Positions 1 to 64,000 of a stretch of DNA of 64,000 bases are shown piece after piece. Numbering within the stretch: position 1 is the stretch's first letter; each line of letters begins with the position of its first letter. Made by a program: the position numbers and the translations under genes. The notes beneath the pieces are model-generated. The model made no database searches. It was given only the letters and a program-made list of their open reading frames with translations, and was not told where the DNA came from. This stretch comes from Bacteroidia bacterium (lineage in GTDB: Bacteria; Bacteroidota; Bacteroidia; AKYH767-A; OLB10), in NCBI GenBank assembly GCA_016788165.1, contig JAEUTH010000009.1:1-64000 (forward strand). The letters are read 5' to 3'.

Positions 1-2
1 GC

Positions 3-1518
3 ATCAATTTGTTCTTATGCCTGCTAATTGCGCAAATATGGGTAAATGCCTAAACGGTTACACAGGCATGGTTAGTGGAGCCAAAACCACAAGGCATAAA
101 TCCTCTTATTGTATCCGACAATCAGCTATTTGTTGACGATAGTCTTAACGTATATGTTGCAGGAGGTTTTGTGGATACTGCTCTTTTTATGATGGGCAGT
201 TGGGGTATTGCTAAAATTGATGCCGGTGGCAATGTATTGTGGTATGCCATTGAACCAGGCGATGGTGGCGGCAGCAAAATTACTTCTATTGCAATTGATT
301 CAAGCTGTAATGTATATGCCTCTGGTAATTTATCAACCATTATAGGCACGGTTGCCGTAACACAAAAATATAATGCTGCAGGGGTTTTACAATGGACACG
401 GCAATTAGATACCGTTGGCAATATGGGTACCGATTGTGAAGGCATTTTGGTTTCGGCCGACAATCATTGTTATGAGCATGTAAGGCGGAGCAATATTACC
501 ATACGCAGGTACGATGCCTTAGGCAATGTAACACATCAGTTTAGCAACGATACCATTATTGGCTGGCAAAACCACGCATTTATAGCCTCAGAGTTTAAAA
601 ATGATAATGTGGGTAATTTATACGTGGCTGGCACCTATGTTGACACCCCTAACAATTTAGAAAGAAAATATTTTGTAAAAAAATTCAAGCCCTTGGGCGG
701 CCTTTTATGGGAGCGGTTTTACAATCCCACCACGGGCTCTGACAACCCTTCCGACTTATATATTGATAGTTTACAAAATGTTTATTTAACAGGGTATAAA
801 AATAACAAAGTAGCTTGCGAAACTGTAGTTTATGACAGTGCAGGAAATGAAAAGTGGCATCAGTCATTTCAATTGGGTGGAGGCGGATGGCCTGATGAAG
901 TTGTGGCAGATAAAGCAGGCAATTGTTATGTAAATGGCTTTGCTTCACTTACAACAGCAGGAGGGGGCACCTTAATTAAGTACGATACATCAGGTGTTTT
1001 GTTATGGCAACGTACAATTGATTCTGTTGCCGGAGGTTCATTTCCTGTAGCGAAAGTTGTATTAGATGATGCAGCCAACATTTATGTTTCTTATGGTGCC
1101 CGAAACAATACAGTATTGCCCAAATGTATTGTTACTGCCAAGTATGATAGTGCAGGCAACCTGATATGGAAAGTATATTACTACCCAGCTATACCTGCTA
1201 CTATTGTACCGAAAGCATTGGCGCTTGATAAATACAACAATGTATATATAACAGGCGAAGGTTTTGTAGTAAAGTACAGCCAAACAGCAAGCATTAACAA
1301 TTTACCCCAACCCGGTAAGCGGGCATGTAATAAATTTTAGCACCACATTAAATAATGTAAACATAACATTGTACAATGGCTATGGCCAATTGTTGCATAA
1401 GGTACATGCATATACAGGCACACAGTTAGGATTGCCCCAACACTATAACCCCGGCCTTTATTTTTTAACCATAACCGATAAAAAAAACACAATAATTAAA
1501 AAGGTAGTTATTAATTAA
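3..1518 (+). pseudogene. Broken SBBP beta-propeller protein with type A T9SS tail
   Basis: This reading frame codes for a secreted SBBP-type beta-propeller protein: repeats of the form 'D..GN.Y..G' and 'YD.AGN..W' recur through the open part (75-1340). It is broken twice. Upstream, in the same frame, positions 3-50 encode a hydrophobic signal-peptide-like segment (INLFLCLLIAQIWVNA) followed by a TAA at 51-53 and then TVTQAW; a CAA glutamine codon at that site would restore a normal post-signal start. Near 1317 the frame shifts by +1: the continuous frame ends in PGKRACNKF, but the neighbouring frame from 1318 reads a typical type A sorting domain (SGHVINFSTTLNNVNITLYN ... GLYFLTIT) to a stop at 1516-1518. 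The apparent GTG start at 75 lacks a signal peptide, so a 421-residue product is unlikely to be exported. The true start lies before the window. Two independent lesions favour a pseudogene over a sequencing error. Confidence 0.8.
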
Positions 1519-1533
1519 AAACCCTTACAGGTT

Positions 1534-1623
1534 ATGATAAAAACAATAGTGCTTATGTTATGCCTGGCAGTTTATGCAGCACAAGGCCAAACCGATAATA
1601 CTTACCACTATATGTGGTATTGA
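1534..1623 (+). pseudogene. Signal-peptide stub of a truncated secreted protein
   Basis: An ATG at 1534, 16 bases after the preceding stop, opens a 29-codon frame that is almost entirely a signal peptide (MIKTIVLMLCLAVYAAQGQ) followed by ten residues and a TGA at 1621-1623. Nothing resembling a mature protein follows in any frame. It is most likely the 5' remnant of a secreted or T9SS protein whose body was lost. The break falls next to a short AT-rich repeat at 1641-1672. A genuine short peptide cannot be excluded. Confidence 0.5.
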
Positions 1624-1640
1624 GGCAATTGTTTGCACTA

Positions 1641-1672
1641 GGATTTATAGGATTTTAAGATTATAGGATTAT
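1641..1672. repeat. Degenerate GGATT(T/A)ATA-type short tandem repeat
   Basis: Four imperfect copies of an 8-9 base unit of the GGATTTATA / GGATTTTAA / GATTATA / GGATTATC kind follow one another. The repeat sits at the junction between the truncated plus-strand stub (1534-1623) and the minus-strand sorting-domain remnant (1733-1906), where it may mark a rearrangement point. Confidence 0.55.
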
Positions 1673-1732
1673 CATTTCCTGTTTTTAGTTATTACCCTTT
1701 AGGGAGTGCGTTGGTTTTTGGGCAGTAAGGGT

Positions 1733-1906
1733 TTATTGTTTTATAAATTTTCTCACTCCTCTTCGTTTATCTTTTGTTTCTACCTGCAAAAAATAAACAC
1801 CGCACGGCAAATCTGCTACATCAATATTGTAATTGTTTTGTGCTGCAAACTCACATTCTTTTACAGCTCCCCTTAATGTTTTGTAAACTTAGGCAACATT
1901 TATTTT
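1733..1906 (-). pseudogene. Remnant of a T9SS type A sorting domain
   Basis: On the minus strand, ending at a TAA at 1733-1735, the frame reads a recognisable type A sorting-domain end: YNIDVADLPCGVYFLQVET, then a basic tail RRGVRKFIKQ. Going upstream, the matching sequence (VYKTLRGAV) lies in another frame, the switch falling in a run of six T (plus strand) near 1859-1864. That second frame is itself interrupted by a stop around 1891. No body of the protein is present between here and the signal-peptide-less ATG at 1981. This is the 3' end of a T9SS client gene whose remainder has been deleted. Confidence 0.7.
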
Positions 1907-1981
1907 AAAAGGTGATGTAATACAAACAGCAGGCATTTGGCAAAAAACTTTGGCTTTTACAGTGGTAATTATATGTTTCAT

Positions 1982-2178
1982 AAGCAGCTTATTATAGGGT
2001 GATAACACCTATAAAAGTATGCTTTAAATTATTAGCGCAGGCCTTTTTAGGAATGGCGTTTGTAAAAAAAGAGAAGTCATTTTAGTAATGCTCATTTTTT
2101 ACAATTCATTACCCACTATCAAACTTATGCCGGCAAGTGAACAGCTATATAAACATACTAAAGCAGTAAGTTAGTAAA
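1982..2178. other. Non-coding stretch, no recognisable feature
   Basis: Together with the two remnants above, this completes the 660-base gap between the broken SBBP gene and rseP. I find no open frame with coding character, hairpin or promoter-like box in it; it looks like eroded sequence. Confidence 0.5.
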
Positions 2179-3510
2179 CTATTTATTAAACAGCTTAAAA
2201 ATATCGTTGCCAAAGGCAAACACCATTAATGATAGTAATATAACCATGCCCACTACCTGTGCGCGCTCTAACAACTTATCGCTGGGCTTGCGGCCTGTAA
2301 TAATTTCGCCCAATAAAAACACAACATGTCCGCCATCTAAAGCAGGTATGGGTAATATGTTCATAAACGCAAGCACCATACTAAGCAATCCGGTAAGGGT
2401 CCAAAAGCGCATCCAGTCCCATTGTGCACCAAATAAAGTAGCAATGCCAATAGGGCCTTGTAACGAATCGCTGGCTTTTTCTTTGCCTTTAAATATTTTG
2501 CCCAAACCTTTAACGGTTGATGTAATGGCTTCGCTTGCATCGGCTGCACCATATTTTAAAGCAGTTCCCAAGGTGTATGCTTTCATTTTATAGGTACTGT
2601 CAACGGCAACCATCGTAACGGGCACCATGCCTACCTTACCCGAGTCGGTAACGGCAACGGATAATGGCATTTGTTTGCCATTGCGCAACACGGTAAATGT
2701 TACGTTGCTGGCTTTGTATTGCTGTAACAGGTTGCGCAATTGCTCATCGGTTTGTATGGCGCTATCGTTAACGGCTATTATTTTATCGTCTAATAAAACA
2801 CCCGCTTTTTCGGCATTACTGCCGGCTGCAACCAATTTAATAATTACCTGTTGTGGCCCTGCACCAATAAAATCCCAACGGCCTTTGGCGCTAAGGGTTT
2901 TATAAAAATCGTCCGGTATTTGAATAGCTACTTTTTGGTTGTTGCGTAGTACGGTTATTGTTGAACCAAATAATACATCGGTACTATAAATAGCATCAAA
3001 ACGTTCGGGCGTTTCGCCATTAATAGCCACAATTTTATCACCGGTTTTAAAACCTATTTCATCGCCCAGTTTATAAGAAACAATGCCTTTGGTTACGGCA
3101 TTATTTGGCAGATATTCTTTTTTAGCAAACAATAATATGCATGTAAAAATGGCAACACCTAAAATTAAATTCATAGTTACGCCACCAATCATAACAATTA
3201 AGCGTTGCCAGGCTGGTTTGCTTCTGAATTCGTAAGGCTGAGGTTCGGCTTTAAGAGCTTCGGTATCCATACTTTCGTCAACCATGCCTGCAATTTTTAC
3301 ATAGCCGCCTAAAGGCAACCAGCCCACGCCATACTCCGTTTCGCCACGCTTAAAGCTAAACAGTTTTTTATCCCAGGCATCAAAAAAGAGGTAAAATTTT
3401 TCTACCTTAATGCCAAAAGCACGGGCAGCCCAAAAGTGGCCGCACTCATGCAAGGTTACCAATATTGAAAGTGCCAGTATTAACTGGCCGGCCATAATTA
3501 ATGCATCCAT
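2179..3510 (-). CDS. rseP: RseP-family site-2 zinc metalloprotease
   Basis: Intramembrane protease that cleaves transmembrane substrates such as anti-sigma factors and signal-peptide remnants; it acts in the inner membrane. The zinc motif HECGH is at residues 21-25 in the first membrane segment (the usual HEFGH with F replaced by C). Periplasmic PDZ-like sequence fills roughly residues 130-300. The second zinc-ligand motif, NILPIPALDGGH, lies near residue 385-395, followed by the last membrane segments. The length of 443 residues is normal for the family. It lies just downstream of dxr on the same strand (116-base gap), a gene order common in Bacteroidota, and is probably co-transcribed with it. 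Confidence 0.93.
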   Translation of the reverse strand: MDALIMAGQLILALSILVTLHECGHFWAARAFGIKVEKFYLFFDAWDKKLFSFKRGETEYGVGWLPLGGYVKIAGMVDESMDTEALKAEPQPYEFRSKPAWQRLIVMIGGVTMNLILGVAIFTCILLFAKKEYLPNNAVTKGIVSYKLGDEIGFKTGDKIVAINGETPERFDAIYSTDVLFGSTITVLRNNQKVAIQIPDDFYKTLSAKGRWDFIGAGPQQVIIKLVAAGSNAEKAGVLLDDKIIAVNDSAIQTDEQLRNLLQQYKASNVTFTVLRNGKQMPLSVAVTDSGKVGMVPVTMVAVDSTYKMKAYTLGTALKYGAADASEAITSTVKGLGKIFKGKEKASDSLQGPIGIATLFGAQWDWMRFWTLTGLLSMVLAFMNILPIPALDGGHVVFLLGEIITGRKPSDKLLERAQVVGMVILLSLMVFAFGNDIFKLFNK

Positions 3511-3626
3511 GTTTTTAGATAATTGAGCGCAGTTTTACTTGTTTGATTTTAAAAATGCGCGCGAATATAATATTGTTTAACGGCTACCTGCGGAAGTATA
3601 TTTAATGTAAGTGCGTTACCATTTTA

Positions 3627-4790
3627 TTAATGCCCGAGCGATTTACAAATTTTACTTGCCTTAATACGTGTTTGCGCATCGGTATGCATCAGCGTTTCTA
3701 ATGCAGGTTGTGTTTCGTTGGTGGTAGCATCCAAACACGCAGCTATTACTTCCGACATTTGCACAAAACCAATTTCATCATTTAAAAAAGCTTGCACGGC
3801 AATTTCGTTGGCTGCATTTAAAGCACAAGGCATAATGCCGCCCATAGCCATTGCATCAATGGCTAATTGTAAATTTTTGAAAACCGTTTTATCAACATTT
3901 TCGAATGTAAGTGTTGGGTAAAGCTTAAAATCGAACCGTGGATATGCAGCCTGCGGCCGTAGTGGATATGTTAGTGCATATTGTATGGGTAAGCGCATAT
4001 CAGGCAGGCCCATTTGTGCTTTTATACTGCCGTCTTCAAACTGTACCATGCTATGTATGATGCTTTGCGGATGCACCACAACATCAATTTGCGTTTCCGA
4101 CAAATTAAACAACCACTTGGCTTCAATCATCTCTAAACCTTTATTCATCATACTGGCACTATCAATAGTAATTTTTGCACCCATGCTCCAGTTGGGGTGT
4201 TTTAATGCCTGTGCCTTGGTTACGCTTACTAAATACTTCAGGTCTTTACCGCGAAACGGCCCACCCGATGCAGTGAGGTAAATTTTTTCGATGGCATTAT
4301 CCCATTCGCCTTGCAGGCATTGAAATATGGCTGAGTGTTCGCTATCAACCGGTAGTAGGACAACTTTATGTTGTGCAGCCAGTTGGGTAATAATTTCACC
4401 GGCCACCACTAAGGTTTCTTTATTGGCTAATGCTATGGGCTTACCGGCTTTAATTGCTGCAATGGTGGGTAACAAGCCTGCATAGCCAACCAATGCTGTT
4501 AGTACAATGTCAATGGTATCCATAGTTACTACCTGGGCAATGGCATCGGCACCGGCATATACTTTTACATCGGTATGTGCCAATGCTTGCTTAACGGTTT
4601 CGTATTTATTGGCATCGCCTATTACCACCACATTGGGATTGAAAGTAAGGGCTTGATTAATTAAGGTTTCGGCATTGCTTTGTGCTGTTAAAACCTCGGC
4701 AATAAAACTTTGGCTGTGCATGCTTATTACTTCTAAAGCTTGTTTGCCAATTGAGCCTGTGCTGCCTAAAATAGCTACCCTGCGTTGCAT
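3627..4790 (-). CDS. dxr: 1-deoxy-D-xylulose 5-phosphate reductoisomerase
   Basis: Converts 1-deoxy-D-xylulose 5-phosphate to 2-C-methyl-D-erythritol 4-phosphate with NADPH, the committed step of the MEP isoprenoid pathway in the cytoplasm. The N-terminal dinucleotide-binding motif GSTGSIGKQALEVI is at residues 9-22, followed by LANKETLVVAGE, the metal and substrate-binding SEHSAIFQCL, and the flexible-loop region MNKGLEMIEAKWLF. The length of 387 residues is typical and the gene looks intact from ATG to stop. rseP follows on the same strand. Confidence 0.96.
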   Translation of the reverse strand: MQRRVAILGSTGSIGKQALEVISMHSQSFIAEVLTAQSNAETLINQALTFNPNVVVIGDANKYETVKQALAHTDVKVYAGADAIAQVVTMDTIDIVLTALVGYAGLLPTIAAIKAGKPIALANKETLVVAGEIITQLAAQHKVVLLPVDSEHSAIFQCLQGEWDNAIEKIYLTASGGPFRGKDLKYLVSVTKAQALKHPNWSMGAKITIDSASMMNKGLEMIEAKWLFNLSETQIDVVVHPQSIIHSMVQFEDGSIKAQMGLPDMRLPIQYALTYPLRPQAAYPRFDFKLYPTLTFENVDKTVFKNLQLAIDAMAMGGIMPCALNAANEIAVQAFLNDEIGFVQMSEVIAACLDATTNETQPALETLMHTDAQTRIKASKICKSLGH

Positions 4791-4819
4791 CGTATTTTTA
4801 ATTTTTAAAGCGGTTTAAA

Positions 4820-4860
4820 AAAAATAAGCCCCACTGCTTTACGGCAACAGGGCTTTATTT
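4820..4860 (-). terminator. Probable terminator of the OmpA-family gene
   Basis: Arms AAATAAGCCC (4822-4831) and GGGCTTTATTT (4850-4860) pair with one bulge, with partial pairing further in. Read on the minus strand, the hairpin comes just after the stop of the OmpA-family gene (4879) and is followed by a run of T, as for an intrinsic terminator. It separates that gene from dxr. Confidence 0.65.
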
Positions 4861-4878
4861 ATTAATGTATGTTGTTGA

Positions 4879-5577
4879 TTATTTAGCGCGAACACTTAAT
4901 GAAATTCTGCGGTTTAGGGCACGTCCTTCTTCTGTATCGTTGCTGGCAACGGCATGCTCCTGACCGTACCCTTCGGCCTCTAATCTATCGGCTGCTATGC
5001 CTTCGGTAACCAATGTTTGCATTACTGATTTGGCACGTGCATCTGATAATTTTAAGTTGGCCTGTGCATCACCGGTATTATCGGTATAACCACCAATTTT
5101 TGCTTTAACTGCCGGAAATGCTTTAAAAATTGCAGCTACATTTTTTAATTGTTGCATTGACTGCGGTTCTAAAACGGCTTCATTGGTTTTAAATAACAAG
5201 TCGTTAAAATCGAACCATAAATCCTTACTCACTTGCGCATGTGGGTCTTGTATAAAAGCAATAAGTTTATCTTCAATACTACCGGCTGCAACTTCTATAT
5301 GCAGGCCACCGGGTAATTCATGCTTAACGGCTGCATGGGTTTCGGCAGCATGTGGTTCGGTTTTAGTGTCGGCCGCATGGGAGTCGTGTGCCTCGTGGCC
5401 GCCATGGCCAACAGCAGGGGCTTTTAATCCGGTGTGCGGGTTGCTGGCATGGTCAATAGTATGGGTTGCACCAACACAATATATAAGTGCCGATACAAGC
5501 ACCGCTGTAGAAAGCATATAAATTAAAAACAGGTTGGTTGTAAATTTACTGTCGTTGGTTGGTGTAGCATGTGCCAT
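4879..5577 (-). CDS. OmpA-family peptidoglycan-binding protein with His-rich linker
   Basis: The C-terminal half (about residues 120-232) is an OmpA-like domain: the end motif LSDARAKSVMQTLVTEGI, then RLEAEGYGQEHAVASNDTEEGRALNRR carries the peptidoglycan-contacting residues. One membrane segment spans residues 18-38, so the protein is anchored in the inner membrane, or the segment is an uncleaved signal. Between the two lies a linker, about residues 40-90, unusually rich in histidine (GHGGHEAHDSH, PHAAETHAAVKH). Its function is not known from sequence; metal or pH sensing is only a guess. It stands alone between two hairpin-bounded gaps, with the M23 peptidase gene upstream on the same strand. 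Confidence 0.85.
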   Translation of the reverse strand: MAHATPTNDSKFTTNLFLIYMLSTAVLVSALIYCVGATHTIDHASNPHTGLKAPAVGHGGHEAHDSHAADTKTEPHAAETHAAVKHELPGGLHIEVAAGSIEDKLIAFIQDPHAQVSKDLWFDFNDLLFKTNEAVLEPQSMQQLKNVAAIFKAFPAVKAKIGGYTDNTGDAQANLKLSDARAKSVMQTLVTEGIAADRLEAEGYGQEHAVASNDTEEGRALNRRISLSVRAK

Positions 5578-5691
5578 ACAAATATTGTTTTAGATGTTTT
5601 TAAGTTGTGCAAATTTGAAAAAATAATTTAAAAAGTATAAGCATTATTCATAATGGTATGCCTGCATCAATTCGTTTGAAGGGTTATGTTT

Positions 5692-6558
5692 TTAAAAGCT
5701 CATATAATCGGTTGGGTTTACTGCACTGCCATTATACCAAAGTTCGAAATGTAGATGTGGCCCTTGGCTTAACTCGCCACTGTTGCCAATAATGGCAATT
5801 GCATCACCTGCATTTACATAATCGCCAACGGATTTCAATAAACCGGCATTGTGCTTATAGATGCTAAATAAATTGCCGCTATGCTGTACGGCAATAACAT
5901 AACCGGTGGCACTGGTAAAACCTGCAAATACCACAGTTCCATCTAAGGTTGATTTTACAGGCTCATTGGGTGCAGCAACCACATCAATACCAAAATGTTT
6001 TAATGCCGGGTTAAATGTTTCGGTTATGGTACCTGTAACCGGTGTAAAATAGCTGAAACCGGCAATGCCCGTAGCATGTTTTTGTTGCGAAATAAAATCA
6101 AGGTCGTATTGGTCTTGCGATTCGATTAGTTGCCTCAGTTGACTATCGGCAGCCGATTTTGGTAACGATAAACTATCGCTATAAAGCGCTTTTGCATTGG
6201 TATCAACACCTTGGTAAGCACCGGCTTTGCCATTTATAACTTCATTTAAATTGCTGATATATTGCTCCTGTGCAATAATTTTTTGCGTAAGCGAATCGGT
6301 TTTCAGGCTTAAATAAATAAGGTTGCGTTTCATACCTACATCAGCATAGCCGGGTATATACTCGCGTAAGTTTGTAAAAGCAATAATGTAGGTTGTAAGT
6401 ATAATTAAGCTGATAAGCGAAACCCCAACTAAAATAAATGTTTTTAAGGGTGTAAGGCGTAGTGCAAACTTTTCTTCAAAGGTTTCGTCCTTCATTATAA
6501 CCAGCCTAAGCTTGGTGCGCATACGGCTGGCTAAGTATTTACGAAATGAGTTTGACAT
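5692..6558 (-). CDS. Membrane-anchored M23-family (LytM/NlpD-like) peptidase
   Basis: Probable cell-wall endopeptidase or amidase activator acting in the periplasm. A basic N-terminus is followed by one membrane segment at about residues 36-58 and a coiled-coil-like stretch to residue 110. The M23 domain covers about residues 170-285. The zinc and catalytic motifs are present: HFGIDVVA (H and D) and GPHLHFELW (HxH), so an active enzyme is expected. The 288-residue length fits the Bacteroidota single-pass M23 proteins. It is divergent from the PorW/SprE-like gene, the two sharing a 148-base gap with two inverted repeats. Confidence 0.9.
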   Translation of the reverse strand: MSNSFRKYLASRMRTKLRLVIMKDETFEEKFALRLTPLKTFILVGVSLISLIILTTYIIAFTNLREYIPGYADVGMKRNLIYLSLKTDSLTQKIIAQEQYISNLNEVINGKAGAYQGVDTNAKALYSDSLSLPKSAADSQLRQLIESQDQYDLDFISQQKHATGIAGFSYFTPVTGTITETFNPALKHFGIDVVAAPNEPVKSTLDGTVVFAGFTSATGYVIAVQHSGNLFSIYKHNAGLLKSVGDYVNAGDAIAIIGNSGELSQGPHLHFELWYNGSAVNPTDYMSF

Positions 6559-6564
6559 GATGTT

Positions 6565-6598
6565 ATATTTGCGGCACCGTTATAATGGCCGCAAATAT
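6565..6598. promoter_or_regulatory. Perfect 11-bp inverted repeat in the M23/porW gap
   Basis: ATATTTGCGGC (6565-6575) and GCCGCAAATAT (6588-6598) are exact reverse complements separated by 12 bases. The left arm overlaps a TATATTTG box on the plus strand (6564-6571). It sits 6 bases from the M23 start, so it would form a hairpin in that leader or act as an operator. No T-run follows, so it is not an obvious terminator. Confidence 0.5.
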
Positions 6599-6635
6599 GT
6601 AAATTAAAATGGGCCTAACATGCAGATGCTTTTGC

Positions 6636-6657
6636 AAACAAGTAAGCAAACTTGTTT
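6636..6657. promoter_or_regulatory. 8-bp inverted repeat plus TATATTTG box before porW
   Basis: AAACAAGT (6636-6643) and ACTTGTTT (6650-6657) are exact reverse complements with a six-base spacer. A TATATTTG box, matching the Bacteroidota -7 form TAnnTTTG, follows at 6665-6672, 35 bases before the PorW/SprE-like start. A TTTG with the usual spacing of about 19 bases upstream is not evident. Confidence 0.45.
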
Positions 6658-6706
6658 AACTTTATATATTTGCCAACTGCAATAAAATTAGGCTTTTACA
6701 GTTAAA

Positions 6707-9361
6707 GTGAATTCAGGTTTTTTTAAAGTGAAATTTAACCCCATAAACAAGTGTGTATTTGCAGGCTTGCTATTGTTGATAATAGCAGGTTGCAGTACAA
6801 AAAAAAACACATTCGTATCGCGTAGCTATCACAATTTAGCAGGCCATTACAATGGTTTTTTTAATGCACGCGAGCGTGTACGCGAAACTTCAAAGCGTTT
6901 GGCTTTGATGCAAAAAGATCAGTTCGAAAAAACATTGCCCATATTTAAAATTGGTGACGATGCACAGGCCAAATCCGTATTTCCGGATATGGACGAAGCC
7001 ATTAAAAAAAGCTCTATCGTTATTCAGCGCCATAGCATGAATATTAAAGGTAAAGAGTATTGTAAATGGATTGCCGATAATTATTTAGTAATAGGCAAAG
7101 CACAGTTTTATAAACATGATTTTTGGGCTGCATCCGAAACGTTTCAGTTTATAGCCACCGAGTATAAAACCGACCCGTTGCGTTTCGAAGCTATGATATG
7201 GTTAACCCAGGTTTATTTACAATTGGGCAAAACTGTTGATGCCGAATATGTAATTGACTATCTTAAAAACGAACCCGGTATGCCACGCCAATACCGTGGT
7301 TTATTTTACACTGTTGCTGCCGATTTTTATCTCAAACAAAGAGATGAACTTAATGCCATCGAATGTTTGGAAAAAACATTAACCACCAAATTAAAACGCG
7401 ACCAAAAAATACGGCACATGTTTATTTTAGGTCAGCTTTACCAACGTAATGGCCAGTCGGATAAAGCCTACCGCATATATGAGCAGGTAATAAAAATGAA
7501 CCCGACTTATGAAATGGCTTTCAATGCAAAAATTAATCGTGCCCGCAATTTTGATGCAAATAATGCCAGCGCCACCGAAGTAAAAAAGCAGTTGCAAAAA
7601 ATGGTAAAAGACGATAAGAACATCGAATACTTAGACCAGATTTATTATGCTTTGGCAGGTGTAGCTAATAAGGAAAACGATGAAGTAGCCGAAATTGATT
7701 ACCTCAACAAATCGGTACGGGCCAGTATATCAAATGCCAATCAAAAAGCACTTTCATACTTAAACTTAGGCGAAATTTATTTTAGCAAGAAAGACTTTAT
7801 TTATGCGCAAGCATACTACGATAGCTGCTTGCAAAACCTAACCAAAGATTATCCCGATTATACCATAATCGAAGATAAAAAGTTAGGCTTAACCCGCTTA
7901 GTTGAGAACTTAAAAGTTATTATCCGCCAGGATAGTTTGCAATCCATTAGTAAAATGACCCCTGAGGAACGCGAAAAAATGGTTGATGATTTAATAGCTG
8001 CCGAAAACAAAGAAAAAGCACGCCTTAAACAATTGGCCGATGAACAAAAGCTAAAAGAAGGCGAAGCCAACGATTTAAAAAACCAAGCCATGTTTAACGA
8101 CAATACACGCAACAGGCCGCAAAGTCAGGCTGCTGTTGGGGCATGGTACTTTTACAACCAATCAACCGTAAGTTTTGGATTTAATGAGTTTACCAAAAAA
8201 TGGGGCGAGCGTAAACTCGAGGATAATTGGCGCAGAAAAAACAAACAAAGCACCACGGCCCAAATTGATGAAGAAGAAAGTTTAGATGCACCCGACCTTA
8301 CAGCCTACAACGATTCGATTGCCAAGTTAGATGATATAAAACGCAAGCAGGCTTATCTGAGTAATGTTAGTATGAGCGATACGGCCATTGAAGCCAGCAA
8401 TAAAAAGATGATTGACGCCTATTACAGCATTGGCATTATTTACCGCGAACAATTAAAAGAGTATCGGTTAAGTATTGAAGCATTTGAAACTTTATTAAAA
8501 AGATTTCCGGGCAATAAATACGAACTGGCCTGCTACTTCAATTTGTACCGTACTTATAAACTGATTAAAGACGAAGAAAAGAGCAATTACTATAAAGATA
8601 TTTTGGTAAACAACCACCCCGAGTCGGAGTTTACCAAACAAGTACTTAACCCCAACTATTGGCGCGAAAAACAAAAGAAAACTGAAATATTGGAAGTGTT
8701 TTACGAAAACACATACAAAGCATATTTAAACCGGCAATATGCCAGTGTTATTGAACGTAAAAACACGGCCGAAGAGTTGTATCCTAAAAACAAACTCATG
8801 CCTAAGTTCGATTATTTAAAGGCCTTATCAATCGGGAAAATTAAAAATGTAGGCGAGTTTGAAGTAGCATTAAAAAATGTAGTAGCACTGTATCCGGGCG
8901 ATTCGGTTTCGATGGCTGCTCAGGATATTATTAACTACATAAACAAAATGCAAAAGGCTGCTGTGCCCGAAACACCTAAAGTAGCGGCCGATACAGGTTA
9001 CATATATGCTGCCGACAGCACCCACCAGTTTATGATGGTTGTCGAAAACAAATCAATCAATGTAGAGATGCTTAAAATTAAAATAAGCAATTTCAACAAC
9101 AAGTATTTCAGCATGCGAAGCCTTACCATTAGCAATGCATTTTTAACTGCCGATAAACAATATATACTGGTAAAATCATTTACCAATGCCACCGAAGCCC
9201 ATGCCTATTATGATGCTTTGGTAAATGACGAAGATGTACTAAATGGCGTTGACGAAAGTAAACTCAACACCTGCACCATTACACCGGCAAATTTCTCCAA
9301 ACTTTTTATAAAAAAAGACTTGGCCGGTTATCTCGATTTTTTTGATCAAAAGTATCAGTAA
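6707..9361 (+). CDS. porW: PorW/SprE-like T9SS lipoprotein with TPR repeats
   Basis: Large lipoprotein of the type IX secretion and gliding apparatus, thought in model species to sit in the periplasm or outer membrane and link the translocon to other T9SS parts. The signal peptide ends in a lipobox, LLLIIAGC, with the acylated Cys at residue 29, followed by STKKNTFVSRSYHNLAGHYN GFFNA, the characteristic start of this family. TPR-like helices fill residues 90-370 and again 560-640, with a charged coiled coil (about 410-450) between. The start used here is GTG; a second in-frame GTG lies at 6728 and no ATG precedes the signal peptide. At 884 residues it is full length. Its presence fits the many T9SS clients nearby. 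Assignment rests on my recognition of the N-terminus and architecture. Confidence 0.82.
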   Translation: MNSGFFKVKFNPINKCVFAGLLLLIIAGCSTKKNTFVSRSYHNLAGHYNGFFNARERVRETSKRLALMQKDQFEKTLPIFKIGDDAQAKSVFPDMDEAIKKSSIVIQRHSMNIKGKEYCKWIADNYLVIGKAQFYKHDFWAASETFQFIATEYKTDPLRFEAMIWLTQVYLQLGKTVDAEYVIDYLKNEPGMPRQYRGLFYTVAADFYLKQRDELNAIECLEKTLTTKLKRDQKIRHMFILGQLYQRNGQSDKAYRIYEQVIKMNPTYEMAFNAKINRARNFDANNASATEVKKQLQKMVKDDKNIEYLDQIYYALAGVANKENDEVAEIDYLNKSVRASISNANQKALSYLNLGEIYFSKKDFIYAQAYYDSCLQNLTKDYPDYTIIEDKKLGLTRLVENLKVIIRQDSLQSISKMTPEEREKMVDDLIAAENKEKARLKQLADEQKLKEGEANDLKNQAMFNDNTRNRPQSQAAVGAWYFYNQSTVSFGFNEFTKKWGERKLEDNWRRKNKQSTTAQIDEEESLDAPDLTAYNDSIAKLDDIKRKQAYLSNVSMSDTAIEASNKKMIDAYYSIGIIYREQLKEYRLSIEAFETLLKRFPGNKYELACYFNLYRTYKLIKDEEKSNYYKDILVNNHPESEFTKQVLNPNYWREKQKKTEILEVFYENTYKAYLNRQYASVIERKNTAEELYPKNKLMPKFDYLKALSIGKIKNVGEFEVALKNVVALYPGDSVSMAAQDIINYINKMQKAAVPETPKVAADTGYIYAADSTHQFMMVVENKSINVEMLKIKISNFNNKYFSMRSLTISNAFLTADKQYILVKSFTNATEAHAYYDALVNDEDVLNGVDESKLNTCTITPANFSKLFIKKDLAGYLDFFDQKYQ

Positions 9362-9389
9362 AAAAAATCAACTATTTATTCAAATTGTT

Positions 9390-9408
9390 TGTGGCAATAC
9401 TTGCCACA
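9390..9408. terminator. Short perfect hairpin after the PorW/SprE-like gene
   Basis: TGTGGCAA (9390-9397) and TTGCCACA (9401-9408) pair exactly around a three-base loop, 29 bases after the stop. No T-run follows, so terminator function is uncertain; an operator or mRNA-stabilising hairpin is equally possible. Confidence 0.4.
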
Positions 9409-9435
9409 CTTAAAACAACACCGTTACTTTAGCGG

Positions 9436-9465
9436 CAACATGTTTTATGCAGCTAAAACATGTTG
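9436..9465. promoter_or_regulatory. Perfect 12-bp inverted repeat in the pyc leader region
   Basis: CAACATGTTTTA (9436-9447) and TAAAACATGTTG (9454-9465) are exact reverse complements around TGCAGC. A smaller pairing, TGTGT with ACACA, follows directly. The element lies 73 bases before the pyruvate carboxylase start, without a downstream T-run, which suits an operator or leader structure better than a terminator. Confidence 0.5.
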
Positions 9466-9537
9466 TGTCTGATAACACACGCACATTTCGAAATAATTAG
9501 CATGTAAAATATTTACCGGTTTAAATACTCAATTGAT

Positions 9538-12500
9538 ATGCAAAAAATTCAAAAACTATTGGTAGCCAACAGAGGCGAAATTGCCATACGCGCATTGCGC
9601 GCTGCAGCCGAGTTAGGTATAAGAACCATTGCTGTTTATACTTATGAAGACCGCTACTCATTGCATCGCTACAAAGCTGATGAAGCATACCAGATTGGGC
9701 CTGATAGCGAAGCCCTGAAACCGTATTTAGATATTGAAGAAATTATCCGCATAGCTAAAAAGTATGAAGCCGATGCCATACACCCGGGTTACGGATTTTT
9801 AAGTGAGAATGTAAATTTTGCACGTAGGTGCCGCGAAGAAAAAATAATTTTTGTAGGCCCCAAGCCCGAAGTAATGGAACAACTGGGCGATAAGGTGGCC
9901 AGTAAAAAAGTAGCACGTGCCTGTGGTGTACCATTAATTGAAGACAATAAAGAAAAACTTACTTCGGCCAAGGTGGCTTTAGCCGAAGCCAAACGCATTG
10001 GATTTCCGGTGATTTTAAAAGCAAGTGCCGGTGGCGGAGGCCGCGGTATGCGGGTTATTAATGCCGAAGCCGATTTAGAAAAATCGTTTAACGAAGCCAA
10101 ACGCGAAGCCGGAAATGCTTTTGGTGACGATACAATATTTATCGAAAAATTTGTAACCAATCCCAAGCATATCGAAGTACAGATTTTAGGCGATGAGTAT
10201 GGCAATATTGTACACCTTTTCGAACGCGATTGCAGCGTACAACGCAGGTTTCAGAAAGTAGTAGAAATTGCTCCGGCACCATCACTCAAACAAGAAACCA
10301 AAGACAAGTTATACGAGTATGCGCTTAAACTGGCACAGCAAGTTAACTACAACAATGCCGGCACCGTTGAGTTTTTAGTGGACGAAAACGAACAGATATT
10401 TTTTATTGAAGTAAACCCACGCATACAGGTCGAACACACGGTAACCGAAGAGGTAACAGGCATTGACATTGTACGTTCGCAAATTTTAATAGCTGATGGT
10501 AAAGAACTTGCATCAAAAGAAATTGATATAACTTCACAGGAATCGTTAAAATGTAATGGGTTTGCCATTCAATGCAGGCTTACTACCGAAGATCCGGCAA
10601 ATGGCTTTAAGCCCGATTATGGAACCATAATTGCATACCGAAATGCAGGTGGTTACGGTATCCGCATTGACGAAGGCAGCAGTTATCAGGGTGTAAAAGT
10701 TTCGCCTTTTTTTGATAGCATGCTGGCAAAAATTACAGCCAAAGGCCGCACATTAGAAGGAGCCAGTGCGCGTATGCTGCGTACCCTGGCCGAGTTTCGC
10801 ATAAGAGGTGTTAAAACCAATATGCCTTTTCTCGAAAACGTATTAAAGCATCCGGTATTTAAGGCCGGTATGTGCAATGTTAAGTTTATCGAAACATACC
10901 CCGAGCTTTTCGAGTTTAAAGCACGTATGGATAGCGGCACAAAGGTGTTAAGCTTTTTGGCAAACACCATGGTTAATGGCAGTGCCGATGTGCAACGTGT
11001 TGATGAAACAAAAAAATTTACGCCCGGTAAAGTACCTGCTTACAATAAGTTTGAGCCTATAAAACCCGGTACCAAACAATTACTGTCGCAGTTAGGCCCC
11101 GATAAATTTGCGCAATGGTTAAAAGACCAAAAGCAAATTCAATACACCGATACCACTTTACGTGATGCCCATCAATCGCTTTTAGCCACACGCGTGCGCA
11201 CCGTGGATATGTTACGCGTTGCCGAAGCTTATGCATACAAACATCCTCAAACATTTAGTATGGAAGTTTGGGGTGGTGCCACCTTTGATGTAGCCTTGCG
11301 TTTTTTACATGAAGACCCGTGGAGGCGATTAAAATTACTGCGCGAAGCCATACCCAACATTTTATTGCAAATGCTCATACGTGGTAGCAATGCCATTGGT
11401 TATGCGGCTTACCCCGATAATTTAGTCGAAAAATTTATCGAACAAAGCTGGGCCAATGGCAATGACATATTCCGCATTTTCGATTCGCTGAACTGGGTAA
11501 AAAGTATGCTGGTTAGTATTACTGCCGTACGCGAGCGTACCGGTGGTATTGCCGAAGCTTGTATTTGTTACACTGGCGATGTGTTTAATAAAAAGCGAAA
11601 CAAATTTGACCTTACCTATTACATAGATATGGCCAAACAATTAGAAGATGCCGGTGCACATATTTTAGGAATTAAAGATATGGCAGGCCTGCTTAAACCT
11701 TTGGCTGCGCATACATTAATTACAGAGCTGAAAAAATCTATTCACTTACCAATTCATCTGCACACACACGATACATCGGGCATACAGCCGGCAACGTATC
11801 TTAAAGCAGTAGAAGCCGGTGTAGATGTGATTGATTGTGCCTTGGGTGCCCTAAGCGGATTAACCTCGCAACCCAACTTTAACAGCGTGCACGAAATGCT
11901 TAAAGACCATGAGCGTCACCATGCTTTCGATATTGATTCATTGAACGAGTTTAGCAATTACTGGGAAACTGTACGCGAGTATTATTATCCGTTCGAAAGT
12001 GGTTTAATGGCCGGCAATGCCGAAGTTTATAAACACGAAATTCCGGGTGGCCAATACTCTAATTTAAAGCCACAAGCCATATCGTTAGGTTTACAACACC
12101 GTATGGAAGAAATTAAAAAAGCGTATGAAGAGGTAAACTTACTTTTTGGTGATATCGTAAAAGTTACACCCTCATCAAAAGTAGTGGGTGATATGGCCTT
12201 GTACATGGTAACCAACAATCTTAGTACCGCAGATATTTTTAGTAAAGGCGAAAGTTTATCGTTTCCTGAAAGTGTAAAAAGTATGTTCCGTGGCGATTTA
12301 GGGCAACCACATGGTGGATGGCCGGCTGATTTGCAAAAAATAATTTTAAAAGACGAAAAGCCTTATCAGGATTTACCCAATGCACATTTAGCACCCATTG
12401 ATTTTGATGCTGCCTTTGAAGAGTTCAGAGCAAGTCATGATCAATCGTTAACCTTTCTCGACTTCTTATCGTACATGTTTTATCCCAAAGTATTTGATGC

Positions 12501-12975
12501 GTATTATAAACATCAAAAACAATATGGCGATGTTAGCATGGTGCCTACACCTGCATTCTTCTACGGAATGAAAAACAATGAAGAAATATTGGTGGAAATT
12601 GGCAAAGGCAAAACATTAATTATCAGGTTGCTTTACATTGGCGATGCCGATGAAAATGGTTTACGTACGGTTTACTTCAGACTCAATGGCCAAACACGTG
12701 CTATCGAAGTTAAAGATCAAAAGTTGAATATTAAAAAGGAAACCCATGTTAAGGCAACCGATACGGCCAAACATGTAGGCTCGCCTATGCAAGGTATGTT
12801 AAGCAAAATATTTGTAAAGCCCGGTGATGCAGTTCAAAAAAACCAACCCTTGTTTACTATTGAAGCTATGAAAATGGAAACAACCATTACAGCCCCACGC
12901 GATATGGTTGTAATAAATATTGTTTTGCCCGAACGCACATTGGTAGAACAGGATGATTTGATTTTAGAAGTGTAA
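9538..12975 (+). CDS. pyc: Pyruvate carboxylase, single-chain type
   Basis: Biotin enzyme that carboxylates pyruvate to oxaloacetate using ATP and bicarbonate, replenishing the TCA cycle. All parts are in one 1145-residue chain, the normal size. A biotin carboxylase region comes first (KLLVANRGEIAIRALRAA at the start, the glycine-rich ATP-binding loop GGGGRGMRV near residue 165, FIEVNPRIQVEHTVTEE near 295). The carboxyltransferase domain follows from about 535 (DTTLRDAHQSLLATRVRT; CYTGDV; GIKDMAGLLKP). A biotinyl domain closes the chain, with the biotin-accepting Lys in EAMKMETT near residue 1110. ATG at 9538 directly precedes the conserved start. A strong terminator follows, so the gene is probably transcribed alone. 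Confidence 0.96.
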   Translation: MQKIQKLLVANRGEIAIRALRAAAELGIRTIAVYTYEDRYSLHRYKADEAYQIGPDSEALKPYLDIEEIIRIAKKYEADAIHPGYGFLSENVNFARRCREEKIIFVGPKPEVMEQLGDKVASKKVARACGVPLIEDNKEKLTSAKVALAEAKRIGFPVILKASAGGGGRGMRVINAEADLEKSFNEAKREAGNAFGDDTIFIEKFVTNPKHIEVQILGDEYGNIVHLFERDCSVQRRFQKVVEIAPAPSLKQETKDKLYEYALKLAQQVNYNNAGTVEFLVDENEQIFFIEVNPRIQVEHTVTEEVTGIDIVRSQILIADGKELASKEIDITSQESLKCNGFAIQCRLTTEDPANGFKPDYGTIIAYRNAGGYGIRIDEGSSYQGVKVSPFFDSMLAKITAKGRTLEGASARMLRTLAEFRIRGVKTNMPFLENVLKHPVFKAGMCNVKFIETYPELFEFKARMDSGTKVLSFLANTMVNGSADVQRVDETKKFTPGKVPAYNKFEPIKPGTKQLLSQLGPDKFAQWLKDQKQIQYTDTTLRDAHQSLLATRVRTVDMLRVAEAYAYKHPQTFSMEVWGGATFDVALRFLHEDPWRRLKLLREAIPNILLQMLIRGSNAIGYAAYPDNLVEKFIEQSWANGNDIFRIFDSLNWVKSMLVSITAVRERTGGIAEACICYTGDVFNKKRNKFDLTYYIDMAKQLEDAGAHILGIKDMAGLLKPLAAHTLITELKKSIHLPIHLHTHDTSGIQPATYLKAVEAGVDVIDCALGALSGLTSQPNFNSVHEMLKDHERHHAFDIDSLNEFSNYWETVREYYYPFESGLMAGNAEVYKHEIPGGQYSNLKPQAISLGLQHRMEEIKKAYEEVNLLFGDIVKVTPSSKVVGDMALYMVTNNLSTADIFSKGESLSFPESVKSMFRGDLGQPHGGWPADLQKIILKDEKPYQDLPNAHLAPIDFDAAFEEFRASHDQSLTFLDFLSYMFYPKVFDAYYKHQKQYGDVSMVPTPAFFYGMKNNEEILVEIGKGKTLIIRLLYIGDADENGLRTVYFRLNGQTRAIEVKDQKLNIKKETHVKATDTAKHVGSPMQGMLSKIFVKPGDAVQKNQPLFTIEAMKMETTITAPRDMVVINIVLPERTLVEQDDLILEV

Positions 12976-12991
12976 CAGAAAACGAATATTT

Positions 12992-13030
12992 AAACAGCAC
13001 TTGCAATTATTTTGCAAGTGCTGTTTTTTT
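12992..13030 (+). terminator. Intrinsic terminator of pyc
   Basis: CAGCACTTGCAA (12995-13006) and TTGCAAGTGCTG (13012-13023) form a perfect 12-bp stem with a five-base loop, extended by A/T pairs and followed by seven T. It is 19 bases past the pyc stop and separates it from the convergent gene at 13069. Confidence 0.9.
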
Positions 13031-13068
13031 GAATGCACAAAATGTTAGTGCATTTATAATAAACCCAA

Positions 13069-16000
13069 CTACCTGAATAGTGAAAAGTGTCCTTTCATTG
13101 TTTTTGCATAGCCATTAAAAACATAATGCAGCAGGTAGTAGTAAGTGCCTTCGGATAGCAATTGACCATGGTTATCACGCCCATCCCAAATAACTTTTTT
13201 ACCATCGGCATTAAACACGGTATTACCCCATCGGTTAAATACCTGCAATTGCCAAAAACTTACAGCATCGTTTGCTAATTGCCAGGTATCGTTATAGCCA
13301 TCGTTGTTAGGTGTAAGTACATTAGGTAGTAACAAATTACAATCTGCAACCTTTACCATAACCGAATCGGTAATTGCGCATACACCATTAGTTAGCTGTA
13401 CAAAATAATAACCTGCCATTGCTTTCGTAACCGAATCAACTTGCACCGTAATTTGCTGACTAATCAACTGATTGTTATGAAACCAATTTACAAACTGATA
13501 AAATTGTGCAGTAGCATCAAGCAATAAAGTATCGCCTATACACAATGTAGTTGCACTTAGATTACTTACAACAGGCAATGTATCTACCATTAACTTGATG
13601 TTACTGCCATTACTCATACAGCCATTATTTGCAGTTACTATATAGGTGCCGCTTTGATTTAATGTTGCCGCAGGTAACTGTAATAAGTAGCCTGAATGGT
13701 TTAATGCATTTGGCCCTGTCCAGTTATATGTATTGGTGGATGGATTAATAACCTGCATAGTAACAGCCTGTCCCTGACAAATTTCAATATCCGGACTTAC
13801 CAACGGTGATTGGGGTGGCGCAGTTAACTGTATGGCATAGTAAGCCGTATCACTAAAACAATTGCCATTGCCTATTTGTAAATTATATGTGCCATTAATT
13901 GCAGGATATATTGTAAAGGTTGCCTGGTTTCCGCTTACTCCTTGCGGTCCGCTCCAATTATATACCGATGCCTGACTATTGGTATTTAAAATTAGCGTAT
14001 CATAAGTACAAACAATGACAGGGCCTGTAATTACCGGTGTGGTTGGTTTACTGTTGATGCTTACCAAAACACTATCGGGCAAACTATTACAAATGCCGGT
14101 TGCTATACAATAATACCAGCCACTATGTATGGTTGATGCTTGCAAAATAGAAACGGTACTGTTAGTTGAAAGGAAATTTTGTGGGCCAAACCATTGTAAT
14201 GAATTGCCATTTGCAGTAAGTATTATGGTATCGCCAACACATGATGCGGCATTGGTGCTAATTACCGGTATTGGTGCATTGCTGTTTATTAAAACCGTTA
14301 CCTGTGTGCTTTGCGAACCACAACCACCATCAAAAAGTTGCAAGTAATAGTTGCCACTATTTGCGGTATCGGCCGGTATTATTTGTGGATTTTGTAAGGT
14401 GCTGCTAAAATTATTGGGGCCCGTCCATTGGTATTGAAAACCGTTTGCAGCAGGTGTAAATAACTGTAACGTATCACCGGTACATTGTGCATTGTTAACA
14501 GTAGCTAACGGTGTAGGCGGTTGCGAAGTTAGCGATATGGTTATGGTATCTGACTGGGCTGTGCAGCCATTAACATCCGTAAGCAGCACCGAATAGGCAC
14601 CGGCACTATCAACATAAATGCTATCTGATGTCGATAAATTGTGTTGCCATAAATAGGTATAGCCCGGGGGGGCTATCAGCAAAACCGAATCGCCAATACA
14701 AATGGTAGTTGCTGCACTTTGTATTTGTGTATTAAATGTAGGTTCGGTTATAGTGATATCAAGTATGGATGTTATGCCACATGATAAAACGGCACATTGA
14801 TATGTACCGGGTGCTGTTATATAAACCGTTGTATCGCTGCCGCTTAGCGGTGGTTGCCAACTCCAAGCACCACCCGCTGTTATTAATTGCACTACAACCG
14901 TATTGCCATCACATATATAATTACTGCTTGCAATTAAAGTGGGCGAAGTATAATTATTAATATCAGCCGAGTTAGATAAAAGCTGACAGCCATCAGTATC
15001 AACTACAGAAAAAAAGTAAGTGCCCGGCAGCGATGCATAAGTAATTTGGCTTGTGTCTGCTAACAGACCATTAGGGCCATACCAGGAGTAAGTGCCCGGT
15101 ATATTGCCGCCTAACTGTACCGAATCGTTGGGGCATATAATACCATCGTTTGGCGATGTAAAAATTTGTGGCGAAGTTTTAGTTGTAATCAACACACCTG
15201 CCGAGCTGTAGGTAACACAACTATCGGTTGATAGCTGAGCACTGCTAACAGTATAGGTCCCTATGCTGGTAATCTGAATACTGCTGTCGGATAAATTGCC
15301 AATTATATTAGGGCCTGCCCATGTGTAATTTATGGCACCAGATGCTGTAAGTGTTATGGTATCGCCAACAGGGCAAATAGGCCGCATGCCGGCAATAACT
15401 ATATTTTGAGCAGGGAGCACCTCTAATTTTTCGAAATAAATTTTTACTGAAACTGGGCCTACCGTATCGCCACCACATTGTGCATTAAAACCGTAACATG
15501 AAATAATGTACCATCCATTTGTATCGGGTATAAATGACATGGTAGCCATACTGTAACACGGGAAACCGCCCACGTTATAAGACTGCATAGGTGTAATACT
15601 CCAAAACACCGAATCTTTGTAACAGATGCTGGTAACCGAATCAATAAATGCAACATGCACATTGTTACTGCAATTGCTAACCGTATCATTTACTGCGTTT
15701 ATAACATTGATGCGATGTATGCTGTTGGTGTTTTGAATTACCTGCACTTCAATATAATTGGTTGCAGGGCATTGTGTATTTGTACCAACAGTAAAACTGC
15801 AAAGGGCGCTTTGGTTTATGGTTATAGTGTCATCATAATATACAATGCCATTTACACTCCAAAAATAAGCACTGCCCGGAGCTAAATTACTTGCCCAGAT
15901 AATTACCGAATCGGGCGAACAAACAATTACTTTTTGCGTAGCAGTTGCCTGATTGTTGACGCCTTTACTATCGCTTATAAGCGGGTATGCCGGTGGTGTA

Positions 16001-17772
16001 ACTACCGTTACTGTCATATCGGCCATGCTGCTAAAACAGCCATCTTCAGTTGTAACAGTTACCGTATAGGTGCCACCACCGGTAACTAAAATATTACTTA
16101 ATGCACCGTTACTCCATTGATAGGTATAAGCAGGCCCAATGTTTCCATCGGTTCGTGCCGAAGCGCTTAAATATGCCGAATTATTAGCACAAATGGTTGA
16201 CGTATCGTTACAAGCGGCTTGCGATATTTGTTCAATAATGCATGCCGGTATTACATCACGCTGGCAGTTGCCACTTTGTCGTATGTAATAGTCGTAAGGC
16301 TGGCGTTGGGTTACAATGCACTGTGCATACATAATATCTCTGTTGCCACTTGCAATGGCACCATTGGTAACTTGGCAGTAGCTGCTGTAGTTTAAATCGT
16401 TGCAATACACGGCTGCCGTGCCTGCAGTAAAGCAACCGGTTGTATTTTGAAAAGGGGCCGAAAATTTTTTATCGAAACTTCCTGTAAAATAAATTTTATT
16501 GTTTGTATCTAAAGCAAGGCCTGCAGCAAAATCATTTTGTGGGCCGCCCATGCAGCGTGCCCAATCTAATGTACCATCTGCTTTATTTTTACATACAAAA
16601 ATATCACTGTAACCTACACTGTTAAAAATACCTTGTCCGTATATATCTGCAAACTCATTAAGGCGACAATGGTATTCGCCTAATATAATTACATCATTTG
16701 TGTTGGTGCACTTTACATTAGTTGCACGCAATAAACCAGTGCTACTGTGCGATTTTATCCATTGTATAGTGCCATTATTATCAAGTTGCATTACAAAAAT
16801 TCTGTTGTTGTAAGTGCCGCCAATATTTTGTTGTGGCGTTGATAAGGTTGTAAGGGTGCCGCTAAAATTACCGGTAAATGCAATACGGTTTAATGCATCA
16901 ACGGCCAATGCTACCGGAGTTATTGATGATGAAATACAAGGCAAAAACCATTGTTCGCTACCATTAGCATCTAATTTAAACAGGCAAGCAATATTGCTCA
17001 GGATGTTGGGATGTACCACATCAATGGTAAGCGTATCGCTATACTGGCCGCAAACAAAAATGTTACCGTTGGCATCTGTAACAATATCGGTGGCTTTATC
17101 ATCTCCGGTGCCAAATGCTTGTTTAGTCCATAAAAAATTGCCGCTACTGTCTAACTTCGAAACAAACATGTCGTTAGTACTTACACTGGCATTGATGGTA
17201 CTTTGAAAAATGGCAATCCCAAAGTTGGCAGTGCCTACAAAGCTACCGGCCATACATATATTACCAAATGTATCGGCAACTACATCAGCTACAAAATCGT
17301 TGCCAGGCCCACCAACACTTTTTAGCCACAACACAGTGCCATTGCCGTCATACTGTGCTATAAAAACATCATTAAGCCCTGCCGATGTTACCGTATAAGT
17401 TCCAATGGTTAAGTTACTTTCAAAAGTACCAACTACTACTATGTTGTTGCCGTTACTGCAAACACCCAAACATTTATCAATACTGGTTCCACTAATTTTT
17501 TGCGCCCATAAAACATCGCCCTGCGAATTGGCGCAACTTATAAAGCCATCGCTTAAACCTAATGGCGAAAGTGTAAAATTGCCAAATGAAGCTAGCCCCG
17601 AAAAATAGCCTACCGTATAATTATTGCCGTTGCTGTGTGCGCAAATGTCTAAACCTTCATCAATTACAGCACTACCGGCACTTCTTAAAAAATATTGTGC
17701 TTGCGAATTGGAGCATAATAAGAGCAAACAGATAAACTGAAAAAAAAATAAACGGGAATTTTGAACAAGCAT
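13069..17772 (-). CDS. Giant secreted SBBP/Ig-like repeat protein with type B T9SS tail
   Basis: A 1567-residue surface or secreted protein. The signal peptide (LFFFQFICLLLLCSNSQAQ) ends near residue 26. Residues 30-450 are SBBP-type propeller repeats (GTAN/GNIFVCG, 'D.NG...W'). From about 530 to 1470 come Ig-like/PKD-like modules of about 75 residues, each with a Cys early and a 'G.Y.V' strand late (for instance GGTYTVTVTTEDGC). The C-terminus from about residue 1478 is the 'gliding motility-associated' type B sorting domain: LPNVLTPNNDGYNDTW, VFNRWGNTVF, WDGRDNHGQLLSEGTYYY. Such tails direct export by T9SS and attachment or release at the surface. The modules are diverged, unlike those of the protein at 55428. 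Its function is unknown; adhesion is a reasonable inference. Confidence 0.88.
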   Translation of the reverse strand: MLVQNSRLFFFQFICLLLLCSNSQAQYFLRSAGSAVIDEGLDICAHSNGNNYTVGYFSGLASFGNFTLSPLGLSDGFISCANSQGDVLWAQKISGTSIDKCLGVCSNGNNIVVVGTFESNLTIGTYTVTSAGLNDVFIAQYDGNGTVLWLKSVGGPGNDFVADVVADTFGNICMAGSFVGTANFGIAIFQSTINASVSTNDMFVSKLDSSGNFLWTKQAFGTGDDKATDIVTDANGNIFVCGQYSDTLTIDVVHPNILSNIACLFKLDANGSEQWFLPCISSSITPVALAVDALNRIAFTGNFSGTLTTLSTPQQNIGGTYNNRIFVMQLDNNGTIQWIKSHSSTGLLRATNVKCTNTNDVIILGEYHCRLNEFADIYGQGIFNSVGYSDIFVCKNKADGTLDWARCMGGPQNDFAAGLALDTNNKIYFTGSFDKKFSAPFQNTTGCFTAGTAAVYCNDLNYSSYCQVTNGAIASGNRDIMYAQCIVTQRQPYDYYIRQSGNCQRDVIPACIIEQISQAACNDTSTICANNSAYLSASARTDGNIGPAYTYQWSNGALSNILVTGGGTYTVTVTTEDGCFSSMADMTVTVVTPPAYPLISDSKGVNNQATATQKVIVCSPDSVIIWASNLAPGSAYFWSVNGIVYYDDTITINQSALCSFTVGTNTQCPATNYIEVQVIQNTNSIHRINVINAVNDTVSNCSNNVHVAFIDSVTSICYKDSVFWSITPMQSYNVGGFPCYSMATMSFIPDTNGWYIISCYGFNAQCGGDTVGPVSVKIYFEKLEVLPAQNIVIAGMRPICPVGDTITLTASGAINYTWAGPNIIGNLSDSSIQITSIGTYTVSSAQLSTDSCVTYSSAGVLITTKTSPQIFTSPNDGIICPNDSVQLGGNIPGTYSWYGPNGLLADTSQITYASLPGTYFFSVVDTDGCQLLSNSADINNYTSPTLIASSNYICDGNTVVVQLITAGGAWSWQPPLSGSDTTVYITAPGTYQCAVLSCGITSILDITITEPTFNTQIQSAATTICIGDSVLLIAPPGYTYLWQHNLSTSDSIYVDSAGAYSVLLTDVNGCTAQSDTITISLTSQPPTPLATVNNAQCTGDTLQLFTPAANGFQYQWTGPNNFSSTLQNPQIIPADTANSGNYYLQLFDGGCGSQSTQVTVLINSNAPIPVISTNAASCVGDTIILTANGNSLQWFGPQNFLSTNSTVSILQASTIHSGWYYCIATGICNSLPDSVLVSINSKPTTPVITGPVIVCTYDTLILNTNSQASVYNWSGPQGVSGNQATFTIYPAINGTYNLQIGNGNCFSDTAYYAIQLTAPPQSPLVSPDIEICQGQAVTMQVINPSTNTYNWTGPNALNHSGYLLQLPAATLNQSGTYIVTANNGCMSNGSNIKLMVDTLPVVSNLSATTLCIGDTLLLDATAQFYQFVNWFHNNQLISQQITVQVDSVTKAMAGYYFVQLTNGVCAITDSVMVKVADCNLLLPNVLTPNNDGYNDTWQLANDAVSFWQLQVFNRWGNTVFNADGKKVIWDGRDNHGQLLSEGTYYYLLHYVFNGYAKTMKGHFSLFR

Positions 17773-17953
17773 TTATTTATCTGAAAAATGAGCGTTTGTA
17801 ATTTGTCGTTATCAACAATAAACATATTATTAAAAATTGAAAGTATGTAGAAAATATAATGTAAAAGTTGCTGTTAAAGGCTTTATTGAAGCACTTTTAA
17901 ATTGGTTGTAAGTTAGTTACCGCTATGTAAAAAGCAGTTTGGTTTAAATAAGC

Positions 17954-20428
17954 ATGAAAACATTTGTAAAGGGTTTTGTTTGGGTAACAGGTATATTGCT
18001 GTTGTTATTAGTATTGGTTACAAGTATAGCCTATTGGCAAAAAGACAAACTGATAAACTATGTGCTTGGCGATATAAACCAACAATTACAAAGTAAGATA
18101 AATATAGCCAGCATTGACTTTAATGTGATAAAACATTTTCCAAATACAAGCCTTGTATTAAATAAAGTTTATGCGGCACCTGCCAAACCGTTTTTGCAAT
18201 CAGATACATTATTGGCAGCTGATAAAATATACCTGTTGTTTGATATTTTGCAATTAATAAATGGCAAGTATCAACTTAAAAAAGTAGTAATAGAATCGGC
18301 TATTATAAAGTTGCAAATTGAGAAGCGTGGGCTTCGAAATTTTGATATCTGGAAAAGCGATAACGCACCGGCAAAATCGAACCTTAATTTACAGTTTAAG
18401 GAAGTCTTGTTGAAACAAACAGCTTTTGTGTTTGACGACTTCAAGCAAACAACACACTATAACGCATATTTTAACAATGCACAACTTCAAGGAAATTTCA
18501 GCGAAAAACAATTTGAAGTAAAAGCCAAAGCTAATTTATGGTTGCACCAATTGCAGGTTGCCGGTATTCATTTAAATCAAAGCCGGCAGGCTATGCTTGA
18601 TTGTAATATTAAAGTAAATCGAAATCAAAATGAGATAACCTTTTTGCCATCGCAAATTAAAATTGAGGGCATTGATTTAGGTATTGCCGGCAAACTAAAA
18701 TTTTTAAACGATACTACACAGTATGGCTTAACACTTAACGGCAATCAGATAGATTTGATTGCATTGGCATCGGTTTGGCCTGTAGTGGCAAAAACAACAA
18801 ACCAATACAGCGCTTCGGGTTTGGTAAGCTTTAAGGCAACCATAAACGGTTATCAAACTATAAAAACGAAACCAAAAATTGAAGCACACTTTAGTGCTGA
18901 TAATGCTGCGCTTAAAGCTTCGAATGATGCACAACTTACCCATATTTCGTTTAATGGTTTTTATAGTAACAGTTACAATGGTGTTGATTTGCTTACTTTA
19001 AATAAAGTAAGTTGCCAACTGAATGCACAACCCTTAACCGGTGCTTTTACAGTTTCAAATTTTAAAACGCCTGCAATAAAAGCAACTATTAATGGGTTGT
19101 TTGATTTGCAAAAGCTAAGCAGTTTTTACAAACCCGATACCATTAAATCAATAACCGGTATGGCAGCAATAAATGTAACCTGCCAAGGCAGTTTAAACGA
19201 TGCAAATACATACCTGTCGAACGGAAGTATCAAAATTAGTAATGCCTCTTTAATCTTTAAAAACAGCCCAACTACAATAAATAATATCAATGCCATGTGC
19301 TACCTATCGGATAACGATTTGCAAGTGCAGTTGCTGGCCGGTACAATTGGCATCAGCGATTTTAAATTTACAGGCAGTGTTACAAATGCATTTAGCTATT
19401 TGTTAAACCAGCAAACGGTTTTGCAAATGGATGCCGTACTAAAAAGTAATGTACTTAATTTAAACGATTTTGTTTTTACACAAAGTAAGGGTAGTGCCGG
19501 TATTCATTTTTCCGATAAACTTAATTGCACCTTAAACATAAGTGTAGGAAAACTAACCTATAATAAGTTTGAAGGAAAAAAATTAATTGGCACCGTAACT
19601 TTAGCCGAAAGCGCTTTTACTGCCGAATCGCTAAGTATCGAAACATTAGATGGCACCATTAAAGCAAACGGCCAGATTGATGCTTCGCAACCTGATTTGC
19701 AAATAGCGTTGCATGCAAACTTTGATCATATTGATGCGACTAAAACTTTTTATGCATTTAATAATTTTGGTCAAAACGCTTTAACTGCCGATAATATTAA
19801 AGGTGAAATTACTGCTCAGGTACAATTAACATCAACCTGGACAAAACAATTGGTTTTAGAAAATAACAGCCTATATAGTAACTGTAAAATTAAAATTACC
19901 AATGGTGCTTTAATAAACTTTAAGCCCATGATGTCGTTAGGACGGTATTTAAAAGAGGCCGATTTAAATAAAGTAACTTTCGACACATTAAATAATACAA
20001 TCGAAATTAAAAATGGCACCATTTATATACCGCTTATGCATATTAATTCTTCAGCTTTAAAACTAAAAGCAAGTGGTAGCCATACTTTCGATAACATGGT
20101 AGATTATCATATACAATTGGGCCTATCGCAACTTTTAAATAAAAAAATTGTAAACAATCAAACAGAGTTTGGGCAAATTGAAGATGATGGTTTGGGTAAT
20201 TGGCAGCTTTATTTAAAAATGACCGGCAACATAAAGGATCCTAAATTTGCTTATGATAAAAAATCCGTGAAACAACATATAAGCAAACAAGTAGCCACAG
20301 AAAAACAAACGGTTAAAGATTTATTTAAAAAGGAATTTGGTTGGTTTAAAGGCGATAGTACCCAGGCAAAAAATCCCAAACCACAAAAGCAAAAGGAAGC
20401 AGTTCAAATTGATTATGATGATGAATAA
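17954..20428 (+). CDS. AsmA-family inner-membrane-anchored protein
   Basis: An 824-residue protein with one N-terminal membrane segment (about residues 7-27) and a long periplasmic beta-rich part typical of AsmA-like proteins. Recent work on this family points to lipid transport across the envelope, but that is family knowledge rather than something visible here. Supporting features are the N-terminal pattern INYVLGDINQQLQSKINIAS, repeated 'L.G.I.L' strands, and the C-terminal AsmA_2-like region around residues 590-760 (LKASGSHTFDNMVDYHIQLG; IKDPKFAYDKKS). The tail is lysine-rich. It is divergent from the giant T9SS gene and is followed 75 bases later by the histidine kinase gene on the same strand. 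Confidence 0.82.
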   Translation: MKTFVKGFVWVTGILLLLLVLVTSIAYWQKDKLINYVLGDINQQLQSKINIASIDFNVIKHFPNTSLVLNKVYAAPAKPFLQSDTLLAADKIYLLFDILQLINGKYQLKKVVIESAIIKLQIEKRGLRNFDIWKSDNAPAKSNLNLQFKEVLLKQTAFVFDDFKQTTHYNAYFNNAQLQGNFSEKQFEVKAKANLWLHQLQVAGIHLNQSRQAMLDCNIKVNRNQNEITFLPSQIKIEGIDLGIAGKLKFLNDTTQYGLTLNGNQIDLIALASVWPVVAKTTNQYSASGLVSFKATINGYQTIKTKPKIEAHFSADNAALKASNDAQLTHISFNGFYSNSYNGVDLLTLNKVSCQLNAQPLTGAFTVSNFKTPAIKATINGLFDLQKLSSFYKPDTIKSITGMAAINVTCQGSLNDANTYLSNGSIKISNASLIFKNSPTTINNINAMCYLSDNDLQVQLLAGTIGISDFKFTGSVTNAFSYLLNQQTVLQMDAVLKSNVLNLNDFVFTQSKGSAGIHFSDKLNCTLNISVGKLTYNKFEGKKLIGTVTLAESAFTAESLSIETLDGTIKANGQIDASQPDLQIALHANFDHIDATKTFYAFNNFGQNALTADNIKGEITAQVQLTSTWTKQLVLENNSLYSNCKIKITNGALINFKPMMSLGRYLKEADLNKVTFDTLNNTIEIKNGTIYIPLMHINSSALKLKASGSHTFDNMVDYHIQLGLSQLLNKKIVNNQTEFGQIEDDGLGNWQLYLKMTGNIKDPKFAYDKKSVKQHISKQVATEKQTVKDLFKKEFGWFKGDSTQAKNPKPQKQKEAVQIDYDDE

Positions 20429-20503
20429 AAGTATCGGGCTGATTAATTATCGAACAGCCCACAAAAATTAATTTATAATTGTAAAATAATAGCGCATCAG
20501 GTT

Positions 20504-21658
20504 TTGAATATATACACGCAAAAACAACGGTGGAAAATACTTTTATTGTTAGCTGCCCTGCTTATAGGCATGCTAAGTTTATGGTACACGAATAACTTAG
20601 TAAAGGTTTTACAAAAAGAAGAAAAGAAACGTATTGAATTGTGGGCCGAAGCATTAACCCTTACATCGCGCATGGATGTAAATGCAGGCGATTTAACCCT
20701 AACACTGGATGTTATAAAAAGCAATACCACCATACCTGTAATCAGAACAGATAAAAATTTCGAAATAATTGATTACATCAATTTAGATACAGCAAAAGTA
20801 AATCGCGATACATCTTATCTTCGAAAGGAAATAGAAGAAATGCGCTTGCAACATGAGCCCATTAAATCAATATATGCCGAAAACGAATGCGATTATATTT
20901 TTTATAAAGACTCAGCCATTTTAAATAAACTGCGTTATTACCCGTTGTTTCAGTTAGGCATTATAGCCTTGTTTTTATTGGTAAGTTATTTGGCATTCAG
21001 TACCTCACGTAAGGCTGAGCAAAACCAGGTTTGGGTGGGCATGGCCAAAGAAACAGCACATCAATTAGGCACACCTCTTTCGTCACTATCAGCTTGGACA
21101 GATTACTTGAGGAACAAATATCCTTCGGATGAAAATATCAGTGAAATGGATAAGGATATTTTGCGGCTTACCACCATTACGGAACGTTTTAGCAAAATTG
21201 GTTCGGCACCTGCTTTAAAGCGTGAAAATTTATACGAAGTTATTCAGAACTCAGTAAACTACATTAAAACAAGAACTTCGCAAAAAGTAAACCTGCAAAT
21301 TAAAAATTTGCAAAGTCATGATGTGTTAGCCCCACTTAATATACCACTGTTTGAGTGGGTGCTCGAAAACATATTTAAAAACGCAATTGATGCTATGGCA
21401 GGTGTTGGCGATATAACCATAAGCTTACAAGACCAACAGCAGTTTATTTATATTGATATTACAGATAGTGGTAAAGGCATTTCAAAATCAAAATACAAAA
21501 CGGTATTTAAACCCGGATATACAACTAAAAGCAGAGGTTGGGGCTTGGGCTTATCGCTAAGCAAACGTATTATTGAAGAATATCATAAAGGGCAAATTTT
21601 TGTAAAACAATCAGAACAAAATAAAGGCACCACTTTTCGTATTGTATTACCTAAGTAG
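20504..21658 (+). CDS. Sensor histidine kinase
   Basis: Membrane-bound two-component sensor. Two membrane segments (about residues 12-30 and 150-165) enclose a periplasmic sensor region of about 115 residues without a recognised fold. The H-box GMAKETAHQLGTPLSSLSAW gives the phosphoacceptor His186. The ATPase domain has the N-box NIFKNAIDAM, G1 DSGKGISKS and G2 GWGLGLSLSKRI, all intact. The start is a TTG codon: the first in-frame ATG would remove most of the first membrane segment. No response regulator lies next to it, so it is an orphan kinase here. hemW follows after 36 bases and may be co-transcribed. Confidence 0.9.
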   Translation: MNIYTQKQRWKILLLLAALLIGMLSLWYTNNLVKVLQKEEKKRIELWAEALTLTSRMDVNAGDLTLTLDVIKSNTTIPVIRTDKNFEIIDYINLDTAKVNRDTSYLRKEIEEMRLQHEPIKSIYAENECDYIFYKDSAILNKLRYYPLFQLGIIALFLLVSYLAFSTSRKAEQNQVWVGMAKETAHQLGTPLSSLSAWTDYLRNKYPSDENISEMDKDILRLTTITERFSKIGSAPALKRENLYEVIQNSVNYIKTRTSQKVNLQIKNLQSHDVLAPLNIPLFEWVLENIFKNAIDAMAGVGDITISLQDQQQFIYIDITDSGKGISKSKYKTVFKPGYTTKSRGWGLGLSLSKRIIEEYHKGQIFVKQSEQNKGTTFRIVLPK

Positions 21659-21694
21659 TTTTAATTCGATGCAACAATCAGAAGCAGTGTAAAA

Positions 21695-22825
21695 ATGGCC
21701 GGCATTTATTTTCATATTCCATTTTGTAAACAAGCTTGTCATTATTGTAATTTTTATTTCAGTACCAATAGGCGGCAGCAACAAAGTTTAGTAACTGCAT
21801 TAATAAAGGAATTAGAAACACAAAAAAATTTTTTTGAAAACGGTACCGTTGTACAAACCATTTATTTTGGTGGTGGTACACCTTCATTACTTACTATTGA
21901 TGAAGTGCATCAAATAATGGAGGCCATAAAAAAATACTTTGTGGTATTGCCCCAAGCCGAAATTTCGTTCGAATGTAACCCCGATGATATCAGCTTCGAG
22001 CAATGTACAGCCTGGCTTCGTGCAGGCGTTAACCGTTTAAGTATTGGCATACAAAGTTTTGTTGATGCGCACTTGCAACTTATGAATCGGGCACATAACA
22101 GTAAGCAGGCCTTGCAAAGTGTTGAAAATGCCGTTGCTGCCGGTTTTAAAAATATTAGTATTGATTTGATGTATGCTTTGCCTAATTTATCAGATGCGGA
22201 ATGGAAACAGAATATACTTACTGCATGCAGCTTACCAATAAATCATATAAGTTGTTACAACCTAACCATTGAAGAAAAAACAGCGCTGGCAAAGTTTATT
22301 GCCACAGGTAAATGCGCAGCTATTGATGATGAACAAGCGGCACGTCAGTTTCAGATATTATTAGATATAACCGGTGCAAATGGATTTGAGCAATATGAAA
22401 TTTCGAACTTTGCCAGACAACAACAGTATAGTGCGCACAATACAGCTTATTGGCAGAGCAAACCATACTTGGGGATAGGCCCATCAGCGCATAGTTTTAA
22501 AAACAATAAACGCTATGCAAACATTGCGCATACTGCACAGTATGTGCAGGCTATTGCTGAGGGGAACTTGCGGCAGGAAATTGAAACATTAACCCCAGCG
22601 ATGCAATACAATGAATGGGTGCTTACACGTTTGCGCACGTGTTGGGGTGTTGATGTTGCTTTGCTCGAAACTCAATTTGGTTATGAAAAAGCACAATGTT
22701 TTAAACTACAAATGAGCACAGCAATTATGCTGGGTAGAGTAAAGTTGTACAACAACTGTTATACACTTACTGCATTGGGTAAACTTTGGGCAGATGATGT
22801 AGCACAAAGTGCATTTATTGTTTAA
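21695..22825 (+). CDS. hemW: HemW-type radical SAM haem chaperone
   Basis: Member of the HemN/HemW radical-SAM family, often misnamed oxygen-independent coproporphyrinogen oxidase. HemW binds haem and is thought to deliver it to target proteins. The [4Fe-4S]/SAM motif CxxxCxxC is at residues 11-18 (FCKQACHYCNF), followed by YFGGGTPSLL and ECNPDD, which contact SAM. The 376-residue length and the lack of the extra N-terminal part of true HemN favour HemW. It converges on a HmuY-like gene with only 15 bases between the stops; a link to haem uptake is suggestive but not proven. Confidence 0.88.
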   Translation: MAGIYFHIPFCKQACHYCNFYFSTNRRQQQSLVTALIKELETQKNFFENGTVVQTIYFGGGTPSLLTIDEVHQIMEAIKKYFVVLPQAEISFECNPDDISFEQCTAWLRAGVNRLSIGIQSFVDAHLQLMNRAHNSKQALQSVENAVAAGFKNISIDLMYALPNLSDAEWKQNILTACSLPINHISCYNLTIEEKTALAKFIATGKCAAIDDEQAARQFQILLDITGANGFEQYEISNFARQQQYSAHNTAYWQSKPYLGIGPSAHSFKNNKRYANIAHTAQYVQAIAEGNLRQEIETLTPAMQYNEWVLTRLRTCWGVDVALLETQFGYEKAQCFKLQMSTAIMLGRVKLYNNCYTLTALGKLWADDVAQSAFIV

Positions 22826-22840
22826 TCTATATAGTAACTG

Positions 22841-23857
22841 TTACAGCCGGTGAAATTCGAAAGCAGGTGCTCCGGCAATACCCATGGGGTCGTAAAAACT
22901 TAGAAAGTGTAACTTGTAATAATAACCTTCCTGATCTTTAATAATATAAACATAGTAAGGTTTTACCTCATACTTCTGACTTGTAAAATTAAAAATCTTC
23001 CAGTCGAAGCCAATAACATCGCGCTTGTTTTTTAAAGTGTAATTAACCGCTTGCGCATAATGTATGCTATCATAAGGCGTTACGCTATCAACGGCAGCAA
23101 AAGTTAAATGGGCATTTAGCAGCACACCGTTTACATAGTAAGGCAACGGAGGCGAAAAATCGTGATATATAAAACGGTAGCGTGAAAAAACAATGTCCCA
23201 TTTTTGTTTGTCAGGTTCGATACTCACCATGCTGCCACCATTATTAAAACTAAAATGTGTATAGTTTTGATTCGCAATTTTAGGCAACGTTAAAATTCGG
23301 CTTACTGTATCGGTTAACCTTGCATAACTTATAGTGTATGCTGTGCTGTTTGATTGTAAAATAGTCATTTTCCAAAAGCGATCTTGTGGCGATGCCGGTG
23401 AAACCAAACTCCGTTCAATTATATAAACCGGATTGCCTGTGGGCATACTCCATTGACCAAAGGCTGTAGAGTCGGTTTCCCAGCCAGGGCTGTCATATTT
23501 CCAGTTACATCCAATTGTATCGTGTACATCATTTAAATTAAAGTAATTGGTTTGTGAAGCCTTAATGCCATTGCCACCGTTAATCCAAATATGTGTTCCG
23601 TTGGCATTACATTCAAATGCCAAATCCCAGCCATCAACATTGCTGCCTAAAGTATCTTTTGTACCTAAGTCGAAATAAATTTCGCGTTTGTAGTCGGCAC
23701 CAATATTAACCATTGCTAACTGTGCACCACTTTTAGGCGACTCTAACTTTATAGGCTCGTCATCTTTAAGGCAACCACTTAAACATAAACAAACCAATAG
23801 CATATTTAGGTTTGAATAGGTAGTAATAGTTTTTTTAATTTTAATAATGTTCAACAT
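22841..23857 (-). CDS. HmuY-like haem-binding lipoprotein
   Basis: Probable outer-membrane lipoprotein of the HmuY family, which captures haem and hands it to a TonB-dependent receptor. The lipobox LSGC follows a hydrophobic stretch (NMLLVCLCLSGC). The body shares with the gene at 26219 the patterns W-D-(I/L)-x-F-(S/T)-R-Y, Y-x-V-x-G-(V/I)-L, IG-x-DWK and (V/I)I-x-D. I place the start at the ATG at 23857; a GTG at 23878 overlaps the receptor stop by one base and would add seven residues. It is the last gene of a three-gene minus-strand cluster and is translationally close-coupled to the receptor. Family assignment is by my reading of these motifs; the haem ligands cannot be identified. Confidence 0.72.
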   Translation of the reverse strand: MLNIIKIKKTITTYSNLNMLLVCLCLSGCLKDDEPIKLESPKSGAQLAMVNIGADYKREIYFDLGTKDTLGSNVDGWDLAFECNANGTHIWINGGNGIKASQTNYFNLNDVHDTIGCNWKYDSPGWETDSTAFGQWSMPTGNPVYIIERSLVSPASPQDRFWKMTILQSNSTAYTISYARLTDTVSRILTLPKIANQNYTHFSFNNGGSMVSIEPDKQKWDIVFSRYRFIYHDFSPPLPYYVNGVLLNAHLTFAAVDSVTPYDSIHYAQAVNYTLKNKRDVIGFDWKIFNFTSQKYEVKPYYVYIIKDQEGYYYKLHFLSFYDPMGIAGAPAFEFHRL

Positions 23858-23877
23858 AAATCGCGCTCTAAATTTCA

Positions 23878-26154
23878 CTATGACTTTTTAAAACAGTCTT
23901 TAAATAAATCTATTCTTAAATCCAAAAAAAACATACGGCCCATAGCCATGGGCAGTTGTGTACCTGTGCCGGCATGTGGGGTTGCAGCAACTGCATTGCT
24001 ATTAATGTTAGTTACATTTAAAATGTTTTTAATGCCTGTATTTATAGTTATCGTTTTATATAACTTTTTGCTTACAGTCCAATCAAACATACTATATGCA
24101 TCAGCTTGTGCAACGGCAACATCATCTAAACTGGTATTAATATAGGTTTGACTTTTGCCAGCATATTTAAAAAACAAACCGGTGCTCATGTTCCATTTGG
24201 TATAATGATAGGTGCAAGCCAGACGCCATTCAGGCGTGTTTAAAAATTTGGCATCGCTGCCGGCATTGTCAAATTTTATTCGGGTTAACATAAAGCCTGC
24301 ATCAAGCTTAACCACATTGCTTTGTAAGGTGGTTTCTAAACCGGTACCGTAGCTTATAAATTTACCGCTGTTTTGATAGGTATAAAAATTAGTTGCCTGA
24401 TCAATTAATGAAAGCATTATGCGGTTTTGTACATGGTTATAAAAACCCGATGCCGAAATTTTGAACATAAGTGTTTTCAAAAATGATGTGTACTCGGCAC
24501 TGCCTTGTAAATTAGTTGAGTTTTCGGGCTTAAGTGTTTCGTTGCCCAATATGTTATGGTTTATATCAACAAAGTTTAAGTACAATTCTTTTAGCGATGG
24601 TGCTCTGTATCCTTGCGCAACACTGGCTCTGATGGTAGCAGGCTGGCAGGGTTTATAGCTGAAATTAATTGCCGGTATGGCTTTAAATCCATAAATCGAG
24701 TTTTGTGCAAAACGCAAAGCAGGTCTAATTTGCAGTTGGCTTACAGGCATCCATTCAAAACTATTGTATAGGGCGTAATCCTGCATGGTTTTTTGTCCGT
24801 CAATTTTAGCACCGGTACCATAGTCGGCATTTATTTCTGTACCTATTTGATAGTTCCACTTATTGCGCCATGCACTATAATCAGCACGGATATTAACGTT
24901 GTTAAATTTATTATCCTGCGGTGGCGTAATCATTTGCGTGTTTTCAAGCGTTACCAAATTTTTATAATAATCTTTTTTAATACGCTCATAATTTTGATAA
25001 GATACAGATGCTGTACTTTTCGAATTTTTATTCCAGTTTTTATTTGCTTGTAAAGTATTTGTAAAGCGCTTGGTTATATAATTATAATCAAAGGCATAGG
25101 CCTGATAAGGTGTAATGGTAGGGTTACCAAAATCGTAAATGGTTTCGTACAAATAATCTGATTTAAATACTAACGAAGCACCTTTATATTTTTGTGTGGC
25201 GCCAATGCTTCCAAAAAGTTGTTCGCGTGGTTTCCAGGTCTGAAAACGCATGGTATCAGATGCCGAATAACCATTAAAAAAATTACGACCACCGCTTACA
25301 TTAATGCCTGTGTTATTCTTTTGCCATGCAGTTGCTGCATCAATATTGTAAGTGCCAACACTTTCATATTTGCTGTTTACTGATGCTTGCCAGCCTGCAT
25401 GTGCAATTGGTTTACTAATTAAATTTATAACACCGCCTAATGCATCGGCCCCATAAACGGTTGATGCAGGCCCTTGAATTATTTCGATACGGGCAACGTT
25501 TTGTAATTGCATTTGCGATAAATCTATACTGCCATTTTCGCGACCTACTACCGGTACACCATCGCGTAAAATTTTCACTTGCTGGCCGCCCATGCCTTGT
25601 AGTGCCATGCTACTTCCTAAAACCGGGTCGGCAGCCACTTGTATGTTTAATTGCGTAAGCAATATATCGCGCAGGTTGGTGGCGCTTTGCATTTCAATTT
25701 CTTTGGCAGTAATTACTTTTACTTTATAAACCGAATTTTCTTGCGGGCGTTCGTTTACTTGTGCTGTGCTTACGGTAACATTGGGTAAGGTAATGCCTAA
25801 TGGTTTTAAATTTATTTGCAATGGCAAGGCCTGCGATACACTAATGGTTTGTGTTGCATAACCAAACTTGTAAACCGATAATTTAAGCGGAGGCAATACC
25901 GTAATTTCAAATTGGCCCAGGTCATTGGTAAAACCTGTTTGTAATTGCTTGCTAACACCGGTTGCTGTAGTTAAGCTGATAGTTGCAAACGCTAATGGCT
26001 CAGTATCGGAAGTAACAGTTACTGTATAGTTTTTTTGACCGTATGCAAGATGGTAGCCCATGTTTAATAGGCCGGTAACCAGGATTAACAATAAATAAAA
26101 ACGACTACTCGGTTTTGCCGGATAGTTGTTAGTTTTATGCTGATAGGGTAACAC
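23878..26154 (-). CDS. TonB-dependent outer-membrane receptor, probably for haem
   Basis: Gated beta-barrel importer powered by TonB. A signal peptide ending near LAYGQ (residue 40) leads to a carboxypeptidase-regulatory-like domain (residues 42-125) and the plug domain (about 140-250: VKVITAKEIEMQSATNLRDIL, RDGVPVVGRENG, RIEIIQGPASTVYGADALGG). The barrel ends with a normal C-terminal strand. A YRAP motif is followed within about 25 residues by NETLKPE, with a histidine in between, resembling the FRAP/NPNL region of haem receptors such as HmuR. The 758-residue length is normal. The start is a GTG. Together with flanking HmuY-like genes, haem or a haem-protein complex is the best substrate guess. 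Confidence 0.85.
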   Translation of the reverse strand: MLPYQHKTNNYPAKPSSRFYLLLILVTGLLNMGYHLAYGQKNYTVTVTSDTEPLAFATISLTTATGVSKQLQTGFTNDLGQFEITVLPPLKLSVYKFGYATQTISVSQALPLQINLKPLGITLPNVTVSTAQVNERPQENSVYKVKVITAKEIEMQSATNLRDILLTQLNIQVAADPVLGSSMALQGMGGQQVKILRDGVPVVGRENGSIDLSQMQLQNVARIEIIQGPASTVYGADALGGVINLISKPIAHAGWQASVNSKYESVGTYNIDAATAWQKNNTGINVSGGRNFFNGYSASDTMRFQTWKPREQLFGSIGATQKYKGASLVFKSDYLYETIYDFGNPTITPYQAYAFDYNYITKRFTNTLQANKNWNKNSKSTASVSYQNYERIKKDYYKNLVTLENTQMITPPQDNKFNNVNIRADYSAWRNKWNYQIGTEINADYGTGAKIDGQKTMQDYALYNSFEWMPVSQLQIRPALRFAQNSIYGFKAIPAINFSYKPCQPATIRASVAQGYRAPSLKELYLNFVDINHNILGNETLKPENSTNLQGSAEYTSFLKTLMFKISASGFYNHVQNRIMLSLIDQATNFYTYQNSGKFISYGTGLETTLQSNVVKLDAGFMLTRIKFDNAGSDAKFLNTPEWRLACTYHYTKWNMSTGLFFKYAGKSQTYINTSLDDVAVAQADAYSMFDWTVSKKLYKTITINTGIKNILNVTNINSNAVAATPHAGTGTQLPMAMGRMFFLDLRIDLFKDCFKKS

Positions 26155-26218
26155 GATAAAAAATCAAATTGTTAAGTAAAACGGCTACCGCTTCTGGGGT
26201 GCGCTGCAAATAAGGGCG

Positions 26219-27499
26219 TTAATTTTTAATAAGCTTAGCCGTAAGTTTTTCGGTATTTGTTGTAAGTGTAACAAAATAAATACCTGCTTTTAATTCGCTT
26301 ACATCAAGTTGTTTTTGGTTTAAACCTGCATCTGCATTAAAGCTTAATTGGCTTATTATCTGGCCACTTAGGCCTGTTATAGTGCATAGGTAGGTACTGT
26401 TTAACTTGCTGCTAAAAATCAATGTAGTATTTTGATTACACACATTTGGCTGAAGCGCCATACTTACTAAATTGGCTTGTTGGATTTCGTTAACCGATGT
26501 AGGAATTGATGTTACAAAAAACGATACCATACCGGTAGCCGAACCTCCAAACCCTGTTAAGGTAATTTGTGATATTAAGTTGGTTTGTGATTTTACAAAA
26601 TAGGTTAGCGAATCTTGAATTACCCATAAATTATTTGGCTGGTCGTAAAACTTCCAGTCAGAGCCAATTTCACTTATTTTAGTAGAGAATTGCGATGTAT
26701 AATTTGCTGCATTAACGGTTAACACATCTACACCACTTGCTTCGGCTACTTGTACACCAATATTGCTTAAAATACCTGCAACAGGATAATAGCCAACCGG
26801 TTGTACATTTTCATAATAACGTGTAAATAAAATATCCCAATCGGTTGAGATGGGCTCACGATCTAACTTTGAGTTATTACGTAATGAGTAGTAGCCGAAA
26901 TTTTTATATAAATAATCAGCTTTAAAAATGGTATCAGTAATATCGTTGGTGTTGTCTAAGTTCGATTGACGTACATAATAATCGCCACCGGGTGTTTTTA
27001 ATGTTACAGCAAGTTTGCGATATTCTGTTACTGCACCCGGGCCGGGAGGGCCTGTAACCAGTTTAATGATAAAGACCGAGTCTCCAGTTACGAAGTGTGT
27101 GCCCATATCGTAAGTGCCCCAACCAAAATCAAACGGATTGGCCGAGCGTGTGGCATTTAAAGCACCGTCATTCCAGGTAACATCTGAATTAAACAGGGGC
27201 GTCCATGTAGTTAAACCGGTTGTGTCAGCATTTAAAAAATCGCTAAGCGAAACATTCGGACAACGATATACAGTAACACCATAAGTATGATTGGCAATAA
27301 TACTTGCCTGCATTAAGTTGTTTTGGAAACCAAGTTCCCAATTGTTTTTTGGAACAATGGTTTTGGTCATGGTTTGTGTGTTGTAATACACTTCGTTGGT
27401 GTAACCCGTACCAAGAAATACTGAGTCTAAAACACCAAGTTGTGCTTCTGCACTTGCTGCACAAAATAATAATGCAATAGATGTAATTTTAAAAGACAT
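26219..27499 (-). CDS. Secreted HmuY-like protein with type A T9SS tail
   Basis: A 426-residue protein with a cleavable signal peptide (ITSIALLFCAASAEAQ). Residues 20-340 are homologous by eye to the lipoprotein at 22841: both contain WDI(L/V)F(T/S)RY, a YYPVAGIL/YYVNGVL strand, IG(S/F)DWK and VI.D...YF. It then carries a type A sorting domain at about 345-426 (ALQPNVCNQNTTLIFSS ... ISQLSFNADAGLNQKQLDVS ... GIYFVTL). It is therefore predicted to be exported by T9SS, unlike the lipoprotein paralogue. It is the first gene of the cluster, 65 bases before the receptor, with a promoter-like box at 27543-27550. Confidence 0.75.
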   Translation of the reverse strand: MSFKITSIALLFCAASAEAQLGVLDSVFLGTGYTNEVYYNTQTMTKTIVPKNNWELGFQNNLMQASIIANHTYGVTVYRCPNVSLSDFLNADTTGLTTWTPLFNSDVTWNDGALNATRSANPFDFGWGTYDMGTHFVTGDSVFIIKLVTGPPGPGAVTEYRKLAVTLKTPGGDYYVRQSNLDNTNDITDTIFKADYLYKNFGYYSLRNNSKLDREPISTDWDILFTRYYENVQPVGYYPVAGILSNIGVQVAEASGVDVLTVNAANYTSQFSTKISEIGSDWKFYDQPNNLWVIQDSLTYFVKSQTNLISQITLTGFGGSATGMVSFFVTSIPTSVNEIQQANLVSMALQPNVCNQNTTLIFSSKLNSTYLCTITGLSGQIISQLSFNADAGLNQKQLDVSELKAGIYFVTLTTNTEKLTAKLIKN

Positions 27500-27542
27500 A
27501 TTAAGAATTATAATAAGAATTTAAAGATGTAAAATGAGGCGT

Positions 27543-27550
27543 CAAAGGTA
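27543..27550 (-). promoter_or_regulatory. -7-like box for the haem-uptake cluster
   Basis: On the minus strand this reads TACCTTTG, an exact match to the Bacteroidota -7 form TAnnTTTG, 44 bases before the ATG at 27499. A TTTG lies about 26 bases upstream, slightly further than usual. I see no Fur-box-like palindrome. Confidence 0.5.
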
Positions 27551-27646
27551 TTTAAGTGCTGCGCTAACTTGTCATACAAAAAGCATTGATTCCCAATTTT
27601 ACAGAGTACTGACAGTGTATGTATTACACCATGCAACTAAACAGAG

Positions 27647-27658
27647 GTGTGTACACAC
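27647..27658. promoter_or_regulatory. Perfect 12-base palindrome GTGTGTACACAC
   Basis: A self-complementary 12-mer in the 222-base gap between the dismutase gene and the haem-uptake cluster. It lies about 100 bases upstream of the -7-like box and could be an operator, though a palindrome this short can occur by chance. Confidence 0.3.
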
Positions 27659-27721
27659 GCATCTAAAATGATTTAGAAAAATAGCCTTACTATATAAAAG
27701 CTTAATAAATTGGTCAGCTAA

Positions 27722-28417
27722 TTAACTAAGCCGTTTTGATATAAAATTCCAGTTAACCACATTAAAAAATGCATCAATGTAATTTGCTCTCATGTTTTGA
27801 TGTTTGAGGTAATAGGCATGCTCCCAAACATCTATACATAATAATGGATTACCCTGCTCGCTTTTCACAACTACATCCATACGTGGATTATCTTGATTGG
27901 GTGTTGTAGTTATTTTTAATGTATCTCTTTGTTGAATAAGCCATGCCCAGCCGCTGCCAAACTGCGATAATGCCGCTGTTTTAAATGCTTGTTTAAATTT
28001 TTCGAAACTACCAAATTGTAAGGTTATCATATCAGCTAATTTACCCTGTGGTTGCCCGCCACCATTGGGTTGCATCATCTGCCAAAACAAAGTATGATTG
28101 AAATGGCCGCCACCATTATTTCGAACTGCAACACCATATTTCGAAATGGTTTGCATTAAGTTATCTAATGATGGGGCCGGCTTACCGGTATTGGCTAATG
28201 CTTTGTTTAATTGCGTTACGTAGGCTTGGTGATGCTTGCCATAATGCAACTCCATGGTTTTTGTATCAATATGAGGTTCTAAATCGCTAAAGGCATAGGG
28301 TAATGGTGCCAATGTATATTCGCTAATTGTTTGCGCATTTAATTGCCAGGGCTTCAAATAAAGTGCTCCGGCAACAGCAACTCCTTTTTTTAAAAACAAT
28401 CTGCGGTTGTGTTTCAT
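27722..28417 (-). CDS. sodA: Exported Mn-type superoxide dismutase
   Basis: Converts superoxide to hydrogen peroxide and oxygen. Metal ligands of the Fe/Mn family are all visible: His in LHYGKHH, His in NHTLFW, and Asp and His in DVWEHAYY. The PNQDNP motif places a Gln as in Mn-type enzymes (NQD in E. coli SodA), favouring Mn or cambialistic use. The N-terminus is unusual: NRRLFLKKG followed by a hydrophobic stretch to LNAQ resembles a Tat or Sec signal peptide, so the enzyme is predicted to be periplasmic. The normally Gly position in PLL-G-IDVWEH is Cys here. It lies 7 bases after the biotin-carrier gene and is surely in one operon with it. Confidence 0.9.
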   Translation of the reverse strand: MKHNRRLFLKKGVAVAGALYLKPWQLNAQTISEYTLAPLPYAFSDLEPHIDTKTMELHYGKHHQAYVTQLNKALANTGKPAPSLDNLMQTISKYGVAVRNNGGGHFNHTLFWQMMQPNGGGQPQGKLADMITLQFGSFEKFKQAFKTAALSQFGSGWAWLIQQRDTLKITTTPNQDNPRMDVVVKSEQGNPLLCIDVWEHAYYLKHQNMRANYIDAFFNVVNWNFISKRLS

Positions 28418-28424
28418 GTTAGTG

Positions 28425-28925
28425 TTACATTAAGGTAATCAGTAGTTGATTTTTTTCTACAGTTTGGCCATTTTTAATTTTTATATTCTTAACAGTGGTG
28501 TCGGCTGTACACTTTAAAACGTTTTCCATTTTCATAGCCTCTAAAACCAGAACCGATTCGCCTGCTTTAAGTGTTTGCCCTTCGGCAACTAAAATGTTTT
28601 TTACCAAACCGGGCATAGGTGCCTTTATATCCATTGGTTTGTTATTAGCCGTTTGGTCGAAGCCCAGCTTATGCAACAGATCATCTAAAGCATCGGTTAA
28701 CTGAACCTGATATTGCTGGCCATTTATTTTTAAAGTTACCTTTTTATCGGCATGCTGTTTTTCAATAACTTCAACCCTATACGATGTATGGTTTTTTATT
28801 ACATGATAATGGCCCGGTTTGTAGGCTAAAACATCTAAGGCAATGTCTTCGTCATTTAAAATAAACGATTGCTTTAGCGCATTGTAACTAACTTCAAAAG
28901 TTTGCTGATTTACGGTAGCTTTCAT
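28425..28925 (-). CDS. Stand-alone biotin carboxyl carrier protein
   Basis: A 166-residue biotinyl carrier. The C-terminal domain (about residues 95-166) has the barrel motif KAPMPGLVKNILVAEGQ and the biotin-accepting Lys in EAMKMEN. The N-terminal 90 residues form a beta-rich region like the linker domain of propionyl- or acetyl-CoA carboxylase alpha chains. It presumably serves an acyl-CoA carboxylase whose other subunits are elsewhere, since none is in this window; pyruvate carboxylase at 9538 has its own biotin domain. It is the first gene of a two-gene unit with the dismutase. Confidence 0.88.
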   Translation of the reverse strand: MKATVNQQTFEVSYNALKQSFILNDEDIALDVLAYKPGHYHVIKNHTSYRVEVIEKQHADKKVTLKINGQQYQVQLTDALDDLLHKLGFDQTANNKPMDIKAPMPGLVKNILVAEGQTLKAGESVLVLEAMKMENVLKCTADTTVKNIKIKNGQTVEKNQLLITLM

Positions 28926-29095
28926 AAAGCAAAGCTAAATTAAAACTTGATAATGTTTTTTGACATTAGGCTAAAACTGCATAAATATCAGTAACAGTAC
29001 AATCACACATTAATCAAATGTTAAAGGCGAAATTGTTAGGTATTGATAGCATGCATTTTTACATATTGAGGCGCTAAAACTTAACAACCGTCAAA

Positions 29096-31771
29096 ATGTT
29101 TACACGCTCTATCGGATTAATGATTGTAGTATCTGGATTATTATCATCCTGCCATTCGACTAAGGAAACCACAACAGTTGCCAAAACAGTTGAAGCCGTA
29201 GCTCCTAAACCCGAAATAGCCGAACCAAAGCTATATCGTGCAAGCAATACCGTTTCGCACAACCTGAAAGATATTAAATTGGAAGTCCTTTTTGATTGGG
29301 GAAAAAAGTGGCTTTACGGCAAAGCAACACTTACACTTGCCCCGCATTTTTATTCGAGCAATCATGTTGATTTAAATGCAAGAGGTATGCAAATTAATGA
29401 GGTGGCTATTATTAAAAACGGCAGCAAGAAACCGCTTCAATATGTGTATGAGAACGACTCTCTTAAAATTGATTTAGATACGATTTACAATCGCAAACAA
29501 TCCTATTTGATATATATAGATTATATAGCCAAACCCGATGAACTTAAATCTAAAGGCGGCAGTGCTGCCATTAGCAGCGATAAAGGATTATATTTTATTA
29601 ATGCCGATGGGAAAGTACCTAATAAACCGCGTCAAATATGGACACAAGGCGAAACGCAAAGTAATCAGGTTTGGATGCCCATCATTGATTCGCCCAACCA
29701 ACGTATGACACAAGAAATAAGCATGACGGTTGATACTAATTTTAAAACATTGAGCAATGGTTTGCTTATCAGTTCAAAAAATAATGGCAATGGATTACGT
29801 ACCGATGTATGGAAACAAAGTTTACCGGCAGCACCATACTTAACTATGATGGCAGTAGGTGATTTTGCCATTATAAAAGACAAGTACCTAAACCTGGAAG
29901 TTAATTATTTTGTGTATCCCGAATATGCAAATGATGCCAAAGCAATTTTTGGCAACACACCTGAAATGATGAAATTTTTTAGCGAAAAATTAGTTCCATA
30001 CCCATGGGAAAAATACAGTCAGGTTATTGCCGAAGATTATGTATCGGGCGCTATGGAAAATACTACAGCCACTATACATGGGTCGTTTGTGCAACAACAC
30101 AAGCGCGAATTGTTAGATGGCAGCCAGGAAGATGTAATTGCTCATGAATTATTTCATCAATGGTTTGGCGATTTGGTTACTACCGAATCGTGGAGTAACC
30201 TAACCATCAATGAATCGTTTGCAACCTATGGCGAATACTTATGGCAAGAGTATAAATATGGACGCGATGCAGCCGACCGTGGCCTGCAAGCCGACTTAAA
30301 TACTTATATAGCACAAGCAAAGCAGGACGATGCACATTTGGTTCGCTTTGAATATGAACAACGCGAAGATATGTTTGACGGAATCAGTTATCAGAAAGGT
30401 GGTCGCATATTGCATATGTTACGTAAGTATGTAGGCGATGAAGCTTTTTTTGAAGCCTTACGTGACTTTTTAAATACGCATAAATTTACAGCAGTTGAAG
30501 CCCATCAGTTAAGATTAAGTTTCGAAAAAATTACAGGCGAAGATTTAAACTGGTTTTGGAATCAATGGTATTACAATAAAGGGTATCCGATTTTAAATAT
30601 TGACTATTTGTATGATGCAACAACACAAACTGCCCAGGTTATTGTAAATCAAAAAACCAGCGATAAAAGTGTTGCCTTTTTTAAATTGCCGGTAGCAATT
30701 GATTTTTACCTTAACGGTAAAGTGGTTCGTAAACAGTTTACAATTACCGGTGAAACCGATACATTCAAATATGTAACAGCTACACAACCTGACCTAATAA
30801 ATTTTGATGCCGAAAAAATGCTGGTCTGCAAAAAAACCGACAATCATACAAATGCGGAATGGTTATATATGCTGCAACATGCACCCTTATATCTCGACCG
30901 GTTTGAAGCACTAACCAAGATTGGTAATGCAAAGACAGGCACAGCCGAAGCAAAAACACTTATTAATAAAGCTTCAACCGATCCATATTACAATACCCGT
31001 ATCAAGGCTACCAATGGTTTAAGAGAATTAGCAGCGTCAGCCGATAATAAAGATGCGGTTAAAAATTTGTTGTTGCAAGCTGCAACCGATAACAAATCAG
31101 CTATACGTAGTAATGCCATCGAAAAATTAAGCAACTGGTATGATGATGATTTTACCAGTTTATATAAGAAAGCCATCACCACCGACAGTTCGTACATGGT
31201 AATTGGCAGTGCTTTAAATGCACTTACCACCAAAAACCCGAGCGAGGGTTTAGCCATGGCCGAAAGTTTAGAACATCAAAACGATGAAAACATTAATAGC
31301 ATTATTGCAAAAACCTATAGCAATAAAGGCACAGCAAAGCATGCAACATTTATGATTAATCATTTACAAAACAGTAAGGGTTTCGAAACTTTTGGCGCAA
31401 TAAATCAGATGAATACCTATTTAAAAAGTCAGGATGAAAACACGATTGAAAAATGTGTGCCGGCCTACGAATCTATTGCAACCAGCCAACGTAGTTGGTT
31501 TATAAAATTGCAAGCTACAAATCAGCTATCTAGTTTAGGTACATCTGTTCAATTAAAAGAAAAAGATGTTGAAAGTGAAATTGAAAAAGCCAAAACCGAA
31601 AACAAATCAGCATCAGAAATCGCAACACTTGAACAAAAGAGGGATAACTTAAAAAGGCTTGAATCAAGTATCAAATCAAAGGTTGAGAAAATTAAAAGTA
31701 GCGAAACCGATGAAAGACTTAAAAAGCTATACAGTGGTGATGCCGATGTAGAGATAAATGTGCAGGATTAA
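29096..31771 (+). CDS. M1-family aminopeptidase lipoprotein
   Basis: Zinc aminopeptidase that trims N-terminal residues from peptides, here on the outside of the inner membrane or on the outer membrane. The signal ends in a lipobox, GLLSSC. The exopeptidase motif GAMEN is near residue 317 and the zinc motif HELFHQWFGD near 349, with the second Glu about 20 residues on (NESFATYGEYLW), so it looks catalytically complete. Residues 590-760 form HEAT-like helical repeats and the last 90 residues are a charged coiled coil (KEKDVESEIEKAK), an extension beyond the core. Length is 891 residues. It is transcribed alone, ended by a bidirectional hairpin. Confidence 0.92.
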   Translation: MFTRSIGLMIVVSGLLSSCHSTKETTTVAKTVEAVAPKPEIAEPKLYRASNTVSHNLKDIKLEVLFDWGKKWLYGKATLTLAPHFYSSNHVDLNARGMQINEVAIIKNGSKKPLQYVYENDSLKIDLDTIYNRKQSYLIYIDYIAKPDELKSKGGSAAISSDKGLYFINADGKVPNKPRQIWTQGETQSNQVWMPIIDSPNQRMTQEISMTVDTNFKTLSNGLLISSKNNGNGLRTDVWKQSLPAAPYLTMMAVGDFAIIKDKYLNLEVNYFVYPEYANDAKAIFGNTPEMMKFFSEKLVPYPWEKYSQVIAEDYVSGAMENTTATIHGSFVQQHKRELLDGSQEDVIAHELFHQWFGDLVTTESWSNLTINESFATYGEYLWQEYKYGRDAADRGLQADLNTYIAQAKQDDAHLVRFEYEQREDMFDGISYQKGGRILHMLRKYVGDEAFFEALRDFLNTHKFTAVEAHQLRLSFEKITGEDLNWFWNQWYYNKGYPILNIDYLYDATTQTAQVIVNQKTSDKSVAFFKLPVAIDFYLNGKVVRKQFTITGETDTFKYVTATQPDLINFDAEKMLVCKKTDNHTNAEWLYMLQHAPLYLDRFEALTKIGNAKTGTAEAKTLINKASTDPYYNTRIKATNGLRELAASADNKDAVKNLLLQAATDNKSAIRSNAIEKLSNWYDDDFTSLYKKAITTDSSYMVIGSALNALTTKNPSEGLAMAESLEHQNDENINSIIAKTYSNKGTAKHATFMINHLQNSKGFETFGAINQMNTYLKSQDENTIEKCVPAYESIATSQRSWFIKLQATNQLSSLGTSVQLKEKDVESEIEKAKTENKSASEIATLEQKRDNLKRLESSIKSKVEKIKSSETDERLKKLYSGDADVEINVQD

Positions 31772-31800
31772 AACAATAAGCACTGAATGCTTATTGTTTT
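31770..31800. terminator. Bidirectional terminator between aminopeptidase and rnhA
   Basis: AAAACAATAAGCA (31770-31782) and TGCTTATTGTTTT (31788-31800) form a perfect 13-bp stem around CTGAA. The stems begin in A-runs and end in T-runs in both directions. The hairpin overlaps the stop codons of the two convergent genes. Confidence 0.85.
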
Positions 31801-32249
31801 AATTCACTTTCGTATGCGAAATCAACCAATAGGTTTTGTCCGAGCGCAGCCGTTGTAGCTAAACTATCGCAACGGTTATTGAAAGGGTTGGTAGCATGGC
31901 CTTTAACCCATTTAAATGCAACCCGATGCTGACGGTATATTTTTAAAAAACGTTGCCATAGATCAGGATTTTTTTTGCCTGCAAAATTTTTTTTCTCCCA
32001 ACCAAACACCCATTTTTTTTCGATGGCATCAACAACATATTTCGAATCGCTGTAAACGGTTACAATTGTATTTTCTTTTTTTAAGGTTTCTAATGCCACA
32101 ATAACGCTTAGTAACTCCATTCTGTTATTTGTGGTGTATCTATAACCTTCCGAAATTTCTTTTTGGTGCGTTGCACTCATCATCACAATACCATAACCAC
32201 CCGGCCCCGGGTTGCCACGCGATGAACCATCGGTATAAATTGTTATCAT
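31791..32249 (-). CDS. rnhA: Ribonuclease HI
   Basis: Endonuclease that cuts the RNA strand of RNA-DNA hybrids. The catalytic DEDD set is visible: D in IYTDGSSRGNPGPGG, E in NNRMELLS, D in VYSDSKYVV, and the final D in NNRCDSLA, with WVKGHA before it. At 152 residues it is a typical bacterial HI enzyme. It ends in the shared terminator with the aminopeptidase gene and is separated from the upstream VOC gene by another terminator, so it probably has its own promoter in the 81-base gap. Confidence 0.95.
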   Translation of the reverse strand: MITIYTDGSSRGNPGPGGYGIVMMSATHQKEISEGYRYTTNNRMELLSVIVALETLKKENTIVTVYSDSKYVVDAIEKKWVFGWEKKNFAGKKNPDLWQRFLKIYRQHRVAFKWVKGHATNPFNNRCDSLATTAALGQNLLVDFAYESELKQ

Positions 32250-32273
32250 CTTTAAAAATAGGCAACAAATAAC

Positions 32274-32311
32274 AAAAAAAGCGCTTAGTTTTTTTTAACC
32301 TAAGCGCTTTT
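32274..32311 (-). terminator. Terminator of the VOC-protein gene
   Basis: GCGCTTAG (32281-32288) and CTAAGCGC (32300-32307) form a stem. On the minus strand the stem is followed by seven T, directly after the VOC gene stop at 32331. Confidence 0.8.
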
Positions 32312-32330
32312 GAATTTATGCCCACTCAAA

Positions 32331-32768
32331 TTATTGCTGAGGTGTTTCGTCAAAGCTCACCATCCAGTTAATACCAAACTTATCAATAAACATCCCAAAA
32401 TATGAACCCCAAAAAGTAGTATCCATAGGCATTGTAACCTGCCCATTTGCCGATAAGCCATTAAACAACCTATCTGCCTCGGCTTTGCTCGATGTATTTA
32501 TTGAAATAGAAATATTGTTGCCCTCTTTATAGTGCGCACCCCATTCGCCACCGGTATCACTACCCATTAAAATAGTTTCGGCACTTATTGGTAATGATAC
32601 ATGCATTATTTTTTCGCCATCAGCTTCGCTCATTGGTTTTGCTGCATCTTGCGGCATATCTTTAAATTTACCAATAAAGGCAAATTCACCACCGAATACC
32701 GATTTATAAAAATTGAAAGCTGCTTCGCAACTTCCATTAAAAGTAAGATATGCATTTACTGTTGCCAT
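32331..32768 (-). CDS. VOC-superfamily (PhnB/YdcS-like glyoxalase fold) protein
   Basis: A 145-residue vicinal-oxygen-chelate fold protein of the PhnB-like subgroup: the N-terminal pattern AYLTFNGSCEAAFNFYKSVFGGE, the central ILMGSD and the C-terminal WGSYFGMFIDKFGINWMVSFD are diagnostic. Members often bind a metal or bleomycin-like ligand, but many are uncharacterised and the metal ligands of true glyoxalases are not obvious here. The substrate is unknown. It is monocistronic, with terminators on both sides. Confidence 0.88.
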   Translation of the reverse strand: MATVNAYLTFNGSCEAAFNFYKSVFGGEFAFIGKFKDMPQDAAKPMSEADGEKIMHVSLPISAETILMGSDTGGEWGAHYKEGNNISISINTSSKAEADRLFNGLSANGQVTMPMDTTFWGSYFGMFIDKFGINWMVSFDETPQQ

Positions 32769-32790
32769 AATTTTAAGTTTTATAATTAAT

Positions 32791-32820
32791 AAAAAAGCAT
32801 CTAAAATGCAGATGCTTTTA
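32791..32820 (-). terminator. Terminator of the small T9SS gene
   Basis: AAAAGCATCT (32793-32802) and AGATGCTTTT (32810-32819) form a perfect 10-bp stem. On the minus strand it follows the stop at 32854 and ends in a T-run. Confidence 0.8.
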
Positions 32821-32853
32821 CAATGAAATTTAAACGAATTAAATCAAATACTT

Positions 32854-33558
32854 TTAGCGGTGTGAAACCACTAATTTTTGACTTGAGATAGTTTTGTTTT
32901 TCTCTTTTAAAGAATAAAAGTAAACACCATTAAGTAAGTTTTGTGTTGGGATAGTTAAGGTACCTGTTGACGAAGAGAAAGTATATTGTGCAATACGAGC
33001 ACCTAATAAGCTGCTTACTTCTAATACATAGTCGGCTGGGTTATTTTTTAGGTTGAAGTTAACAGTGGTAAAGTTATCAGCCGGATTTGGACGCGCACTG
33101 CTAATACTGCCTTTGTCAGTACTTATGGTGTTAATGCCGGTGGTGTAATTGTATTGAATGTTAATTGTTACTTGATCACTGGGGTTACTTTGATCGAAAA
33201 ATGAATAGCTTACATCACTGGTACCAACAACACCCGAAGTTAAAAGATCGCCCATAAAGGCCGTGTTATCACCACCTGCAGAGATAGTTAATGGACTGCT
33301 GCTTAAATTGGTCTGTGTGCCGTAGCATAAATCCCAGCAAAAATAACTAAGATGGCCATTAAAAAGGTTATTGGTTGTACGCTGACACATAACTTGCTTG
33401 GCATTATTACTTGTATTTGTAATTTTTACTGTTGCAACCAATGTTGTCGGGTCAATAACACTAGGTTCTATCATTAAATTTGAAACTGTAAAACTTTGTG
33501 CATTAACATAAGCAGCAACAAATACAGCAGAGACAAAAGAGAGTAAAAGTTTTTTCAT
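32854..33558 (-). CDS. Small secreted protein with type A T9SS tail
   Basis: A 234-residue protein: signal peptide (LLLSFVSAVFVAAYVNAQ), a beta-sandwich-like middle of about 120 residues with three Cys (QVMCQ, YFCWDLC), then a type A sorting domain from about 155 (SSARPNPADNFTTVNFNLKN ... TGTLTIPTQNLLNGVYFY). It should be exported by T9SS. The middle domain is not one I recognise; short proteins of this layout are common in the phylum. It is divergent from the Omp28/T9SS gene at 33701, with a TATTTTTG box on its side of the gap. Confidence 0.82.
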   Translation of the reverse strand: MKKLLLSFVSAVFVAAYVNAQSFTVSNLMIEPSVIDPTTLVATVKITNTSNNAKQVMCQRTTNNLFNGHLSYFCWDLCYGTQTNLSSSPLTISAGGDNTAFMGDLLTSGVVGTSDVSYSFFDQSNPSDQVTINIQYNYTTGINTISTDKGSISSARPNPADNFTTVNFNLKNNPADYVLEVSSLLGARIAQYTFSSSTGTLTIPTQNLLNGVYFYSLKEKNKTISSQKLVVSHR

Positions 33559-33583
33559 TTTGAGTTTAATTTATTTCAGGCTA

Positions 33584-33591
33584 CAAAAATA
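33584..33591 (-). promoter_or_regulatory. -7-like box for the small T9SS gene
   Basis: On the minus strand this reads TATTTTTG (TAnnTTTG), 26 bases before the ATG at 33558. A correctly spaced TTTG is not evident. Confidence 0.4.
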
Positions 33592-33662
33592 ATTAATTAT
33601 AGCAATTAGGTTTAACCTTTAATTGTAATTTTTTTATGACATAAATTAAACACAACAATAAT

Positions 33663-33670
33663 TACCTTTG
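33663..33670 (+). promoter_or_regulatory. -7-like box for the Omp28/T9SS gene
   Basis: TACCTTTG, 30 bases before the ATG at 33701. Its last three bases are an in-frame TTG that could be mistaken for a start codon, but being part of the promoter box argues that translation starts at 33701. Confidence 0.55.
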
Positions 33671-33700
33671 TCCACACAAAAATTAAACCCACATTATAAA

Positions 33701-35575
33701 ATGAAAAAAATTTACTTGTCGGCAATTGCCATTAGTTTTTCTTTAGCGGCCTTAGCACAGTCGCAAAGGCTTGTAGTATTCGAACAATTTACACAGGCAT
33801 CATGCCCGCCCTGTGCAACAGCTAATCCGCCATTAAACACCATGTTAAATGCAAATAGCACCAAGGTGGTTTCTATTAAGTACCAAACATCTTGGCCGGG
33901 AGTTGACCCTATGAATGCACAAAATCCAACAGAGGTTGCTGAACGCGTTTCTTACTATGGAGTTAACGGTGTGCCAGATGGTTATTTAGATGGTGGTTTA
34001 GGATTTAGTGGCCAACCTTCTAGCATGACGCTAACCCAAATTAACAACAGATATGCAGTACCAGCAGGTTTTGATATGACTGCTACACATACTTTTTCGC
34101 CCAATTACGATATGATTAACGTGTCGGTAACAATTACAGCATCGCAAGCTATGTCGGGTAGTTATGTTGCACATGTTGCCGTAATTGAACGTGATATACA
34201 TTTTACTACGGCCCCTGGTTCTAATGGCGAAAAGCACTTTGAAGGCGTAATGCGTAAAATGTTGCCTGATGCCAATGGTACTACCTTATCATCAAGCTGG
34301 ACTGTTGGTCAAACACAAACTTTAACTTTCAGCATACCTGTACCTTCATACATCTATGATTTAAATACAATTGGCGTAGTAGCATTTGTTCAAAATGCAA
34401 GCAAAGGTGTTGAGCAAGGTGCATACAGCGCACCAATTGGTGGCATACCTACTACCAATGATGCAGGTATTTCGGCTGCAAGTGGTTATTCATTTTTAAA
34501 TTGTGCTTCTTCTATTACACCAAGCGTAACGGTAAAGAATTTTGCAACTGCGCCACTTACTTCATGTAATATCAACTACCAAGTTGATGGAGGCCCTGTA
34601 ACTACGCAACCCTGGACAGGTTCATTAGCACAAAATGCAACTGCTGTTGTAAGTTTAGCTGCTTTAAACTTAACAGGCGGTGTTCATACGCTTAAGTTTT
34701 ATACATCTAATCCTAATAATGCAGTTGATTATAAGCCAATTAATAACGCTAAAGAAGCTACAGTTGATGTGGTTGCTTTTTATTATGCAGCCCCGTTAAC
34801 CGAAGATTTTCAAAGCACACAATTCCCATCTAACGACTGGGCTATTAACAACTTTAACAACGATGCTACCTTTACCAAAATGACAGGTTGGGGCGGTTTT
34901 GCGACCGGAGCAACGGCATCGTCAATATTTTTAAATTTCTATAATATTACCGCAGGTAAGTATGACGAGCTTTATATGCCAGGTTTAGGTTTAGTAGGAG
35001 CTGCATCAGCCCAATTAACATTTGATGTGGCCTATTGTCAATACAGTTCTGAAAACGATAAACTTGAAGTGATGATTTCAAACAACTGTGGTACTTCATG
35101 GACAACTTTATACAATAAGTCTGGAGCTGCCTTATCAACCAGACCTGCAACTACAAGCAACTTTGCACCAACTGCAGCCGAATGGCGTAACGAAGTAGTT
35201 GATTTATCAAACTATGTTGGACAAAATGTTATAATTAAACTGAAAGCTACCAGCGCTTATGGAAATAACCTATGGTTAGATAACATAAACGTTACCCAGG
35301 TTGCAGGTATTGCCGATGTTACCAAAGGCGAAACATTAAATGTATATCCCAACCCAACATCGGGTTTGTTACAGGTTGATGCCAACATTACAAACAATGG
35401 CGATTTAAAAGTTTCGGTTTCAGATGTTTTAGGAAACGTAGTTTATAGCAATCAGTTTACGCAAACAGCTAACAAATTTAGTATTGATCTTTCGAACCAA
35501 GCCAATGGTATGTATTTCGTTAAATTCGAAAACAAAAATGGTGTTGAGATTAAAAAGATTAATGTACAGAAATAA
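33701..35575 (+). CDS. Omp28-family thioredoxin-fold protein with type A T9SS tail
   Basis: A secreted three-part protein of 624 residues. The start at ATG 33701 gives a clean signal peptide (KKIYLSAIAISFSLAALAQ). Residues 20-240 are an Omp28-like domain with a CPPC motif (ASCPPCATANP), the hallmark of a thioredoxin-like redox fold. A beta-sandwich like the choice-of-anchor J or MAM type follows (about 370-540: EDFQSTQFPSNDWAINN ... LWLDNINV). The type A sorting domain closes it (LNVYPNPTSGLLQVDA ... NGMYFVKFE). It is predicted to be T9SS-exported, putting a CxxC redox centre at the surface or in the medium. It opens a plus-strand cluster with TlpA-, DUF6029- and Omp28-like genes but is separated from them by a strong terminator. 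Confidence 0.83.
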   Translation: MKKIYLSAIAISFSLAALAQSQRLVVFEQFTQASCPPCATANPPLNTMLNANSTKVVSIKYQTSWPGVDPMNAQNPTEVAERVSYYGVNGVPDGYLDGGLGFSGQPSSMTLTQINNRYAVPAGFDMTATHTFSPNYDMINVSVTITASQAMSGSYVAHVAVIERDIHFTTAPGSNGEKHFEGVMRKMLPDANGTTLSSSWTVGQTQTLTFSIPVPSYIYDLNTIGVVAFVQNASKGVEQGAYSAPIGGIPTTNDAGISAASGYSFLNCASSITPSVTVKNFATAPLTSCNINYQVDGGPVTTQPWTGSLAQNATAVVSLAALNLTGGVHTLKFYTSNPNNAVDYKPINNAKEATVDVVAFYYAAPLTEDFQSTQFPSNDWAINNFNNDATFTKMTGWGGFATGATASSIFLNFYNITAGKYDELYMPGLGLVGAASAQLTFDVAYCQYSSENDKLEVMISNNCGTSWTTLYNKSGAALSTRPATTSNFAPTAAEWRNEVVDLSNYVGQNVIIKLKATSAYGNNLWLDNINVTQVAGIADVTKGETLNVYPNPTSGLLQVDANITNNGDLKVSVSDVLGNVVYSNQFTQTANKFSIDLSNQANGMYFVKFENKNGVEIKKINVQK

Positions 35576-35592
35576 TTAGGCAGTACGTTTAT

Positions 35593-35632
35593 AAAAAAAG
35601 CCGTAGTCAGTACACTGACTACGGCTTTTTTT
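35593..35632. terminator. Strong bidirectional-type terminator after the Omp28/T9SS gene
   Basis: The arm at 35593-35611 (seven A, then GCCGTAGTCAGT) pairs perfectly with 35614-35632 (ACTGACTACGGC, then seven T) around a two-base centre. It lies 18 bases after the stop and divides the redox-like cluster into two transcription units. Confidence 0.92.
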
Positions 35633-35680
35633 ATGACTATAAAATTTCATTAAACACACCTTAAATTTAATTAACTACGT

Positions 35681-35688
35681 TACCTTTG
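35681..35688 (+). promoter_or_regulatory. -7-like box for the TlpA/DUF6029/Omp28 unit
   Basis: TACCTTTG (TAnnTTTG) 28 bases before the ATG at 35717 and just after the terminator, consistent with a fresh promoter for the three-gene unit. It is identical to the box at 33663-33670, so the two units could be co-regulated. Confidence 0.55.
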
Positions 35689-35716
35689 CACCTCGCAAAA
35701 ACTCAAAATCTACAAC

Positions 35717-36244
35717 ATGATTAATTCATTAAAAAGCGTTACAATATTTATTTGTTTAATAGTATTTGGATATAGCCATGCACAACAAGTTGGTAAAGTA
35801 ATACCATCGGTAAAACTGAAAACGTTAGATGGTAACTTTATTAGTACGGATGACTTTAACAATGATGGCAAACCTATTATACTCGATTTTTGGGCGACCT
35901 GGTGTAAGCCCTGTGTAAATGAACTAAATGCCATACAAGAGGTTTATGCCGATTGGGCTAAAGAAACCGGAGTTAAAGTTATTGCAGTGTCAATTGATGA
36001 TGCACGCACCATGGCAACCGTTGCACCTTTTGTAAATGGCAAAGGTTGGGATTATGAAATTTACTTAGACCCTAACAGCGATTTAAAGCGTGCCATGAAT
36101 GTAAATATGGTTCCACAAACATTTGTGCTAAACGGTAAAAAAGAAATTGTAAAACACCACAGCAGTTATACACCCGGAAGCGAAGAAAAATTAATTGAAG
36201 AGGTCCGCAAACTTATTGCAGGCGACACATCAAAAAGCAATTAA
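35717..36244 (+). CDS. TlpA-like periplasmic thioredoxin
   Basis: A 175-residue exported disulphide oxidoreductase of the TlpA/ResA type. After a signal peptide (VTIFICLIVFGYSHAQ) comes a thioredoxin fold with the active site FWATWCKPCVNEL (CKPC, near residues 60-63) and the cis-Pro region MVPQTFVLN. Such proteins reduce or isomerise disulphides in the periplasm, and their targets are often neighbours; here both Omp28-like neighbours carry CxxC motifs. The next gene begins 56 bases on. Confidence 0.92.
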   Translation: MINSLKSVTIFICLIVFGYSHAQQVGKVIPSVKLKTLDGNFISTDDFNNDGKPIILDFWATWCKPCVNELNAIQEVYADWAKETGVKVIAVSIDDARTMATVAPFVNGKGWDYEIYLDPNSDLKRAMNVNMVPQTFVLNGKKEIVKHHSSYTPGSEEKLIEEVRKLIAGDTSKSN

Positions 36245-36300
36245 TGTAGCGTTTTTTTGCCTGCTAAATTTTATATTACCCCCACATTTCATTTTATCGT

Positions 36301-37929
36301 ATGCAAAAAACTTTACCTGTTTTAATAGGCACTATATTTTTTTCATGGAGTTTAATTAGCAGCACCTTTGCGCAACAATTACCAAACGGTATATCAGGTG
36401 CGTTTCAAGCCGATGCAGCAACTTATAAGCCCGACTCATTAATTGGTGCACCAGATGTGCCCGAAAAGATGGGACTTAACAGCTACATGGACTTAAAGTA
36501 CGTTAATGGAAATTTTAAAGCCGGTATTCGCTACGAAGTCTATTTAAATGCATTGCAAGGTTATGACCCACGATACAAAGGCACAGGCATAACCAACCGT
36601 TATGCATCCTATACGTATGAAAACCTGGAAATAACAGCAGGTAGTTTTTATGAGCAATTTGGAAGCGGATTGATTTTCAGAACCTACTACGATTATGATT
36701 TGGGTTATGACAACCCCATGGATGGTATTAATATAAAATATAATACCCATGGTTTGTATGCAAAGGCATTTGTTGGCCGACAACGTGCTTTTTTTGAATA
36801 CGGCCCGGGTATTGTGCGTGGCATTGATGGCGAAGTTCACCTGGCTGAGATGTTTCCGGATTTAAAATGGGGCCAGCATAACCTGATTATAGGAGGTAGC
36901 TTTGTAAGTAAATATCAAGCCGATAACGACCCTATTTATAAACTGCCTGAAAATGTGGGAGCTTCGGCAGCGCGTTTAAACTATACGAATGGCCCATTAA
37001 ATTTATTTGCAGAATATGCTTATAAAATTAACGACCCCAGCTTGGTTAATGGTGGTATATACAAACCCGGCCAATCATTATATGTTTCGGGAACATACTC
37101 CAAAAAAGGATTTGGATTTAATGCTGCATTTAAACGAATTGACAACATGAATTTTAGGAGCGACAGAAATGAGTCGGTAAACGTATTAAATATCAATTTT
37201 ATACCTGCAATTTCTAAAAATCAAACCTATCGCTTAGCTACGCTATACCCCTATGCATCGCAAGTAAATGGCGAAATTGGTGCCATGGCCGAAGTGTTTT
37301 ATACTTGTAAACCCGGCTCATTTTTAGGTGGTAAGTATGGCACAGGTATTAACATTAATTCGTCAAATATCCATGATATTAAACGTAGTTATACAGGCGA
37401 TGAATATGGTTACAACTCTAACTTTTTTGCTATTGGCGACACTGTTTTTTATCAGGACATAAATGTGGAGGTAACCAAAAAAATCAACAAAAACCTGAAA
37501 GTAGTTGCAACATACATCTATCAAACATACAATCAAACAGTGGTTGAAGGCAAGTCTAAGTCGCCTTTGGTTTTTGCCGATGTAGCGGTATTGGATTTTA
37601 CTTATAAATTTAGCTCAACAAAAAGTTTACGTATGGAGCTGCAAGGGTTATGGACTAAACAAGACCGTGGCGATTGGGTATTTGTTTTAGCCGAACTAAA
37701 TGTGATTAAAAATTTATCGGTTGTTTTATATGATGAATACAATTATGGCAACGCTGATGAAAAACTACAACTCCATTTTGTTAACGGTGGCTTAGTTTAT
37801 AATCACAATGCAACACGTGTAGCTTTGGGATATGGCAAGCAACGCTCGGGCTTGCTGTGCGTTGGTGGCGTTTGCCGTTTGGTACCTGCTTCTAATGGGC
37901 TGACATTTAGCATTTCAACCAGTTTTTAA
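36301..37929 (+). CDS. DUF6029-like outer-membrane beta-barrel protein
   Basis: A 542-residue protein with a signal peptide (FFSWSLISSTFAQ) and a body of alternating amphipathic strands rich in Tyr and Gly ending in Phe (GLTFSISTSF), as for an outer-membrane barrel. The section from residue 35 to 165 (GLNSYMDLKYVNGNFKAGIR, SFYEQFGSGLIFRTYYDYD, DGINIKYNTHGLYAKAF) matches what I remember of the DUF6029 family of Bacteroidota, which has no assigned function. It sits between the TlpA-like and Omp28-like genes with short gaps (56 and 26 bases), so it is very probably in their operon and functionally tied to them. Confidence 0.72.
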   Translation: MQKTLPVLIGTIFFSWSLISSTFAQQLPNGISGAFQADAATYKPDSLIGAPDVPEKMGLNSYMDLKYVNGNFKAGIRYEVYLNALQGYDPRYKGTGITNRYASYTYENLEITAGSFYEQFGSGLIFRTYYDYDLGYDNPMDGINIKYNTHGLYAKAFVGRQRAFFEYGPGIVRGIDGEVHLAEMFPDLKWGQHNLIIGGSFVSKYQADNDPIYKLPENVGASAARLNYTNGPLNLFAEYAYKINDPSLVNGGIYKPGQSLYVSGTYSKKGFGFNAAFKRIDNMNFRSDRNESVNVLNINFIPAISKNQTYRLATLYPYASQVNGEIGAMAEVFYTCKPGSFLGGKYGTGININSSNIHDIKRSYTGDEYGYNSNFFAIGDTVFYQDINVEVTKKINKNLKVVATYIYQTYNQTVVEGKSKSPLVFADVAVLDFTYKFSSTKSLRMELQGLWTKQDRGDWVFVLAELNVIKNLSVVLYDEYNYGNADEKLQLHFVNGGLVYNHNATRVALGYGKQRSGLLCVGGVCRLVPASNGLTFSISTSF

Positions 37930-37955
37930 TTTAAGTAACACTTACCCTATACGAA

Positions 37956-38801
37956 ATGAAAGTCATGAAAAAATATGTTCTCTTTATTGCTGGTATTTTA
38001 GTGGTGTGCTTGCAAGCCTGTGATATTATTGAGCCACCATATTCAGAGACGGTAATTGGTCCCCAACCAGGCGACACTTTGGTACGAAAAGTATTACTCG
38101 AAGACTACACCGGACACAAATGCCCCAACTGCCCGGCAGCAGCTAAAATAGCCGATACATTAAGCAATTATATTTATAAGGATAGAGTAGTAGTGGTGGG
38201 CTTGCATGTTAGTACCAGTTTTGCATCACCCAGCCCGGGACTGTTTTCAAACGACTACCGTACAACTGCCGGGACCGATTTAGATAATTTCTTTCAGATA
38301 TCTTTAAGTGGATTACCCAAAGGCATGGTAAATCGAAAAGGTTTTCCATCACAACAACATAAAATTAGTCCAACAGCATGGGCCAGCGAAGTAGCTTTAA
38401 ATTTACAACAACCCGTTGAAGCTAATATCGAAATAACTAATACTTACAATGCAGCGTCAAATGAACTTACCACCCAGTTGCAATCAAAATTTTTAACCGA
38501 TAAAAGTGGCACGTATTTTTTAAATGTAATGTACGTTGAAGACAGTGTAATAAGTGCGCAACTCTACCCCAACAATAAAATAGATACCTTTTATGTACAC
38601 AAGCATCTGTTCAGAGGTATGATAAACGGAACCTGGGGCGAACAAATTGCAGTTGATCCGCAACAGGATTTTATAAGCAACAAAACATATACTGTTACAT
38701 TACGTACCGATGTAAAACCCGAAAAATGTAAGGTAATTGCTTTTATATACAACGATGCTACAAAAGAGGTAATACAAGCCGAAGAGACCCATTTACAGTA
38801 A
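37956..38801 (+). CDS. Omp28-family lipoprotein with CxxC motif
   Basis: A 281-residue lipoprotein: hydrophobic signal then lipobox VCLQAC near residue 22. The body is an Omp28-like thioredoxin fold with EDYTGHKCPNCPAAAK, whose CPNC motif is the expected redox site near residues 56-59, and a GLPKGMVNRKGF segment in the cis-Pro position. A second in-frame ATG at 37965 is an equally good start. It is the last gene of the TlpA/DUF6029 unit. Omp28 proteins were first described as surface antigens; a redox role is inferred from the fold and neighbours. Confidence 0.82.
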   Translation: MKVMKKYVLFIAGILVVCLQACDIIEPPYSETVIGPQPGDTLVRKVLLEDYTGHKCPNCPAAAKIADTLSNYIYKDRVVVVGLHVSTSFASPSPGLFSNDYRTTAGTDLDNFFQISLSGLPKGMVNRKGFPSQQHKISPTAWASEVALNLQQPVEANIEITNTYNAASNELTTQLQSKFLTDKSGTYFLNVMYVEDSVISAQLYPNNKIDTFYVHKHLFRGMINGTWGEQIAVDPQQDFISNKTYTVTLRTDVKPEKCKVIAFIYNDATKEVIQAEETHLQ

Positions 38802-38870
38802 ATAGTTTAAAAATTTAATTTACATTAATTAGTGGTGTAAGCTATTGAGTTTTTCAATTCAATTAAATAG

Positions 38871-39440
38871 ATGAGCAAGCATAAAATTGTGGTGGCTATA
38901 ACCGGTGCAAGTGGCAGTATGTATGCTTCGCTTTTATTACAAAAGTTGCAGCAGCTAAACAAACAAATTGAAGAAGTGGGTTTGGTAATGTCGTCAAATT
39001 CTTGCGATGTTTGGCAATATGAAATGGGTAATACGGATTATAAAAACGTGCCTTTTAAAAACTATGCATCTAACGATTTTTTTGCCCCTTTCGCAAGTGG
39101 TTCAGCTAACTTCAATACAATGATTATATGCCCTTGCAGTATGGGTACTTTGGCAAGGATTGCCGCAGGTATAAGTAACGATTTAATTACACGCGCTGCT
39201 GATGTAATTTTGAAAGAGCGCAGAAAATTGATTTTAGTTACGCGCGATACACCACTTAGCCTCATACATATAAATAATATGAAAGCTGTAACCGAAGCAG
39301 GCGCTATTGTTTGCCCGGCTTCGCCATCGTTTTATGCTAAGCCTCAAACCATTGAAGATGTTGCCCAAAGTGTTGTAAACAGGGTAATAGACTTAGCAGG
39401 TTTGCAACATGATACGTTTCGCTGGGCATCAAAAAACTAA
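38871..39440 (+). CDS. ubiX: UbiX-family flavin prenyltransferase
   Basis: Makes prenylated FMN, the cofactor of UbiD-type decarboxylases, from FMN and dimethylallyl phosphate. Conserved motifs are all present: TGASGSMYASLL near the N-terminus (FMN phosphate), the CPCSMGTLARIAAGISNDLI segment, and RDTPLSLIHINNM. The length of 189 residues is normal. No ubiD is in the window. It lies 69 bases after the Omp28 lipoprotein gene and may or may not be in the same transcript. Confidence 0.95.
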   Translation: MSKHKIVVAITGASGSMYASLLLQKLQQLNKQIEEVGLVMSSNSCDVWQYEMGNTDYKNVPFKNYASNDFFAPFASGSANFNTMIICPCSMGTLARIAAGISNDLITRAADVILKERRKLILVTRDTPLSLIHINNMKAVTEAGAIVCPASPSFYAKPQTIEDVAQSVVNRVIDLAGLQHDTFRWASKN

Positions 39441-39450
39441 TAAACAAACC

Positions 39451-39480
39451 AATTGTAAAATAGTTTATTAAACTACAATT
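39451..39480. terminator. AT-rich hairpin after ubiX
   Basis: TAGTTTA (39461-39467) and TAAACTA (39469-39475) pair around one base, with AATTG and CAATT pairing outside a one-sided bulge. It follows the ubiX stop by 10 bases but has no strong T-run, so termination is only plausible. Confidence 0.4.
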
Positions 39481-39540
39481 TGTACTTGCATAAATCGTTT
39501 TTACTTTCAAACTTAGTCTTACTTTTTAAACACCTTTTTT

Positions 39541-39729
39541 ATGTTTGAATACACCAAGCAGATTTTACAGAAGGTTAGTTTCGATAAAAAACTTTTCCGT
39601 AAAGAATTGGTAAAGGCCCTAAAGTGGCTAAAGCCAGACGAAAAGAAAATGCTAATGGTATGGGCATTGGCTAATTTTGGCAACAAATACACAGATATTA
39701 TTTCGCAGGTTTTTAAGAAGATGGCTTGA
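39541..39729 (+). CDS. Small basic protein of 62 residues, unknown function
   Basis: A short, lysine-rich and predicted all-helical protein ([39 protein letters not shown]) without signal peptide, Cys or membrane segment. The composition is coding-like, it begins with an ATG after a T-rich leader, and I recall proteins of this size and pattern in other Bacteroidota, although I cannot name a family. Its last 17 bases overlap the 3' end of the convergent queG gene. Confidence 0.65.
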
Positions 39730-40636
39730 TAAAAGCCAGGTTGCGTATTAAACCTTTAAATCCGGTACGTTTTACAGCACTGTTCTTAAATAGCTTTTTA
39801 AATACATCTTCAGTAATCTCCTGCCAGTCATTAGCGCTCATTTCAAGCAATGTTTCCGTAGCCTGCAATGCAGTTTCATTATGTGGTTTACTAAAGCGGT
39901 TCCAAGGGCAAACATCCTGACATACATCGCAGCCAAAAGCCCAGTTTTCAAATTGGTTTTTATAACTGTAAGGAATTGCGTCTTTAAGCTCAATGGTAAA
40001 GTATGAAATACACTTACTTCCATCAACAACACTGGGTTTAATAATGGCTTGCGTAGGGCAGGCATCAATGCATCGTGTACATGTGCCACAGTAGTTCTGG
40101 ATACGCACATCAGGCTCAATTTTTAAATCAATAATTAGTTCGGCTAAAAAGAAAAACGAACCTTGCTTGGGGTTAATAAGGTTGGCATTTTTTCCAATCC
40201 AACCCAAACCGCTTCGTTTAGCCCAGGCGCGGTCTAATACCGGGGCAGAGTCAACAAAAGCACGGCCTTGCACAGCACCAACTTTTAATTGAATAAAAGC
40301 AAGCAATTGTTTTAGCTTGTCTTTAATTACAAAGTGATAATCGGTGCCGTAAGCATATTTCGAAATTTTTGGTGCATCGGCATTTTGTTTTTTCGATGGA
40401 TAATAATTGAGCGTCAGCGAAATTACCGTTTCGGCATCAGGCACAAGAAGCCGAGGGTCTAATCTTTTGTCAAAATAATTTTCCATATATTGCATTTGGC
40501 CTTGCATACCTGCACCAAGCCAGGCTTCTAAACGTGGGGCTTCTTCCTCCAAAAATGTAGCCTTCGAAAATCCACATTGCGAAAAACCTAAACGATGGGC
40601 TTCTTGCCTTATAAGTGATGCATTAGATGTACTCAT
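39713..40636 (-). CDS. queG: Epoxyqueuosine reductase
   Basis: Cobalamin and iron-sulphur enzyme that performs the last step of queuosine formation in tRNA. The two [4Fe-4S] motifs are [16 protein letters not shown] (about residues 185-200) and [11 protein letters not shown] (about 240-250). The N-terminal domain carries the family pattern ([44 protein letters not shown]). The length of 307 residues equals the short family form without the HEAT extension. Its end overlaps the small convergent gene at 39541. Confidence 0.94.
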
Positions 40637-40706
40637 ACGTTTTTTTCAATTTGCTAACTAAATAAATGAATGCATACCAACAAAAGTTAAAAATTATTAT
40701 TTTAAT

Positions 40707-40727
40707 ATGATATTAATTTGATATCAT
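40707..40727. promoter_or_regulatory. 7-bp inverted repeat before the SPFH operon
   Basis: ATGATAT (40707-40713) and ATATCAT (40721-40727) are exact reverse complements separated by seven bases; TGATAT also occurs as a direct repeat (40708 and 40719). It lies 27 bases before the SPFH start, inside the likely promoter. Such a site is what a ribbon-helix-helix repressor might bind, and one is encoded by the second gene, but this is inference. Confidence 0.45.
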
Positions 40728-40753
40728 TGTGCAAAATTTAAAAAACTTACTTT

Positions 40754-41608
40754 ATGATACCTGAAAAAGAATTTAAACCCTACGGTGGATACTTACTGTT
40801 AGTTATACTGATGATAGTGCTAATTGGCGCTGCATTGTTATTTGTAAAACATTTGATTTTACTTGGTGCAGTTTTAGTATTTTTTGTGCTGTTATTTAGC
40901 GCAGGTTTTTTTGTAAACAATCCGAATGAATCGAAAGTAGTTTCACTTTTTGGTAAATATGTTGGAACAGTTAAGAATAACGGTTTTTGTTGGGCAAATC
41001 CATTTTATAAAAAAGACCATGTGTCATTACGTATGCGTAATTTAAACGGGCAAACTTTAAAAGTTAACGACAAACTGGGTAACCCCATCGAAATTGCAGC
41101 CGTAATTGTGTGGCAAGTTGAAGATACGGCACGTGCTATATTTGAAGTTGATGATTACGTTAAGTTTGTAAACATACAAAGCGAAGCAGCAGTAAGGCAT
41201 TTAGCAGGTACTTGCCCTTATGATAATTTTGAAGATGCCGATGCTGTAACTACGCTACGTGGTGGCGATGATGTGGTTAATGATATGTTGCGCATGCAAT
41301 TAGACGAGCGATTAAATAAAGCGGGCATAAGAGTAACAGAAGCACGCATCAGCCATTTAGCCTATGCACCCGAAATTGCCGGTGCCATGTTACAAAGGCA
41401 GCAAGCAACAGCTATTGTAGCTGCCCGTCAGCAGATTGTAGAAGGTGCCGTAGGCATGGTTGAAATGGCCTTGGAACAATTGGCTAAAAAACAAGTAGTT
41501 ACTTTAGATGAAGAACGTAAAGCGGCTATGGTTAGTAATTTATTAGTTGTGCTTTGTGGCGATAGAAATGTCAGCCCTGTTGTAAATACCGGCACCTTAC
41601 ATAATTAA
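40754..41608 (+). CDS. SPFH/Band 7 membrane-scaffold protein
   Basis: A 284-residue member of the stomatin/prohibitin/flotillin superfamily. Two hydrophobic segments at about residues 13-57 form a hairpin or two membrane passes. The SPFH domain follows ([66 protein letters not shown]). A helical part, [22 protein letters not shown], is typical of the oligomerising C-terminal region. These proteins build membrane microdomains or cages around membrane proteases or transporters. It heads a three-gene plus-strand unit with a small Arc-type protein and a membrane protein. Confidence 0.9.
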
Positions 41609-41620
41609 ACGTTTTTTATT

Positions 41621-41779
41621 GTGGCCGATAAAAAAGCAATTGTAATTAGGATTAGCCCTGAAATTAGTAAGCAGCTTGAAAAGTGGGCTGTTGATGAGTT
41701 CAGGAGTTTAAATGGACAGATTGAATACCTGCTTCAAAAGGCATTGTTAGAACAAGGACGTTTGCGTAAAAAAAATTAA
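41621..41779 (+). CDS. Arc-type ribbon-helix-helix protein, 52 residues
   Basis: A short gene between the SPFH gene and the next membrane protein, 12 bases after the first and 4 bases before the second. Starting at GTG 41621 it encodes a ribbon-helix-helix fold: the strand AIVIRISPEIS, helix A KQLEKWAVDEFRS, the turn NGQ, and helix B IEYLLQKALLEQGR. The NGQIEYLLxxAL pattern is typical of Arc-family DNA-binding proteins, which often autoregulate their own operons. The location and tight spacing show it belongs to the SPFH unit. The DNA target is unknown; the inverted repeat at 40707-40727 is a candidate. Confidence 0.8.
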   Translation: MADKKAIVIRISPEISKQLEKWAVDEFRSLNGQIEYLLQKALLEQGRLRKKN

Positions 41780-41783
41780 AAGA

Positions 41784-42302
41784 ATGGGCATGCATATATC
41801 TTATACTGAAACACAATACTTCGGAAACTGGATTCGCATTATTTTAATTCTATTACTATTTCCAGTAGGCATGCTTTCGGCTGTAAAATTGTCAAATGCA
41901 GGTAACACATCGCATTTGCTTGCAGCCATAATTACGTTTGCAATATCTGTTGCACTGTTGTTGCTGTTTTGGAAAGCGCATTTAAGCACCTCAATTGACA
42001 ACTATGGAATCAGTTATCAGTTTAAGCCCTTTCATCTGAAACAAAAAACTATTAATTGGGATGATGTTAAATTAGTAGAGTTAATGAAATATAAACCAAT
42101 CCAAATGTATGGTGGATGGGGATTAAGGTATAGTTTTAAATACGGTTGGGCATACAATGTTTCAGGTAATTATGGGTTAAAAATTTACGCAGCCAATAAA
42201 AAGCCCGTACTTATTGGCACCAATCAATTAGAAAAGATGCAAGAAACAATTATGAAGCTAAATCAAGATTGTAAATTGAAATATAAGCTTTCTTTAAATT
42301 AG
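41784..42302 (+). CDS. Two-TM protein of unknown function in the SPFH unit
   Basis: A 172-residue protein: two membrane segments at about residues 17-35 and 45-63, then a soluble beta-rich domain of about 105 residues (SIDNYGISYQFKPFHLKQKTINWDDVKLVELMKY, YGLKIYAANKKPVLIGTNQLEKM) that looks like a bacterial PH-type fold. The alternation of short strands with a final helix fits that fold, but I do not recognise a named family. The start is ATG 41784 or 41790. It lies 4 bases after the Arc-type gene, so the two are translationally coupled. deoC begins 39 bases after its stop. Confidence 0.7.
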   Translation: MGMHISYTETQYFGNWIRIILILLLFPVGMLSAVKLSNAGNTSHLLAAIITFAISVALLLLFWKAHLSTSIDNYGISYQFKPFHLKQKTINWDDVKLVELMKYKPIQMYGGWGLRYSFKYGWAYNVSGNYGLKIYAANKKPVLIGTNQLEKMQETIMKLNQDCKLKYKLSLN

Positions 42303-42341
42303 AAGTTTGGATTTACTTATGTTTGAAAAAATTAGCCGAAT

Positions 42342-43241
42342 ATGAACTTAAAACAAATCTTGTCAGGGTTACAATCTGTAGATCAGGTTGGCGTAGAAGA
42401 ACGGATAGCACGGCTGGGGAAACGGAGTATTAAAAATCAATCGAAAGTTGATGCATTAAAATTAGCCTTACAAATGTGCGACCTAACTACACTGGAAGCT
42501 CGTGATACTGAAGGTAAAGTAATTCAGCTTTGTAATAAGGCAATGCATCCGCATGAAAGTTTAAATGTACCATCTGTTGCTGCTGTTTGTGTTTATCCAA
42601 ACATGGTGGCTGTTGCTAAAAAAAGTTTGGCGGGTAGTAAGGTAAAAGTAGCAGCAGTTGCTACTGCATTTCCGAGTGGTATGAGTACCCTCAAATTTAA
42701 ATTAGATGAAACAAAATATGCTGTAAATGAAGGTGCTGACGAAATTGATATGGTTATAAGCAGAGGTAAATTTTTAGCCGGTGATTATAATTATGTTTTC
42801 GATGAGATTGCCGCTGTTAAAAATGCATGTGGCGATGCACATTTAAAAGTTATTTTAGAAACAGGCGAAATTAGTACCTTGGATAATGTGCGTAAAGCCA
42901 GCCACATTGCCATGTATGCCGGTGCCGATTTTATTAAAACCTCGACCGGCAAAGTGCAGCCTGCTGCAACTTTACCTGTTACCTGCGTTATGCTTGAAGC
43001 CATACGTGATTTTTATTTCCAGGAAAATAAAATGATAGGAATGAAACCTGCCGGAGGTATTGCCACTGCAAAATTAGCTTTACAATATTTAGTGCTTTTA
43101 CGCGAAACATTGGGCACATTGTGGCTAACACCTAACTGGTTCAGGTTTGGTGCCAGCAGCTTAGCCAATGATTTATTAATGCAGATAAGCAAACAAGAAA
43201 CAGGCAATTACCAAAGTTCAGATTATTTTTCGAAAGATTAG
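42342..43241 (+). CDS. deoC: Deoxyribose-phosphate aldolase
   Basis: Splits 2-deoxyribose 5-phosphate into acetaldehyde and glyceraldehyde 3-phosphate during nucleoside breakdown. The Schiff-base Lys is in FIKTSTGKVQP, with the second active-site region KVILETGEI and DEIDMVISRG before it. The protein is 299 residues, about 40-80 longer than the shortest family members because of an N-terminal extension, as in the longer class. A terminator follows immediately and is shared with the convergent gene. Confidence 0.95.
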   Translation: MNLKQILSGLQSVDQVGVEERIARLGKRSIKNQSKVDALKLALQMCDLTTLEARDTEGKVIQLCNKAMHPHESLNVPSVAAVCVYPNMVAVAKKSLAGSKVKVAAVATAFPSGMSTLKFKLDETKYAVNEGADEIDMVISRGKFLAGDYNYVFDEIAAVKNACGDAHLKVILETGEISTLDNVRKASHIAMYAGADFIKTSTGKVQPAATLPVTCVMLEAIRDFYFQENKMIGMKPAGGIATAKLALQYLVLLRETLGTLWLTPNWFRFGASSLANDLLMQISKQETGNYQSSDYFSKD

Positions 43242-43274
43242 ATTTTGGATGTAAATCAGATACCACAATCAAAT

Positions 43275-43315
43275 AAAAAAAGAGGCTGCCTTTGTGTTAG
43301 ACAGCCTCTTTTTTT
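43275..43315. terminator. Bidirectional terminator between deoC and the GT5-like gene
   Basis: Six A then AGAGGCTG (43281-43288) pairs with CAGCCTCT (43302-43309) followed by six T. It lies between convergent genes (stops at 43241 and 43334), and the mirror A-run lets it serve both. Confidence 0.9.
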
Positions 43316-43333
43316 ATTATTTAAATCCGGTTA

Positions 43334-44158
43334 TTATACAAGCTCACCGGCCATAACCTCTTCATAAAAATTATTAAACACCTTTATATAATCATCACCA
43401 TCTGTTAATGGCAAAGTGTTTTTGCCTGATTTTTTCATGGCAGTTTCAATCTCTTTAGAAATGGTTTCGCTACCGCGTATCAATGCATCAGAATGGCGTA
43501 TGGCATTTAAACTTAGGTTTGTATAATTTGCGTCTTTAAGCTCTTTAATGTCATTGGCCGAAATACCCTCCATACTGATTTTCTTATTGTAGTTAGCAGG
43601 CCAGTTTCCTTCAAAAGCATCATTATAAACACTGTAAACTACACGTGCATTTTTAAAGCAAGGGTCTTCTTTATAAGCCGTTTTTACAAACATGGGTATT
43701 AATGAGGTTATCCAACCATGGCAGTGAATTATATCAGGCACCCAACCTAATTTTTTAACGGTTTCTAATACACCACGACAGAAAAATACAGTTCTATCGT
43801 CATTATCCTTAAAGTATTTTCCTTTGGCATCGGTAACCATGGCCTTACGTTGAAAATACTCTTCATTATCAATAAAATATACCTGCATGCGCGCTTGTTG
43901 TATGGAGGCAACTTTAATAATTAGCGGATGATCAAGGTCATTTATAATAAGGTTCATACCGCTTAACCGTATCACTTCATGTAATTGGTTTCGCCTTTCA
44001 TTTACCAAACCGTAACGTGGCATAAAAACTCTGATTTCTTTACCAGATTCCTGTGTGCCCTGAGGCAGGTGACGGCAAATTTTTGAAATTTCAGTTGATT
44101 CAACAAAAGGAGTTATTTCCTGAGATATGAAAAGAACTTTAACTTTCTCTTTCTTCAT
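43334..44158 (-). CDS. Starch/glycogen-synthase-like protein, N-terminal (GT5) half only
   Basis: A 274-residue protein resembling only the first domain of glycogen synthases: VLFISQEITPF at the start, RVFMPRYGLVNER, and DIIHCHGWITSLIPMFVKT. Classical enzymes are about 480 residues and have a second nucleotide-sugar-binding domain, absent here. The ADP-glucose-binding KxGGL loop after the first strand is replaced by ESTEISKI. Proteins of this reduced form are, as I recall, widespread in Bacteroidota, so it is probably not a local truncation, but it may be non-catalytic or use another partner. The start at ATG 44158 is chosen because MKKEKVKV begins the conserved part; 13 further codons upstream are open. 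Confidence 0.78.
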   Translation of the reverse strand: MKKEKVKVLFISQEITPFVESTEISKICRHLPQGTQESGKEIRVFMPRYGLVNERRNQLHEVIRLSGMNLIINDLDHPLIIKVASIQQARMQVYFIDNEEYFQRKAMVTDAKGKYFKDNDDRTVFFCRGVLETVKKLGWVPDIIHCHGWITSLIPMFVKTAYKEDPCFKNARVVYSVYNDAFEGNWPANYNKKISMEGISANDIKELKDANYTNLSLNAIRHSDALIRGSETISKEIETAMKKSGKNTLPLTDGDDYIKVFNNFYEEVMAGELV

Positions 44159-44184
44159 TACTATCGCGTTTTTAAAATGAGGCA

Positions 44185-44192
44185 CAAAAGTA
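44185..44192 (-). promoter_or_regulatory. -7-like box for the GT5-like gene
   Basis: On the minus strand this reads TACTTTTG (TAnnTTTG), 26 bases before the ATG at 44158. A TTG lies 20 bases further upstream, a good spacing for the -33 element. The promoter's position supports the 44158 start over the longer open frame. Confidence 0.6.
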
Positions 44193-44354
44193 AGCAACTT
44201 TAAAAAAACTCACAACCAAAAGCCCTTTGTTTACTACGTATTAACCAAAATAAATGTCTTGTTTTTTTAAAATATATTATTAATAAAAGCAAGTACTTAC
44301 AGCATAATATAATTCAGTAGGGGCTATCGGAAAAGTAACTTTACAAACATTTTA

Positions 44355-47300
44355 CTACCTTTTAATAAAGTTAATAGCACTATAACCATTATTCCAAACA
44401 ATCAATTGATAAACACCTGAGGCAAATGGTGTTTTTATGGTTAAGTAGTTGTTGCTGGTTAAGTTAGTTTCAGTAACAAGTGCTCTACCCCATACATCAA
44501 TTATTTTATACCAAGCATGCTGTGTCAATGGTTTATTAAATATTACATTAATAAAATCGCTGGCTGGGTTGGGGTACAAAACAGATATAGACGAATTTAT
44601 GTTGTTAACTCCGGCACAACCGGCAACCGGCAAATAATTGCTCATGTGGCTACAACCGGCATTATCAAAAACCCGCACACTATACAAACCCGGTTGCAAG
44701 GCTGCATACGAAATATTTGTAGCAGCATTAATAGGCACGTCAAAATTGTACCATTGATATGAAAGTGCACTGCCTGTATTTGCCAATAACATTACGGTAT
44801 CGCCTGCCGGGCAAAGCACACTATCAGAAACATAATAAGCTTCCGATTCGGGCACTTTAGTTACCGTAACCGTTTGACTGGTATCAAAACACAAATTTAA
44901 ATCGGTAATAAACGCTTTATAATTCCCAGTTTTATTGACAGTAAGTGTGTAGTAGTTGCTATTTGCAATAGGCACGTTATTTAAAAACCATTGATAGGTA
45001 TAATCCGGATTTTGATCGGCATAAAGTATAACGCTATCCTGCGTACATAGCATTAACGAACCACTTGTTGTTAATTGGTTATTTATAATATGTTCGGCAA
45101 AATAAAGTGGTTGGGTACCGGTACTACATCCATTTGGCTGGGACACAAATACCTGATAAGTGCCGGTATTTGTTGCTAAATAATGTGTGTCGGTTGCGCC
45201 TATTATCGGTTGCAAGTTTTTATACCATTGATACGTGTATGTTGGGTCATAACCTGTATGCAATGCCACACTATCATCAACACAGCTAAATAAAGTACCG
45301 GTTATATTTTGTTGTGGGTTGGGTGCTGCCTTTACTTTGAGCACATCTAAGTAATTTGCAGTATCGTTTCCGAAAGGGTTGTAAGCAATCAGTTTAACAT
45401 CCTGCACACCAAACATGGTTTTATAAGTTACAACCGGATTTGGTTGGTTTGAGGTTGGCGGTGTCCCATTCTGAAATATCCATTTTAAACTATCAGCTTT
45501 GCCAATGATTACGCTGGTGTATTGAACCGAATCAAATAAGCAGATGGTTGTTTTATCCATAGCAAATTCGGCTATTGGCGAGTTTCCTTGATGAATGAAA
45601 ACAGTGTGTTTGTTCGATAGCCCTGCATCGTCAGTTACGGTTAAGGTTATTTCATAGAAGTAAGTTTCTAAACTGTCTTCGGGCGAGGTTATGAAGTAAC
45701 TTACATGGTCGGTATCAATTGGATTTGGATGCTCATGGTAATTGTGGTGCAATGAAGTGTACCATTCATAATGCAATTGATTTTGATTATGCTCGGCATC
45801 GGTAACATTTGCAGTAAGGTTAAAAGTTTCGGCCACTAATGTAGAGTACCAACTACCATCAATGGGGCTTGTAATAGCCACATTGGGCGGTGTGTTGTTT
45901 AATGACACCAAGCTGGTTGCACTACCCGAAAGGTTGCCTGTGTCAGTTACGGTAAGTGTTACATCATATTTAATAGGGTTTCCGTTAGGCGCATTGTATG
46001 TATGACTTACTTGCGCGCCTGTAGCTGTAGTGCCATCACCAAAAGTCCAAGCATAAGTTAGTGCAGCGCCTTCGGGGTCGGTTGATGTACTGCCGTTAAA
46101 GTTTACGGTAAGCGTGCCCGGGCCAAAAAGTTTGTCTTGTTGGATACGTGCTACAGGTGCAACATTTACGCCCAGGGTGTATCTGATGCGGTGTATTTCG
46201 TAAGGATATTCAATATAATAAATTGCCTGGTCGAAACGGTTGTAAGTTAATGCCATGCAATCGCCTAAACTTGTAGCAAAAGTATCAACAAACAAGGGGT
46301 TATTGGCACTATCTAACTTTATATTACAGATATAACCGGTATCGTATTCGGCAACAAAAAGCTGACCTTTGTAAAAGGCCGGAAACTTATCGCCCATATA
46401 AAACTCAACACCCGAAATACATTGGCTTTTAAGCTCAACGCCACCGGTAGGCGAACCGGGTGCACCAACATTGGCTAATGTAGGATTGTACCCATTCCAG
46501 GTTGGCACATAAGTGGTTGAGTCGGCATGAAAAAATGCCATAGATGGCCGCTTACGTATGTAACGCGGAACACTGTTAGGTGTTTGCATACTTATATTAC
46601 ATGGGTTAGGCCAATTTGCATTTGGGTCGAGTGTTGGTTCTAACAATAGGTCTTTGAAATAGAAATAAGGTTGGGTGCAACCTCCGGTGCCAAATAATGG
46701 ATTGGGTGCATAATAGTTGGGTACCCATTTATTAATGAAACCATTATGTGGCGCCATTCCTTCATAACTGGGCCAACCAAAGTTTTGTGCTGCGCTATCG
46801 CAAATAAATAAACTCTCCCATTTATAAAAACCTACATCGCCAATGTAAAATGTACCTGGAAGGCCGGCTGTAATATCAGTTGATGATGTGCCGGGTTTAA
46901 TACAAAATTGATAAGGTTGTCGAAGCCCCAAACACCAAACTTTGCTGATGGGTGCATTGGGTTGTGCTGCATCGTAATAAGGGTTTGAACTTATGCCCAA
47001 TCCGGTCATTGGGTCAATACGTAACAACTTGCCGTTTAAAGATTGAATTAACTGTGACCTGAAGCCACCAATATTGGTTTGCAGTATCAAAATGCTATCT
47101 AACAAACACTGGGCATAGTAGGTTTGTGCATTGCTGCCTGTATCTACCGAACCACCATGTGCATTATCGCCTGTAGAAATTACTAACGACCCGTCTAACA
47201 TCATTTCTATATGGCCACCATCATGAAAGGTATAGGTTACAGGTATGCCTGTTTGTTTAGTTTGGCCAATTAAAACGAAGCGGCTGTTAGGTATTAGCGT

Positions 47301-47792
47301 AGTAAAATTGGTAGTTGGGTCGGCCTGAAAACGGGTAACCCGGTTAATGGTAGCGCTAAAAAAGTTATTTACATTGGCATTATAATTTGGTGTACCAAAC
47401 TCTAAAAGGTGATGCCTGTCAACAGTGTACATTACATAAAAATAGCCGTTGGTTAAAAAATTTTTATCCAAGGCTAAGCCCATTAAACCATGCGAGCTCC
47501 ATTGACCTACTTCTTCTTTAATATTTAAAAGTGGGGCATTTATTTTTACGCCATTGGTATCAACAATCCAAATTTCGCCTGCACCCTCAACTACAAACAT
47601 GCGACCTAATGAGTCGAATACCAATTGGCGCAAATCGTCCCATCCATCAGATACTTTATCATCTGTAAAGCCTGGTAAAACATGCGGATTACTTGTTGAG
47701 CCTCCTTGTCCATATCCCAATGTGCAAGCAAATAACAACTTGAGACACAAAAGGCCAAACCATTTTTTTAGTAATTCACTTTGCTTAATCAT
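44355..47792 (-). CDS. Secreted sugar-dehydrogenase-like protein with PKD and T9SS tail
   Basis: A 1145-residue exported protein. After the signal peptide (LLFACTLGYGQ) residues 35-545 form a glucose/sorbosone dehydrogenase-like propeller: DDLRQLVFDSLGRMFVVEG, HGLMGLALDKNF, the loop HDGGHIEMMLDGSLVISTGD, GKLLRIDP and CLGLRQPYQF. Members usually carry PQQ, but I cannot confirm its ligands. A PKD domain follows at about 555-640 (YAWTFGDGTTATGAQVSHTY), then Ig-like modules with paired Cys, and a type A sorting domain at the end (VLYPNPASDFINVIFNKPL ... GVYQLIVWNNG). It should be T9SS-exported and may oxidise sugars or bind polysaccharide at the surface. It stands alone. Confidence 0.85.
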   Translation of the reverse strand: MIKQSELLKKWFGLLCLKLLFACTLGYGQGGSTSNPHVLPGFTDDKVSDGWDDLRQLVFDSLGRMFVVEGAGEIWIVDTNGVKINAPLLNIKEEVGQWSSHGLMGLALDKNFLTNGYFYVMYTVDRHHLLEFGTPNYNANVNNFFSATINRVTRFQADPTTNFTTLIPNSRFVLIGQTKQTGIPVTYTFHDGGHIEMMLDGSLVISTGDNAHGGSVDTGSNAQTYYAQCLLDSILILQTNIGGFRSQLIQSLNGKLLRIDPMTGLGISSNPYYDAAQPNAPISKVWCLGLRQPYQFCIKPGTSSTDITAGLPGTFYIGDVGFYKWESLFICDSAAQNFGWPSYEGMAPHNGFINKWVPNYYAPNPLFGTGGCTQPYFYFKDLLLEPTLDPNANWPNPCNISMQTPNSVPRYIRKRPSMAFFHADSTTYVPTWNGYNPTLANVGAPGSPTGGVELKSQCISGVEFYMGDKFPAFYKGQLFVAEYDTGYICNIKLDSANNPLFVDTFATSLGDCMALTYNRFDQAIYYIEYPYEIHRIRYTLGVNVAPVARIQQDKLFGPGTLTVNFNGSTSTDPEGAALTYAWTFGDGTTATGAQVSHTYNAPNGNPIKYDVTLTVTDTGNLSGSATSLVSLNNTPPNVAITSPIDGSWYSTLVAETFNLTANVTDAEHNQNQLHYEWYTSLHHNYHEHPNPIDTDHVSYFITSPEDSLETYFYEITLTVTDDAGLSNKHTVFIHQGNSPIAEFAMDKTTICLFDSVQYTSVIIGKADSLKWIFQNGTPPTSNQPNPVVTYKTMFGVQDVKLIAYNPFGNDTANYLDVLKVKAAPNPQQNITGTLFSCVDDSVALHTGYDPTYTYQWYKNLQPIIGATDTHYLATNTGTYQVFVSQPNGCSTGTQPLYFAEHIINNQLTTSGSLMLCTQDSVILYADQNPDYTYQWFLNNVPIANSNYYTLTVNKTGNYKAFITDLNLCFDTSQTVTVTKVPESEAYYVSDSVLCPAGDTVMLLANTGSALSYQWYNFDVPINAATNISYAALQPGLYSVRVFDNAGCSHMSNYLPVAGCAGVNNINSSISVLYPNPASDFINVIFNKPLTQHAWYKIIDVWGRALVTETNLTSNNYLTIKTPFASGVYQLIVWNNGYSAINFIKR

Positions 47793-48014
47793 GACAATAA
47801 TTTAAAATCAGATAACACTAAATGCTGATGTTTAGAAATTAATTTTCTGTATAAAAATTAAAAGATAAACATCATGCGAAAGTAAACAATTGTGTGGCAA
47901 TCTGTTTAGTTTTTTAGTCAGTTTTTTGTAAGGCATGCTTAGCGTTTTCGTATCCATAATCAGCCCAAATTTGGTAAGCCAATGAAGCTTGCTAATAAAT
48001 CATCAGAAAATCAA

Positions 48015-48720
48015 ATGCAATCAGTTAATAACAGCATTGCAGACATTTTTTTACTGACAATTGTAAGTCATAATGCTTACAGCCAGGTTGATGTTTTAAA
48101 TCACGTTGGAAACAATGCTTCTTACTAAGTGGGTTGGGATAATGCTGCTATGTCAAACACCTTAAAGTGAACTTAACACAGGGCTTACAATATGGCTTTA
48201 TTACTCAGGAATTGGAAATGGTACTGCCGCAACTTATGCGTCAGTTTGTGCAACCGCCAACGCAAGATTCCTCAGGAAATATTATAACACCACAGGTAAA
48301 TTTTACGGCTATTGCTTACCAACCACTAATTGCACTTTTAATAGCCGGATATAAAGAGCACCAACAACAAATTGACTCCTTAGCTGATTTAATAAACAAC
48401 AACGCCTATCCACTAAAACAGCCATTGCAATCCATGACTGTTACGTTAAGCAATCAGGCATCCATCATACTCAACCAAAACGACCCCAATCCCTTTGCCC
48501 AAAACACTACCATCACATATTCAATTCCTGATGAAGTAAAAAACGCACAACTTTTAATTTACGATAACAACGGTACTATACTTAAAACCATTACGATTAA
48601 CGAAAAAGGCCAAGCAGTATTTTAATTTATGGCAGCCAATTATCAACTGGCATTTACACCTACACTTTAATAGCCGATGGCAAACCCGTTGAAACCAAAC
48701 GTATGGTAAAAGTGAAGTGA
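48015..48720 (+). pseudogene. Decayed T9SS protein with S74 intramolecular-chaperone domain
   Basis: Several pieces of one gene survive. The ATG at 48015 begins a signal-like segment (IFLLTIVSHNAYSQ) and a typical start of tail-fibre-like T9SS proteins (VDVLNHVGNNASY), cut by a TAA at 48126-48128; the frame goes on with VGWDNAAMSNTLK to a TGA. In another frame, from 48167, comes the end of a Peptidase_S74 chaperone domain (GLQYGFITQELEMVLPQL), joined to a type A sorting domain (ILNQNDPNPFAQNTTITYSI). That frame stops at 48623-48625, and the end of the sorting domain (GSQLSTGIYTYTLIADGK ... RMVKVK) continues in a third frame to the TGA at 48718-48720. So there is a nonsense change, a large internal loss and a C-terminal frameshift. 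The 220 bases before it (47793-48014) hold nothing recognisable. Confidence 0.78.
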
Positions 48721-48775
48721 GGAAAGCTCCGGGTATAAAAAATTAATTTTGTAACGATTTTCGTAAATCAGTTGA

Positions 48776-50563
48776 TTAATCGAGTTTAAGCACAGCCATA
48801 AATGCGGCTTGCGGAATTTCGACATTCCCTACCTGACGCATACGTTTTTTGCCTTCTTTTTGTTTTTCAAGCAATTTTCGTTTCCGCGAAATATCGCCAC
48901 CATAACATTTAGCAGTAACATCTTTACGCAAGGCTTTAACGGTTTCGCGTGCTATAATTTTGGCTCCAATAGAAGCTTGTATTATAATTTCGAATTGCTG
49001 GCGCGTCATCAACTCTTTAAGTTTTTCGCATATTTTTTTGCCAAACTCATAAGCATGGTCGCGGTGTATTAAAGCCGATAGTGCATCAACAGCATCACCA
49101 TTCATACGGATATCTAGTTTAACCAAATCGCTGGGTTGGTAGCCAATGGGGTGATAATCGAATGATGCATACCCTTTACTGATGGTTTTTAATTTATCAT
49201 AAAAATCGAAAACGATTTCTGATAAAGGCATATTAAAAATTAATTCAACGCGGCTTGTGGTTAAATAACTCTGATTTACAATGGTGCCACGCTTGCCAAT
49301 ACACAAGTTCATAATAGCACCGGTAAATTCTGATTTGGTAATGATTGTGGCTTTTATGTAGGGTTCTTCAATTCTATCGAGCCGGGCTGGGTCCGGAAAG
49401 TCGGATGGGTTGTTGATTATAAAGTCGCTTCCATTGGTTAAATAGGCATGGTAGCTAACGTTGGGTACGGTGGTGATAACCGTCATATTAAATTCGCGCT
49501 CCAAACGTTCCTGGATAATTTCCATGTGTAGCATACCTAAAAAACCACATCTGAAACCAAAACCTAAAGCGGCCGAACTTTCAGGTTCAAACACTAAGCT
49601 TGCATCATTAAGCTGAAGTTTTTCCATGCTGTAACGCAGTTCTTCATAATCATCGGTATCTACCGGATAAATACCTGCAAATACCATGGGTTTTACATCT
49701 TCAAAGCCTTCAATAGCGCCATTGCAAGGGTTGTCGATACGGGTAATGGTATCGCCTACTTTTACATCTTTGGCTTCTTTAATACCACTAATAATATAGC
49801 CCACATCGCCAGCCTTAACGGTGGCGCGGGGTTCTTTATCTAAGCGTAAAATGCCTACTTCTTCGGCTATGTATTCTTTGCCGGTGTTTACAAACTTTAC
49901 TTTATCGTTTTTATAAATCTGCCCATCAACCACTTTATAGTAAGCAATAATGCCTCTGAAACTGTTGTACACCGAATCGAAAATTAATGCTTTTAAAGGG
50001 GCGTTTAATTCGCCTTTGGGAGGCGGTATTCTGTTAACAATGGCTTCTAACACTTCAGGTACGCCCATACCGGTTTTGCCCGAAGCGGCTAATATCTCTT
50101 CGCGCTTACAACCTAATAAATCCACAATCTGATCTTTTACTTCTTCGGGGTTGGCGCTTTCGAGGTCGATTTTATTAAGTATGGGAATTATTTCTAAATC
50201 GTTTTCTAAGGCTAAATACAGGTTACTAATGGTTTGTGCCTGAATGCCTTGTGCAGCATCTACAATAAGCAATGCGCCCTCGCAAGCAGCAATGCTTCGG
50301 CTAACTTCATAACTAAAGTCAACATGGCCGGGTGTGTCAATTAAGTTAAGTACATATTTTTTGCCGTCTAACAAATAGTCCATTTGTATGGCATGGCTTT
50401 TTATGGTTATGCCGCGTTCGCGTTCAATATCCATATCGTCAAGCACTTGTGCCTGTGCTTGGCGTGCACTTACGGTGTTAGTTACCTGTAATAAGCGGTC
50501 GGCCAGGGTGCTTTTACCGTGATCGATGTGGGCTATGATGCAAAAATTTCTGATGTTTTCCAT
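48776..50563 (-). CDS. lepA: Elongation factor 4 (LepA)
   Basis: Ribosome-associated GTPase that helps translation under stress or during subunit assembly. The G-domain motifs are all present: [15 protein letters not shown] (G1), [10 protein letters not shown] (G2), [10 protein letters not shown] (G3) and LNKIDL (G4). The EF4-specific C-terminal domain ([23 protein letters not shown]) is intact. Length is 595 residues, as expected. It is transcribed from the minus strand with a near-consensus -7 box (TACTTTCG at 50574-50581) before the ATG. Confidence 0.97.
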
Positions 50564-50655
50564 TGGTGGCGCGAAAGTAATGGTTTTAAAACATAAGAAA
50601 AACCATTGGCCTAACAGTTTGGCCGCACAAATCGCTTTTAAATATTAATTAGTAT

Positions 50656-51399
50656 TTAAGGTTTTTTAAAAATTGCACTTACCCATCCGCATTTAGCCAA
50701 TGCATAGCTACATGCTGTTTGTAGTACGCCTAAACCATAGGTTACACTGCGGCCAAAGTTTATTGACGAAGCTTCTTTAAAATATTTGGTAGGGCAGGTT
50801 ATTTCGGCAATTTCGAAACCGGCAAAAAATATTTGTGCCAACAGTTGATTATCGAATACAAAGTCGTTGCTGTTTGCATGATAATTTATGCGACTTAAAA
50901 CGGCTTTACTATAGGCACGGTAGCCTGTGTGATACTCACTTAATTTTTGATTCATCAATATGTTTTGAACCAAAGTAAGCATGCGGTTAAAAAAGTATTT
51001 ATACAATGGCATGCCGCCTTTTATTGCACCCTTGCCTAAAATACGCGAGCCTAATACCACCTGATACACACCACTTGCAATAATATGTGCCATGGGTGTA
51101 ATAAGCAGCGGAGTGTATTGATAATCGGGATGGAGCATTATTATTATATCGGCATCTAATTGCAGTGCTTTATCGTAACAGGTTTTTTGATTGCCACCAT
51201 AGCCTTTGTTTTTTTGGTGTTTTATAATATTTGTAATGCCTAAATTTTGAGCTACTTCTATGGTATTATCTGTACTGCAATCGTCAACCAAAACCACCTC
51301 ATCAACTAAGGGTTTCGGAATTTCGGAAAGGGTTTGTGCCAGTGTTAAAGCTGCATTGTAAGCGGGCAGTACCACCACAATTTTTTTACTATTAATCAT
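50656..51399 (-). CDS. GT2-family (DPM1-like) glycosyltransferase
   Basis: A 247-residue cytoplasmic-face glycosyltransferase with GT-A fold. The nucleotide-sugar region IVVVLPAYNAALTLAQTLSE is followed by the metal-binding motif VVLVDDCSTD and, later, LHPDYQY in the DxD position. There is no membrane domain, as in DPM1/polyprenyl-phosphate mannosyltransferase relatives that transfer sugar to a lipid carrier or act in glycan assembly. The acceptor is unknown. It is 92 bases upstream of lepA on the same strand, and may share its transcript. Confidence 0.88.
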   Translation of the reverse strand: MINSKKIVVVLPAYNAALTLAQTLSEIPKPLVDEVVLVDDCSTDNTIEVAQNLGITNIIKHQKNKGYGGNQKTCYDKALQLDADIIIMLHPDYQYTPLLITPMAHIIASGVYQVVLGSRILGKGAIKGGMPLYKYFFNRMLTLVQNILMNQKLSEYHTGYRAYSKAVLSRINYHANSNDFVFDNQLLAQIFFAGFEIAEITCPTKYFKEASSINFGRSVTYGLGVLQTACSYALAKCGWVSAIFKKP

Positions 51400-51532
51400 A
51401 AATATCTTAAAAGCTATATGTAGCTAATACCATAAGTGTTTTGGCCAAGGTGATAAAAATTTAATAGATGTAACAAAAAACAACCTAAATCGTCAATTAA
51501 CGTTTAATAAAGCTTAACAGAAAAAAAAATTG

Positions 51533-51547
51533 GGTAACCCTGTTACC
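51533..51547. promoter_or_regulatory. Small palindrome before the TolC/adaptor genes
   Basis: GGTAAC (51533-51538) and GTTACC (51542-51547) are exact reverse complements with a three-base centre, 52 bases before the TolC start. It is a plausible operator for an efflux repressor, though no such gene is nearby. Confidence 0.4.
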
Positions 51548-51598
51548 TATTTACTTGCACTTAAATAAACCCAACAAAAACAAATTTAAACCAGACCC

Positions 51599-53023
51599 AT
51601 GATAAAGTATAACAAGATGCTGCTTTTAGTAGTTGTTTTATTTTGGCAACAAAGTGCTTTTGCCCAGCAAAAATGGAGTTTAAAACAATGCGTTGATTAT
51701 GCGATTGAAAACAACATCAGTATAAAACAATCGTATATAAATACCGAAGTGGCACGCACCAATGCCGACCAAAATTTTGCATCTATGTTTCCAAACGTAA
51801 ATGCAAGTGCCAGCCAGTCGTTTAACTTTGGCCGATCTATTGACCCCACCACCAACGTATATATAAACAGCAACATTAATGGGGCATCAGGTGCATTAAA
51901 TGCCGATGTTACTTTGTTTAATGGTTTCAGACTACAAAACCTTTTACGACAAAGTAAAATTGATTACTCGGCAGCTAAGTATGATGTTGACAAAATGAAA
52001 AACGACATTGCTATGAATACCGTTGCCAATTACTTAACGGTATTGTTTGGCAAAGAAAATTTAAAAGCCGCTAACGATAGAGTTGCCATAACACAAAGGC
52101 AAGTAAATAATGTAAAAGTTCAGGTTGATGCAGGCAGTTTAGCACAAGGCAATTTATTGGACATCGAATCGCAAATGGCTACCGAAGAGCAATCAGTAGT
52201 GGCAGCCGAAAACACGTTGCGCCAAGCTTTATTAGATTTAACACAAGTAATGAATTTAGCTGATGTTGCCGGTTTTGATATTGAGGCACCCATTGTTGAT
52301 ATACCCTCACAAGAAACCCTAACCGTACCCACTACAGCAATAAATCAAACTGCAATAGGCATCATGCCCGAAATTAAAGCATCAGACATGCGCTATCAAA
52401 GCGCAATAAAAGGCGTTACCATAGCACGCGGATCGTATTTACCCAGGTTATCGGCATTTGGACAATTAAGCACCAACTATTCGAGCATAAGTAAAGAACT
52501 TGATGGAGCGCCAATATTTACCGGATACGCACCTAATGGCAACTTAACTGCAAGTGGCGAGGTTATTTTATCGCCCGAATATGCAGTAAACACCAAACAC
52601 ACTGCGTTTAATGATCAGATAAAAAACAACTTTAATAAAGCATTTGGCGTAAGCCTTTCAATTCCTATTTTTAATGGCATGAGCACCAAATATAGTTTGG
52701 AGCGTGCCCGTTTACAGGAGCAAAATGCCAAGTACAGTGTCGATTTACAAAAGCAAATTCTGTTTAAAAGCATACAGCAAGCACAAATAGATGCTTTAAA
52801 TGCATCGAAACGCTATGAGGCTGCATCGAAAAGTGTAAAAGCATTACAAACATCATTTGCCTACACTGAAAAAAGATTTAATGTTGGATTGATAAACAGC
52901 TTGGATTACAATACAACAAAAAACAACTTAACCCGTGCCGAAAGCGAATTGCTGCAATCTAAATACGAACTCATATTTAGAATAAAAGTATTAGATTTTT
53001 ATATGGGCAAACCACTTATTTAA
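51599..53023 (+). CDS. TolC-family outer-membrane efflux channel
   Basis: A 474-residue outer-membrane channel of tripartite exporters. Signal peptide LLVVVLFWQQSAFAQ, then two TolC repeats, each beginning with an alpha-helix after 'LKQCVDYAIENN' and with the second repeat around residue 250 (VTIARGSYLPRLSAFGQLSTN). The conserved end KYELIFRIKVLDFYMGKPL is typical of the Bacteroidota version. The adaptor gene follows 39 bases later on the same strand. No inner-membrane pump gene is next to them. Confidence 0.93.
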   Translation: MIKYNKMLLLVVVLFWQQSAFAQQKWSLKQCVDYAIENNISIKQSYINTEVARTNADQNFASMFPNVNASASQSFNFGRSIDPTTNVYINSNINGASGALNADVTLFNGFRLQNLLRQSKIDYSAAKYDVDKMKNDIAMNTVANYLTVLFGKENLKAANDRVAITQRQVNNVKVQVDAGSLAQGNLLDIESQMATEEQSVVAAENTLRQALLDLTQVMNLADVAGFDIEAPIVDIPSQETLTVPTTAINQTAIGIMPEIKASDMRYQSAIKGVTIARGSYLPRLSAFGQLSTNYSSISKELDGAPIFTGYAPNGNLTASGEVILSPEYAVNTKHTAFNDQIKNNFNKAFGVSLSIPIFNGMSTKYSLERARLQEQNAKYSVDLQKQILFKSIQQAQIDALNASKRYEAASKSVKALQTSFAYTEKRFNVGLINSLDYNTTKNNLTRAESELLQSKYELIFRIKVLDFYMGKPLI

Positions 53024-53062
53024 GTTGGCCGGTAGAAATAGAAAACAACCCCCTCAGAAAGT

Positions 53063-54421
53063 ATGAATAAGAAATATGTAGTTATAGGTATTGTTGCAAT
53101 TATTGTGGTAATAGCCCTGGTAATAGCAAAAAAAACAGGTGTGATTGGAAGTGATAATCTGATAAAGGTTAGTGTGGATAGTGTAAGCAAACATACAATT
53201 GTAGAAATTGTATCGGCCAATGGTAAAGTACAACCCGAACGAGATGTAAAAATTTCGTCCGATGTATCAGGAGAAATAGTTGAGTTACATGTAAAAGAAG
53301 GCGACTTTGTAAAAAAGGGCACCTTGCTTTGTCGCATCAATCCCGAAATTTATCAAAGTAATTTAGAGCGCATGCAAGCCAATGTAAGCTCATCACGATC
53401 GCAGGTTGAAAATGCACGCAGCAGTGTAGCCCAGGCACAAGCAGAGTTATTGCGAGCCGAACAAAATTACAAACGCAATAAAGAATTGTTTGATCAAAAG
53501 GTAATCTCGCAAGCCGAGTACGATAACTTTAAAGCAAACTACGACATTGCCAAAGCAACATTAGAAGCTAGCAAACAAAATGTTGCCGGAGCAAACTATG
53601 GCGTAAAAAGTGCCGAAGCCAGTTTAAAAGAATCGGTAGAAAACCTGAACAAAACCAGCATTTATGCCCCGGTTGATGCCACCATCTCAAAGCTTAGCAA
53701 ACTTAAAGGCGAGCGCGTTGTGGGTACCAATATGATGGATGGGACTGAGATAATGCGCTTGGCCAATTTAAATGAAATGGAAGTAATTGTAGATGTAAGC
53801 GAAAACGACATTGTAAGAGTACACTTAGGCGATACAGCACGTATAGAAATAGATGCTTACAGTAACAGAAAATTTAATGGTATAGTTACCGAAATTGCCA
53901 ATACAGCTAACAATGCAAACTTGCTTACAACTGATCAGGTAACCAATTTTACCGTTAAAGTACGGATTTTACGCGAGTCTTACATGGATTTGATTCCTGC
54001 TAACAACCCCAATATATCGCCATTCAGGCCAGGTATGAGCGCTACCATTGATATAGAAACCAAAAAAGTTGTTGATGCCATTTGCCTGCCCATACAAGCT
54101 GTAACCACACGCGATACTACACTGAAAAGTACAACAAATGAAAAAGCACGCACCATAAAATCGGATTCCGATGATGCCATAGCTGAAAACACCAACAAAC
54201 AAAACCTTAAAGAAGTTGTATTTGTTTTTGAAAATGGACGCGCAAAAATGAAAACCATAACTACAGGCATTCAGGATAATAACTTTATTCAGATACTTAG
54301 TGGCGTTACCCTAAAGGAGCAAGTTATTTCAGGCCCATATAACGTAGTAGCTAAGGAATTATCAGCAGATGATAAAGTTAAGGTGGTTGACAAAAAGTTG
54401 CTTTTTGATGTTAAAGAATAA
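53063..54421 (+). CDS. Periplasmic adaptor (HlyD/MacA-type) of a tripartite exporter
   Basis: A 452-residue membrane-fusion protein. Residues 4-24 form an N-terminal membrane anchor. A lipoyl-like half (about 45-90: VQPERDVKISSDVSGEIVEL) is split by a coiled-coil hairpin (about 90-190, with NYKRNKELFDQKVISQAEYD) and completed by SIYAPVDATISKLSKLKGERV. Beta-barrel and membrane-proximal domains follow. It links a TolC-type channel to an inner-membrane pump. The pump, normally an ABC (MacB) or RND protein, is missing downstream, where tsaB begins. It is in one operon with TolC. Confidence 0.92.
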   Translation: MNKKYVVIGIVAIIVVIALVIAKKTGVIGSDNLIKVSVDSVSKHTIVEIVSANGKVQPERDVKISSDVSGEIVELHVKEGDFVKKGTLLCRINPEIYQSNLERMQANVSSSRSQVENARSSVAQAQAELLRAEQNYKRNKELFDQKVISQAEYDNFKANYDIAKATLEASKQNVAGANYGVKSAEASLKESVENLNKTSIYAPVDATISKLSKLKGERVVGTNMMDGTEIMRLANLNEMEVIVDVSENDIVRVHLGDTARIEIDAYSNRKFNGIVTEIANTANNANLLTTDQVTNFTVKVRILRESYMDLIPANNPNISPFRPGMSATIDIETKKVVDAICLPIQAVTTRDTTLKSTTNEKARTIKSDSDDAIAENTNKQNLKEVVFVFENGRAKMKTITTGIQDNNFIQILSGVTLKEQVISGPYNVVAKELSADDKVKVVDKKLLFDVKE

Positions 54422-54431
54422 ACATGTTTAA

Positions 54432-54445
54432 ACCAATTAATTGGT
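54432..54445. promoter_or_regulatory. Perfect palindrome ACCAATTAATTGGT
   Basis: A fully self-complementary 14-mer 10 bases after the adaptor stop. No T-run follows, so it may be a weak terminator or an operator. Confidence 0.35.
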
Positions 54446-54542
54446 GTAATAGCGTTACTAAGATTCTGGTTTTTAAGTAAAAATGTAAGGCTTATTCAAT
54501 AGGTTTATAGCAACCACTTAGTTGTTAGTGCCTACATAAAAT

Positions 54543-54550
54543 TACTTTTG
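54543..54550 (+). promoter_or_regulatory. -7-like box for tsaB
   Basis: TACTTTTG (TAnnTTTG) 10 bases before the ATG at 54561, with a TTG 18 bases upstream (54522-54524). Both elements and the spacing match the Bacteroidota consensus; the leader would be very short. Confidence 0.55.
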
Positions 54551-54560
54551 TGCCGTTAAT

Positions 54561-55274
54561 ATGGCAACAATTTTACATATCGAAACAGCTACCCCTATAT
54601 GTAGTGTAGTATTAGCTTCTAATAAAATTATTTTATCCGAAGCCCTGACTTTAGAACCCAGGTCTCATGGGTCGCAGCTTCAGGCAATGGTGCAACAAGT
54701 GTTGGATACAGCAGGGCTCACATTTCATAACTTAGATGCAATTGCAATAAGCAAAGGGCCGGGTTCATACACGGGCCTTCGTATAGGAGTATCGGCTGCC
54801 AAGGGCTATTGCTATGCATTAAACATCCCCTTAATTGCAATAAATACATTGCAAGCTTATGCCATACACTGCATAAATACTTTACGGAATGAACAAAGAA
54901 TGCCCGAAGCTGACAATAACCTCCCCATGCTTTTTGTGCCCATGATTGATGCGCGTAGAATGGAGGTTTATACAGCTATATTTAATGTGGATGGCGTTGC
55001 AATTTTGCCTACACAGGCAATGATATTAACCACAACCTCATTTGCTGATTTATTAACAAACAATAATTTGGTTTTTTTTGGTGATGGTGCAACTAAATGG
55101 CAAACACTGGCACATACTTTTGCGAATGCTTTTTTTGTTGAAACACCGGTTTCGGCAGTAGGTATGGTTCAATTGGCTATGGATAAATTAAAGGCAAAAG
55201 ACGTTGAAAACACAGCTTATTTTGAGCCTTTTTACTTGAAAGAGTTTTATACACCTGCATCAAAAAAAGCATAA
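54561..55274 (+). CDS. tsaB: TsaB, tRNA threonylcarbamoyladenosine biosynthesis
   Basis: Non-catalytic partner of TsaD in making t6A on tRNAs that read ANN codons. N-terminal ATPase-like fold: ILHIETATPICSVVLA and the conserved KGPGSYTGLRIGVSAAKG near residue 70. The 237 residues are a normal size. It is a single gene with its own promoter. Confidence 0.94.
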   Translation: MATILHIETATPICSVVLASNKIILSEALTLEPRSHGSQLQAMVQQVLDTAGLTFHNLDAIAISKGPGSYTGLRIGVSAAKGYCYALNIPLIAINTLQAYAIHCINTLRNEQRMPEADNNLPMLFVPMIDARRMEVYTAIFNVDGVAILPTQAMILTTTSFADLLTNNNLVFFGDGATKWQTLAHTFANAFFVETPVSAVGMVQLAMDKLKAKDVENTAYFEPFYLKEFYTPASKKA

Positions 55275-55427
55275 CTAAATAAGTTAGATACTTGGGTAAT
55301 ACGGCATTAAAAACAAAAACGAAACAGCATATTTTTTCAATGAGGTATTGTTAATAACCTCTAAAAACGTAAGTTTGAAATCGGTAAGCACCCTTGTATG
55401 ATAAAACAGAATTGATATTCAATCAGA

Positions 55428-58400
55428 ATGAAAACAAAAAACACGAAATGGTTCCTTTTTAATCTGCTCACACTTTTTACTTTTCAATATAGTAATGCGC
55501 AGCTTAGTTTGGTTAACACAGGGCCAACTACAACGCCAACAGCATTGGTTAATGCAATTTTAGGAGGCGGGGTTCAGGCAACAAATATAACTTACACGGG
55601 TGCTGCCTTATCGCGTGGCCGTTTTACCTCCAATGCCACAAATATCGGTATGCTAGATGGTATTGTACTTAGTTCGGGCGAACCCAATATGCCGGCAGCA
55701 CCGGCATCGTTATTTAAGTCATCGGCTATGAACAATAACTCTGATCCACAATTAGCCGCTATTGTTTCACCGCAACTGGTTAGAGATGCCTCGGTATTGG
55801 AGTTTGATTTTTCAGTGGCTTCTGATACCGTAAAGTTTGAATATGTTTTTGGCTCCGAAGAGTATAATGATTATGTAAATACTTCTTTTAATGATGTCTT
55901 TGGCTTCTTTATAAATGGCCCGGGTTTACCACCTAATAAAAACTTGGCCATAGTACCCGGCACAACTAATACAGCAGTTTCTATTAATAACATAAATAAC
56001 GGTGGCCCTTTTCCAGGTTTGTCATCAGGGCCCTGCACTAATTGTGCTTACTTTGTAGATAATGTAAACGGCTCACAAGTTTTTTTAGATGCATTCACAA
56101 CGGTTCTTCAAGCCAAAACAGCCGTTCAGCCTTGCGAATTATACCACATTAAATTGGCAATTGGCGATGTGTCTGATCAGGCATTTGATAGTGATGTTTT
56201 TATTAAAGGAAGCAGCTTTGCCAGTGTGGGCTTAATTTCGAGTTTTGCTAATGGTGTACCGGTAGGTATAAACGATACTATTTATGGCTGCCCGGGAGGA
56301 ACCATAACGCTAAACTTAAATCCTGCATCAAATTATTTGTGGAGTACAGGCGAAACAACACAAAGCATTGTTGTAAATGTACCTCCAGTTGGCGCTCCGG
56401 CCCAATCTTACTCGGCTTATGTTACTAATCCACCCATGTACACCTGCTTTGCCTTTACCAACACCAGTTGGGTTGTAGCCGCCCCACCGGTTGCAAATAT
56501 TTCGGGTAATAATTCGTTTTGTACAGGTAGTAACACTACACTTACCGCCAATACAGGGTCATCATATTTATGGAGTACTGGAGCTACCACACAAAGTATA
56601 ACGGTTAGTGTTGCAGGCACATTTACAGTTACTGTAAGTAATGGGCCTGGTTGTAGTGCAACATCAACACCTTTTGTTGTAACAGCAGGTAGTGCGGTAG
56701 CTAATATAACAGGGCCAACAGCTATTTGTAGCGGAGCTGCAGCAAATTTAAATGCTAACTCAGGCATCAGTTATTTGTGGAGTAATGGTCAAACCACACA
56801 AAATACGCTTGTAAATGCAACCGGAACCTATACAGTAACAGTAACACAAAATGGTGGTTGTACAGCAAGTGCTTCGCAAACATTAAATGTTTCGTCCAAT
56901 CCGGTACCTGCCATAACAGGCCTTAATACTATTTGTGCCGGAGGAGTTACTTCCTTTAATGCAGGTGCAGGTTTTAGTTCCTATTTATGGTCTTCGGGTC
57001 AAAGTACCCAAACAATCACGCCATTATCAGCAGGTAATTACACAGTTACAGTTAGTAATGCAAGTGGTTGTACCGGTACAGCATCGCAAAGTTTCACTAT
57101 TAATGCATTACCTATTCCAAGCATAAGTGGCGTAACAGCTGTTTGTCAGGGTAGTGCAGCAACATTAAACGCAGCAGCGGGATATACAAATTATGTTTGG
57201 AGCAATGGTGCATCTACAGCTACAATAAATCCAACAATTGCTGCAATTTATACAGTAACTGTAACTAATGGCAATGGTTGCACCGCATCGGTTTCTCAAA
57301 CGGTAACCGTTAATACCAATCCAACACCTGCAATTACAGGTGTGTTGGCTATTTGCAACGGAGCAAATACAACGCTCAATGGAGGCGCAGGTTATAGTAG
57401 TTACAGTTGGAGCAATGGAAACACTTTACAAAGCAATATGGTTGCAGTAGCAGGTGTTTATACAGTAACCGTTTCCAATGCAGCAGGCTGTACAGGTACT
57501 AATAGTGTAACACTTACTGTAAATGCTAACCCAACTCCAACCGTTACAGGAATTACTGCCATTTGTGCCGGTAACAATACTACATTTAGTGCCGGTGCCG
57601 GTTTTGCTAATTACCAGTGGAGCAATGGCGTTACTACGCAAAATAATATTATAAACGCATCAAACACCTATACTGTAACTGTAACTGATGCCAATGGTTG
57701 TACCGGCACAGCAAGTAATACTTTAATTGTTAACGCCTTGCCCGTACCAAATATAACAGGTACAAGCACTGTATGTCAAGGTATAGCAGCAACACTAAAT
57801 GCAAATGCAGGTTTTTCTGATTACCTGTGGAGCAATGGAACAACAACAGCTACAATTAATACAACCATTGCAGGTAGTTACACGGTAACGGTTACGGATA
57901 TCAATAGTTGTACAGCTACTGTATCGCAAAATGTAATTGTAAATGCAAACCCTGCGCCCGTTATTACCGGTATTATGGCAATTTGTAATGGTACCAACAC
58001 TACATTAAATGGCGGGGCCGGTTTTAGTAGTTATGTATGGAGTAATGGCAGCACTACACAAAGCAATTTGCTTACAACAGCAGGTACTTATACGGTTACA
58101 GTTACAAACATTAATGGATGCACCGGTACAAATAGTGCCACATTGGTAGTTAATGCCAACCCTACACCGGTTGTTACCGGCCTCAATGCCATTTGTGCAG
58201 GGGCTAATACTTCGTTTGATGCAGGTACAGGCTACAGCAGCTATTTGTGGAGTAATGGAGTAACTACTCAAAACAACCTGATAAACACAGCAAATACTTA
58301 TACAGTTACAGTAACCAATATTAATGGTTGTACAGGTAGCGCAAACAATACACTTGTAGTTAACGCATTGCCTACACCAAACATAAGCGGTGTAACGGCC

Positions 58401-61241
58401 GTATGTCAGGGTTTTGCAGCTACATTAAATGCCAATGCCGGCTATACCAATTATGTATGGAGTAATGGAGCGTTAACGGCAACTATAAATCCAACCGTAT
58501 CAAATACCTATACGGTAACAGTTACCGATGGTAATGGTTGTACCAGTTCAGTTGCCCAGGCAGTTGTAATTAACGCACTACCCACTCCATCAATTACTGG
58601 GATTGCCGCAGTATGTCAGGGTGCCAATGCAAACTTAAATGCAGGTGCCGGATATAGTTTATATCAATGGAGCGATGGAAGCAGCACACAAGTAATAAAC
58701 CCCGGAATTGCAGCCAACTATACAGTAACCGTTACTGATGCAAATGGATGTACAGGATCTGCCAATATCAATGTGGTTGTAAGTAATAACCCAACTCCTT
58801 CAATAACCGGAGTAAATGTTATTTGCCAAAACGACCCCACTACATTTGATGCCGGTGCCGGTTACAGCCAATACCAATGGAGTAATGGTAACGTAACTCA
58901 GAATATTAATCCAACCACAGCCGGTGCCTATACAGTAACCGTAACAGATGGTAACGGATGCACAGCAACTGCATCATATAGTTTAACCGTTAATGCATTG
59001 CCTACACCAAACATAAGTGGTGTAACTGCGGTATGCCAGGGCTTTGCAGCAACGTTAAATACAAATGCCGGCTATAGTAATTATGTTTGGAGCAATGGTG
59101 CAACAACTGCAACTATAAATCCAACCGTAGCAAACACCTATACGGTAACAGTTACCGATGGTAATGGTTGTACCAATTCCGTTGCGCAGGCAGTTGTAAT
59201 AAATGCCTTGCCTACACCAACAATTACCGGTCAGGCAGTAGTATGCCAAGGCAACAATGCTAATATTGATGCCGGTGCAGGTTATGCAAACTACCAATGG
59301 AGTAATGGCAGTAGCACACAAATTATAAATCCAAACGTTGCAGCTATCTATACAGTAACCGTTACAGATGCAAATGGCTGTACCGGTTCTACTAATATTA
59401 ATGTGGTTGTAAATCAAAACCCAACACCAGCAATAACCGGAGTAAATGTTATTTGTCAAAACGACCCCACTACCTTTGATGCCGGTGCCGGTTACAGCCA
59501 ATACCAATGGAGTAATGGTAACGTAACTCAAAACATTAATCCAACCACAGCCGGTGCCTATACAGTAACAGTAACAGATGGTAACGGATGCACAGCAACT
59601 GCATCATATAGTTTAACTGTTAATGCATTGCCTACACCAAACATAAGTGGTGTAACAGCCGTATGCCAGGGCTTTGCAGCTACGTTAAATACCAATGCAG
59701 GTTATACCAATTATATATGGAGTAATGGAGCAACAACTGCAAGTATTAATCCTACCGTAGCAAACACTTATACGGTAACAGTTACCGATGGTAATGGATG
59801 CACCAATTCAGTGGCGCAGGTAGTAGTAATAAATGCCTTGCCCACACCGGCTATAACAGGCATTACTTCCATTTGTGATGGCACCACGAGCAGTTTTGAT
59901 GCAGGCAGTGGTTATAGCAATTACCAATGGAGTGGCTCAAATACTACACAAATACTTACAACAGGTGTAGCCGGTGCCTATACAGTAACAGTAACAGATA
60001 ATAATGGCTGCTCAGCATCTACCAGTATTGTATTAACAGTTAATCAGAACCCTACACCAAAAATTGTTGGTAACGACACCATTTGTTTTGGTTTTGTATC
60101 GTTAATTGATGCCGGAAATGGTTTTGTAAATTATGTTTGGAGTACAGGCTTAAATGCACAGATTATTAATATAAATACTGCCGGTAATTATACCGTAACA
60201 GTTACCGATGCCAATGGATGTACAGGTGAAGATGTATTTAAATTAGAAGTATTAACTGCCGAAGCAAGTATATCACCTAATGGCCCTACAAGTTTTTGTG
60301 ATGGCGAACAGGTAACACTACAAGCAAGTATGGGGTTAAGTTATTTATGGAGTACCGGTGCAACCACACGAGATATTGTTGTTAAAACTTCGGGTAACTA
60401 CACAGTGCAAATTGTAAATCTGAATGGCTGCACAGCAGTTTCAACAATTCAAAATGTAAGTGTACATCCGTATCCGGTTGTGAGATTTGTAAACGATACC
60501 AGCACGCTTTGTGGCGCATTGCGAGTTAAGTTTAATAATATTTCAATATTTGAACCGGGCTCGAGTTTTGCATGGGATTTTGGCGATGGTTTTTCTTCAA
60601 GTATTGCATCACCAACGCATGACTATAAAAATGTGGGTACTTATATAATCAGATTGGTTATTGAATCGCCATACGGTTGTGTTTCAGAAAGTAGCGATAC
60701 GATTACTGTTGACTTTGCACCCGAAGCCATTCCATTGTTTACAATGAGTACCAACCTGGTGCCACTGTTCGAAGCCAATGTTGATTTTGTTGATCAATCA
60801 ATAAATGCCTATACCTGGCTTTGGGGTTTTGGTGATGGCGATACCTCAACTGAAAAAAATCCCTCACATGTTTTCGACAAACCAGGTACTTACAATGTAA
60901 AGTTGAATGTTACCAATTTAGCGGGTTGCCGTAAAGTTTATGAATTGCCTGTAACTGTTGCACCATTTTGGATACCCAATGCATTTTCGCCAAATGATGA
61001 TAACAGAAATGATTTGTTTTTCAACTCAAACTATGTAATGGATGTTATCAGTTTCGAGATGATTATCAGAAACCGATGGGGACAAGTGGTATATGAAACC
61101 AAAGATTTTAACCAACCTTGGGATGGCCGTGGTAATGATGAAAGCATAGCTCCTGAAGGTACTTATGTATATGATATTAATATCAGAGCTAAAACCGGAT
61201 TAGACTACAACTTTAAAGGTACCGTAAACCTTATCAGGTAA
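55428..61241 (+). CDS. 1937-residue choice-of-anchor L / repeat protein with type B T9SS tail
   Basis: A very large secreted protein. Signal peptide to about residue 25 (LLTLFTFQYSNAQ), then a choice-of-anchor L domain (about 35-280; EFDFSVASDTVKFEYVFGSE). From residue 355 to about 1684 there are 19 tandem Ig-like modules of about 70 residues (core pattern ITG...IC.G...AGYS.YQWSNG..TQ...GTYTVTVTD.NGCT). Two PKD domains follow (FAWDFGDGFSSS; WLWGFGDGDTST), then a type B sorting domain (PNAFSPNDDNRNDLFFNSN, RNRWGQVVYET, WDGRGNDESIAPEGTYVYD). Each module keeps two Cys. Repeats of this kind usually serve adhesion. The reading frame is intact throughout despite the extensive near-identical repeats. 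Confidence 0.9.
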   Translation: MKTKNTKWFLFNLLTLFTFQYSNAQLSLVNTGPTTTPTALVNAILGGGVQATNITYTGAALSRGRFTSNATNIGMLDGIVLSSGEPNMPAAPASLFKSSAMNNNSDPQLAAIVSPQLVRDASVLEFDFSVASDTVKFEYVFGSEEYNDYVNTSFNDVFGFFINGPGLPPNKNLAIVPGTTNTAVSINNINNGGPFPGLSSGPCTNCAYFVDNVNGSQVFLDAFTTVLQAKTAVQPCELYHIKLAIGDVSDQAFDSDVFIKGSSFASVGLISSFANGVPVGINDTIYGCPGGTITLNLNPASNYLWSTGETTQSIVVNVPPVGAPAQSYSAYVTNPPMYTCFAFTNTSWVVAAPPVANISGNNSFCTGSNTTLTANTGSSYLWSTGATTQSITVSVAGTFTVTVSNGPGCSATSTPFVVTAGSAVANITGPTAICSGAAANLNANSGISYLWSNGQTTQNTLVNATGTYTVTVTQNGGCTASASQTLNVSSNPVPAITGLNTICAGGVTSFNAGAGFSSYLWSSGQSTQTITPLSAGNYTVTVSNASGCTGTASQSFTINALPIPSISGVTAVCQGSAATLNAAAGYTNYVWSNGASTATINPTIAAIYTVTVTNGNGCTASVSQTVTVNTNPTPAITGVLAICNGANTTLNGGAGYSSYSWSNGNTLQSNMVAVAGVYTVTVSNAAGCTGTNSVTLTVNANPTPTVTGITAICAGNNTTFSAGAGFANYQWSNGVTTQNNIINASNTYTVTVTDANGCTGTASNTLIVNALPVPNITGTSTVCQGIAATLNANAGFSDYLWSNGTTTATINTTIAGSYTVTVTDINSCTATVSQNVIVNANPAPVITGIMAICNGTNTTLNGGAGFSSYVWSNGSTTQSNLLTTAGTYTVTVTNINGCTGTNSATLVVNANPTPVVTGLNAICAGANTSFDAGTGYSSYLWSNGVTTQNNLINTANTYTVTVTNINGCTGSANNTLVVNALPTPNISGVTAVCQGFAATLNANAGYTNYVWSNGALTATINPTVSNTYTVTVTDGNGCTSSVAQAVVINALPTPSITGIAAVCQGANANLNAGAGYSLYQWSDGSSTQVINPGIAANYTVTVTDANGCTGSANINVVVSNNPTPSITGVNVICQNDPTTFDAGAGYSQYQWSNGNVTQNINPTTAGAYTVTVTDGNGCTATASYSLTVNALPTPNISGVTAVCQGFAATLNTNAGYSNYVWSNGATTATINPTVANTYTVTVTDGNGCTNSVAQAVVINALPTPTITGQAVVCQGNNANIDAGAGYANYQWSNGSSTQIINPNVAAIYTVTVTDANGCTGSTNINVVVNQNPTPAITGVNVICQNDPTTFDAGAGYSQYQWSNGNVTQNINPTTAGAYTVTVTDGNGCTATASYSLTVNALPTPNISGVTAVCQGFAATLNTNAGYTNYIWSNGATTASINPTVANTYTVTVTDGNGCTNSVAQVVVINALPTPAITGITSICDGTTSSFDAGSGYSNYQWSGSNTTQILTTGVAGAYTVTVTDNNGCSASTSIVLTVNQNPTPKIVGNDTICFGFVSLIDAGNGFVNYVWSTGLNAQIININTAGNYTVTVTDANGCTGEDVFKLEVLTAEASISPNGPTSFCDGEQVTLQASMGLSYLWSTGATTRDIVVKTSGNYTVQIVNLNGCTAVSTIQNVSVHPYPVVRFVNDTSTLCGALRVKFNNISIFEPGSSFAWDFGDGFSSSIASPTHDYKNVGTYIIRLVIESPYGCVSESSDTITVDFAPEAIPLFTMSTNLVPLFEANVDFVDQSINAYTWLWGFGDGDTSTEKNPSHVFDKPGTYNVKLNVTNLAGCRKVYELPVTVAPFWIPNAFSPNDDNRNDLFFNSNYVMDVISFEMIIRNRWGQVVYETKDFNQPWDGRGNDESIAPEGTYVYDINIRAKTGLDYNFKGTVNLIR
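57117..60266 (+). repeat. Five tandem copies of a 630-bp (3 x 70 residue) super-unit
   Basis: Every third module starts with the signature VCQGxAATLN. Taking the CCAA of its first codons as marker, the copies begin at exactly 57117, 57747, 58377, 59007 and 59637: four spacings of 630 bp with no net insertion or deletion. Within a super-unit the three modules differ, but equal positions in successive units are close, and 58801-59220 and 59431-59850 are nearly identical. The array runs from residue 564 to about 1613. Confidence 0.9.
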
Positions 61242-61259
61242 TTAAAAGGTATGATTAAA

Positions 61260-61294
61260 AACAACAACAGCCTCAATTAGAGGCTGTTGTTGTT
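61260..61294. terminator. Bidirectional terminator after the 1937-residue protein gene
   Basis: ACAACAACAGCCTC pairs with GAGGCTGTTGTTGT around a five-base AATTA loop. It follows the plus-strand stop by 18 bases, and its loop holds the TAA of the convergent gene (61277-61279). Confidence 0.8.
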
Positions 61295-63283
61295 TTGTAA
61301 GAAACTTAATGCCTCTTGTATGGTTGATAAAGGTGCAAAGCATTGCCCATGCTTACATATGTAAATTACATTGTCGTTTTGGAATTTATTTAACGACCAA
61401 GGATGTGTTTCGGGCTTAGTAACCAATATAGGTAAATAACTAAAGTTATATAGTTTAAAGAATGCTTGGTGAAGCTTGACTGCATCAGGCCCTGCAAAAC
61501 AAATTTGGTAATAAGGTGCTTGCATCCATTGTATTAATTGCAGCCAATATGCATAGCCTGCCGGATATTTTTCAATTTCTGAAACCACCTCCTGCACCAT
61601 TTGTGTAGCTGCATCTAACCAGCCATTATTGCCAAAATATTGTCCTAACTGAAATAAGCATTGAGCCAGAATGCTGTTGCCCGAAGCAATTACATCATCA
61701 TTAATTTGTAAGGGCCTGTTAAACAAATTTGCATTTTTATGATTGTAATAACAAAGCGCATTTTGGGATGCAAATTGATGTAAGGTTGTTTCAATTAAAC
61801 GGTGTGCTTTTAACAACCATTGACTGTTGCCGGTTGCCTGATACAGTTTTATAAAAGCTTGTGCCGTAAAAGTATAATCATCTAAACAACCGTTTATAGT
61901 GGCTTTGTTATTTTTAAACGTATGATATAAATTATTTTCAATCCACAACTTATCGCAAATAAATTCAGCAGTTTGTAATGCGCTTTGTAAGTAATCAAAA
62001 TTGCCAATTGTAAAATGGGCATCAACAAAAGCGGTTATTGTTAAGGCATTCCAGGCGGTAATTTTTTTATCATCAAAAGCAGGTGCTATTCGTTTGGCGC
62101 GTGCTTCCAAAACTCTTTTTCTAAGGTTGTTAATCCTTGTTTCAAATTCATTATACGAAAGGTTTAATTCAAGTGCAGCTTTTTTTAACGTTTGTTTGCA
62201 ACAAAGTATGTAATGATTGTGCTCCCAATAACCACCTTCGTTTACTTGATAATATGCTGCAAATAAATTAAAATCTAAGCCTAAAATATGCTGCAATTCA
62301 TCTTGTGTCCACGTGTAGTATTTGCCTTCTACACCTTCGCTATCTGCATCAATTGCAGCACCATATCCACCTTCGCTAAGCATATATCCGTTTAAAAATG
62401 CTATGGTTTCGGTAATGGTTTTTTCAAATAGTGCATCCGGGTTGTTTTTGTAAGCCAAACAATAGGCGCTTATAAGCTGTGCATTGTCGTACAACATTTT
62501 TTCGAAGTGTGGCACCTTCCATTTCGTATCGGTTGCATACCGCGCAAACCCGCCACTTAATTGATCGTTTATGCCACCCAATGCCATTTTGCGCAGTGTG
62601 AGCAAAGCATGCTGTTTTGCTTTTTCAATTTGGCTATGGTTGCCATATTCCATTAAAAACAAATACAAACCCGGCATCGGAAATTTAGGACTGCGATTAA
62701 ATCCACCATCAACAGCATCGAATGACCCTTGCATTTTTTCGAAGGCTGCATTTAAAGTATCTTTCCAATTGGTGGTAATAGTTTTTGTAAACTGAACCAT
62801 TTGTGCCATGCCACTTTCTAGTTCATCGGCATATTGCATACAGGTGTTGGATTTGTTATGGTAAAAATTAGAAACGGCCTGTAATGCTTCCAGCCATTGC
62901 TGAGGTGTAAAGTAAGTACCACCATAAAGTGGACGTCCATCTGGCAGCGCCAAAATATTTAATGGCCAGCCACCACGCCCAGTCATTAATTGAACTGCTT
63001 GCATATAAACCTGATCTACATCCGGGTACTCTTCTCTATCTACTTTAATGCATATAAAATGTGTATTCATCACTTGGGCAATTTCTGGATTTGTAAACGA
63101 CTCGTGTTCCATAACATGACACCAATGACAAGCGGCATAGCCTATGCTAATTAGTACCAACTTGTTTTGTGATTGTGCATCTGCAAAAGCCGATGCATGC
63201 CAGGGTTGCCAATGAACCGGATTGCCGGCATGTTGTTGTAAGTACAAACTACTTTCGAATTGCAAACCATTTTTACTATTCAT
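61277..63283 (-). CDS. DUF255/YyaL-type thioredoxin-domain protein
   Basis: A 668-residue protein: an N-terminal thioredoxin-like domain (about residues 1-165) with GNPVHWQPW and the CHWC motif ([18 protein letters not shown]), then a helical toroid of six-hairpin-glycosidase type ([53 protein letters not shown]). It belongs to the YyaL/SPATA20 family, whose role is unclear. The start at ATG 63283 is preferred because the conserved start ([20 protein letters not shown]) begins there; 19 more codons upstream are open but look non-conserved. It stands alone between a terminator and the divergent HhH gene. Confidence 0.9.
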
Positions 63284-63389
63284 ACAACTGCGTTTTGTTT
63301 TAATATACAGAGTGAAAATTGATACTTTACTTTTTATCATTATATTAGTAAAACAATTTTAACGGATAAATTATTCTAATCAAATATTT

Positions 63390-64000
63390 ATGCGCCATTC
63401 AGCAAACAAATGGATTCAGGCAATAAAAGATTATTTCACTTATACAGCTTCTGAAAAACGTGGCATAATCATACTTGCTATTATATTAATGCTACTAATA
63501 GTTGGTAATTATTGTTTTACATTTTACGTGCGCCAACCAATTGACTTTGTTGCATTCGAAGCAGAACTAAAACAACTACAACCGGTTGATATTAAAACTG
63601 AATATTTTAAAAAAGATTCAGTAATTGATAAAACAACTAAATTTTCAAATGAAAATAGCCATACGCTTTTTCAGTTCGACCCTAATACAATTGATTTGCA
63701 AGCATGGCTAGCCTTAGGCTTAACGCAAAAACAAGCTCAGGTAATTTTGAAGTATCGTGCAAAAGGCGGATACTTTGCTACACCCAAAGATTTCAAAAAA
63801 ATATTTGTAATTACCGAAAACCAGCATAACCGTCTGGCACCGTATATTAAAATTGCCGGTACTAATCGGGATACAGTAAACAGCCCAATAAAACAACCGG
63901 AGTATAAAATTAAGCCTGTAGATATTAATACTGCCAGCGCACAGCAGTTAGAATCATTGCCTGGTGTTGGTGAGTACTTGGCAAAAAACATTATAACATA
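63390..64000 (+). CDS. ComEA-like helix-hairpin-helix DNA-binding protein (partial)
   Basis: Starts at ATG 63390 and runs off the window, 203 residues being visible. One membrane segment at about residues 27-45 (IIILAIILMLLIVGNYCF) anchors the rest outside. Two HhH-like units are seen: FDPNTIDLQAWLALGLTQKQ with YRAKGGYFATPKDFKKIF, and PVDINTASAQQLESLPGVGE at the cut end. ComEA-family proteins bind incoming DNA during natural transformation; Bacteroidota members carry several such units. It is divergent from the DUF255 gene. Confidence 0.85.
   Translation, partial: MRHSANKWIQAIKDYFTYTASEKRGIIILAIILMLLIVGNYCFTFYVRQPIDFVAFEAELKQLQPVDIKTEYFKKDSVIDKTTKFSNENSHTLFQFDPNTIDLQAWLALGLTQKQAQVILKYRAKGGYFATPKDFKKIFVITENQHNRLAPYIKIAGTNRDTVNSPIKQPEYKIKPVDINTASAQQLESLPGVGEYLAKNIIT

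Follow-up and report, generated by a model that had tools for sequence, protein, structure and literature searches.

A three-module unit in the Ig-like stalk of a predicted T9SS surface protein and stepwise array lengths among its relatives

The window analysed here, a stretch of 64,000 nucleotides from the Bacteroidia bacterium contig JAEUTH010000009.1, contains a gene for a large protein in which modules of 70 residues recur on two levels. This raises the question by what unit such an array gains and loses length, and whether it has done so recently. The initial annotation proposed an exact 630-bp super-repeat with three modules per unit, produced by recent unequal exchange and varying between strains in steps of 210 residues. 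The parts of the gene are listed below; modules are counted from 0, so that the A modules carry the numbers 3, 6, 9, 12 and 15.

54561-55274 (+), TsaB/TsaD-like neighbour upstream of the putative adhesin gene (PF00814), adjoining it also in genomes G002, G008 and G005
55428-61241 (+), gene for the predicted 1937-aa modular surface protein, a single open frame with choice_anch_L and T9SS type B sorting domain
55428-55502 (+), probable signal peptide, residues 1-25 ending in SNAQ, a hydrophobic N-terminus read from the translation
55542-56219 (+), choice-of-anchor L domain, residues 39-264 (NF038133, E 6.5e-69, 231.7 bits, cut-off 27)
56259-56480 (+), degenerate first Ig-like module with Trp at residue 305, a weak match to the module HMM in all orthologues
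56481-57110 (+), N-terminal modules 0, 1 and 2 (module HMM)
57111-57740 (+), trimer unit 1: A (57111), B (57321), C (57531); 69% DNA identity with unit 2
57741-58370 (+), trimer unit 2: A (57741), B (57951), C (58161), from the module comparison
58371-59000 (+), trimer unit 3: A (58371), B' (58581), C' (58791); 86% DNA identity with unit 4
59001-59630 (+), trimer unit 4: A (59001), B' (59211), C' (59421), from the module comparison
59631-59840 (+), fifth A module, opening an incomplete fifth unit; 90% DNA identity with A of unit 4
59841-60470 (+), divergent C-terminal modules 16, 17 and 18, outside the trimer repeat and devoid of a lag-3 excess
58801-59180 (+), most recently copied patch in the array, sharing 93.4% identity with 59431-59810 and an unbroken match of at most 56 bp
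59431-59810 (+), partner of that patch in the same comparison
60516-60935 (+), two PKD domains (PF18911/PF00801)
60972-61238 (+), CHU_C / T9SS type B sorting domain, residues 1849-1937 (PF13585, E 3.8e-15; TIGR04131, 37.9 bits, cut-off 35)

From the N- to the C-terminus, the protein consists of the choice-of-anchor L domain recognized by NF038133, the degenerate module and 19 Ig-like ones, then a pair of PKD domains and a C-terminal domain that was identified as a type B sorting domain by TIGR04131, above its cut-off, and by PF13585. The number of modules agrees with the 19 annotated at first, and 16 of them are spaced by exactly 70 aa. SprA (TIGR04189) is encoded at full length in the window's genome and was matched in 23 of the 24 genomes of its family. 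Judged from its domains, the 1937-aa protein is predicted to be exported by the T9SS to the cell surface. None of the single 70-aa modules matched a Pfam family above its cut-off. For the trimer, He_PIG barely passed (25.6 bits, cut-off 24), and Ig_7 and PKD-like models stayed below their cut-offs. The minus strand of the window also encodes a GSDH-PKD protein with a type A tail (44355-47792), likewise of the T9SS surface type, and a 1567-aa T9SS-type surface protein with a type B tail that shows weak module matches too (13069-17772). A 158-aa antisense ORF within the array (59055-59531, minus strand) is probably a by-product of the base composition of the repeat.

Similarity between the modules of the array peaked at a distance of three. 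At lag 3 the protein identity was 0.67, compared with 0.52 for lags 1, 2 and 4, which bears out the earlier observation that modules in the same position of the unit resemble each other more than neighbours do; same-phase modules reach 99% aa identity, against about 52% for neighbours. DNA identity at lag 3 was 0.70, compared with 0.594 +/- 0.018 when the order of the modules was shuffled (p ~1e-5), and the self-identity of the DNA over a wider region was 0.55 at lag 630 versus 0.49 at 210 and 420. A similarity peak at a lag of more than one domain, the mark of a super-repeat, is therefore present in this array. A simple 210-bp tandem repeat was rejected because lag 630 is clearly higher than lag 210; Tandem Repeats Finder, whose limit is 500 bp, gave a period of 210 only. 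The dissimilarity of neighbours was considered as a special feature as well and discarded: identity at lag 1 does not fall below that at lags 2 and 4, and since the dissimilarity follows from the trimer it is no separate evidence.

The five A modules lie at exactly 630 bp from each other, as annotated. What is exact is the spacing and not the sequence, since the whole trimer units 1-4 are 62-86% identical in DNA. The five tandem trimers that had been described reduce to four. In the fifth unit (59637-60266) only the A module is trimer-like, being 85-89% identical in DNA to A of units 3 and 4, whereas the second and third modules are just 50-61% identical. The segments 58801-59220 and 59431-59850, annotated as nearly identical, share 92.6% identity over 420 bp. 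In the module tree the expected period-3 clustering was complete for the A modules only, which form one group (85/79). The B modules fall into two sub-kinds, {4,7} from units 1-2 and {10,13} from units 3-4, and the C modules divide likewise, with {5,8} from the former and {11,14} from the latter; in the tree, the B and C modules of units 1-2 cluster together (82/89).

The age of the copies was read from synonymous divergence. For pairs of same-phase modules dS was 0.18 (modules 11/14), 0.46 (12/15), 0.60 (9/12) and 1.1 (10/13), and for the remaining pairs 1.3 or more, in places beyond estimation. The patch with dS 0.18 spans about 230-380 bp and is the sole young one in the window's array. Among the A modules dS ranged from 0.46 to 0.65, and modules 9, 12 and 15 showed a dN of 0.03-0.05 with dN/dS below 0.1. 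The array in the window is an old repeat with a younger, overwritten patch, maintained under purifying selection, and not a burst of fresh copies. Of the recent unequal exchange proposed at first, this one patch is what stands; the divergence of the A modules, and of the others that are near or beyond saturation, speaks against it.

The window's genome lies within a family of uncultured Bacteroidota MAGs, all of them drafts (named relatives include OLB10 and UBA6661), and a relative of the N-terminal domain was present in 24 of the 24 family genomes examined. Complete arrays were found in 15 proteins from 8 genera, the window's own (G000) included. They comprise 19 modules in G000, G002 and G008 (distance between the first and last modules in units of 210: 6.00, 6.08 and 6.06), 16 in G019, G011, G022 and G004 (5.06, 5.05, 4.98 and 4.98), 13 in G007, G015, G010, G018 and G005 (4.03, 4.00, 4.00, 4.00 and 4.15), 10 in G012 and G017 (2.98 and 2.98) and 7 in G001 (2.02). 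In all 15 intact arrays of the 8 genera the module number is thus 1 mod 3. A test on length only agreed with the domain calls (R(210)=0.96; p=0.00026 for nine clade representatives, under a null of free single-module steps). Mapped on a phylogeny built from the regions outside the repeat, the counts require six or more changes in length. When modules were aligned without constraint, the differences appeared as internal blocks of 3 or 3+3: modules 8-13 of G022 are missing from G012, modules 4-6 of G002 are missing from G011, and G001 lacks two blocks of three that lie apart. Six changes are a modest number, and the 15 counts cannot be treated as independent; with this in mind, the trimer as the unit of length change between species is strongly supported. 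That part of the earlier proposal holds, the word 'recent' being weak for this array, and what has been gained and lost is the trimer, a unit that is old and under selection.

Some further features of these relatives were noted. The OEP-HlyD-TsaB neighbourhood is kept in G002, G008 and G005, in the last of which the DUF255 gene downstream is found as well; since this neighbourhood is common to only some of the orthologues, a few of the proteins compared may be paralogues. Directly upstream of the orthologue in G007 (contig C75) lies an irregular array protein of 2108 aa (L041 / L078), probably a tandem paralogue. Short paralogues of about 500-526 aa (L066 on G002:C5, L063 and L064) carry the same N-terminal domain almost without modules, and this form was the only one found in genus g10. 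Public MAGs titled Chitinophaga pinensis contain the orthologue (L084 and L090) on contigs equal to those of G012 and G021; these titles look wrong. In G003, G013, G016, G020, G021 and G023 the gene is cut by a contig end in or near the array (L042, L043, L062, L065, L067 and L068), a place where short-read MAGs tend to break.

Such breaks in six relatives, and the draft state of the window's own genome (46 contigs), are what could be expected if the array had been collapsed or mis-joined from short reads. An assembly artefact is nevertheless very improbable: the window's units are separated by DNA differences of 4-40%, the reading frame is unbroken, and other species, assembled independently, have the same architecture with the same steps of 210 aa. 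Collapse of near-identical trimers could alter the length in threes for G019 and G011, but it cannot explain arrays whose units are less than 85% identical.

The two arrays just mentioned, both from genus g4, behave differently from those of another genus. Within each of G019 and G011 the trimers are 93-97% identical in DNA, with a within-array trimer dS of 0.08-0.35 (0.08-0.32 over modules 2-8), whereas between the two species they are 27-42% different, with a dS of about 1 or more. The trimers of g4 have been homogenized within each species, that is, they show concerted evolution of the trimer. In genus g5 the 16-module arrays of the sisters G022 and G004 are orthologous module by module, with a dS of about 0.4-1.0 at every position and about 0.6 overall, and there has been no exchange since their split. 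Arrays can therefore be dynamic or frozen, and the unchanged g5 arrays give no ground for assuming frequent variation from strain to strain. These data also bear on the explanation by recent unequal crossing-over only, according to which the trimers are young and the length is free between strains in 210-residue steps. The homogenized g4 trimers and the 93% identical patch in the window fit it, but A modules at dS 0.46-0.65 with most other same-phase pairs near or beyond saturation, the stasis of the g5 arrays at dS ~0.6, and phases that are common to several genera do not, and we consider it improbable.

The last of these points comes from comparisons across genera. The mod-3 periodicity was significant (p<0.05) in 10 of the 15 orthologues, the window's own included. 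Among the 15 proteins tested it was not detectable in G007, G018, G012, G017 and G001, the counts of which thus only inherit the rule. The association between phase and residue between genera exceeded that of random phase assignments, none of 600 reaching the observed value. On leave-one-genus-out scoring, 82 of 137 modules were given their own phase (46 expected), and the expected phase ranked first in 6 of 8 genera; genus g8 gave a tie and the window's genus was ambiguous, 5 of its 14 modules being put in the correct phase when tested alone against the other genera. An ICQ-G/N signature is common to phase-2 modules in several genera. These sequence comparisons suggest that the phase of the modules is largely shared between most genera. 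In G002, G008, G011 and G019 an 87-aa variant module occurs once, towards the C-terminal end of the array; in G005 (L048) it is repeated three modules apart, which implies that the trimer holding the variant was copied.

A model of six modules was a row of Ig-like beta-sandwiches (pLDDT 93, pTM 0.59). By sequence, the best PDB relatives of the modules were stalk segments of GhpA (profile E 3.7e-244), and the model matched the GhpA stalk with a Foldseek TM of 0.73 and, on fold comparison, with a Z of 16 and an rmsd of about 5 A across 416-420 residues, the runner-up family scoring Z 9.9 at 24 A. The modules of the window protein are, by these measures, homologous to that stalk. This was not so for the head. 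No match to GhpA was obtained with the N-terminal profile A1 at E up to 1, and the head model (pLDDT 73) resembled MAM/CBM27/Eph jelly rolls only weakly (Z ~7), too faintly for a function to be assigned to it.

The likeness to GhpA has a bearing on a different account of the steps of three, in which three modules would form one azimuthal or axial repeat of the rod or of a multimeric fibre, so that the register of the head and of the A faces survives only when the length changes by whole trimers; of all the sizes that recombination would supply, selection would remove the others. Purifying selection does hold the phase-specific sequence, 1 mod 3 is obeyed even where similarity within the array has decayed, and the six-module model superposes from end to end on segments of the GhpA stalk whose solved entries each contain seven chains. 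The same rule is obtained without such selection by register-locked recombination, however, and with a pTM of 0.59 the geometry between modules is only predicted. Moreover, other arrays in the window's genome have periods of 1 and 2, so that no general rule of three applies. We regard this account as unlikely, and equally so its strict form, a structural quantum of three modules (perhaps a GhpA-like multimeric fibre) for which selection permits only 3k+1 modules. If true, it would mean that adhesin length is quantized by geometry, in the way in which the titin super-repeat of 7 or 11 domains fits the thick filament (PMC3859903). A genome-wide rule of three was considered separately and rejected, the other giant arrays having single periods of 69 or 76 aa or dimers of 150 aa. 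Many giant Ig-array proteins are encoded on contigs C11, C46, C6 and C31 of G000 (L157, L071, L074 and L072), with open frames to 6,700 aa, composed of 76- or 69-aa single modules or of 150-aa dimers (74+76).

Taken as a whole, the data are in our view probably best explained by a T9SS-exported rod that contains an old trimer unit, recombines in a locked register and is under selection for the sequence of each phase. The protein would stand on the outer surface as a rod with a choice-of-anchor L head. Its 19 Ig-like modules would form the stalk, followed by the PKD pair and the sorting tail; copies of an old A-B-C unit make up most of the stalk, which perhaps sets the reach of an adhesive head. 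Because the closest homology within the gene lies three modules away, recombination or slippage would join copies in a three-module register, so that whole 210-residue units are added, removed or overwritten and both ends and the phase are left intact. Between such events selection would hold the protein sequence of each phase, and synonymous sites would drift apart. The observations underneath are the architecture, the lag-3 periodicity, the number of 1 mod 3 in the 15 relatives, the homogenization in one genus and the low dN/dS. As to the step itself, register-locked homologous recombination between trimers is most likely, with the length altered by 210 residues and a unit overwritten now and then.

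How does this family relate to known systems? GhpA of Aureispira sp. CCB-QB1 (PDB 9flp, 9flw and others) is reported to be a heptameric T9SS substrate that catches prey (PMC11205867). It resembles the present protein in its stalk modules, by sequence and by fold, in a weak match at the C-terminal sorting domain and in T9SS export. It differs in size (5898 aa versus 1937 aa here) and in its head, to which the head here is unrelated by profile. Besides, VipA of the T6SS (PF05591) was absent from the 24 family genomes in a search whose control matched only E. coli, so that a divergent T6SS may escape it. Since the head is unrelated and VipA was not found, a grappling-hook role was considered and is not claimed; it is a lead. 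The link does suggest that the stalk module is in use beyond the one solved grappling hook. The SprB-type gliding adhesins of Flavobacterium are likewise large T9SS-exported adhesins of Bacteroidota (PMC11205867); a search of the trimer against Pfam models, read up to E 10, gave no SprB-repeat match in a library that may lack such a model.

The closest parallel is with the Periscope Proteins, bacterial surface rods of variable length such as Sgo_0707 SHIRT, Rib and SasG (PMC8201768). These share with the window protein a rod of repeated folded domains, a surface-sorting tail and a head, the last being putative in the window protein; copy number sets their length, and its change is attributed to intragenic recombination between similar DNA. 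A rod of highly similar tandem folded domains is found here as well (up to 99% aa identity for same-phase modules; Ig-like fold, pLDDT 93). In Periscope rods adjacent SHIRT domains are 82-100% identical and 3-14 copies are found between strains, whereas in the window protein neighbours are about 52% identical with near-identical copies three apart, and in its family the number shifts by threes between species. Similarity of neighbouring domains is thought to promote misfolding (PMC8201768, PMC1553488). The present design shows how an array could keep its recombination partners three modules apart with neighbours about half identical. An autocorrelation peak at a lag of more than one domain is also seen in the super-repeats of titin and nebulin (PMC3859903), and joint duplication of several domains in eukaryotic proteins (Bjorklund et al. 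2006, PMC1553488). These cases are mainly eukaryotic, whereas here a three-domain unit belongs to a bacterial adhesin with a quantized length across species. Multi-domain duplication units, mainly in eukaryotes, and variable-length bacterial rods are thus already known. A paper on a trimer-stepped bacterial adhesin was not found in the open literature searched, which covered few subscription papers, and within that literature such an adhesin, followed through a family with its phase kept between genera, is new. We conclude that the window family is a variant of the variable-length, Periscope-like adhesin rods that steps by trimers. The usual description of such rods is of repeats gained or lost one at a time; this family indicates that they can evolve by fixed triple steps instead of module by module.
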